A stretch of 34,751 bases of DNA from Treponema sp. Its GTDB lineage: Bacteria; Spirochaetota; Spirochaetia; Treponematales; Breznakiellaceae. A program made the position numbers and the translations under genes. The stretch's first letter is position 1, and each line of letters begins with the position of its first letter. The notes below the pieces were generated by a model. It saw only the letters and a list, made by a program, of their open reading frames with translations. It was not told the DNA's origin and did not search any database. Shown here one piece after another: positions 1-34,751 of the stretch. The stretch is from contig WQYB01000021.1 in NCBI GenBank assembly GCA_009781475.1, positions 1 through 34,751 on the forward strand, given 5' to 3'.

Positions 1-26
1 CCTTACGGATGTGTACATTTTTGAAA

Positions 27-63
27 CTTGACCAAAGGTCAAGAGGCTTCGAGGTAAGAGCCT
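27..63. other. Two consecutive short hairpins upstream of the receptor gene
   Basis: CTTGACC (27-33) and GGTCAAG (37-43) form a perfect 7-bp stem with an AAA loop. It is followed at once by AGGCT (44-48) and AGCCT (59-63). They lie in the leader of the importer operon or at the end of the previous transcript. No T-tract follows, so a simple terminator is not convincing. I could not find the conserved cobalamin riboswitch core here, but the window begins at base 1 and an upstream half could be missing. Confidence 0.4.
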
Positions 64-133
64 GTGAAAAACCAATTACTTATCTAAAATTTATTTTCTC
101 GTTTTTAATGTAAGCGGATTTTTACTACGGCTT

Positions 134-152
134 CTTTTCTGCAGAAAAGGAG
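134..152 (+). promoter_or_regulatory. Palindrome overlapping the receptor gene's ribosome-binding site
   Basis: CTTTTC (134-139) and GAAAAG (144-149) are perfect inverted repeats around TGCA. The right arm runs into the Shine-Dalgarno AAGGAG (147-152), which lies 5 nt before the ATG at 158. Formation of this hairpin would hide part of the ribosome-binding site. Whether it is regulated is inference. Confidence 0.5.
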
Positions 153-157
153 TTTTT

Positions 158-2152
158 ATGAGATTGTATACGAGTATCCTTGTTTTCCTTTTATTACTTC
201 CGGTTTTTGTTAACGGACAAGACACAACAGACGATGATTTTTTCTTCATAAACGATGTCGGCATCACTGTTACCGGAACAATACAAACAAGTCAGCAAAT
301 GACTGTAATCGAAAAAGAAGAAATTGAACGAAGTGGTTCAGATGATCTTGCAAATCTTTTACAGGAAAGACTCGGACTAAACATTGTCCGCTTAGGTCCT
401 TACGGCAATCAGACAGGAATAAATTTACGAGGACTTGATTCAAGGCGAATTGCTTTTTTAATAGACGGCGTGCCTGTAAATTCATCTAATGACGGAAGGT
501 TCGATTTTAATCAAATTGATTTAAATTCCATTGAACGTATCGAAATAATTTACGGCGGCTCTGATACAAAGTACAATGTGTCAGGCGCAATAGGCGGTGT
601 AATAAATATTATCACAGTCCGAAAAAACGATCCGGGACTGCGTCTTTCTTTATCGGTTTCCAATACTTCTATTTTACCGCAAAGATATACTGACAGCGGC
701 GGCACTAATCAAAGCTCCCATTTGATAGATTTATTTGATACACAGAATTATTCGTTATCTGCCATTTACGGTACTGAATCGTTTTCTTTTTCTTCCAATG
801 TTTTTTTTAACCGAGCAGAAAATCATTTTACTTACGATGATAATACAGATATTAAACGCCGTAAGGAAAATAACGAGGTTTGGGATTTTGGCACTGCTTT
901 GTCATTAGTATGGCAGCTGCCTGATTTATCAAAATTTATTATTTCTAGTAATTTTTATTACAGTGATAAAAATATTCCTAATCCATGGTCTTTAAACGGT
1001 AATCCTGATAATCAACTGGATTTTTCCATAGGACAGAATTTCATTTTTGATAAACCTCGCGCTTTTATAGATGATCTTGCGGCAGAAATTTCGCTTTCCT
1101 GGAATTTTCTACGCAGGGATTATACGCCAGAACCGACATCATTTGATCCAGACCCTGACTTTTCGCGCATTGATCAATATAACCTGACTATAATAAACCG
1201 CTGGAATTGGTTTACTGCAGATTACCTTACTTTAAGAAGCGGAATTGATTACCGTTTTGTTTATCTAAATTCTACTACGATGGATACTCGCAGCAGACAC
1301 GATGGCGGTATTTACCTTACAGCAGAACTTGAACTTGCAGAATCATTTATGTTAATTCCATCAGTTAAAATTGTTTATACAAGCGAAGGTACTGGAAATA
1401 CTGCAATAATTCCAAAACTAGGATTATTATGGAATGTAACAGACAACTTTGTAATTAAAAATAATTACTTTAGAAGTTTTAAATTTCCTGATTTCCAAGA
1501 CCTTTACTGGGCAGATGACGGATGGGGTTCAATCGGAAATCCCAACTTACGCCCTGAAGACGGATGGGGCGCTGATATTGGAGCTTCATGGAATATAACT
1601 AATTCAATGCAAATAGAAACAGTTTTTTGGTTACAATGGTTGAAAGATTCCATACAGTGGTTTGAATATGCGCCGTGGAGTTACAGACCTGAAAATGTAG
1701 AAGAAGCGGTTTTTTTTGGGTTGGATAATAAAATTAATCTTGAAATACCGATTTCTAAAGGATTTATACAAAAAATTATTCCTTCGATTTATTACAATTT
1801 TCTTTTAAGTTATATGCTCGATGACGGTAAAACTTTTTCGTCTGATGTGCGTGTTCCCTACAGTCCTTTGTTTACAGCAGGTTTTTCTTTAAATATAATT
1901 TGGGAAACCGGATCAGTATTATTATCAGGGCATTTTGAAAGCGAACGCTTTGATACCACTCCTTCGAATTTATTAAAACCTCATTTTCTATTTAATGCTT
2001 CAATGAATCAAAAAATAGGAGATAATCTTGTTATGTTTGGAGCACTTCGTAATATTCTTAACTCTTCTTATCAATCACGTTATAATTGTCCCATGCCGGG
2101 GATAACTTTAACATTAGGTATGCGTGTAAACTTGGAGGTTGGAAATGAATAA
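158..2152 (+). CDS. TonB-dependent outer-membrane receptor (BtuB/siderophore type)
   Basis: A 664-residue TonB-dependent transporter that would carry a scarce ligand such as cobalamin, haem or a ferric siderophore across the outer membrane. Residues 1-20 are a signal peptide. A TonB-box-like GITVTGT lies near residues 35-41. The plug domain (about 44-155) shows the family landmarks GINLRGLD, LNSIERIEIIYGG and GAIGGVINII. The rest is a beta-barrel rich in aromatic and alternating residues. It does not end in the usual terminal aromatic residue. The ATG at 158 is chosen because AAGGAG sits 5 nt upstream. It overlaps the next gene by 8 nt and heads a four-gene importer operon, which supports a B12- or iron-type substrate. 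No tonB, exbB or exbD gene is in the window, so the energiser must be elsewhere. Confidence 0.9.
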   Translation: MRLYTSILVFLLLLPVFVNGQDTTDDDFFFINDVGITVTGTIQTSQQMTVIEKEEIERSGSDDLANLLQERLGLNIVRLGPYGNQTGINLRGLDSRRIAFLIDGVPVNSSNDGRFDFNQIDLNSIERIEIIYGGSDTKYNVSGAIGGVINIITVRKNDPGLRLSLSVSNTSILPQRYTDSGGTNQSSHLIDLFDTQNYSLSAIYGTESFSFSSNVFFNRAENHFTYDDNTDIKRRKENNEVWDFGTALSLVWQLPDLSKFIISSNFYYSDKNIPNPWSLNGNPDNQLDFSIGQNFIFDKPRAFIDDLAAEISLSWNFLRRDYTPEPTSFDPDPDFSRIDQYNLTIINRWNWFTADYLTLRSGIDYRFVYLNSTTMDTRSRHDGGIYLTAELELAESFMLIPSVKIVYTSEGTGNTAIIPKLGLLWNVTDNFVIKNNYFRSFKFPDFQDLYWADDGWGSIGNPNLRPEDGWGADIGASWNITNSMQIETVFWLQWLKDSIQWFEYAPWSYRPENVEEAVFFGLDNKINLEIPISKGFIQKIIPSIYYNFLLSYMLDDGKTFSSDVRVPYSPLFTAGFSLNIIWETGSVLLSGHFESERFDTTPSNLLKPHFLFNASMNQKIGDNLVMFGALRNILNSSYQSRYNCPMPGITLTLGMRVNLEVGNE

Positions 2153-3035
2153 AATAATTATTTTTTTGCTGACAGTATTATGTTTAAGCTGTACTGGAGA
2201 CAAAAGTAAAGAAATAATAGATAGGTCGGGGCGGACGGTTGTAATAAACAGGGCAATCAATCGCATTGTTTCGACAGCGCCGTCGAATACAGAAATAATC
2301 GTAGACCTTGGACAGACTCATAAACTTGTCGCCATTGATATTCATTCGGCAAATATCGACGGCGTTCCTTCCGGTTTGCCTTTACTGGATTTTTTCTACC
2401 CTGATGCCGAAGTAATTATCAGCCTGCAGCCCGATATTATTATCGCAAGCGGGCATAATCCCACGGGTACTGGCGAAGATCCTTTTAAACTTTTGCGCGA
2501 CATGGGAATTCCTGTTGTGTATATTTCCATGAGTAAAAGTATCGAAGATATTTATTTGGACATAGGATTTATCGCCCAGCTTTTACAGGCAGAAAAAGAA
2601 GGAGAAGCTCTTATTCATTCCATGAGAACGCAAGTACAAGAAATTAGACAAAGAACAGAACATATTCAAAATAAAAAGTCTGTGTATTTTGAAATTTCCA
2701 CTGCGCCTGATATGATGACATTCGGTAAGGACAGCTTCATCGACGATATGATTTCTATAATAAATGCACGTAACATTTTTGGAAATGAAGCCACGTTTGT
2801 TATGCCGGGAGCGGAATCCATTATCGAGCGTAACCCCGATGTGATCCTTACCAGTGTTAATTACATTGACGATCCTATTGGCGAAATAAAGTTACGCCCG
2901 GGTTTTAATCATATTAACGCGGTTATTAATAACCAGATTTTTTATATTGATAATGATTCGTCGTCACGGCCTTCGTCGAGAGTGATTTTGGCGCTGCGGC
3001 AAATGAGCGAGGCTGTGTACGGTGATCGGGAATAA
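2145..3035 (+). CDS. ABC transporter substrate-binding lipoprotein (BtuF/FecB family)
   Basis: The periplasmic binding protein of the importer, predicted to hand ligand from the receptor to the permease. An N-terminal hydrophobic stretch ends in LCLSC, so lipidation at Cys16 is predicted (relaxed spirochaetal lipobox). The mature part begins with the typical DRSGRTVVI strand, then RIVSTAPSNTEIIVDLG and QPDIIIASG, which are characteristic of the helical-backbone class that binds B12, haem and siderophores. The start at ATG 2145 is preferred over the TTG two codons upstream because GGAGG (2134-2138) lies 6 nt before it; this gives 296 residues. It overlaps the receptor gene by 8 nt and the permease gene by 14 nt, indicating translational coupling. 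The ligand cannot be read from sequence. Confidence 0.88.
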   Translation: MNKIIIFLLTVLCLSCTGDKSKEIIDRSGRTVVINRAINRIVSTAPSNTEIIVDLGQTHKLVAIDIHSANIDGVPSGLPLLDFFYPDAEVIISLQPDIIIASGHNPTGTGEDPFKLLRDMGIPVVYISMSKSIEDIYLDIGFIAQLLQAEKEGEALIHSMRTQVQEIRQRTEHIQNKKSVYFEISTAPDMMTFGKDSFIDDMISIINARNIFGNEATFVMPGAESIIERNPDVILTSVNYIDDPIGEIKLRPGFNHINAVINNQIFYIDNDSSSRPSSRVILALRQMSEAVYGDRE

Positions 3036-4200
3036 ACATCAATCACAAAATTCTACCACGAACCATCACGAACCATCACGAAAAGCGACAAGATTTCGAA
3101 TTAAAAGTTCGTGGTTTTCGCGTGGTTCGTGGTCAAATAAAAAAAGTATTATTCTATGTTTTTTGATTTCAATGTTATTAATAATTGCAGCATCATCTCT
3201 TGGCAGCACAAACATTAGTTTTTTTAATACAATTCAGATAGTCTTACATAAAATATTCGGACTGGCGATTTCGCAAGATATTAACCCTGCGAATGTTTCG
3301 ATTGTGTGGATATTGCGGCTGCCTCGAGTTTTGCTTGCTTTCCTTGTCGGCGGAAGCCTTGCGATGAGCGGCGCTGTGTGTCAGTCAATTTTGCGAAACC
3401 CTCTTGCATCGCCTTATATTTTAGGAGTGTCATCGGGCGCGTCATTAGGAGCGGGAATTATTATCATAACCGGAATTACACTCCCCTTTTTGTACGGATT
3501 TTCTCTGCCATTAACGGGTTTTATTTTCGGACTTTTAACTGTCTTTTTTGTCGCTTCGTTTTCATCACGAATCGATAAATCAATGTCGAATAACACCATT
3601 ATTTTATGCGGTATGGTTCTTTCTCTCTTTTTAAACGCAATCCTTACAACTTTAAGCGCAGTTTTTTCCGATGACTTACGCCGTATCGCTTTATGGCAAA
3701 TGGGAAGTTTCGCAATGCGCGGATGGACTTATGTCGGGCTTCTTCTGCCTTTTTTATTAATTGGAGTTGCAGGTATTTTTCTTTACACAAAAGAAATGGA
3801 CATTTTAAGTTTCGGCGATGAACAGGCAAAATCTGCCGGCATCGAAACAGGCGCACTTCGAAAAAAACTGCTCGCTCTTTGCGCCGTGTTAACAGGAGCA
3901 GCAGTAGCTCTTAGCGGCGTTATCGGTTTTGTTGATTTAATTGCGCCTCATGCGGCACGGCGAATCATCGGTTCACGCCACAAGTATTTAATTCCCATGT
4001 CTTTTTTTCTTGGCGGCTCATTAATGGTTTGCACGGATTTAATCGCAAGAACTGTTATCTCGCCTTCGGAACTTCCTGTGGGAGCGATCACAGCGCTTAT
4101 CGGTGCGCCGTTTTTTGTTTGGGTTTATTTTCGAAAAAGAGGTTCACACGGAGGCACGGAGGCGCAAAGAACACGGAGTAAGAGAATGGGGAATAAATAG
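3022..4200 (+). CDS. ABC transporter permease, FecCD/BtuC family, with repeat-derived ends
   Basis: The inner-membrane channel subunit of the importer. The core (about residue 40 to 370) is a typical FecCD permease with many membrane helices. It carries the landmarks SGAVCQSILRNPLASPYILG, then SSGASLGAG, DLIAPHAARRIIG and, near the end, ELPVGAITALIGAPFF. The frame opens with GTG at 3022, 14 nt inside the previous gene. Length is 392 residues, longer than the usual 320-350. The excess lies at the ends. Roughly residues 12-38 are encoded by an imperfect palindrome (3055-3133), and residues from about 375 by a different dispersed repeat (4143-4181). No ATG lies between the GTG and the first membrane helix, so the true start is uncertain. 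Confidence 0.87.
   Translation: MIGNKHQSQNSTTNHHEPSRKATRFRIKSSWFSRGSWSNKKSIILCFLISMLLIIAASSLGSTNISFFNTIQIVLHKIFGLAISQDINPANVSIVWILRLPRVLLAFLVGGSLAMSGAVCQSILRNPLASPYILGVSSGASLGAGIIIITGITLPFLYGFSLPLTGFIFGLLTVFFVASFSSRIDKSMSNNTIILCGMVLSLFLNAILTTLSAVFSDDLRRIALWQMGSFAMRGWTYVGLLLPFLLIGVAGIFLYTKEMDILSFGDEQAKSAGIETGALRKKLLALCAVLTGAAVALSGVIGFVDLIAPHAARRIIGSRHKYLIPMSFFLGGSLMVCTDLIARTVISPSELPVGAITALIGAPFFVWVYFRKRGSHGGTEAQRTRSKRMGNK
3055..3133. repeat. Imperfect palindromic repeat (ACCACGAACCA family) inside the permease gene
   Basis: The left arm at 3055-3082 is built from ACCACGAACC and CATCACGAA units. The right arm at 3108-3133 is an imperfect reverse complement ending in GTGGTTCGTGGT. The element lies within the 5' end of the permease frame and is translated into a Ser/Arg/His-rich segment with no relation to the family. 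It looks like a small palindromic insertion tolerated at the N-terminus. Confidence 0.7.
4143..4181. repeat. Dispersed CACGGAG repeat, copy 1, at the permease 3' end
   Basis: TTCACACGGAGGCACGGAGG followed by ACACGGAGTAAG. It resembles the left arm at 12403-12437 and the single arm at 15827-15852. It encodes the hydrophilic tail of the permease after the last membrane helix. Confidence 0.7.
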
Positions 4201-4955
4201 TGTTAAATATAAAAGATTTGTTTGCCGGATATAACGGCGCGGATGTTATTTGTAATATAAACTTCGATGTAAAAAACGGAGAAAGTCTTTGTATACTTGG
4301 ACCTAACGGCTGCGGAAAAAGTACTTTACTTAAAGCAATCGCACGAATTATAGAATATCGAGGTATTGTTTCCATGAACGGCGAAGACACTTCCGGTATC
4401 CCTCGTAAAGAGTTCGCAAAAAAAATAGCGTTATTAAGCCAGAGCGCACAAGTTTTTTTCCCGTACACAGTTTTAGAAACTGTTTCGATGGGGCGTTACG
4501 CATACTCACAGGGTTTTTTAAAAAGCAATTCCGCCGAAGATTTTTCCATAATTAATGACATTGTAAAAAAACTAGATATATGGGATATAAAAGATCGCAT
4601 GATCGACGAACTTTCCGGCGGAACTTTGCAAAGAGTTTTTTTGGCAAGAACGCTTGCGCAAACCCCGGATTTAATTTTACTAGACGAGCCTGCTAACCAC
4701 CTGGATTTAAAACACCAAATTGAACTTTTAAAATTCCTTCGAACATGGGTCAAGGAAAACAATAAAATGTTAATCAGCGTATTTCACGATCTTAACCTTG
4801 CACGTCAATTCGGCGATACGGCAATTGTTATGAATGACGGCACTATAGCCGCCAATGCAAATATCAACGAAGTTTTAAACAGTAATGTTTTAAGCGATGT
4901 ATACGGAATCGACATCCGCAAGTTTATGTTAGAATCACTGGAAAAGTGGAAATAA
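4200..4955 (+). CDS. ABC transporter ATP-binding protein (BtuD/FecE family)
   Basis: The 251-residue ATPase that powers the importer from the cytoplasmic face. All nucleotide-binding motifs are intact: Walker A GPNGCGKS (34-41), Q-loop Gln81, signature LSGGTLQR (138-145), Walker B LILLDEP with Glu163, and the H-loop His196. Length fits the cobalamin/iron-chelate ATPase family. The start is a GTG at 4200 whose first base is the last base of the permease stop codon, so translation is coupled. The preceding Shine-Dalgarno is weak (GGGG around 4188-4191). Together with the three upstream genes it completes a receptor-binding protein-permease-ATPase set; all four are probably one transcript. Confidence 0.92.
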   Translation: MLNIKDLFAGYNGADVICNINFDVKNGESLCILGPNGCGKSTLLKAIARIIEYRGIVSMNGEDTSGIPRKEFAKKIALLSQSAQVFFPYTVLETVSMGRYAYSQGFLKSNSAEDFSIINDIVKKLDIWDIKDRMIDELSGGTLQRVFLARTLAQTPDLILLDEPANHLDLKHQIELLKFLRTWVKENNKMLISVFHDLNLARQFGDTAIVMNDGTIAANANINEVLNSNVLSDVYGIDIRKFMLESLEKWK

Positions 4956-4992
4956 AAACCGCAGGTCACTTATCCGATTTACTATTGGTACA

Positions 4993-6756
4993 CTACCCTT
5001 TCTTCGCAATTTTGCCCCAGGTATCACGCAAGCCGACTGTTCTATTAAACACAGGTTTTCCATCTGATGTGTCAGGGTCACGGACATAGTAACCAAGACG
5101 TTCAAACTGGAAAGCCTGCCCTACAGCGGCATTTGCGATTTCAGGTTCGCCGTAAGCGTTTAATATTTCCAGCGAATTGGGATTTAAGTTATCTGTAAAC
5201 TCACCCGGAGTGCCGTCAGCGCGGGCAGTTATTTCCATCGCACGCTCTTTATTAAAAAGATGATCGTATAGGCGCACTTCGATAGGCACTGCATTAACCG
5301 CACTAACCCAGTGGATCGTACCTTTTACTTTTTTTGTTTCTGCTGTTGCACTGTCAGTATTTACACTTCCGCTTTTTGTCTGCGGATCATAAGTGCAGCG
5401 CACCGCTGTAATGTTGCCGCTTGCGTCTTTGTCAAAACCTGTGCAGGTAACAATGTACGCATAACGAAGGCGAACAGTATTTCCGGGAAAGAGGCGAAAA
5501 TATTTTGGCGGCGGAACTTCTTCAAAATCATCATGTTCAATCCACAGTTCGCGCGAAAACGGCACTATTCGTTTCCCGGCGCTTTCATCTTCGGGATTAT
5601 TAACAGCTTCCAAGTCTTCAGTTTTGCCTTCTTCCCAATTTTCTATGATAAGTTTTAAAGGCCGCAAAACTGCCATTATCCGCAATGCTCGTTTGTTTAA
5701 ATCTTCACGAAGACAAAACTCAAGGAATGCAATGTCTGCCATGCTGTCGGTTTTGGAAATGCCAACCTGAGATACAAAACTACGGATCGCTTCTGGGGTA
5801 TAACCTCGCCTTCGAAGTCCTGCGATTGTCGGCATTCTTGGGTCGTCCCAGCCTGACACATATTTTTCCTGTACAAGTTTTAAAAGCCATCGTTTGCTCA
5901 TAACGGTGTATGTTAAATTAAGCCGCGCAAACTCAATTTGCCGTGACGGAAAAACTTCCGCTTCTTTTATAAACCATTCGTAAAGCGGGCGATGTATTTC
6001 GTATTCCAGCGAACAAAGCGAATGTGTTATTCCTTCTTTCGCGTCGGAAAGCGGATGTTGGAAATCATACATGGGGTAAATACACCAGCTGTCGCCTGTG
6101 CGGTAGTGATGTTCACGGCGTATGCGGTACATAACGGGGTCTCGCATAATTAAATTGGGATGAGTCATGTCGATTTTCGCGCGCAGGGTTCTGGCTCCGT
6201 CGGCAAACTCGCCAGCGCGCATTCTGGCAAAAAGATCAAGGTTTTCTTCAACACTGCGATCACGATACGGGCTGTTTTTTCCCGGAGGAGTCTCTGTTAT
6301 ATTGTTCTTGTCTTTAACTGCAGTTCCGCGATACTCGCTCATTTCAACATCTGTTAAATCATCAACATAAGCATTGCCTTTTTTAATTATCTTTACAGCA
6401 AGTTCGTACAAGTGCTCGTAATAATCCGAAGCGTAATATTCACGATCTTCCCAGTCATATCCCATCCATTTAATGTCACGCTTGATCGCCTCGACATAAG
6501 AGATATCTTCTTTTTCGGGGTTTGTATCGTCAAAGCGCAGATTGCACTTGCCGCCAAAACGCTCTGCCATTAAAAAATCAATATAAAACGCTTTGCAGTG
6601 ACCGATGTGCAGCCAGCCGTTAGGCTCGGGCGGGAAACGAGTATGCACATAACTGAATCTGCCTGACGCCAAATCCTCTTTAATAAATTCGCTTATAAAA
6701 TCTGTACCTGTGGTTTTATCGGTACAAACAGAGTTTGTATTTTCTGCGTTATTCAT
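4993..6756 (-). CDS. glnS: Glutaminyl-tRNA synthetase
   Basis: Charges tRNA-Gln with glutamine. The class I catalytic motifs are present: HIGH at residues 50-53 within PPEPNGWLHIGH, and the KMSKS-like VMSKR at 285-289. The segment GITHSLCSLEYEIHRPLYEW (242-261) is the GlnRS-specific counterpart of E. coli THSLCTLEF. The C-terminal anticodon-binding beta-barrels follow, giving 587 residues against about 554 in E. coli; a short N-terminal extension accounts for part of the excess. The ATG at 6756 has AAGGAA upstream. It lies 19 nt downstream of the unknown gene at 6776-7360 and is probably co-transcribed with it. It converges with the importer operon, with only 37 nt between them and no obvious terminator. 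Confidence 0.95.
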   Translation of the reverse strand: MNNAENTNSVCTDKTTGTDFISEFIKEDLASGRFSYVHTRFPPEPNGWLHIGHCKAFYIDFLMAERFGGKCNLRFDDTNPEKEDISYVEAIKRDIKWMGYDWEDREYYASDYYEHLYELAVKIIKKGNAYVDDLTDVEMSEYRGTAVKDKNNITETPPGKNSPYRDRSVEENLDLFARMRAGEFADGARTLRAKIDMTHPNLIMRDPVMYRIRREHHYRTGDSWCIYPMYDFQHPLSDAKEGITHSLCSLEYEIHRPLYEWFIKEAEVFPSRQIEFARLNLTYTVMSKRWLLKLVQEKYVSGWDDPRMPTIAGLRRRGYTPEAIRSFVSQVGISKTDSMADIAFLEFCLREDLNKRALRIMAVLRPLKLIIENWEEGKTEDLEAVNNPEDESAGKRIVPFSRELWIEHDDFEEVPPPKYFRLFPGNTVRLRYAYIVTCTGFDKDASGNITAVRCTYDPQTKSGSVNTDSATAETKKVKGTIHWVSAVNAVPIEVRLYDHLFNKERAMEITARADGTPGEFTDNLNPNSLEILNAYGEPEIANAAVGQAFQFERLGYYVRDPDTSDGKPVFNRTVGLRDTWGKIAKKG

Positions 6757-6775
6757 ATTTATTTCCTTATTTAAA

Positions 6776-7360
6776 TTAAAAATTCGTCAGATAACAAAGA
6801 CCAAGAAGCAGAATCGCCCACAAAACATTATCGCCTTTGTCTATATTTTTATTATTAATTTCGTTTAACAATTCAAGTTTGCTGCCATACCACCAAAAAA
6901 GCCCCATCTGCGCATCTATGCGGAAAGTATATTCGGCAAAATCTTCTTTTTCACTTTGAGAGCCGAAAAATAAATACGCAAGCTCGTCAAGAATTACATT
7001 AAATTTTTCGATAGCTTTTATAAAATCGGCTTTTTCAATTGTTTCCATGAAAGATGGAATATCATCCTGAAGTTTGCCTTTGCGGGTTTCGTCTGACTTT
7101 TCGACCCAGGTTTTTTTTATCAATAAGTCCAGATTGTTTTGGAAAAGGTCTAGGAACACACGAAAATCATTGCTGTTTTTATCGATTCCAAGCAAGCGCT
7201 GATATTCAACGCCGATTCCCAAAGACTTGGCAAACTCACCTACAGCTTTTAAATCCGGTTTTTGACCTTTTAAAAGTTTGTCTTTCAAAAACAGGCGCTC
7301 CGCAGTTTTGCGGTATTCGCCGGGCATTGAAAAATTGGTAGACGGATTGCCTCTATACAT
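6776..7360 (-). CDS. Conserved-looking hypothetical protein upstream of glnS
   Basis: A 194-residue protein I do not recognise. It is rich in charged residues and mostly helical by composition. It contains WVEKSDETRKGKLQDD in the middle and ends in a hydrophobic stretch (VLWAILLLGLCYL) that could be a C-terminal membrane anchor or a buried helix. There is no signal peptide. No Shine-Dalgarno precedes the ATG at 7360. Instead TTGACT and CATCTT (17-nt spacing) end 6 nt before it, suggesting a leaderless message. It lies 19 nt upstream of glnS, so it may be the first gene of a glnS operon; a role in tRNA or translation biology would be only guilt by association. Confidence 0.75.
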   Translation of the reverse strand: MYRGNPSTNFSMPGEYRKTAERLFLKDKLLKGQKPDLKAVGEFAKSLGIGVEYQRLLGIDKNSNDFRVFLDLFQNNLDLLIKKTWVEKSDETRKGKLQDDIPSFMETIEKADFIKAIEKFNVILDELAYLFFGSQSEKEDFAEYTFRIDAQMGLFWWYGSKLELLNEINNKNIDKGDNVLWAILLLGLCYLTNF

Positions 7361-7366
7361 AACTTT

Positions 7367-7395
7367 AAGATGAACAAAAAACGCGATTTAGTCAA
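7367..7395 (-). promoter_or_regulatory. Predicted leaderless promoter of the 7360 gene
   Basis: Read on the minus strand: -35 TTGACT (7395-7390), 17-nt spacer, -10-like CATCTT (7372-7367), then 6 nt to the ATG at 7360. The -10 box is weak, but the geometry matches that at uvrB. Confidence 0.4.
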
Positions 7396-7441
7396 GATGG
7401 CAAGTGCCTGACACTCTTTTAAAAATATGATAAAATTAGTT

Positions 7442-7834
7442 ATGGAAACACAATGTACATTAAATGTAAGAACCTACGAATGTGACGGCTACAATCATGT
7501 AAACAACGCAAATTATCTAAATTATTTGGAGTACGCCCGTTACGAGTTTTTAAGAGAAGTAGGTTTTGATTATGACAAGGCGACAAAAGCAGGTTTTGGA
7601 ACATACATTTCCAGAATAGAAATTGATTACAAAAAACCCGCCTTTACCGATGATACTCTTATAATAAAATCAAAACCTGTAAAAAAAGGCGCGGTAAGCG
7701 GAACAATTTCTCAGCAAATATGGCGCGGAGAAGATTTAATAATCGACGCAAAAGTTACCTGGGTATTTGTTGATTCAAGAGGAATCCCCGCAAAAATTCC
7801 TGCTGAGTTTGACCTTCCCGGATTAAAGCCGTGA
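7442..7834 (+). CDS. Acyl-CoA thioesterase, hotdog fold (FadM/YbgC-like)
   Basis: A 130-residue single-domain 4HBT-family thioesterase, predicted to hydrolyse acyl-CoA in the cytoplasm. The active-site region ECDGYNHVNNANYLNYLEYA (residues 13-32) matches the FadM pattern, with Asp15 as the likely catalytic residue. The central hotdog helix follows, then strands ending in the typical VTWVFVD. A start five codons upstream (ATG 7427) is possible, but it lies inside a -10-like TATGAT (7426-7431). The second ATG at 7442 fits the family N-terminus better. Neither has a Shine-Dalgarno. Its stop overlaps the next gene's GTG (GTGA), so the two are translationally coupled. Confidence 0.85.
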   Translation: METQCTLNVRTYECDGYNHVNNANYLNYLEYARYEFLREVGFDYDKATKAGFGTYISRIEIDYKKPAFTDDTLIIKSKPVKKGAVSGTISQQIWRGEDLIIDAKVTWVFVDSRGIPAKIPAEFDLPGLKP

Positions 7835-8628
7835 AGTGGCTTATTTTTGTTAAACTTTTTTTTGAAATATTTATAAAAACCTCATTAGCAATATTGGGGT
7901 TGTTGATTATAGTTTATGCAATTAATGTTTCAAGATTATGGAGCAGGTTTGACATTTCTGTTTTTCTAACCGGAGTATTCGGATTACTAATAATTATCGC
8001 AGTAATCAAATTTAATTTAATTTTAAAATTAATAAAGAAAATTCCGCTTGCGGTAAAAATCGCATGTATTGTAATTTGCTGTGTTTTTGTATCATCTTTT
8101 ATTATTATACAGGGCGTTATTATTTCGAACATGAGCGGTAAACCACCAGTAGTAGATGCAGAAATTGATTATGTTATTGTACTTGGCTGCCAGGTTGTAG
8201 GCATTTATCCTTCTTTTCCGCTTGTAAGAAGAATTAATACCGCTTCAAAATATCTTTTGGAAAACCCGGATGTAATGGCTGTCGCTTCCGGCGGCCAGGG
8301 TCCCGGTGAAGATATTCCTGAAGCTGATGTTATCAGAAAATATTTGATAGAAAACGGAATAGAAAAAGAAAGAATATTGATAGAAGATAAATCAAGAAAC
8401 ACTGTGCAAAATTTAAAAAACTCAGATGAATTATTTAATTTAAAAGATAAAAATATTTTAATTGTCACGACCGATTATCATATGTTCCGTTCAATTGCAG
8501 TCGCAAAAAAATTGGGTTACAAAAATGTATACGGGCTTCCAAGTATCAGCCAAAGATCTGTATTGCCCGCATACCTGTTTCGTGAATATGCTTCTGTTAT
8601 GTATTATATACTGTTAAGAAGGATATAA
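7831..8628 (+). CDS. DUF218 (YdcF/SanA-like) membrane protein
   Basis: 265 residues. Three N-terminal membrane segments (about 9-30, 41-64 and 75-96) are followed by a DUF218 domain. The domain opens with DYVIVLGCQV and contains ASGGQGPGEDIPEADVIRKY, the region ILIEDKSRNTVQNL, and VTTDYHMFRS. These match the conserved Gly/Asp/Glu/Ser-Arg-Asn/His landmarks of the family, which is linked to cell-envelope functions in E. coli (SanA, ElyC), though the reaction is not established. The GTG start overlaps the thioesterase stop by 4 nt, and the metallophosphoesterase follows after 2 nt, so the three genes form a compact operon. A role in envelope lipid or glycan metabolism is inference. Confidence 0.85.
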   Translation: MKWLIFVKLFFEIFIKTSLAILGLLIIVYAINVSRLWSRFDISVFLTGVFGLLIIIAVIKFNLILKLIKKIPLAVKIACIVICCVFVSSFIIIQGVIISNMSGKPPVVDAEIDYVIVLGCQVVGIYPSFPLVRRINTASKYLLENPDVMAVASGGQGPGEDIPEADVIRKYLIENGIEKERILIEDKSRNTVQNLKNSDELFNLKDKNILIVTTDYHMFRSIAVAKKLGYKNVYGLPSISQRSVLPAYLFREYASVMYYILLRRI

Positions 8629-8630
8629 AT

Positions 8631-9449
8631 ATGAAGAAAAAACATTTTAATCCTTTTTTTTTGTATTCCATTTTATTTATTTCATGCAGTACAATATCTG
8701 TGCAAACATACAATATAAAATCTTCGTTAATCGCAGAACAAACCAGCATTAAAATTATTTTAATTTCTGATCTGCACAGTACAGTTCATAAAAACAATCA
8801 GGGTGATTTGATAGATTTAATTATTAGTGAGAATCCTGATTTAATTGTAATGACAGGTGATATTTACTGCCACGACGCTCCCATGAAGGGGGTTCATTTA
8901 TTATTATCCGGTATTCAAAATACAGCGCCGATTTTTTATGTTACGGGAAATCATGAAAACTCAAACCGTAATTTTGACGAGATAATGGAAGAGCTATTTT
9001 CTTTTGGAGTAATAATATTGTCTGATACATACAGAGAAATAGAAATAAACGGTAACAAAATAATAATAGCCGGCATTGAAGACCCAAATAGAATCTACAG
9101 AGTGCCCGGTTATAATCAGGATGAAGTCATGGAAGAGACTTTCAGGAAGTTAGACGACATTCATTTATATAAAATATTGCTTACCCACCGCTCGGAATCT
9201 ATAGAAAAATATAAAAATTATTCATTCGATTTAATTTTGTCAGGTCATGCTCACGGGGGGCAGGTAAGACTTTTTGGAATAAACGGATTATACGCGCCGC
9301 ATCAGGGATTTTTCCCAAAATATGCGGGAGGCGTTTACACACACGGCGATTTAAACCACATTGTAAGCAGAGGTCTTTCCGTTTCATCTGTTCCCCGCAT
9401 CTTTAACCCGCCGGAACTTGTGGTAATTGTTATAAATGGAGAAGAATAG
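8631..9449 (+). CDS. Metallophosphoesterase lipoprotein (YkuE/YaeI-like)
   Basis: A 272-residue calcineurin-type phosphoesterase. The metal ligands are all visible: ISDLH (Asp47, His49), TGD (Asp77), GNHEN (Asn107, His108), LLTHR, and GHAHGGQ. The last motif with the following LFGINGLYAP is typical of the YkuE/YaeI branch; YaeI is reported to act on UDP-2,3-diacylglucosamine, but substrate assignment here is uncertain. The N-terminus has a hydrophobic segment ending in LFISC, so it is probably lipidated at Cys19 and acts outside the cytoplasm. AAGGA precedes the ATG, which lies 2 nt after the DUF218 gene. It is third in a thioesterase-DUF218-phosphoesterase operon, consistent with envelope lipid turnover. 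Confidence 0.88.
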   Translation: MKKKHFNPFFLYSILFISCSTISVQTYNIKSSLIAEQTSIKIILISDLHSTVHKNNQGDLIDLIISENPDLIVMTGDIYCHDAPMKGVHLLLSGIQNTAPIFYVTGNHENSNRNFDEIMEELFSFGVIILSDTYREIEINGNKIIIAGIEDPNRIYRVPGYNQDEVMEETFRKLDDIHLYKILLTHRSESIEKYKNYSFDLILSGHAHGGQVRLFGINGLYAPHQGFFPKYAGGVYTHGDLNHIVSRGLSVSSVPRIFNPPELVVIVINGEE

Positions 9450-9475
9450 ACACTTCGCAATCTATTAGGAAGAGC

Positions 9476-9504
9476 TTGCATGTCTTTGCAAATATTGCTA
9501 TTCT
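9476..9504 (+). promoter_or_regulatory. Predicted sigma70-type promoter for EF-G
   Basis: -35 TTGCAT (9476-9481), 17-nt spacer, -10 TATTCT (9499-9504). It lies in the 101-nt gap before the EF-G gene, which has its own AAGGAG Shine-Dalgarno. Confidence 0.5.
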
Positions 9505-9550
9505 TTACCATATATGAGCATACGTTGGAAAACCAAGGAGTATTTAAACA

Positions 9551-11623
9551 ATGAGTAATGATATTACCCAAATGCGCAATATCGGGATTAGTGCCCATAT
9601 TGATTCAGGCAAAACTACTTTGTCCGAGCGCATTTTGTTTTACAGTAAAAAAATTCACGCCATTCACGAAGTCCGCGGCAAGGACGGAGTCGGCGCTACT
9701 ATGGACCATATGGAACTAGAAAGGGAGCGCGGTATTACGATTCAATCCGCTGCCACTCAAGTTACCTGGAAGGATCACACTGTCAATGTAATCGATACGC
9801 CAGGGCACGTTGATTTTACCATCGAAGTTGAAAGATCGCTGCGTGTTTTGGACGGAGCGATTCTGGTTCTTTGCGCAGTCGGCGGAGTGCAGTCCCAATC
9901 AATTACCGTAGACCGTCAGCTTAAACGCTACAATGTTCCACGTATAGCATTTATAAACAAATGCGATCGCACTGGAGCCAACCCTTTTAAAGTGTGTCTT
10001 CAGTTACGTGAAAAACTGGGTCTTAATGCCATGATGATTCAAATCCCTATCGGGCTTGAAGATAAACTCGAAGGGGTCGTAGACCTTATTACAATGAAAG
10101 CCGTTTATTTTGACGGAGCGCAGGGGGAAACGCTTCGTCTTGCAGAAATACCTGCGCACCTTAAAGCCGATGCCGATAAATACCGCGAGGAGCTGCTAGA
10201 TGCAATTTCTATGTTCTGCGATGATCTTGCCGAAAAATTTCTTGGCGGAGAACGAATCGAAGAAGATTTAATACATGCGGCAATTCGTAAGGGTACACTT
10301 AGCGAGCAGCTTGTTCCCGTGATGATGGGTTCGGCTTACAAGTTCAAGGGAATCCAGCCGCTTCTTGACGGAGTAGTGCATTATCTGCCCGATCCTACCG
10401 AAGTTAAAAATTTCGCACTGGATCTAAATAATAACGAAGAAAAAATAGAACTTGGAAGCGATGATAAAGGTTCGACAGTTGCGCTCGGTTTTAAACTGGA
10501 AGACGGTCAATACGGACAGCTCACTTATGTGCGCATTTATCAGGGTAAATTAAAAAAAGGCGAAGAGCTTTTAAATACCAGAGCCCGCAAAAAATTTAAA
10601 GTCGGGCGGCTTGTGCGAATGCACGCAGACAGTATGGAAGATATTAACGAAGGTTCGCCCGGTGACATTGTTGCGCTTTTTGGAATTGAATGCGCAAGCG
10701 GCGACACATTCTGCGGCGGCGGTGTAAATTATGCGATGACTTCGATGTTTGTGCCCGCTCCTGTAATTTCGCTTGCAGTCACACCAAAGGATAAAAAAAG
10801 CGCCGACCAGATGGCAAAGGCATTAAACAGATTTACAAAAGAAGATCCTACTTTTCAAACCTATGTTGATGCGGAATCCAACCAGACGATCATCAAAGGG
10901 ATGGGCGAGCTTCACCTCGAAGTTTATATCGAACGAATGCGCCGCGAATACAAGTGCGAAGTTGATACAGGCGCACCGCAGGTTGCATACCGCGAAGCCA
11001 TTACTCAAAAGGCAGAGTTCAATTACACCCACAGAAAGCAGACAGGCGGCTCAGGTCAGTTTGGGCGGGTTGCAGGTTTCATGGAACCGTACGCCGATGG
11101 CGATTACGAATTTGTCGATATGATAAAAGGCGGCTCGATACCAACAGAATATGTGCCAAGCTGTGATAAGGGCTTTAAAGAAGCTGTTAAAAAAGGCAGC
11201 TTGATTGGCTTCCCGATTGTAAATATCCGCTGTTTAATAAATGACGGACAAAGCCACCCTGTAGATTCGTCGGATATTGCGTTCCAGCAGGCGGCTATCG
11301 GTGCTTTTCGCGAGGCGTACAATAAGGCAAAACCATGCATACTGGAGCCGATCATGAAAGTGTCGGTGGAAGGACCATCGGAGTTTGCGGGAAATATTTT
11401 CGGGTCAATTAATCAAAGACGTGGTATAATTTCATCGTCTGTCGAAGACGGGCATTTTTCGCGTGTGGAAGCGGAAGTTCCATTAAGTGAAATGTTCGGT
11501 TATTCTACAACTTTGCGTTCGCTCACACAGGGCAAGGCGGAGTTTACAATGGAATTTGAAAAATACGCTAAAGTACCGCAAAGCGTTTCAGAAGCGCTGA
11601 CAAAAAACCAGGAGAAAAAATGA
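9551..11623 (+). CDS. fusA: Elongation factor G, mitochondrial-EFG1-like (spd type)
   Basis: A 690-residue GTPase catalysing ribosomal translocation. The GTP-binding motifs are intact: AHIDSGKTT (15-23), RGITIQSA switch I, DTPGH (82-86) and NKCD (136-139). All five EF-G domains are represented, including the domain IV entry [11 protein letters not shown]. The P-loop has Ser where standard bacterial EF-G has Ala (AHIDAGKTT). That AHIDSGKTT form is characteristic of mitochondrial EFG1 and the related spirochaete/planctomycete EF-G1, so this is probably the translocation-competent spdEFG1 rather than a recycling paralogue. AAGGAG lies upstream of ATG 9551. The stop codon overlaps the ATG of the next gene (ATGA), coupling the two. 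Confidence 0.92.
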
Positions 11624-12390
11624 TTTTAAGCGAACTAATTCAGCGAAGCCCAATCCGCATTTTTGAACAATCGATACACGGCGGTTTAAAAGCCGGCGAA
11701 ATCGGCGTTATCTCTTCCCCTAACGGAGTGGGAAAAACATCGGTGCTTGTACAGCTTGCAATGGATAAACTTCTGCAGGGCAAAAAAGTAATTCATGTTT
11801 CTTTTACCCAGCACAATCAATATGTTCCATTATGGTATGACGATATTTTCTCCGAGTTTACCAGCAAAAAAAATCTTGAAAACGCGGCAGAAATAAAAAA
11901 CGACTTGGTAAAAAACCGCGTTTTAATGAATTTTAACCAGGACGGTGTTACAAAAGATCAAATTTTAAAAAGCCTTAGAGCAATGATTATCGAAGGCGGT
12001 TTTAAAGCCGATTCAATTATAATCGATGGTTTTGATTTTGCCCGCCATGCTGATTCTGCCAGCGCTGCCGCAAATACTTCTGTCACATCTGTTTTAACCA
12101 AAGAAAAAGAAACAGATTTATTCGCAAACTTTAAAGCTGTAAAAAACTTCGCAACAGAAATGGGGCTTAGTATCTGGTACAGCTGTTCTGTAAATGATGA
12201 TGCTCAGTACGACAAGGAAAATATTCCTGCAGCGCTTAATAGTTTTATTAATAACATTGATATTGTGATTGTACTGCAGCCTAAAACAGATCATGTGGAG
12301 CTTTCGATTTCCAAGGACAGGGATTCTGTTATTTCCAAATCCATGGCAATGAACTTAGATCCAAAGACACTGCTTATATTAGAAGCTTAA
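11620..12390 (+). CDS. RecA/KaiC-like P-loop ATPase, probably degenerate
   Basis: A 256-residue single-domain RecA-fold protein, closest in pattern to KaiC/RadA/DnaB-type ATPases. A Walker A-like SPNGVGKTS starts at residue 33, with Ser in place of the first Gly. Walker B is SIIIDGFD (Asp136). After the second strand, where RadA and DnaB have the catalytic Glu (SGE or SLE), this protein reads VIHVSFTQH; the Glu appears replaced by Thr. It may bind ATP without normal hydrolysis. Its ATG overlaps the EF-G stop (ATGA) and a Shine-Dalgarno AGGAG lies within the end of the EF-G gene, so the two proteins are made together. Its function is unknown; a ribosome-associated or regulatory role is inference from the coupling. 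Confidence 0.75.
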
Positions 12391-12402
12391 TTCTTATTTT
12401 TT

Positions 12403-12510
12403 TCACACGGAGACACGGAGTTCACAGAGGCACGGAGTTAAGAATAAGAAGTAAGGATTTTTACTTAAAATATTTCTCCGTGTTCTCTGTGCCTTTGTGC
12501 CCCCGTGTGA
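12403..12510. repeat. Large imperfect inverted repeat of the CACGGAG family, copy 2
   Basis: Arms of 35 nt at 12403-12437 and 12476-12510. The left begins TCACACGGAGACACGGAG and the right ends CCCGTGTGA. They pair with several mismatches around a 38-nt AT-rich loop. It fills the gap between the convergent ATPase and uvrB genes, where it could also act as a two-way terminator. It shares CACGGAGTTAAGAAT with the copy at 15827. Confidence 0.8.
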
Positions 12511-12532
12511 GGTCTTTTCGTTAAAAATTCCT

Positions 12533-14515
12533 CTATAAACTCATGTCTTTAATTTTATTTATTTCGTCTCTGATTGCGGCGGCTTGTTCGAACTCTAAAT
12601 TCTTCGCATGTTCGAGCATTTCGTTTTCAAGCGCTTTAATTAACTGCTTGCGCTGAGCCGGAATTAACATATTGTAAGATTTCTTTAAAACTTCGATTGT
12701 CGCGCCTGTCGTTGTTTGCGCTTCTTCTATGTGGCGTGTCAAAATATCTTCGATTGCTTTTTTTACAGTAGCAGGTGTGATGCCGTGTTTTTCATTGTAG
12801 GCAATTTGCGCTTCGCGGCGGCGGTTTGTTTCGGCAATTGCTTTTTCCATCGCATCGCTCATGCGGTCGGCGTACATTATTACTTTTCCTGCGGCATTGC
12901 GGGCAGCACGTCCGATTATCTGCACAAGACTTGTAAGCGAGCGCAAAAAGCCGATTTTGTCGGCATCAAGAATTGCTATAAACGAAACTTCGGGTAAATC
13001 GATACCTTCACGCAAAAGATTAATTCCAACGAGTATGTCAAACTTTCCTTGACGAAGTTGAGTAAGTATTTCCACCCGTTCAATTGTTTCAACTTCGCTG
13101 TGAATGTAGCGCACCTTTAAACCAAGCCCCGATAAATAATCGGTTAAATCCTCCGCCATTTTTTTTGTTAGCGTTAAAATAAGAGATCTTTCTCCTGCTT
13201 TAATGCGTTTTTGCACTTCGCCGTAAATGTTTTCCATTTGACCTTCGCTTGGGCGCACTTCGATTTCCGGGTCTAAAAGTCCTGTGGGGCGGATTAACTG
13301 CTGGACAACACGAACCGATTGTTCGATTTCAGTTTTGCCGGGCGTTGCAGAGACAAATACAGTTTTATCCAGCCGCTGTGCAAACTCGTCATAACGAAGC
13401 GGGCGGTTATCCAAAGCGCTAGGCAGGCGAAAGCCGTAATCAACAAGTGTTTGCTTGCGGCTGCGATCTCCTGCGTACATAGCACCTAACTGCGGCAAAG
13501 TAACATGGCTTTCATCGATAAAAGTTAAATGCTCTTTGGGTAAATAATCTACAAGAGTGTCGGGGGATTCGCCTGGTTTTCGGTTTGCCAAAACTGCAGA
13601 ATAATTTTCAATTCCGGGGCAGTATCCCATTTCGGTAAGCATTTCTATATCGTATTCGACACGGGTTTTTAAACGTTCCGCTTCCATTATTTTGCCGTTG
13701 TTTTGAAAATGTTCAAGGCGTTCTTTTAATTCCTGCCGTATCGCACCCATCGCGTTATGAATCATGCTGCCGGGCATTACGAATTGTTTTGCAGGGTAAA
13801 TAAGCGCACGATCAAGGTCTTCGAGCATTTCACCTGATACAGGATTAAAACGTCTAATTCGTTCGACCTTATCCCAATCCATATCAACACGATATGCTTC
13901 TTCCATATAAGCAGGAAATATTTCTAATGTATCACCGCGGCGGCGAAAGCGTCCCCGTTCAAGGACAGCGTCGTTGCGTTCGTATTGGAGCTCTACAAAG
14001 CGGCGGATTAAAGAATCGACATCGACTGTTTCGCCTTTGGAAAAAGTCGCAGTCATTTTTTTATATACATCCGGCGTTACCATGCCGTAGATACACGAAA
14101 CAGTGGCAATAATAATAACATCATTGCGTTCCATCATACTTCTTGCCGCAGAAAGACGCATACGTTCGATTTCGGCATTTATCGATGCGTCTTTTTCTAT
14201 ATAAAGGTCTCTGCTTGCAACATAGGCTTCCGGCTGGTAGTAGTCGTAATAGGAAACAAAGTATTCAACTGCATTGTGAGGAAAAAAACCTTTAAACTCC
14301 CTGTATAGCTGTGCTGCCAAAGTTTTGTTGTGACTTACAATAAGAGTAGGCATCTGCACCTGCTCGATGATTTTTGCCATCGTAAAAGTTTTACCCGAGC
14401 CTGTGACTCCCTGAAGTGTTTGATATTTGTCACCTGTCTTGATGCCGTTTGCCAAGGCAGCGATTGCTTCGCTCTGATCGCCTGCTGGTTTAAATGGAGA
14501 TACAACCGTAAACAT
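12533..14515 (-). CDS. uvrB: Excinuclease ABC subunit B
   Basis: The DNA-damage verification helicase of nucleotide-excision repair, acting with UvrA and UvrC. The 660 residues match the family's usual length. Visible landmarks are the N-terminal FKPAGDQSEAI, Walker A GVTGSGKT (36-43), the beta-hairpin YYDYYQPEAYV, the DESH box (FIDESHVTLPQL), helicase motif VI region QIIGRAARN, and a C-terminal UVR motif (EFEQAAAIRDEI). The start at 14515 matches family N-termini. No Shine-Dalgarno precedes it. A good promoter (TTGACC, 17 nt, CATACT) ends 6 nt before the ATG, suggesting a leaderless transcript. It is a monocistronic gene by layout; no uvrA or uvrC is nearby. Confidence 0.96.
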   Translation of the reverse strand: MFTVVSPFKPAGDQSEAIAALANGIKTGDKYQTLQGVTGSGKTFTMAKIIEQVQMPTLIVSHNKTLAAQLYREFKGFFPHNAVEYFVSYYDYYQPEAYVASRDLYIEKDASINAEIERMRLSAARSMMERNDVIIIATVSCIYGMVTPDVYKKMTATFSKGETVDVDSLIRRFVELQYERNDAVLERGRFRRRGDTLEIFPAYMEEAYRVDMDWDKVERIRRFNPVSGEMLEDLDRALIYPAKQFVMPGSMIHNAMGAIRQELKERLEHFQNNGKIMEAERLKTRVEYDIEMLTEMGYCPGIENYSAVLANRKPGESPDTLVDYLPKEHLTFIDESHVTLPQLGAMYAGDRSRKQTLVDYGFRLPSALDNRPLRYDEFAQRLDKTVFVSATPGKTEIEQSVRVVQQLIRPTGLLDPEIEVRPSEGQMENIYGEVQKRIKAGERSLILTLTKKMAEDLTDYLSGLGLKVRYIHSEVETIERVEILTQLRQGKFDILVGINLLREGIDLPEVSFIAILDADKIGFLRSLTSLVQIIGRAARNAAGKVIMYADRMSDAMEKAIAETNRRREAQIAYNEKHGITPATVKKAIEDILTRHIEEAQTTTGATIEVLKKSYNMLIPAQRKQLIKALENEMLEHAKNLEFEQAAAIRDEINKIKDMSL

Positions 14516-14521
14516 TTGTTT

Positions 14522-14550
14522 AGTATGACAGGAGGAATAGGCAGGGTCAA
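14522..14550 (-). promoter_or_regulatory. Predicted leaderless promoter of uvrB
   Basis: Read on the minus strand: -35 TTGACC (14550-14545), 17-nt spacer, -10 CATACT (14527-14522), then 6 nt to the uvrB ATG. A transcript starting 7 nt after the -10 box would begin at the A of the ATG. Confidence 0.55.
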
Positions 14551-14579
14551 GGAGGCTGACAGTGCTTATTTATATTTTT

Positions 14580-15464
14580 TTAGATATTGCCTGTATATAC
14601 AAACTCTAGTTTTTTTCTTGCTTCTTCGGCTGCACTCAATAAAAAACCGCGATCTGTAGGAGGCGCATTCCAACGGTAGTCAGGATGATATGCTGTTAAA
14701 TGCCAGGGGATTTTTTTATCGATGCTGAGAATAAAATCGCAGGCTGCATTTAATTCTTCTTTTGTATTATTTAAATCAGGAACTACTAGTGTTGTAATTT
14801 CCAGGTGAACATTCATTTCATAGCAAAGTTTGATAAAATCTTTTACAGTTTCCAAATATTCATCGCTAATATTATATCCCAAACATTCTTTATAAGTTTG
14901 TGCGGAAAAACATTTTAAATCGACATTTATTGCATCCGTATATTTTAAAATTTTGGCGGCAGCTTCTTTTTTTACACAGCCGTTTGTGACAAGCACGTTT
15001 GCGATTCCGTTTTCACGAGCGAGTTTCATGCAGTCGATTATATATTCAATATGAACAAGCGGTTCTGAATATGTGTAGGCAATCGAAGGAGTTCCATGTT
15101 CCAAAGCAGTTGAAATTATCTGTGCTGGCATCATTATCCTGCCGCGTTCATTTTGGCTTTCATGGTTTGCGGTATTTTGTGATATATGCCAATTCTGGCA
15201 AAACGGACAACGCAAGTTGCAGCCGGTAAACCCAAGTGAAAGTATTTTTGTTTTGGGTTTAAAACGGTAAAGAGGTTTTTTTTCGATAGGATCGATTGCA
15301 AGCGCTGTAATAAATCCGTAAAAAGGAATCACCGCTTTTCCGCTTTTGTTTCCTCTCACTCCGCAAAGACCAAAATCACCGTTTTTTATTTTGCAATTAT
15401 TCGGGCATAAATCGCAGCAGACATTTTGCGTATCTTCATTCATGAAAAGAGGAATTTTATTCAT
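14580..15464 (-). CDS. Radical SAM protein, AmrS / PflA-like family
   Basis: A 294-residue radical S-adenosylmethionine enzyme. The [4Fe-4S] motif CNLRCPFC gives Cys82, Cys86 and Cys89. A second Cys-rich segment (C16, C17, C20, C24, C34: CCDLCPNNCKI then FGLCGVRGN) is typical of the AmmeMemoRadiSam radical-SAM (AmrS) family, as are ALAIDPIEKKPLYRF and WHLTAYHPDYRW. It ends at VYTGNI; family members commonly continue with a short Cys-containing tail, which seems absent here. The substrate of the family is unknown to me. Its ATG overlaps the stop of the upstream small gene (ATGA), so the two are coupled. The usual AmmeMemo partner domains are not in the window. Confidence 0.85.
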   Translation of the reverse strand: MNKIPLFMNEDTQNVCCDLCPNNCKIKNGDFGLCGVRGNKSGKAVIPFYGFITALAIDPIEKKPLYRFKPKTKILSLGFTGCNLRCPFCQNWHISQNTANHESQNERGRIMMPAQIISTALEHGTPSIAYTYSEPLVHIEYIIDCMKLARENGIANVLVTNGCVKKEAAAKILKYTDAINVDLKCFSAQTYKECLGYNISDEYLETVKDFIKLCYEMNVHLEITTLVVPDLNNTKEELNAACDFILSIDKKIPWHLTAYHPDYRWNAPPTDRGFLLSAAEEARKKLEFVYTGNI

Positions 15465-15772
15465 TTTACTTCGAATGGTTCAAGTTTTACTGCGACAGCT
15501 CCCTTTTGTACCCATAATTTTACAAGAGGCACACCTTCGCCGGTTTCGGTAACGGCAGATGGGATTTCTTCTACATGCAGTATGTCATCAAGGTTAAACT
15601 CTATCACAGTAGGTTCTTTTCCAAGCGGATCTTTTACAAGGATTAACTTCGTTTTGTCGGAAGGGTGCGCTCTTGCAAAACCTTTGATGGGTATTCCTTC
15701 GCCGGGTTTTCCTTTTTTATATTTGGTAATACTGCTTAACGGCAGTAATTCCAGATAATTCATTGTGTTCAT
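15461..15772 (-). CDS. Small hypothetical protein coupled to the radical SAM gene
   Basis: A protein of about 103 residues that I do not recognise. It has GKPGEGIPIKGFARAHPSDK and later VEEIPSAVTETGEGVPLVKL, suggesting a small beta-rich domain with two related GEG(I/V)P motifs. It has no signal peptide or membrane segment. The start at ATG 15772 is preferred over the longer frame because TTGTCT, an 18-nt spacer and TATTAT end 6 nt before it; ATG 15763, three codons later, is an alternative. No Shine-Dalgarno is present. The stop overlaps the radical-SAM start (ATGA), so it may be a substrate, partner or regulator of that enzyme; this is inference from gene order only. Confidence 0.65.
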   Translation of the reverse strand: MNTMNYLELLPLSSITKYKKGKPGEGIPIKGFARAHPSDKTKLILVKDPLGKEPTVIEFNLDDILHVEEIPSAVTETGEGVPLVKLWVQKGAVAVKLEPFEVK

Positions 15773-15778
15773 ATATAT

Positions 15779-15808
15779 ATAATAAGTGATTTTTGGTATG
15801 ATAGACAA
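15779..15808 (-). promoter_or_regulatory. Predicted leaderless promoter of the 15772 gene
   Basis: On the minus strand: -35 TTGTCT (15808-15803), 18-nt spacer, -10 TATTAT (15784-15779), then 6 nt to ATG 15772. Confidence 0.5.
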
Positions 15809-15826
15809 GGGAATTAATATATTTTT

Positions 15827-15852
15827 AACCACAGAGGACACGGAGTTAAGAA
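15827..15852. repeat. Dispersed CACGGAG repeat, copy 3, before nudC
   Basis: AACCACAGAGGACACGGAG followed by TTAAGAA. It shares the 15-mer CACGGAGTTAAGAAT with the element at 12403-12510, but only one arm is present. It lies in the leader of nudC, 5 nt before the ATG, where a Shine-Dalgarno would be expected; its GGAG (15842-15845) may serve as one. Confidence 0.65.
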
Positions 15853-15857
15853 TTTTT

Positions 15858-16637
15858 ATGGCTTTCTTTTTACAAGGTGACTCATTACTTTTACCATTAA
15901 GTACTCTTGATTCGCAGATAACAGATGAGCTTCATGTCGAATTGTCAAATCAATTTGATGATCCGGATGTTTTTAAAATTGGCGCAATTGATGTTGTTTC
16001 TGTATCTTCTTCTGCCATAGTGCCCGATAACTGGAAAAAAATTCCTGTCCGCCAGCTTTTAGCCATGTTCAGCGTTGATGAAAATTCCTTTCCTGAAAAT
16101 AATAAATTACCGGGCGTTCTTAGAGCGTGTCACATAGCGCAATGGAAAAATGAATCTGTATTTTGCGGAACATGCGGCGCTAAAAATAATTTTAATTCTC
16201 TGGAAGTATGCCGCCAGTGTCCGGCTTGCGGGAGGCTTGAGTACCCGCGTATATGCCCTGCAATTCTTGCTGTAATTACAGACGATCAAAACAGAATACT
16301 TTTGGCTCATAATAAAAAATTCCGCGATAAAGTTTACAGTCATATTTCAGGTTTTAATGAAGCCGGAGAAACTCTTGAAGATACTGTAAAGCGTGAAACT
16401 TTAGAAGAGATTAATATCGAAGTCTGTAATATTGAATACATAAAATCTCAAAGCTGGCCTTTTCCCAATTCATTAATGATTGGTTTTAAAGCCCGCTATC
16501 TTTCAGGACAGATTAAACCTGATGGAACAGAAATTGAAGATGCTGCCTGGTTTACAAAAGATAATTTACCGGAGCTTCCGGGGCAAGGGTCATTATCGAA
16601 ACATTTAATTAATCGCTGGCTTAACGGCAGTTTGTAA
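15858..16637 (+). CDS. nudC: NADH pyrophosphatase / NAD-cap hydrolase (Nudix)
   Basis: 259 residues, matching E. coli NudC (257). It hydrolyses NAD(H) and, in E. coli, removes NAD caps from RNA. Four cysteines form a zinc ribbon (C103, C106, C121, C124; CGTCG and CPACG). The Nudix box starts at SGFNEAGE with the catalytic RETLEE (179-184); its usual late Gly is Asn. The NudC-specific motif appears as SQSWPFPNS (197-205), with Ser where SQPWPFP has Pro. The frame is open further upstream, but the ATG at 15858 matches the family N-terminus. The upstream extension would translate repeat DNA, so it is rejected. Confidence 0.9.
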   Translation: MAFFLQGDSLLLPLSTLDSQITDELHVELSNQFDDPDVFKIGAIDVVSVSSSAIVPDNWKKIPVRQLLAMFSVDENSFPENNKLPGVLRACHIAQWKNESVFCGTCGAKNNFNSLEVCRQCPACGRLEYPRICPAILAVITDDQNRILLAHNKKFRDKVYSHISGFNEAGETLEDTVKRETLEEINIEVCNIEYIKSQSWPFPNSLMIGFKARYLSGQIKPDGTEIEDAAWFTKDNLPELPGQGSLSKHLINRWLNGSL

Positions 16638-16648
16638 AAGGCAGTAAA

Positions 16649-18055
16649 TTATTTTTCATTGCGGCGGATTTCTGTAATTCTCCAGTTTCCTTTTCTGTCA
16701 CGTTTTAATGTCATATCATCAGTACGGGTAATATGAAAATTTTCGTTATAAGGCCACAATAAATAATTTACCCTATAAACCATCATGTCAGAATCTTCAC
16801 TGCCTATTAAATGTTCAAGAACTACATCCGTTACGCCGAATACATTGGGAGCCGGAAGGTCGTTACCGTTGTCCTTCCATGAACCGGCAGGTATTAAATG
16901 TGTTTGTGACGGCTCGTATGCTTGTCTCATTTTAACCGTTGCCATTAAAGTTATGGCGGCATTCAGATCAGATTTATCCGCTCCGTTAATTATTGATTCC
17001 ATAAAAATATGATTTAAAGAACTAAATGCGCCGAAATATGCATGTATGACACTTGAAGACGGCATTCCTTCGGTTGTTGGACGCTGATTAATTCCTGCAA
17101 CCATACTGTATGTAATAATACCGGCAAATAATAAAATTGAAACTACAGCAATCACGGCGATTTTATTACGTACAAGGAAGCGCTTTGTTTTAACAGCTAA
17201 TTTTTGCTTAAATAAATAATTCTTTTTTTCTCTTTCAGCTTGTTTTTCTTTCGCTACAGAAAGCGGCTTATATAATGATGAAATGGAGTTCATCTTATTT
17301 TCTTTACTTATCAGTATTTTTATAAAATTGGTAAGTATTTCTACAGCGCTTATTGATTGTTTTTTATTTGCGACAGGCAGCAAGAGGGCGGATTGTATAA
17401 GCTCAGATAATTTTTCATCAAGAGCGGGAGCGGCAAGATTAACTTGTAAAAACACACCCTCTCTCATATCTTGATAAATTTCGGAAGTAGGATACGGATG
17501 AGAGCCTGTTAATATTGTGTACAGCATAACGCCTGCGCAAAATGCCGCCGCATCCAATCCGGTTAAATCAGGGCAGTTATTGCGATCTAATTCCGCTCCT
17601 TCAATAAAAAGGCAGCGGTTTGATAAATTCGGCGGAGAAAAAAAGACGCTGCCTTTTGGATGTTCTGTATTTTCGTTTTCTGTGCAAATAAAAGCTGCCC
17701 CTGGATTTTGAGCAGAGTGTTTTTCGCCAAGAAATAATTTTGCTCTGATCCATAGAACTACTGCTTGTAAAGCTGCTTGCGATGCGCTATTTTGTGTTAA
17801 AGAACATACATCTTCTATAAGAAGGTCTAATCTTTTTCCATTGTAAAGCGGACCCCAAACATGCATTATACTTTCTACATCGTTTACACCGGCAGGTTTC
17901 CAAATTTTATGCGATCCGTTTGGATATACAATATAGCCCTGTTCGATCAGGCTTTGAGACATTTTTGTCCTTGCAAATGATCTTGGGTCTAACCCGGTGT
18001 TAAAACTAACAACGGGTTTATTTTCTATACTGGATATCTGAATACGCCTTTGCAT
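16649..18055 (-). CDS. Membrane protein with degenerate protein-kinase-like domain
   Basis: 468 residues. The N-terminal half resembles a eukaryotic-type protein kinase lobe without its catalytic core. LDAAAFCAGVMLYTILTGSH (168-187) looks like kinase subdomain IX, but no HRD, DFG or clear VAIK motif is seen, so it is probably a pseudokinase. A basic segment and one membrane helix (about 297-319) follow, then an extracytoplasmic domain of about 145 residues ending in DRKGNWRITEIRR, which resembles NTF2-like folds. TAGGAA lies upstream of the ATG. It follows hflC after 18 nt and is probably co-transcribed with hflKC, suggesting a link to membrane quality control or envelope sensing. The exact function is unknown. 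Confidence 0.7.
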   Translation of the reverse strand: MQRRIQISSIENKPVVSFNTGLDPRSFARTKMSQSLIEQGYIVYPNGSHKIWKPAGVNDVESIMHVWGPLYNGKRLDLLIEDVCSLTQNSASQAALQAVVLWIRAKLFLGEKHSAQNPGAAFICTENENTEHPKGSVFFSPPNLSNRCLFIEGAELDRNNCPDLTGLDAAAFCAGVMLYTILTGSHPYPTSEIYQDMREGVFLQVNLAAPALDEKLSELIQSALLLPVANKKQSISAVEILTNFIKILISKENKMNSISSLYKPLSVAKEKQAEREKKNYLFKQKLAVKTKRFLVRNKIAVIAVVSILLFAGIITYSMVAGINQRPTTEGMPSSSVIHAYFGAFSSLNHIFMESIINGADKSDLNAAITLMATVKMRQAYEPSQTHLIPAGSWKDNGNDLPAPNVFGVTDVVLEHLIGSEDSDMMVYRVNYLLWPYNENFHITRTDDMTLKRDRKGNWRITEIRRNEK

Positions 18056-18073
18056 TAAAGTTCCTAAAAAAAG

Positions 18074-19072
18074 CTATCTGAGATTTGGATTATACAAATA
18101 ACGGAAATATTCCATGTCGGTAGTAAGTGTTTTGTCAAATCTTGGCATGGTTTGGCGGTATGATTCCATCCCTCTCCAGAATCTGTAAAAATCTCTTGTT
18201 GATTGGTTTCTGTCATAAGCATTTGCATAAATTCTTGCAGCTTCTGCATCGGCGATACCCATAATTGTCTGAGCCTGATTATAAGCGCCTGATTCAATTT
18301 CCATTAATTCGCTTTCCATTCTTCCAATCCATTCTGCCTTGCGTCCTTCGCCTACAGAACGGTAATACATCGCTATCTGGTTACGTTCTCTTTTCATACG
18401 TTCGTAAACGCTTGGAGTAAGTTCATCGGAATATCTTATCTGACGTGTAACAACATCGATTAATTCTATTCCATATTCGGGAACCATACGCCTTGAGCGT
18501 GCAAGTATTTCTTCGGCAAGCTGCCTTCTTCCTCTTGCAATTGGTTCGATATTTGACTCCTGTGTCGGAGCGGCTAAAATTTCTTCATCAATTCCTTCAT
18601 CAAGGTTTAAAATATCAGTATCTGATGATCGATCCAAAATTATATTGGAATTTCGCACTGATTCACGCAGAGGGTTTTCGGCAATTACAGTACGAACTTC
18701 CGAATCGATAATTTCTGCAAGTTTTAAAAGAGCTCCGTCTGCACCTCCCTGTATGGATTCATAAAATTTCTTTGGATCAGAAATACGCCAGCGAGCGACT
18801 ATATCAACAAAAATAAACTGTCTTTCCGCAGTCGGTACTATTCTGGGTTCGCCGTTCCATGACATTATCTTTTTTGGATATCGGACTACTTCGTCGATAA
18901 ATGGAATTTTAACATGCAAACCTGCGTTAGTTATAACTCTGTCTTCGGATATTTGCCCCAATCGTACAATAACTGCCTGCTCTCCTTCGTTTATTACATA
19001 TAAGGGACCTGCAATTAAAATGCCGAGAATTATTACAAAAATTACAATAATTGTTGTTATCAGTTTTTTCAT
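18074..19072 (-). CDS. hflC: HflC, SPFH-family membrane protease regulator
   Basis: 332 residues. With HflK it forms a membrane complex that in E. coli surrounds and modulates the FtsH protease. One N-terminal membrane helix (about 5-27) is followed by the band-7/SPFH domain, starting VINEGEQAVIVRLGQI and including GLHVKIPFIDEV. The helical region has the Ala/Glu-rich repeats typical of the family. An acidic insertion (around LNLDEGIDEEIL) lies in the middle. It starts at ATG 19072 one base into the hflK stop (TAATG), so the two are coupled. ftsH is not in the window. Confidence 0.93.
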   Translation of the reverse strand: MKKLITTIIVIFVIILGILIAGPLYVINEGEQAVIVRLGQISEDRVITNAGLHVKIPFIDEVVRYPKKIMSWNGEPRIVPTAERQFIFVDIVARWRISDPKKFYESIQGGADGALLKLAEIIDSEVRTVIAENPLRESVRNSNIILDRSSDTDILNLDEGIDEEILAAPTQESNIEPIARGRRQLAEEILARSRRMVPEYGIELIDVVTRQIRYSDELTPSVYERMKRERNQIAMYYRSVGEGRKAEWIGRMESELMEIESGAYNQAQTIMGIADAEAARIYANAYDRNQSTRDFYRFWRGMESYRQTMPRFDKTLTTDMEYFRYLYNPNLR

Positions 19073-20019
19073 TATCTGCCTCCCAGGTTCATCAAAGGAA
19101 TAAAATTGGTAAGGTTACGATCGATGATTGTTATGCCTTCTTCATTTTTGAATATTTCTTCCATCATTTCATAATATAAACGCTGTCTTGTAACATCTTG
19201 AGAACGTATGAATTCTTCATATACAGAAACAAAACGGGCTACATCGCCGTTGGCTCTGTTTACACGTTCGGCGCGATAACCATGAGCCTGCCGTATAACC
19301 CTTTCAGCTTCGCCTTTTGCTCTTGGAATTCGTTCGTTGTAAAGTTCTTGTCCTTCGTTTATTAACCTTTCAAGGTCTTGCATTGCCTTGTTTACATCTT
19401 CAAATGCTTCCTGTACGCCTTTTGGAGGAGTAACGTTCTGCAATTTTACCGCTATTACATAGATACCCAAATTGTAACTGCTGTATGTTTCGTTCATTAA
19501 AACCTGACCTGCAACTTCAATGGCGCTGCGTTCAACACCCATAACATCCATGATCGCGCGATCACCTACAAGCATATTAATAACTGATCTTGATACATCA
19601 CGAATTGTTTCGGTGCGGTCATACACATTAAAAACCCATGCTGTCGGATCACTTATACGGTATTGAATAATCCATTCAACATCGACGATATTTAAATCAC
19701 CTGTAAGCATAACGGATTCATCAGGGCGGCTTGAATATGTCGGATTAATTCCGCCTCTCAATGTGCGGTAGCCGAATTCCTGGGTTATTACGTTTTGTAC
19801 GTTAACGATATAACTGCGGTCAATTCCAAAAGGCAGTTTAAAATGAAGCCCGGGATCTCTTACATTAAGAAATTTGCCAAAGCGGGTAATTACCGCTTTT
19901 GATGTTTGATCTACGATAAAAACACTGGTAGCCAGCAGGATTATTACTAATATTCCCACAACAACCAAAATAATTAAATTCGGGCTTAATTTGCCCATCT
20001 CTTGTGGAGTGAATTTCAC
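19072..20019 (-). CDS. hflK: HflK, SPFH-family membrane protease regulator
   Basis: 315 residues from the GTG at 20019. That start is chosen because GGAGG sits 7 nt upstream; a longer frame from 20049 would run through the Shine-Dalgarno. A short cytoplasmic N-terminus is followed by one membrane helix (about 12-37), then the SPFH domain with KAVITRFGKF and GLHFKLPFGID. The C-terminal half contains the conserved NVTPPKGVQEAFEDVNKA. It is the first gene of an hflK-hflC-pseudokinase operon and diverges from pfkA across a 74-bp gap. Confidence 0.93.
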   Translation of the reverse strand: MKFTPQEMGKLSPNLIILVVVGILVIILLATSVFIVDQTSKAVITRFGKFLNVRDPGLHFKLPFGIDRSYIVNVQNVITQEFGYRTLRGGINPTYSSRPDESVMLTGDLNIVDVEWIIQYRISDPTAWVFNVYDRTETIRDVSRSVINMLVGDRAIMDVMGVERSAIEVAGQVLMNETYSSYNLGIYVIAVKLQNVTPPKGVQEAFEDVNKAMQDLERLINEGQELYNERIPRAKGEAERVIRQAHGYRAERVNRANGDVARFVSVYEEFIRSQDVTRQRLYYEMMEEIFKNEEGITIIDRNLTNFIPLMNLGGR

Positions 20020-20093
20020 GATTTTGCCTCCGTAAAATGAGTATAGCACATAGTTGAATATAGAGTATACTATAATATAAAGGAGATTTTACC
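20020..20093. promoter_or_regulatory. Divergent promoter region of hflK and pfkA
   Basis: The 74-bp gap holds TATACT on the minus strand (20045-20040) facing hflK, and overlapping TATACT/TATAAT (20066-20076) facing pfkA. Neither has a good -35 box at the right distance, so promoter positions are tentative. pfkA has a clear AAGGAG (20080-20085). Confidence 0.35.
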
Positions 20094-21428
20094 ATGCAGG
20101 AAAATTATGATTTTACTATTGAGGAATTAGGTAATGCAACTGTTAAGTCCCCGATAGAAATGTCTAAAACACATGGAGACAAGATTGCTAACTTTGTTAC
20201 CAATGACAGATTTGTCCGTTTGAGTTCTTTTATTATTCCAGGTCCGCAGCCGTCTGTTGACAAGAATCAGGTTTTAGAGCGTTCAGGTCCAAGAGAAAAT
20301 ATTTATTTTACGCCGGCTCATGTACATGCCGGTATTGTTACCTGCGGCGGTTTATGCCCGGGAATTAATGATGTTATAAGAGCGATTGTACGCTGCCTTT
20401 GGACACGTTACGGTGTTACAAGGATTTCCGGCATCCGTTACGGCTATAGAGGTTTTTTACCGGAATCCGGATTCAGTATTAAAACTCTTGATCCTGATAT
20501 TGTTGATGATATTCATAAACTGGGCGGCACATTTTTAGGCAGTGCGCGCGGCGGCGGTAAAGAAGTTGTAAAAATTGTTGATGCGATGCAAAAACTTAAT
20601 TTGAATATGCTTTTTACAATCGGCGGAGACGGTACGCAGCGGGGCATGCTGGATATTTCCGAAGAAATCGATAAAAGGAATTTAAAAATAGCCATGGTTG
20701 GAATTCCAAAAACTGTAGATAATGATTTTGCTTTACTGGATCGTTCCTTTGGTTTTAACACTGCAGTTGCAAAAGCGGTTGAAGTAGTATCTGCAGCTCA
20801 CATGGAAGCATCTTCTGCAATTAACGGTATAGGTCTTGTAAAAGTTATGGGACGTGATTCCGGTTTTATAGCAGCGCATACAGCTCTTGCAAGCCATGAA
20901 GTAAACTTTGTATTGATTCCAGAAGTTCCGTTTAATTTGGAAGGCAGTAACGGTTTTCTGCATCACTTGGAAGAACGGATTAAAAAACGAAAACATGCTG
21001 TTATTGTAGTTGCAGAAGGAGCCATGCAGGATTTTCTTATGAAAGAAAAGAAATTTGATGCAGGCGGCAATGCTGTAATGGAAGATGTTGGAATTTATAT
21101 CCGCGGCAGGATTCTTGATTACTTTAAAGAAAAAAATATCGAGATAAATTTAAAATATATCGATCCAAGTTATGCGATACGTTCTGCTCCCGCAAACCCC
21201 GAAGATTCAATCTACTGTGAACGGCTTGGAAATGCAGCAGCTCATGCAGCAATGGCAGGAAAGACAAAAATTATTATCGGGCTTGTAAATAACAGATTTG
21301 TTCATTTACCGATAAAGATGGTTATTACGCATCGTAATAAGGTTAATCCTGAAAGCAGCTTGTGGCGTGATACTTTGGATGCAACTCATCAGCCGCCGTT
21401 AATGGTTAATTCATTCAGCGGATTTTGA
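20094..21428 (+). CDS. pfkA: 6-phosphofructokinase, plant/trypanosome-like
   Basis: 444 residues, phosphorylating fructose 6-phosphate in glycolysis. Core motifs are GGDGT (177-181), PKTVDND (205-211) and MGRDSG (252-257), with an extended N-terminus before [10 protein letters not shown]. The second Gly of GGDG (Gly180) is the ATP-type residue where PPi enzymes have Asp, whereas Lys206 is the PPi-type residue where E. coli PfkA has Gly. The combination GGDGTQRG with PKT(V/I)DND is that of plant and trypanosomatid PFKs, which use ATP. ATP use is therefore the better guess, despite the general relation to PPi-dependent enzymes. AAGGAG precedes the ATG by 8 nt. It converges with the rRNA methyltransferase gene 16 nt downstream. 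Confidence 0.9.
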
Positions 21429-21444
21429 TTTTTACAGCTGCTTA

Positions 21445-22272
21445 TTATAATTCATAAATGGCATGTAAAAATAATGCTGCTGCCTGTGATACATTTAAAC
21501 TTTCAATATTGCCTGTTCCGGGAATGCGAAGCAGGCAGGAGCATTGATCTTTTATATTTTTAGGAAGCCCTGTTTCTTCGTTTCCAAGCAAAAGTGCAAT
21601 TCCGGGGCGGCATCCTACCCTTTCTGTTTTAATTTTTGTGTTTTTTACTATTTCGTTTAAATCTTTAATGCGCATTCTGGCTCTTGTATCCGTACCGATT
21701 GTTACAATTTTTTTTGACGCATCTTTTAAAAAAGCTGCTGTGTTTGAAACTCTGCGTACTGTTAGATGCTCGAACGCTCCTTCTGCGACACGGTAGGCGC
21801 TTGTTGTAAGCTGAGTTGTTTGCTGCGCTTGCTGCGCCTGCTCGTCTGTATTGCCGCTGGGCATCGAATCTTTTTCATTTAAAATGATATATGTAACATC
21901 AAAAAACGCGGCGGCTCTTGCGATTGCGCCTAAATTGTGATCATTGCCTACAGAATGCAGAATAACACCTGTTTTTCCTTCGTTTGCCCAAAGTTCAAGG
22001 TCTTCAAGACTTAGAGGTTCAATTACAGGTTCTTCGATCATTGCGACAACACCCTGGTGGTGGACACTTTTACAGATACGCTCAAGTTCTTCATCTTCGC
22101 AGATTTTATACGGACGTTTGCGTTCGGCAAGCTGTTTACAGATACCTGTAAACGATTGTAAGCGATCTTCACGTAAAAAGAGGCGGTTTATTTTTTGCGG
22201 GTTAAACTCGCCTGCCGCAAGAACGGCATTCATGCCGCACACTGCAAGTTCATCAGTTAATTTATTTCGCAT
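21445..22272 (-). CDS. SpoU/TrmH-family RNA 2'-O-methyltransferase
   Basis: 275 residues of the SPOUT knot fold, predicted to 2'-O-methylate rRNA or tRNA using SAM. An N-terminal L30e-like substrate-binding region ends near residue 80. The three SpoU motifs follow: NDHNLGAIARAAAFF (110-124), LLLGNEETGLP (227-237) and IPGTGNIESLNVSQAAALFL (250-269). A Gln-rich low-complexity insert (about 143-157, EQAQQAQQTTQ) sits in a loop of the catalytic domain. No good Shine-Dalgarno is visible before ATG 22272. The target nucleotide cannot be told; the domain layout resembles E. coli YfiF/TrmG-like and RlmB-like enzymes. Confidence 0.87.
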   Translation of the reverse strand: MRNKLTDELAVCGMNAVLAAGEFNPQKINRLFLREDRLQSFTGICKQLAERKRPYKICEDEELERICKSVHHQGVVAMIEEPVIEPLSLEDLELWANEGKTGVILHSVGNDHNLGAIARAAAFFDVTYIILNEKDSMPSGNTDEQAQQAQQTTQLTTSAYRVAEGAFEHLTVRRVSNTAAFLKDASKKIVTIGTDTRARMRIKDLNEIVKNTKIKTERVGCRPGIALLLGNEETGLPKNIKDQCSCLLRIPGTGNIESLNVSQAAALFLHAIYEL

Positions 22273-22642
22273 TGTTTATTCTGTTTTAAGAGTAGCAATG
22301 ATAGCAATTTATTTCAAGGAAATTAATGTAAATTACTTTTGTTTACTCTTTTTATCTTATTGACCCTTTCAAATTATACCGATGTCAGACACCTTATACA
22401 CAAGTTATCCACATGGTAAAAAAACGAATCTTTTATATTTCCATAATCAGCATTAATAATTCCAATAATCAAAACATGTAACTCCTTATACAGCAAGGAA
22501 TTAGCTTAACTTGTTATTTGAAATTCATGTTCGTGTTATTTAATTGTATAAAAATTAATACAGTCAAATGTTTATACAGACAATATACACAAGTTATCCA
22601 CATTCCAAGACCTGTATACGCAGTAAATCGGCTCTTAAAGTA
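22273..22642. other. 370-bp AT-rich intergenic region with DnaA-box cluster
   Basis: No gene was found here. Two consensus pairs are present. TTATACACA (22394-22402) and TTATCCACA (22405-22413) lie 2 nt apart. ATATACACA (22583-22591) and TTATCCACA (22594-22602) lie 2 nt apart. Two near-matches, TTATACAGC (22486-22494) and TTATACAGA (22572-22580), lie between them. All are in the same orientation. The 20-mer TATACACAAGTTATCCACAT occurs at 22395 and again at 22584. The DNA between is very AT-rich. This is the layout of a replication origin or a DnaA-binding/titration locus. No dnaA or dnaN gene is adjacent. Confidence 0.65.
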
Positions 22643-23194
22643 CTATCCCAGTAAAACCTGACCGGTTTCATCAATTGCAAGAATACTTTTGCATTCCGAA
22701 CACCGGAAACGCCCGGGTTTTACCGCTTTTAACTTTTTGTAACAGATAGGGCAGGAAACAACCTTTGGAAAAACCGAGGGTTTTTCTTTGGTGTGATCCG
22801 TATTAAAAAAATGTATCGAATCATCAAGACTATCCCTAATATTAAAAAATTGGGAAAAACCCAGAAGCTGGAAAACTTCGTATACTTTAGGCTGAATGTC
22901 CAATAGTACCAAATCCCCGCCTTGAGGTTTTACTGATTTTAAAAATGTTGTAAAAGAGCCAATCCCTGTAGATGATACATAATTTAAACTTCCGCATTGA
23001 AATATTAATCTTACAAAACCGCTTTCTATAGCTTTTTGAACACGTTTTTGAAAGAAATTGGAGTTATAAGTGTCGATGTAGCCTGTCAAGGTCAACATAA
23101 GACATCTTGGTGCATCATCAACTTTGTCGAGTTTTATTTTGAGACTGTCATCCTTCTCATCATCAAACCCTGGAACGATATCATTGTTAGCCAT
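22643..23194 (-). CDS. STAS-domain protein with C-terminal zinc ribbon
   Basis: 183 residues. An STAS domain (about 28-130) resembles anti-sigma-factor antagonists. CGSLNYVSSTGIGSF carries the serine/threonine region (74-76) that is phosphorylated in SpoIIAA-like proteins. A linker leads to a C-terminal zinc ribbon with C148, C151, C165 and C168 (CPIC and CSEC). It probably takes part in a partner-switching signalling pathway by binding an anti-sigma or kinase partner; the ribbon could bind protein or nucleic acid. No partner kinase or phosphatase is in the window. AAGGAAG lies upstream of the ATG. Confidence 0.82.
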   Translation of the reverse strand: MANNDIVPGFDDEKDDSLKIKLDKVDDAPRCLMLTLTGYIDTYNSNFFQKRVQKAIESGFVRLIFQCGSLNYVSSTGIGSFTTFLKSVKPQGGDLVLLDIQPKVYEVFQLLGFSQFFNIRDSLDDSIHFFNTDHTKEKPSVFPKVVSCPICYKKLKAVKPGRFRCSECKSILAIDETGQVLLG

Positions 23195-23213
23195 GTCACT
23201 TCCTTAATTAATA

Positions 23214-23227
23214 TACCCAAATGGGTA
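23214..23227. promoter_or_regulatory. Inverted repeat TACCCA-AA-TGGGTA upstream of the STAS gene
   Basis: TACCCA (23214-23219) and TGGGTA (23222-23227) flank AA, about 20 nt before the STAS gene start. It is suited to a dimeric regulator, or it is a small hairpin in the leader. No regulator is identified. Confidence 0.35.
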
Positions 23228-23294
23228 ACCCGAATTCATCCCCTGCGACGAGCAAAGAGGATTATCCGTTTGATCATACAAATTTTATTAAAAA

Positions 23295-23325
23295 TTGTCA
23301 ACCAACCTATAAAAAATGATATAAT
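23295..23325 (+). promoter_or_regulatory. Predicted leaderless promoter of trmJ
   Basis: -35 TTGTCA (23295-23300), 19-nt spacer, perfect -10 TATAAT (23320-23325), then 5 nt to the ATG at 23331. No Shine-Dalgarno is present in this space. Confidence 0.55.
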
Positions 23326-23330
23326 TCGAC

Positions 23331-24065
23331 ATGTTATTACAAGATATTAAAATAGTACTCAGCCGCGTATCTGAGCCTGGAAACGTCGGCGCTGTCTGCA
23401 GGGCAATGAAAAACATGGGTCTTTTCGAGCTTCGAATAGCGGCAATAGCAGAACCCCTTGATACAGATATAATATATGAAAGAGCCGTTAATGCCAGGGA
23501 TATATGGGATAATACCCGTATTTTTAATACCCTCGCCGAAGCGACAGCAGATTGTTCTATTATAGTAGGAACTACACGCAGACGCGGTCAAAAGCGCAAT
23601 ATTTCCATGCCCCCCGGAAAACTTGCTTGTTTTCTTAAGGAACGCAAAGCAGGAAAAGCCGGCTGCACAGCTGCAGCTATTGTTTTTGGCAATGAAAGGA
23701 CAGGTCTGGATGAAAATGAACTAAAATTGTGTAATTTTGCCTCTCATATCCCTGTTTGTGAGGCACAGCCTTCTTTGAACCTTTCACATGCCGTGCAAAT
23801 TTACGCCTACGAATTATTTTTGGCAATGGAAAAGCAGCAATCTGTCAAAGGTGAATGGACAGCAATGAACCAGGCTGATATATCGGCTCTTGTAGGGACA
23901 ATTACAGATACCCTGGAAAGTGTAGGGTTCTACAAAAACCCAAATAAGCAGGAACAGGCTCGATTTTTACGCAATATAATCTCTAGAGCCGCTCTTACAA
24001 ACAGTGAAGGCGAGTATTTTAAGGAAATAATAAATAAAGCAGTGCAGCTTGGCGGCAAAACCTGA
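23331..24065 (+). CDS. trmJ: TrmJ-like tRNA/rRNA 2'-O-methyltransferase
   Basis: 244 residues of the SpoU/SPOUT class. Motif I is EPGNVGAVCRAMKNMG (15-30), motif II is IVFGNERTGL (117-126), and motif III is IPVCEAQPSLNLSHAVQIYAYE (begins at 140). A C-terminal helical extension with GFYKNPNKQEQARFLRNI is typical of TrmJ, which methylates position 32 of tRNAs. The start at ATG 23331 lacks a Shine-Dalgarno and sits 5 nt after a perfect TATAAT, so the mRNA is probably leaderless. The next gene has its own promoter overlapping this gene's stop codon. Confidence 0.87.
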   Translation: MLLQDIKIVLSRVSEPGNVGAVCRAMKNMGLFELRIAAIAEPLDTDIIYERAVNARDIWDNTRIFNTLAEATADCSIIVGTTRRRGQKRNISMPPGKLACFLKERKAGKAGCTAAAIVFGNERTGLDENELKLCNFASHIPVCEAQPSLNLSHAVQIYAYELFLAMEKQQSVKGEWTAMNQADISALVGTITDTLESVGFYKNPNKQEQARFLRNIISRAALTNSEGEYFKEIINKAVQLGGKT

Positions 24066-24090
24066 CATCCATAATAATTTATGTTATTAT
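24062..24090 (+). promoter_or_regulatory. Predicted promoter of the 24115 lipoprotein gene
   Basis: -35 CTGACA (24062-24067), 17-nt spacer, -10 TATTAT (24085-24090), followed by Shine-Dalgarno GAGGAG (24103-24108). The -35 box overlaps the trmJ stop codon. Confidence 0.5.
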
Positions 24091-24114
24091 TATTAATAAT
24101 CTGAGGAGAAAATT

Positions 24115-24816
24115 ATGAAGATTAAAACAAACATTTACGGTTTTGTATTAACAACACTTTTTGCGGTATTATTAGTCACGTTTTACGCCTGTTCATCAGG
24201 TCCAAAAGCAAAAGTCGTCGAGCTGGAAAACAAGGGAACAGGTATGAGTGTTTCTACTCCTGACTGGATTAGAGTATACACAGCACACGGTATAACCAGA
24301 TTGCAATCGCAGTCCGAATTCCGGGACAGATATTGTGTCGTCGGAGAAGAAACAGGTATAAACAGGCAGTTTGTAGTTGCGTGGGCAGACAACTTCAGCG
24401 CCCAGCAGCGAATCGGCGCTATGCTGCGTACAACCATATCTTCAAATTATCAGGCAAAAGTACAAGCAGCTTCCCGTACATCGGGTTTAGGAAGCCCTAC
24501 ACAAGGAACAAGTACATACCAGCAGGAAATTGATAATATTTTAAACAGTGTTATAAATGTCAGTTATTCCGGCGCTCAGCGTGAGTCGGACTGGTGGACA
24601 CTTCGCCGCCGTTATGACCCTGATCAAAAAGATGTTTACACCGATTCATATACAGCGTATGTACTTTACACAATTCCAAGATCGCAGTTAAACCAGCAAG
24701 TAGCTCACGCTCTTGAAACATCTGTAAGCAGAGATTCAGCGTTATACGACATTACAATTGAAATGGCACGCCAAATACTGCGCGAAGGTATACCTAATTG
24801 GGGAGAAGGGGAATAG
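24115..24816 (+). CDS. Lipoprotein, LPP20-like pattern
   Basis: 233 residues with an N-terminal hydrophobic segment ending TFYACSS, so lipidation at Cys26 is predicted. The mature protein begins with a charged stretch, then TPDWIRVY, and later has a Gln/Ser/Thr-rich middle and WWTLRRRYDPDQKDVYTDSY. This layout recalls LPP20-type lipoproteins, but the match is from memory and weak. The ATG has GAGGAG 6 nt upstream. The gene is flanked by its own promoter and a strong hairpin, so it is probably monocistronic. Function is unknown; an envelope structural role is likely. Confidence 0.72.
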   Translation: MKIKTNIYGFVLTTLFAVLLVTFYACSSGPKAKVVELENKGTGMSVSTPDWIRVYTAHGITRLQSQSEFRDRYCVVGEETGINRQFVVAWADNFSAQQRIGAMLRTTISSNYQAKVQAASRTSGLGSPTQGTSTYQQEIDNILNSVINVSYSGAQRESDWWTLRRRYDPDQKDVYTDSYTAYVLYTIPRSQLNQQVAHALETSVSRDSALYDITIEMARQILREGIPNWGEGE

Positions 24817-24820
24817 ATAT

Positions 24821-24854
24821 TAATCTCTAAAAACTTTTTAGTTTTTAGAGATTA
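24821..24854. terminator. Hairpin between convergent genes (TCTCTAAAAA family)
   Basis: TAATCTCTAAAAAC (24821-24834) and GTTTTTAGAGATTA (24841-24854) form a perfect 14-bp stem with a 6-nt loop between the convergent 24115 and 24861 genes. The stem is AT-rich and lacks a long T-tract. A related 15-bp stem recurs at 27455-27489, so this is also a repeat-family member. Confidence 0.6.
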
Positions 24855-24860
24855 CTTTAA

Positions 24861-25901
24861 TTAATTAACAGGATATATTCCCATAGCGCCGACTTCCAGC
24901 CCATTGTCAAGCTCTTCGATAACGAAACCTTTCATAACGTTATATTCAGGCAGCTGCCGAAATCCAATGGTTGTTGTCCTGTGAATTCTGCGGTTGTCGG
25001 CATATTCATCAGTCCCGATTATATAATTTGTACCAAGTTCCCTTAAACCTGCCGAACTTTCAAGGTTTACAGTTTTTACTAACCTTCCATTACTTCCATA
25101 AATTAAAAAAGTCCAGTGGTAATATAACATTCCTGATAGTTCAAAAGATTCCTCTGCAATAATACGGTATTCTTTATGTGAAAATTCATCAATTACAAAC
25201 CGTGTTAATCTTGTAATCCTTGGATCATTTTCCGTTTGTTTTATGGCTCTTAATCTTTGTTTTAACCCTTCAACATTATCAAGGTCGTTTTGCGCATACT
25301 TAATACGTATTAAGAAATTAACGACCCAAAATAATTGAGAATCGAGAGCATCGCATATTTCAAAATATTTTTTTGCATTATTAAAATCGTTTCTGAAAAA
25401 ATAAATAAATGCCAGTGAATAATTTGTTTGAAAATCCAGCTCGTTTAATTTTAGAGCTTCTTTATAATAATTAATTGCAATATCAAGATTATTTCTGTAT
25501 TCATATATTTTCCCCAGAAAAAAATAGTTTCTATAACTTGTACTTCCCAGTTCAATACAGCGTAAAAACATGGTTTCGGCTTCTGTAAATTTCTCGCTGA
25601 AAAAATAAGACATTCCCAAATAACCGTGACTTTCTATATGGCTGTCATTTAATTCTATCGATCTTTTTAAATACCTTTGTGCATATTCGTCATTATCCAA
25701 AAAATAATAACATATCCCAATATGAAAAAAGACTGAATAATCATTACTGTCTTCTAATTGCTTCAGCAATTCTATTGCGGAAAGGAACTCTTCATTTTCT
25801 ATTTTTTCAATAGCTTCTTCAAATACAGCATTTGAATCAAGTTGAGCAAATACATTCAAAAAAACGATATTGAATATAATCAGCATAAAAACTGGTTTCA
25901 T
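24861..25901 (-). CDS. Exported TPR-repeat protein
   Basis: 346 residues with a cleavable signal peptide (1-19, ending NVFA). About five tetratricopeptide-like repeats lie between residues 24 and 205, with patterns such as FFHIGICYYFLDNDEYAQRY, HGYLGMSYFFSEKFTEAE and NYYKEALKLN. A C-terminal domain of about 110 residues is not recognised. The protein probably acts in the periplasm as a scaffold for protein contacts. A promoter with TTGGAC, an 18-nt spacer and TATTAT lies upstream. Confidence 0.82.
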   Translation of the reverse strand: MKPVFMLIIFNIVFLNVFAQLDSNAVFEEAIEKIENEEFLSAIELLKQLEDSNDYSVFFHIGICYYFLDNDEYAQRYLKRSIELNDSHIESHGYLGMSYFFSEKFTEAETMFLRCIELGSTSYRNYFFLGKIYEYRNNLDIAINYYKEALKLNELDFQTNYSLAFIYFFRNDFNNAKKYFEICDALDSQLFWVVNFLIRIKYAQNDLDNVEGLKQRLRAIKQTENDPRITRLTRFVIDEFSHKEYRIIAEESFELSGMLYYHWTFLIYGSNGRLVKTVNLESSAGLRELGTNYIIGTDEYADNRRIHRTTTIGFRQLPEYNVMKGFVIEELDNGLEVGAMGIYPVN

Positions 25902-25923
25902 AAAATTCTTACCTCTTTAATAA

Positions 25924-25953
25924 ATAATAACATGCAAACCGGTTTATGTCCAA
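25924..25953 (-). promoter_or_regulatory. Predicted promoter of the TPR gene with palindromic spacer
   Basis: Minus strand: -35 TTGGAC (25953-25948), 18-nt spacer, -10 TATTAT (25929-25924). The spacer contains the perfect 10-bp palindrome AAACCGGTTT (25936-25945), a plausible operator. Confidence 0.45.
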
Positions 25954-26016
25954 TTATTGTTTTTACGAAAGTTCCCGTTTTTTAACTCTATTTTCCTGCA
26001 AACGCTTATTTCTATA

Positions 26017-26505
26017 TTATCTTCTTGTAATAACCACATTTTGATCAAAAGCTCCATTACCAATATAAGTTACAGAATTTGGAATCGTTACATTAGTCAA
26101 CCGGTTTGAAGCAAATGCATCATCACCAATCCATATAACAGAATTAGGTATTGTAATACTTGTAAGTTTATTATCAGCAAATGCTTCTTCTCCGATATAA
26201 GTTACGGAATTTCCAATAGTAATTCCGGTTAATTGATTATTGCAAAATGCTCCCATTCCAATAGAAGTAACCGAATCAGGAATAATAACTCTGGTTAATT
26301 GATTATTAGAAAATACACACGCCCCAATAGTAGTAACTAAAACATTTCTTATTCTGCCAGGTATAACGATATTTTTTTCTTCGCCTGTATACCCTATAAT
26401 GGTTATTGTTCCATTTTCTTCAATATAGGTAAAATCTGATTCACTTTGGCTAAAAACAGAAAAACCAATGCAAAACATTAATAAAAGAATAAACATTTTT
26501 TTCAT
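26017..26505 (-). CDS. BspA-type leucine-rich repeat surface protein
   Basis: 162 residues with a signal peptide (1-20, ending FSVFSQ). Four clear repeats of about 22 residues follow a degenerate first one, of the form NxLTxITIPNSVTxIGxxAF. This is the Treponema pallidum/BspA LRR class. The repeats differ from each other by few residues, suggesting recent expansion. Such proteins are exported and often bind host or bacterial surfaces. The protein is short for the class, so it may be a minimal or reduced member. A Shine-Dalgarno-like GAGAGG precedes the ATG. Confidence 0.88.
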   Translation of the reverse strand: MKKMFILLLMFCIGFSVFSQSESDFTYIEENGTITIIGYTGEEKNIVIPGRIRNVLVTTIGACVFSNNQLTRVIIPDSVTSIGMGAFCNNQLTGITIGNSVTYIGEEAFADNKLTSITIPNSVIWIGDDAFASNRLTNVTIPNSVTYIGNGAFDQNVVITRR

Positions 26506-26536
26506 AACCTGCCTCTCTAATTTAAATTATAAATTT

Positions 26537-26947
26537 TTATTTTTCTGCAAGCGCTCCCATCATACGCCCGTCTTTTTTAGATATTCGAATATTATATACC
26601 GTACCAAGAGCTGTACCGGGTTCGAAAAACCAAACATGACATAACCATGAATCGTATTCTTGTTCATAATTAATTTTAATTTGCGGATATTCAGTTCCAT
26701 TAATTGGTATATTTTCGTTAATACTAGCTCCATAGAGCACTTTCAAATACGCTAATGCTACTATCCTTGCCGCTTCTTCATCAGGCACAACTCCTATTCC
26801 GGCGAATTGATAAAGTTTATATCTATGTCCGGTATTTCCAAAATAATACATTGATTCATCTGTGGTATTAATTTCTTTATCATTACTGATATTATCACCA
26901 CAAGAAGATAAAATAATAAAAACTGCTGTAAAATAAAGATATTTCAT
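26537..26947 (-). CDS. Lipoprotein resembling NTF2-fold immunity proteins
   Basis: 136 residues from ATG 26947, chosen because AAGGAAG lies upstream; a longer frame from 26974 would run through the promoter. The N-terminus ends in a lipobox (IILSSC, Cys at 16). The mature part has VPDEEAARIVALAYLKVLYG and ends in TVYNIRISKKDGRMMG, a pattern I associate with NTF2-fold immunity domains of polymorphic-toxin systems (VPDEETA...YG...EI.KKDG). No toxin gene is adjacent, so it may be an orphan immunity protein or simply a related fold. It has a consensus promoter. Confidence 0.7.
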   Translation of the reverse strand: MKYLYFTAVFIILSSCGDNISNDKEINTTDESMYYFGNTGHRYKLYQFAGIGVVPDEEAARIVALAYLKVLYGASINENIPINGTEYPQIKINYEQEYDSWLCHVWFFEPGTALGTVYNIRISKKDGRMMGALAEK

Positions 26948-26962
26948 ACAATCTTCCTTAAT

Positions 26963-26991
26963 ATTATATATCAACTTTTGATATTTGTCAA
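26963..26991 (-). promoter_or_regulatory. Consensus sigma70 promoter of the NTF2-fold lipoprotein gene
   Basis: Minus strand: -35 TTGACA (26991-26986), exactly 17-nt spacer, -10 TATAAT (26968-26963). Both boxes match consensus fully. The ATG is 15 nt downstream of the -10 box, with AAGGAAG between, giving a very short leader. Confidence 0.75.
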
Positions 26992-27009
26992 TTAAAAAAG
27001 TCTAAAATA

Positions 27010-27429
27010 TCAAAAAACATTATTTTTCTTTTTTAATCCCAAGAAATATAATACACTTAACACATTATAAGATATACAATATGCTGATATCACTCTTAAT
27101 ATACTATTTTCAATTATTAATGTATTTTCATTTCCAAATTTTAATGACACAATAATAAAATTGAATGTTGCATAGATAATTGAAATCCAAATCAGATAAG
27201 AATATTTTTTTGTAGCGTCAGGTAAAATATTTTTATAAAATGAAAACATACCACTTGTTAAATTTTTATCTTTATTATTGTCTTCATGTTTTCTATTTTT
27301 TATTAATATAAATGCATGCAAACCAAATATAGGAAGTTGTGTAATAAAAAGCAAAATAGACACAATTTGTAAATTAAAACTCGAAAATAGATAAGTTGAG
27401 ACATTTATAAAAATACTAATGATTAACAT
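27010..27429 (-). CDS. Small multi-pass membrane protein
   Basis: 139 residues, very hydrophobic, with about four membrane segments (near 1-14, 20-42, 77-97 and 110-132). A charged loop HEDNNKDKN lies after the second segment and a basic C-terminus (GLKKKNNVF) at the end. I do not recognise it. No Shine-Dalgarno precedes the ATG at 27429; the repeat hairpin at 27455-27489 lies about 25 nt upstream. It precedes the NTF2-fold lipoprotein gene on the same strand, but that gene has its own promoter. Confidence 0.6.
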   Translation of the reverse strand: MLIISIFINVSTYLFSSFNLQIVSILLFITQLPIFGLHAFILIKNRKHEDNNKDKNLTSGMFSFYKNILPDATKKYSYLIWISIIYATFNFIIVSLKFGNENTLIIENSILRVISAYCISYNVLSVLYFLGLKKKNNVF

Positions 27430-27454
27430 TATTAAAGATAAAATAAATATAAGG

Positions 27455-27489
27455 CAATCTCTAAAAACTAAAATAGTTTTTAGAGATTG
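27455..27489. repeat. Perfect hairpin, TCTCTAAAAA family
   Basis: CAATCTCTAAAAACT (27455-27469) and AGTTTTTAGAGATTG (27475-27489) with a 5-nt loop. The core ATCTCTAAAAAC is shared with the hairpin at 24821-24854. Confidence 0.8.
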
Positions 27490-27503
27490 ATGTAATTATA
27501 TCA

Positions 27504-27530
27504 TTTTTTGAGGCTTTTAGCCTCAAAAAA
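27504..27530. terminator. Bidirectional rho-independent terminator-like hairpin
   Basis: TTTTTTGAGGCT (27504-27515) and AGCCTCAAAAAA (27519-27530) with a TTT loop. The GAGGCT stem flanked by A and T tracts suits termination on both strands. Confidence 0.6.
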
Positions 27531-27547
27531 CATTAATTTGCTATCTG

Positions 27548-27581
27548 TGGGAACCTCTAAAAAGAGTTTTAGAGGTTCCCA
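27548..27581. repeat. Perfect hairpin, GGGAACCTCTAAAA family
   Basis: TGGGAACCTCTAAAA (27548-27562) and TTTTAGAGGTTCCCA (27567-27581) with an AGAG loop. The same 15-nt left arm recurs alone at 34629-34643. Confidence 0.8.
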
Positions 27582-27680
27582 TAATATATTCTCCATAAAT
27601 AATAAAATATCATAAAATAAATATTTTGTCAATTATGTTTTTATATAATTTTTATATTTTCACAATATTTAGCATTTCTC

Positions 27681-27780
27681 TTGCCGCTTAAGGTTGGTAA
27701 GCCGCCCGCAAACCAAAGTTCGATGGCTTTTGAAGTTGCGAAAGCAACTTCTTAGTGTTAATCCTGTTATGTGCCGTTTT
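27681..27780. other. GC-rich structured block overlapping a gene end
   Basis: A 100-bp block with 45 G or C between flanks of very low GC. It contains GAAGTTGC-GAAA-GCAACTTC (27732-27751), an 8-bp stem closed by a GNRA tetraloop on the plus strand, plus AAGCC (27699-27703) pairing with GGCTT (27725-27729). The stop codon and last codons of the 27767 lipoprotein lie inside its right edge. It could be a structured RNA, a recombination site or a remnant; it is not identified. Confidence 0.5.
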
Positions 27781-28687
27781 GCATTTTTTCAAATTCTATA
27801 TAATATTCATGTATTATACCACTTTCATAATATGCATGAATTTTTACATGTAAATTCAATTTATTATCTTGAAAATAATATTTATGTTCATAACTACTTA
27901 TATGTTCACCTAAATAATGAACAAAAACTCCATTTAAACTACTAACAACAATAATAGTTTCGTCTGGTATATTATAATATATTATATAACTTTCAATTTC
28001 TTCTTCCTTGAATATATAAACTTTTGCGTTTAAAATATTATCTAAATTAATATTCCTTCCTTCTTCTTCAATAATATTATATGAAGAAAATTGATAAATA
28101 TTATATTTAGTTATATTTATTTTATCAAATATTCCTGTTGATAATAATAGGTTTCTATATTCATCCGTTTCATCTTCACGAATTCTACTATAATTGAATT
28201 CAATAACTTCATCATTAAATCTATATTCAAAATAATCACTTATTGTACCGCCTGTAATACTACCAGAAACAATGGGAGAATTCATATTAAAATAACCTTT
28301 AGTAAATCTGGGATAACTATATTTCATATAATGCCTTCCATCTTCCATTCCAACAATAACAGCTCCTTTAGAAAAATGCTCTTCAAATATACTCCTACTT
28401 TGTGAATTCTGGCGTTGCGTTTGATTTCTAGCATTAAAATCAAATTGTGTAAATTCTTTAAACCTATATACTCTAAAAATATTTTCATTAATAATCCATT
28501 CCATTTCACAAATATCTATACTATTGTCTTTGTTTTCGCTTTCGAAATAAATAGAACTGTTGTTAACGTTTTCAATTCTTATATTGCCATTGTATTCAAT
28601 ATTTCCCGAATTTGATAAAGAATTAATATTTTCCTTAGGAACACAATTTATTAATAAAAAACAAACAAAAATAATTATTATTTTCAT
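27767..28687 (-). CDS. Unknown lipoprotein
   Basis: 306 residues with a hydrophobic N-terminus ending LLINC, so lipidation at Cys15 is predicted. The rest is rich in Tyr, Ile, Asn and Glu, largely beta-strand-like, with no motif I recognise. AAGGCGG lies just upstream of the ATG. Codon use is strongly AT-biased, like its island neighbours. The last codons and the stop fall inside the GC-rich block at 27681-27780, so the C-terminus may have been set by insertion or recombination there. Confidence 0.7.
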   Translation of the reverse strand: MKIIIIFVCFLLINCVPKENINSLSNSGNIEYNGNIRIENVNNSSIYFESENKDNSIDICEMEWIINENIFRVYRFKEFTQFDFNARNQTQRQNSQSRSIFEEHFSKGAVIVGMEDGRHYMKYSYPRFTKGYFNMNSPIVSGSITGGTISDYFEYRFNDEVIEFNYSRIREDETDEYRNLLLSTGIFDKINITKYNIYQFSSYNIIEEEGRNINLDNILNAKVYIFKEEEIESYIIYYNIPDETIIVVSSLNGVFVHYLGEHISSYEHKYYFQDNKLNLHVKIHAYYESGIIHEYYIEFEKMQNGT

Positions 28688-28735
28688 ATTTACCGCCTTT
28701 TAATTATTTAAGCATTGCACTTAATTCTCATTTAT

Positions 28736-28832
28736 ACGAAGCCTATTATTCCTTACAGTCAATAATAGATTTGTGTAAATAAAAACCTGGCAAAATTCTG
28801 ACGATTTTTGTCGTTTTTGTTTTACATGGTTT
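28736..28832. repeat. Duplicated intergenic element, copy A
   Basis: Starts ACGAAGCC and contains a TTATTC-like run, then TCAATAATAG, later ACCTGGCAAAATTCTGACG, and ends CATGGTTT. It matches 30518-30640 with substitutions and length differences. The 3' half folds into an imperfect hairpin (AAACCTGG with CATGGTTT) that may terminate the ankyrin gene's transcript. Confidence 0.65.
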
Positions 28833-28861
28833 GTAAGGTTCTTTAATACCTTAAAAACAAG

Positions 28862-29836
28862 CTATCTTGATATAATCAAATCATTGGGCATTCGTCCAAA
28901 ATTTGTTCTTATATTTTGATTTGCACCTCTTAAAATAAGCGTTTCCCTTGCTCCAGATGAAGAAGCGCAAGCAAAATGCAAAGCTGTCCAACCGTATTTA
29001 TTTTGCAGATTTATATTAATGCCTGCATTTAATAATAAAACACCTACCTGTGCTTGTCTCATTTTCACATTACTAGGATTTAAATAATAAGGCATATCAG
29101 AAATATAATTAATTCTAACATTTTCAGCGTCTTCAATAATTGGATTTACCCAATTTACACTTGGTCCAAATGACATAATACAATAAATTAAAGCTGTATT
29201 ATTATTATTGTCAAGTACATTTATATTTATATTTTTACTCAACAAATATGTTATTAGATTAACATCATTATTAATAGCAGCAATATGAAGAATTGTACGT
29301 CCAATACCATCTACTCTATCAGATAAATTAATATTAAAATATTCTACAACTCTTTGATAGTTTTCCGGTTCAACAATCCTCAGGAGATATGGAGAATTTA
29401 ACTGTCCTTCTGTTATTTCATAAACCGTTTGCATTCGTTGTTCAAAAGTTGTTGTTTGATCATTAAAAAACGATCGGAAATATAAAGCACTAGTATTTAC
29501 ATCTACTTTTCCAGAAGCAATTAAAAGTCTTATCACATTAATATGCTTGTTTGCCGCAGCCTTTTCAAATGCTTTTTGCGGATTCATAGCATCTAATGAT
29601 AGTAAATACTCTACTATTTCATAACGACCATCATTTGCTGCTCGTTCCAATGGCGTAAATGTATTATTTCCTAAATTAATATCAGCACCGCTTGCAACTA
29701 GTCTCCTAACCTGTGTTAAATTACCTCTAATAACAGCGTCAAGTAATCTTGATTGAGCATCTACCGATATATTGATAAATAATCCAAATATAATTGTAAA
29801 AGAAAAAAAACTAATGATTCTATAATAATACTTCAT
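28862..29836 (-). CDS. Exported ankyrin-repeat protein
   Basis: 324 residues from ATG 29836, chosen for GGAGG 5 nt upstream rather than the TTG four codons earlier. A signal peptide (about 1-28, ending SVDAQ) is followed by ankyrin repeats. Clear units are RLVASGADINLGNNTFTPLE with AANDGRYEIVEYLLS, later GRTILHIAAINNDVNLITYL, and the final GWTALHFACASSSGARETLI. A middle stretch (about 105-165) is less regular. It probably mediates protein binding in the periplasm; ankyrin proteins also occur as immunity proteins, but nothing here proves that. Its promoter-like region is shared with the 33793 gene. Confidence 0.85.
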   Translation of the reverse strand: MKYYYRIISFFSFTIIFGLFINISVDAQSRLLDAVIRGNLTQVRRLVASGADINLGNNTFTPLERAANDGRYEIVEYLLSLDAMNPQKAFEKAAANKHINVIRLLIASGKVDVNTSALYFRSFFNDQTTTFEQRMQTVYEITEGQLNSPYLLRIVEPENYQRVVEYFNINLSDRVDGIGRTILHIAAINNDVNLITYLLSKNININVLDNNNNTALIYCIMSFGPSVNWVNPIIEDAENVRINYISDMPYYLNPSNVKMRQAQVGVLLLNAGININLQNKYGWTALHFACASSSGARETLILRGANQNIRTNFGRMPNDLIISR

Positions 29837-29867
29837 AAAAACCTCCAAAATGAATATATAATCAAAT

Positions 29868-29896
29868 ATAATAAAATATTTGCTAACCGACCATAA
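29868..29896 (-). promoter_or_regulatory. Shared promoter-like module upstream of the ankyrin gene
   Basis: Minus strand: TTATGG (29896-29891), 17-nt spacer, TATTAT (29873-29868), then ATTTGAT. The same arrangement and flanking letters (TTATGGTCG, TATTATATTTGAT) occur before the 33793 gene, while the spacer sequence differs. Confidence 0.5.
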
Positions 29897-29936
29897 AAAT
29901 CGAATGTTTTTAGAATAAATATTTCATTTATTTTTC

Positions 29937-29965
29937 TTGATTTATGAATTAATTTTTATTATTTT
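29937..29965 (+). promoter_or_regulatory. Tentative promoter of the 29995 lipoprotein gene
   Basis: -35 TTGATT (29937-29942), 17-nt spacer, -10-like TATTTT (29960-29965), then Shine-Dalgarno AGGAGGG before ATG 29995. TATAAC at 29970-29975 is an alternative -10. Confidence 0.35.
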
Positions 29966-29994
29966 AGTCTATAACAAACCTATAGGAGGGTTTT

Positions 29995-30480
29995 ATGAAA
30001 AAGAATACGTTTTATTTGTTGGGAATACTTTGTTTTATTTTACCTTTTATTGTTTTTTTGAATGGCTGTGAAGCAATACCTCCTTATATGCCTGATTTGA
30101 CCATAGCTGAAAATCCTCGTGGTCTTTCTGTTGATCCTGAAAATTGCGCTTATATTGGGGGAAGAATCAGAGCCATTGGTAATCATGATTTTGATCCTGG
30201 GAAGGGAGCAATGGAAAGTTATCCAACTAGAACGGTGCGGGTTCCAGCAGGAGAAACCATGATTGCTTTAATACATTATGCTCATCAATCACAAACTACA
30301 GTATATTACGGATTTAAATTTATTTCATTACCGCCTCTTGAAAGCGGAAGCTCGTATTTATTGTATCTTGACGCTCCATCTTTTGGAACAAATTGGAAAA
30401 ATAAACAAATTAATTTAAAAAGAGTGAATTTGGATTCTGGTATTCTTGAAAATATTGAAGGTGCGACTTTTATAAATTAG
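29995..30480 (+). CDS. Unknown lipoprotein
   Basis: 161 residues, the only plus-strand gene of the island's right part. The hydrophobic N-terminus ends VFLNGC, giving predicted lipidation at Cys25. The mature part has PRGLSVDPENCAYIGGRIRA, then TRTVRVPAGETMIALIHYAH and a C-terminal beta-rich region, which suggests a small beta-sandwich. I do not recognise a family. AGGAGGG is a strong Shine-Dalgarno. It is followed after 37 nt by copy B of the duplicated element, which likely ends the transcript. Confidence 0.72.
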   Translation: MKKNTFYLLGILCFILPFIVFLNGCEAIPPYMPDLTIAENPRGLSVDPENCAYIGGRIRAIGNHDFDPGKGAMESYPTRTVRVPAGETMIALIHYAHQSQTTVYYGFKFISLPPLESGSSYLLYLDAPSFGTNWKNKQINLKRVNLDSGILENIEGATFIN

Positions 30481-30517
30481 TATTCATCTTACGCAGAACT
30501 ACTTATTTTACTTTAAG

Positions 30518-30640
30518 ACGAAGCCAGTTATTCTTTGCAATCAATGATAGGTTTGATAGGTACAAGGTAAAAAAGTGGTATAAATATATATAAACCAGGC
30601 AAAATTCTAACGTTTTTTTCGTTTTAGTTTTACCTGGTTT
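30518..30640. repeat. Duplicated intergenic element, copy B, with terminator hairpin
   Basis: Starts ACGAAGCC and contains TCAATGATAGGTTTG, then AAACCAGGCAAAATTCTAACG, ending CCTGGTTT. AAACCAGG (30592-30599) and CCTGGTTT (30633-30640) form a perfect 8-bp outer stem with a further imperfect inner stem around a T-rich loop. It lies between convergent genes at 29995 (+) and 30649 (-) and probably acts as a terminator for both. It is a diverged copy of 28736-28832. Confidence 0.68.
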
Positions 30641-30648
30641 ATTTTAAT

Positions 30649-31137
30649 TTACTGATCTGGTCCTGATAAGCGATGCCACAATGCTCCTTTTTCATACTGG
30701 AAACCATGAAAATTATTGGTTTCAATCCAAAAAGTATTTCTGTCAATGAAGTGGAGTATCAATTCTAAAGAAAAACCATAATTTTTATTATATGGTGATG
30801 CTCGAAAAGCACTTATTCTTATAGAATTTAAATCAATTTGTGTAATATTAGTAATTGGAAATGAACCAAGATCAGGATCACAAATGAATGGTACATCAGC
30901 TGTAATGTCAATTTCAAATGTTGTATTGACAATTATTATTGCTTCTCCCCATGAAAAAGACCATGAAGAGTAACTCTTTTCTTCTTCTGATAATTCTAAA
31001 GCTGCTTTATATGACCAATCAGGCTGCCATGTTCCGTTTAAATCAGAAATTTCTATTGCGAAACTTCGTCCTGCCACACATATAATCAAAATGAATATTT
31101 TAATTAATGCGGAAAAACCATATTTAATACCTTGCAT
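30649..31137 (-). CDS. Exported unknown protein
   Basis: 162 residues from ATG 31137, preferred because GAGGT lies upstream and the residues from there form a typical signal peptide (about 1-27, ending GRSFA). The frame is open to 31200, but the extra part would run through AT-rich promoter-like DNA. The mature part begins DLNGTWQPDW and has repeated hydrophobic strands such as INSIRISAF-like and ELILHFIDRNTFWIE, ending WHRLSGPDQ. The pattern suggests a small lipocalin-like or beta-barrel exported domain, without proof. Confidence 0.65.
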   Translation of the reverse strand: MQGIKYGFSALIKIFILIICVAGRSFAIEISDLNGTWQPDWSYKAALELSEEEKSYSSWSFSWGEAIIIVNTTFEIDITADVPFICDPDLGSFPITNITQIDLNSIRISAFRASPYNKNYGFSLELILHFIDRNTFWIETNNFHGFQYEKGALWHRLSGPDQ

Positions 31138-31227
31138 AAATACATACCTCACAAATATTATAATTAACCTTAATATAGTAATTTTACCAAGAAAAAGCAA
31201 AAAAAATATTCTGAAAAAGTAAAGTAA

Positions 31228-32295
31228 TTATCTTACCCGTATACTTTTTATTGATTCTGTTATAATAATATCTTCTGAAAACAGTTCATTTAATCTGTAA
31301 TTTCTAAAAACGTACTCACCTTTTAATCTTTCGTCTTTCCATGATATTCCTATATCAAAATAATCCAAGTCTTTTTTATCCGGTATCAAATAAAGAACAG
31401 GTATATACAAAATATTATACTTATAATAGATCACAACAATATCCGTTCCTTCATTAATACTTCTATATGTATATTCTTTATTCAAATCAGCATAATATAA
31501 ATTATTAATAATAAATGGAGTTTCGTCCAATTTATCATAAATTATTGAATATAAAATATTCTGCGACAACTCCTTATTTAACAAAATATCATTATTTGAC
31601 TTGACAATAAATTGCCAATTATTTCCATCGGTAAGCCAGAATTTGTTTTCAAAAAGAATATTATCATAATATCCAGAAATTTCATCTCCTCCATAAAAAC
31701 CCTGTATTGGTTTTAATATAATATTTTTGGTAAACTCATGCCTGCTGTTTTTCGCTATAAGAGTATATTGGTTATTTAAAGATATATTCTTTTCCAATAC
31801 AATTTGAATTACGCCTGCATGATTATTTATACTGTTTCTATCAATAACATGATATGGAGCCTCTCCATAATCACCGCTTTGAATAGTAATAATACAAGGA
31901 GCGGTATAATCGAGTGTAATTTTACAATTTTTAACATCAACTAATTGAGAAAATAATGAAATAATATATAATTCATCTTCACTATTATTGCTGCTTGTAA
32001 TAATATCATTAAGTAAATCCCTGTTAAAAATCCAGGTTATTTCATCTCCATTTTCAATTTCTACCCAATAATTAAACAGATCATCTATTGTTTTGATTAT
32101 TTTTAATTCTGTTGTTGTGTTTCCGCTCCTATTCATTATGTATGAATCATGTAAATTATCTTTTGTTTCTGTTGGACTTTGATTATTGGTAGCAGTATTT
32201 TCAATAAAACTTAATTCATTATTTTCAGGTTTTTTTACACAACTGCAAATAATTAAAATAATTAAAAGAATAAAAATTGTTTTTTTATTTAACAT
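31228..32295 (-). CDS. Unknown lipoprotein
   Basis: 355 residues. The hydrophobic N-terminus ends IICSC, so lipidation at Cys19 is predicted, followed by a Lys-rich and Asn/Thr-rich linker. The remainder is beta-rich with several Tyr and Trp residues, and no motif is recognised. AGGAG sits upstream of the ATG. It lies 25 nt downstream of the 33793 gene on the same strand, so the two are probably co-transcribed. Confidence 0.7.
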   Translation of the reverse strand: MLNKKTIFILLIILIICSCVKKPENNELSFIENTATNNQSPTETKDNLHDSYIMNRSGNTTTELKIIKTIDDLFNYWVEIENGDEITWIFNRDLLNDIITSSNNSEDELYIISLFSQLVDVKNCKITLDYTAPCIITIQSGDYGEAPYHVIDRNSINNHAGVIQIVLEKNISLNNQYTLIAKNSRHEFTKNIILKPIQGFYGGDEISGYYDNILFENKFWLTDGNNWQFIVKSNNDILLNKELSQNILYSIIYDKLDETPFIINNLYYADLNKEYTYRSINEGTDIVVIYYKYNILYIPVLYLIPDKKDLDYFDIGISWKDERLKGEYVFRNYRLNELFSEDIIITESIKSIRVR

Positions 32296-32320
32296 AAAAA
32301 GCTCCTATTCTTCTTCATAT

Positions 32321-33793
32321 TCAATATGTTTCAGTATGATTACTTTGAATAATTACACCCCATGGATTTTCATCAAGTATTTTAAGATCTCCTCCAAAAA
32401 TCCAGCCGGTATACTCAGTAAATTTATCAGGTAAATATTTTAATGATGGATCATAATTATAATTATCATCAGAATCGAAAATTATTTTATACCAATAATC
32501 TTCTACTCCATTTACAATAGATTTTGTCTCTGTACGTTTTAATACCTCTACGCTGGATAAATTCAAAGAACTATTAAGAGCTTCATGAGGTTTTGATCTA
32601 ATCATGACTCCATCGGTTATATTTATTATAATTCGTGATTTTTCATCAGGTTCTGCGTATAAATTACAATCTAAATTTATACGACCAATATACCCATACA
32701 CAGTAGTTGTACCAGGTTCAACACTATACCGCTTTAAATCTATACGGCTGCCGGCAGAAAGAGGTGTTACTACACTATTTCCAAATGTCAATTTTGACGC
32801 AGAAATATTCTCTGTCTTTACCCAATCATCATAATTAACAATGTCATATATCATTAAGCATAACTTGTCATCATACATCCCTTTTATTAATACTCGTTTT
32901 TGATCAACACTAAAATCAATTAATGTATCATGAAGCGCTTTTATCGGGTCTCCTTCATTTTTTAAATATGGAGCTGTTATTTGAGGTATAGAAAAAACCA
33001 ATCTATTATTATAAATCCTAACTACATAGTATGCTCTGTGTCCATAAGGATTACTTAATTCATTGGAATTTAACATAAATACATATTTATTATCCAGGAT
33101 TTTCCAATCTGTAGGTCTTGTTAAATACCCCTCAGCAGAGTTAAAGACTCTTGCATTTAAATTATCCAATAAATCATAATTTGCATTAATACTTCCAGAC
33201 CATGCAGCAGGCATATTCGATCTATCTACAGCGTAAGAAGCCTCATGCCAATCAGGGGATTCTAATCTTTCATAATTAATTATGTAAGAATTGCTATGAG
33301 GGGTTTGAGAAAAATATTCACCTAAAAACAAGGATAAAAATTCCGCATCATCAACTGCCGAAACACCTTCTAAATAAGTATATTTATACCGATGCAATCC
33401 ATCATAACTTTCTAAAAGCAGAATTTCAGAAATACGAGATTTATAAAACACCAAAGGGCTGGATGAATCGCAAACTGTGATAATATCAATTACCTGTTGG
33501 CGGTCATAATCAAATAAAATATATTGGTATTGACCGGAATCATTAAAGATTGTTTTATCTTCTACCTCAATAATGATATCTTCACGATTACCAAAGAATA
33601 CACGCCTATACAAGGAATGAGCTTCTTCTGTCCATTCAATCATAGTATGAAGTCGTAAACCTATTCCGTCATATCTATATGTCACAATTGTCTCTTGTTC
33701 CTGCACCGAATTTACTTCTTGTGACTGCTTTACACATGATATGAATAAAAAAGTCATAAGAATCATGAATAAACTTAATTTGAATGTTTTCAT
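32321..33793 (-). CDS. Lipoprotein with C-terminal SH3-like domain
   Basis: 490 residues from ATG 33793. The frame is open ten codons further, but that part would overlap the promoter-like module. The hydrophobic N-terminus ends LFISC, so lipidation is predicted. The C-terminal 100 residues form an SH3b-like module ending YTGWIFGGDLKILDE, after IVNGVEDYWYKI. This module is paralogous to that of the next gene upstream (33841): both share a KRYS-x-GT stretch, an NGV...WYKI stretch and GW(I/V)FG. Together with its short leader, no Shine-Dalgarno is seen. SH3b domains often bind cell-wall or peptide ligands; the role here is unknown. Confidence 0.75.
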   Translation of the reverse strand: MKTFKLSLFMILMTFLFISCVKQSQEVNSVQEQETIVTYRYDGIGLRLHTMIEWTEEAHSLYRRVFFGNREDIIIEVEDKTIFNDSGQYQYILFDYDRQQVIDIITVCDSSSPLVFYKSRISEILLLESYDGLHRYKYTYLEGVSAVDDAEFLSLFLGEYFSQTPHSNSYIINYERLESPDWHEASYAVDRSNMPAAWSGSINANYDLLDNLNARVFNSAEGYLTRPTDWKILDNKYVFMLNSNELSNPYGHRAYYVVRIYNNRLVFSIPQITAPYLKNEGDPIKALHDTLIDFSVDQKRVLIKGMYDDKLCLMIYDIVNYDDWVKTENISASKLTFGNSVVTPLSAGSRIDLKRYSVEPGTTTVYGYIGRINLDCNLYAEPDEKSRIIINITDGVMIRSKPHEALNSSLNLSSVEVLKRTETKSIVNGVEDYWYKIIFDSDDNYNYDPSLKYLPDKFTEYTGWIFGGDLKILDENPWGVIIQSNHTETY

Positions 33794-33803
33794 ATTATCA
33801 AAT

Positions 33804-33832
33804 ATAATAAATATTCTATACATCGACCATAA
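33804..33832 (-). promoter_or_regulatory. Shared promoter-like module upstream of the 33793 gene
   Basis: Minus strand: TTATGG (33832-33827), 17-nt spacer, TATTAT (33809-33804), then ATTTGAT and 10 nt in all to ATG 33793. It matches the module at 29868-29896. Confidence 0.5.
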
Positions 33833-33840
33833 AGAAAATA

Positions 33841-34335
33841 TTACATGCCGTAATGAGTATCTGGTTTTTTGGTTTCATGTACATATAAAAAATCTTCTAT
33901 TTCAATAAAATTTCCAAAAACCCAACCCCTTAATTCATTCATCTTTCCTGTTTCATCATCCATATTAATATGAATCTTGTACCAATGTGCAGCAACCCCA
34001 TTTATTATATCTTTATTTTCAGATACTTCTTCGATACATACTTCTGCATTATGCCATAATAAATTAAGTTGTTCTGAATTATTTGAAGTTAATCTTCTTA
34101 CAGGGATATTATCACCAACAATTTCTCCTGTAATAATATGTGTACCATAATCTTGACTATATCTTTTTACTGCCTTATCTACTGCGTCATGAAGCCAAGT
34201 GCCGCTTACCCCACTTTTATTAATTTCTTCATTTATTAAGAAATCAACATTATTTACATCTACCCAGCCGATAATATCTCCGCTTTTAACAAATAAAGCT
34301 GTAGGATATTTTTCTTCTAAATTACTAAAAAACAT
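33841..34335 (-). CDS. SH3-like domain protein, probably lacking its true 5' end
   Basis: 164 residues if started at ATG 34335, but this ATG has no Shine-Dalgarno or signal peptide and lies in the middle of an SH3-like domain (GDIIGWVDVNN follows shortly). The C-terminal part is a second SH3-like module with IINGVAAHWYKIHINMDD and RGWVFGNFIEIED, paralogous to the C-terminus of the 33793 gene. The reading frame stays open for another 112 codons upstream and looks like real protein there. This is therefore best read as a 5'-truncated or start-lacking gene; see the entry at 34336-34671. Confidence 0.6.
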   Translation of the reverse strand: MFFSNLEEKYPTALFVKSGDIIGWVDVNNVDFLINEEINKSGVSGTWLHDAVDKAVKRYSQDYGTHIITGEIVGDNIPVRRLTSNNSEQLNLLWHNAEVCIEEVSENKDIINGVAAHWYKIHINMDDETGKMNELRGWVFGNFIEIEDFLYVHETKKPDTHYGM

Positions 34336-34671
34336 ATTTATTACTTCGATTTCTGTTCCAGCTCTGATATTTCCAATTTTATTCCCAGAAATTAATCCAT
34401 TATTAAATACTTCCGTATTTGTAAGTATTTTAAATCGGAAGTTTTCAAATGTATATTTATTAATTTTAAAATATCCAACAGAATCAAAATCATCGATAAA
34501 TCTGTTTATTCCAAGATGATAATTAATTATTTGTTCTTTTGAAATGTTAATATAGTATTTATTAGTACTAGAATAAGCACTTAAATACTGAGGTATTCCT
34601 CCTATAAAATAGAGAAATATTTCTATTTTGGGAACCTCTAAAAACCTAGATAATTTCCTATTTCTTTGTAA
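34336..34671 (-). pseudogene. In-frame coding-like 5' extension without start codon
   Basis: Continuing the 33841 frame upstream of ATG 34335 gives 112 open codons up to a TAG at 34674-34672. The translation is protein-like (for example VGYFKINKYTFENFRFKIL, then SGNKIGNIRAGTEIEVI leading into the SH3-like domain). No ATG, GTG or TTG occurs in this stretch. AGGAGG (34603-34598) is present but no start codon follows it. The 15-nt hairpin arm TGGGAACCTCTAAAA (34629-34643) lies at the far end. The gene has probably lost its signal-peptide region. Confidence 0.55.
34629..34643. repeat. Single arm of the GGGAACCTCTAAAA hairpin family
   Basis: TGGGAACCTCTAAAA is identical to the left arm at 27548-27562. 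The opposite arm is not present within the window. Confidence 0.6.
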
Positions 34672-34674
34672 CTA

Positions 34675-34751
34675 TAATAATTTTAGATTAACTTTTAGAT
34701 TTTATCAACAAAAAAATTATTAAGTCAAATAATTTTCCGTTTTTATCGTCA
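34675..34751. other. AT-rich end of window
   Basis: The last 77 bases are AT-rich. I see no gene, hairpin or promoter that can be supported. Confidence 0.5.

Follow-up and report, generated by a model that had tools for sequence, protein, structure and literature searches.

The window analysed here, the whole stretch of 34,751 nucleotides, is contig C21 of the 216 contigs in a metagenome-assembled genome. Its closest relatives with names are metagenome assemblies designated Treponema sp.; the isolate codes of the relatives' assemblies presumably stand for termite guts, and Breznakiella homolactica, with a complete genome, belongs to the wider group. The site of interest lies in a gap between coding genes at 22273-22642. 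To its left is a gene for an RlmB/SpoU-family RNA 2'-O-methyltransferase (21445..22272, minus strand) with its 5' end facing the site, and to its right a gene for a STAS-domain protein with four invariant C-terminal cysteines (22643..23194, minus strand) with its 3' end facing it. Divergent from the STAS gene runs a gene for a TrmJ/YjtD-family RNA methyltransferase (23331..24065, plus strand), often the neighbor of STAS in this genus.

Five DnaA boxes stand in two sets within the gap, all on the plus strand. The left set (22394..22413) consists of TTATACACA at 22394-22402 and TTATCCACA at 22405-22413, 11 bp apart, and the right set (22572..22602) of three boxes in 11-bp steps, namely TTATACAGA at 22572, ATATACACA at 22583 and TTATCCACA at 22594. 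When both strands of the window were scanned, 22394, 22405 and 22594 were the only perfect TTATNCACA sites. A 20-mer, TATACACAAGTTATCCACAT, with copies at 22395-22414 and 22584-22603, occurs exactly twice in the 3.29-Mb assembly, even when three mismatches are allowed. On these points, as on the shared orientation of the boxes and the gene-free, AT-rich character of the gap (76% AT at 22414-22582 versus 64% for the window), a preliminary description of the site was accurate. Its account of the imperfect boxes stands in part: ATATACACA at 22583 does differ from TTATNCACA by one mismatch, but so does TTATACAGA at 22572, which had been termed weaker, and the sequence listed as a weak box at 22486 (TTATACAGC) is present but is really the middle of dyad B (22479-22503), a conserved palindrome.

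The DnaA-box cluster is real and far beyond chance. By a Poisson estimate from the genome's size and composition, a triple of perfect boxes spanning at most 209 bp is expected 0.011 times per 3.29 Mb, and a single simulated genome contained none. One-mismatch boxes showed no excess across the whole window (48 versus a chance mean of 49.9), so the signal lies in the clustering and the perfect matches. A DnaA-box cluster together with an AT-rich stretch, as would be looked for in an oriC, is found at the site. Paired DnaA boxes are also present elsewhere, for example at G000:C44:19122.

Comparison with relatives shows that the cluster is part of a larger unit, in which two same-direction box sets about 190-230 bp apart enclose two conserved dyads. 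Dyad B (22479..22503) is of the type TAANTCCTTA-N6-AAGGANTTA, here TAACTCCTTATACAGCAAGGAATTA; it lies midway between the box sets and is also found in the dnaA-linked origins of relatives. Dyad A (22545..22562) is of the type TGTAT-N8-ATACA, here TGTATAAAAATTAATACA, and its centre is 62.5 bp from that of dyad B. Of 43 units, 37 have the two centres 62.5-64.5 bp apart and the remaining six 48.5-54.5 bp, which corresponds to about six or about five helical turns. We also considered dyad B as an RNA hairpin and rejected this, since its arms in the units are often unpaired at the variable position; a protein site on double-stranded DNA therefore fits better. The sole Rfam match was below threshold and away from the cluster.

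A sequence-only model, R1, was made from an alignment of 38 units. It matches the window at 22469..22603 on the plus strand (79 bits, E 7.2e-22), the window copy having been in the training set. Across 39 genomes of the genus, that of the window among them, a single strong copy (46.7-86 bits) was found in 24, and no genome had two; five of the 24 lie outside R1 training (G001, G003, G010, G031, G060). Among the 11 best-assembled genomes (completeness at least 90%, contamination at most 5%), six carry a strong copy (G007, G013, G020, G021, G029, G061) and five do not (G008, G012, G019, G026, G034), the latter belonging to the 15 of 39 same-genus genomes in which no strong R1 copy was found. The preliminary description had held that absence from close relatives would count against its reading, and the outcome is mixed, since the cluster is kept in the 24 genomes and a strong copy is lacking in the 15. 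Genomes or loci without the unit may have lost it, or it may have moved, diverged or been missed, and the first pass of R1 scored part of the candidates.

Beyond the genus, three complete relatives outside the training set have R1 matches at 48.8-50.2 bits, and a fourth, G067, has kept two boxes alone at the same place. Apart from the dnaA locus, the strong unit as scored by R1 is found once per genome; a single non-coding DnaA-box cluster outside oriC, as expected of a datA-type locus, is seen in 24 of 39 genomes and in the three complete ones. Below the strong matches R1 listed at least 22 dnaA-linked sites in at least 21 genomes, at about 23-38 bits, and most of these, among the matches listed, span nearly the entire model; further matches listed were sites with dyads A and B only, and weaker ones. 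Around STAS, 40 of 80 named loci reached at least 43 bits. Of these, 31 were in the training set or came from training genomes, and nine were independent of it (L079, L087, L102, L110, L114, L118, L132, L139, L148). In an order-wide sample of 241 genomes scored with stricter filters, 53 had an R1 match at E of at most 1e-6, all but three of them in the same family, some of the 53 matches being origins or sites with A and B.

A test independent of R1 pointed in the same direction. A same-direction box pair 185-240 bp apart, with at most one mismatch in total and at most 2.6 kb past STAS, was found at 45 of 79 loci versus 1 of 255 control windows, which were taken from the same loci and are mostly coding; it was absent from the other 34 named STAS loci. 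In Gracilinema and other distant relatives the two boxes are kept at the same place with A and B weak or absent, which suggests that the box pair is the more ancient part of the unit. The spacings of the pairs (one per locus, 45 loci) group near 190, 200, 212, 222 and 233 bp. Their period of about 10.7 bp has a vector strength of 0.56 (none of 5000 random sets as high), or 0.50 on the 22 distinct values, and should be interpreted with some caution since it is partly built in, with boxes inside sets 11 bp apart and the rows related to one another. Such a period fits two DnaA sets that would need to be on the same face of the helix, as in a loop.

As the preliminary description had noted, dnaA is not near the cluster: none is present in the window, and the gene lies on contig C65 with genes for DnaN, RecF and GyrA and a weak DciA match. 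That contig ends at the dnaA start codon, and the stretch upstream of dnaA is unassembled in the window genome. Its DnaA contains GRDHTTVIHS near the C-terminus, which we take to be the box-reading signature of the protein. In relatives, an origin-type box cluster with two same-direction sets lies directly upstream of dnaA, and 19 of 21 spacings between the sets are 199-203 bp, these origins having been picked by a box filter of our own. Boxes and dyad B have similar offsets in the dnaA-linked origins and the STAS-side units, while dyad A is weaker in oriC, absent from it, or on the other side of B.

Some smaller observations concern the dnaA loci themselves. In the window genome, the dnaA-dnaN gap on C65 has weak boxes only. 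Just past the end of dnaA in G068, locus L328 (G068:C1:1796-1877) has a dyad B between two one-mismatch boxes, and on this observation the G068 origin may be bipartite. Three assemblies each contain two different dnaA genes (L170/L171 in G014, L172/L173 in G033, L066/L027 in G003), with box clusters upstream wherever the upstream side is assembled; they reflect either mixed bins or a real duplication.

According to one reading offered in the preliminary description, the cluster would be a replication origin, be it the main one of the species or a second one. The layout resembles that of oriC, being AT-rich and having two sets of boxes some 200 bp from each other on either side of dyad B, and in the window genome the corresponding stretch upstream of dnaA is the unassembled one. 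Against this, 20 of the 24 genomes that have a strong unit also showed a dnaA-linked box cluster, and in the other four (G000, G001, G005, G016) the search did not recover dnaA or the side upstream of it. In a check for an unwinding element, AT content was similar (68% in the units versus 70% in the dnaA-linked origins), and the oriC stretch following the dnaA-proximal boxes was matched less well by 47 units (mean 6.6 of 14) than by 21 origins (9.7 of 14), from which the motif itself had been read. GC skew, though weak, favors dnaA as the origin. In Breznakiella, sampled as 60 stretches of 20 kb (about a quarter of the chromosome), cumulative skew on an even grid has a trough at about 3.0-3.8 Mb (lowest at 3.48 Mb) and a maximum near 0.7 Mb. 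The trough takes in dnaA, at 3.13 Mb, and leaves out the unit, at 2.73 Mb, but the skew is weak and swayed by a few AT-rich stretches and the trough is broad, so that it places the origin only roughly. At the Breznakiella unit the local skew is near zero, with no turn to positive. On short stretches of G011, G014 and G033, and less clearly of G008, skew turns at dnaA, and in the first three gene direction turns too. The skew minimum that had been proposed as a check on an origin was found neither at the Breznakiella copy nor in the window, where cumulative skew instead rises to a broad maximum, with peaks at 17-18 and 21-22 kb, a little to the left of the unit. For two complete genomes, G068 (9 points) and G083 (8 points), the skew was too weak for origin placement. 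One exception among the weak skews, a shallow cumulative minimum in G015:C2 near its unit copy, leaves the origin reading weakened and not closed. With origin-type clusters and skew turns at dnaA in relatives, and parS near dnaA in two genomes, the results did not bear that reading out, and we regard it as very improbable.

The parS data also bear on a reading in which the main user of the site would be a nucleoid or segregation protein recognizing A and B, and DnaA a partner linking it to the origin region. It would suit such a protein that few parts of the unit are as regular as dyads A and B, that the two are spaced by about six or five helical turns, and that dyad B is scattered over these genomes. 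However, the distant relatives that keep the boxes with weak or no dyads, Gracilinema among them, make the boxes look older, and canonical parS exists separately. The parS consensus is TGTTNCACGTGNAACA. It has no match in the window, and in the stretches read a perfect canonical copy was found in G008, about 12 kb from dnaA, and in Breznakiella, where the distance to dnaA is about 30 kb, and none in those of G068 and G083. Dyads A and B as parS itself were rejected on the absence of a consensus match in the window and the separate canonical copies in two relatives. A primary role for a nucleoid or segregation protein is, in our view, unlikely.

A serious rival is that the unit is a transcriptional control region, in which DnaA and factors on A and B would regulate the facing gene (RlmB here; EF-G or c1 elsewhere) and couple it to the replication cycle. 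In its favor, of the 50 loci that could be read on both sides, 48 have a 5' end facing the unit, and on the opposite side there is usually the 3' end of STAS or PspA. Borrelia DnaA binds DNA 5' of several replication genes (PMC9879097). In addition, A and B, similarly spaced but lacking the two box sets, are found beside a sigma-70-family gene (by Pfam) at L201, L208, L213, L215, L221, L224 (G000:C3:73383) and L310, the dyads of L310 having been assigned from the R1 match. The sigma-54 promoter has the consensus TTGGCA-N-TTGCT, and by eye a sequence of this type is present at L201, L208, L213, L215, L221 and L224. These copies support A and B as regulator sites and keep the operator reading alive; given them, the two dyads may be ordinary operators.

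The identity of the facing gene argues against an operator. Among 52 loci (44 STAS loci at 27 bits or more plus eight others, with L115, a partial match at 33 bits, and weaker matches left out), it is c1 in 27, EF-G in 12, mostly in the window's genus, and RlmB in one, the window; the rest have other or unnamed frames. EF-G, PspA and RNase Y were named by Pfam, and c1, a membrane protein, had no Pfam match. The best STAS tree (41 rows) requires five changes of facing gene, although many of its forks are weak and fewer changes follow from the well-supported branches alone. In nine of the 52 loci the unit is inverted with respect to its neighbors: c1 or EF-G is on the unusual side in eight of them, and L117 was judged from the next gene. 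In G020 the unit is flanked by EF-G and RNase Y and STAS is about 19 kb away, and in G001 it is surrounded by genes unrelated to the usual neighbors. The closest relative of the window by STAS identity (98%), G016, has EF-G in place of RlmB, a difference that a chimeric join in either assembly may explain. Because the facing gene varies and the unit is inverted in nine loci, it looks free-standing. DnaA control of the flanking RNA methyltransferase and STAS genes, as put forward in the preliminary description, is weakened by the other genes that flank the unit in relatives, and regulation of the facing gene in general seems to us a doubtful, if serious, candidate.

In complete relatives the unit and dnaA are 210 kb apart of 4.06 Mb (5.2%) in G068, 348 kb of 3.86 Mb (9.0%) in G083 and 404 kb of 4.65 Mb (8.7%) in Breznakiella (G223), and in G067, with the box pair alone, the distance is 260 kb of 3.24 Mb (8.0%). 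These values come from complete relatives, the window genome being in 216 contigs. An origin-proximal place, as expected of a datA-type locus, was thus observed in all four, at 5.2-9.0% of the chromosome, and this nearness may reflect shared descent.

The best-supported explanation, which we consider somewhat probable, is that the window cluster serves as a DnaA-binding control locus, free-standing and without origin function, in the manner of datA or DARS of E. coli. Between the two readings of the preliminary description, the candidate DnaA-binding locus is well supported by conservation and the origin is unlikely; DnaA binding to the unit is inferred from the conservation of the boxes. In the mechanism we propose, DnaA would occupy both box sets, and proteins on dyads B and A would bend or bridge the DNA and join both DnaA sets in one complex. 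Such a complex would lower or reset active DnaA soon after the locus is copied, and it could act by titration of DnaA, by faster ATP hydrolysis or by nucleotide exchange. By analogy, an origin-proximal locus would be copied soon after initiation, which suits a post-initiation brake.

To our knowledge, non-origin DnaA loci that tune initiation have been worked out mainly in E. coli, which agrees with the papers cited here, and we found no paper on such a locus in treponemes in the open-access library searched, where datA as a search term is partly blurred by the word 'data'. According to the papers cited here, datA spans about 1 kb, holds five boxes and works with IHF (PMC5295017); it is located downstream of a tRNA-Gly operon (PMC10950094) and maps at 94.6 min, with oriC at 84.6 min and DARS1 and DARS2 at 17.5 and 64 min (PMC4585315). 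The same papers report that datA needs IHF and lowers ATP-DnaA, that the DARS loci raise ATP-DnaA, and that the positions of datA and DARS relative to oriC are conserved (PMC4585315, PMC5295017, PMC10950094); IHF and Fis act at DARS1 and DARS2 (PMC5295017). By these accounts, datA and the unit are both non-coding DnaA-box clusters, off oriC and origin-proximal, and where datA needs a helper DNA-bending protein the unit has putative helper sites in dyads A and B. They differ in that the unit's five boxes are split into two sets about 200 bp apart around two dyads, a layout like that of the local oriC. DARS1 and DARS2, likened here by description and not by sequence, are also non-coding DnaA-box loci and regulate DnaA, but on the cited E. 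coli map they are farther from oriC than the unit is from dnaA here. In Bacillus subtilis, six DnaA-box clusters outside the origin have been described, and their joint removal leads to early initiation (PMC5295017, a review); clusters outside the origin are thus common to both, whereas the cited part of the review mentions no dyads for the six and there is one strong unit here.

The unit also resembles the local oriC, with which it has dyad B and the spacing of the boxes in common: in both, two sets of like-oriented boxes lie about 200 bp from each other on either side of the dyad. The unit differs in that no dnaA is beside it, dyad A differs in placement and strength, and skew does not turn at the Breznakiella copy. 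A more elaborate version, which we put forward tentatively and do not expect to hold in full, is that of a locus devoted to replication timing. It would be a paralogue-like oriC copy lacking origin function, where DnaA and two regulators on A and B, dyads also present beside a sigma-factor gene with a sigma-54-type promoter, let growth or stress set DnaA activity, and which, although like datA and DARS, would have evolved separately in another phylum. If a non-origin DnaA locus of this kind, conserved in spirochaetes and modelled on the local oriC, is real, it would mean that such control sites arise independently. The presence of dyad B in both the unit and oriC would, moreover, offer a starting sequence for identifying proteins at work at spirochaete origins.

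Dyad B alone is no marker of the unit: counted over whole genomes it gave a mixed picture, with copies that follow tRNA genes and others in a MITE-like repeat. Dyad-B-like palindromes were observed within about 40 nt downstream of a tRNA gene at 11 of 44 loci scanned (L180, L183, L187, L189, L190, L194, L195, L196, L200, L211, L216), and some of these look like intrinsic terminators. At seven loci (L186, L192, L193, L198, L202, L209, L219) the palindrome is central in a short MITE-like repeat with ends near ctagtgtcctgtaatatt. In G004 there are 84 plus-strand dyad-B matches, one copy of which, L184, has MITE-like ends similar to ctagtgtcctgtaatatt. Within the window itself, the stretch at 25000-34751 is AT-rich (23-32% GC) with mostly strongly negative GC skew, and contains a BspA-type leucine-rich-repeat gene at 26017-26505.
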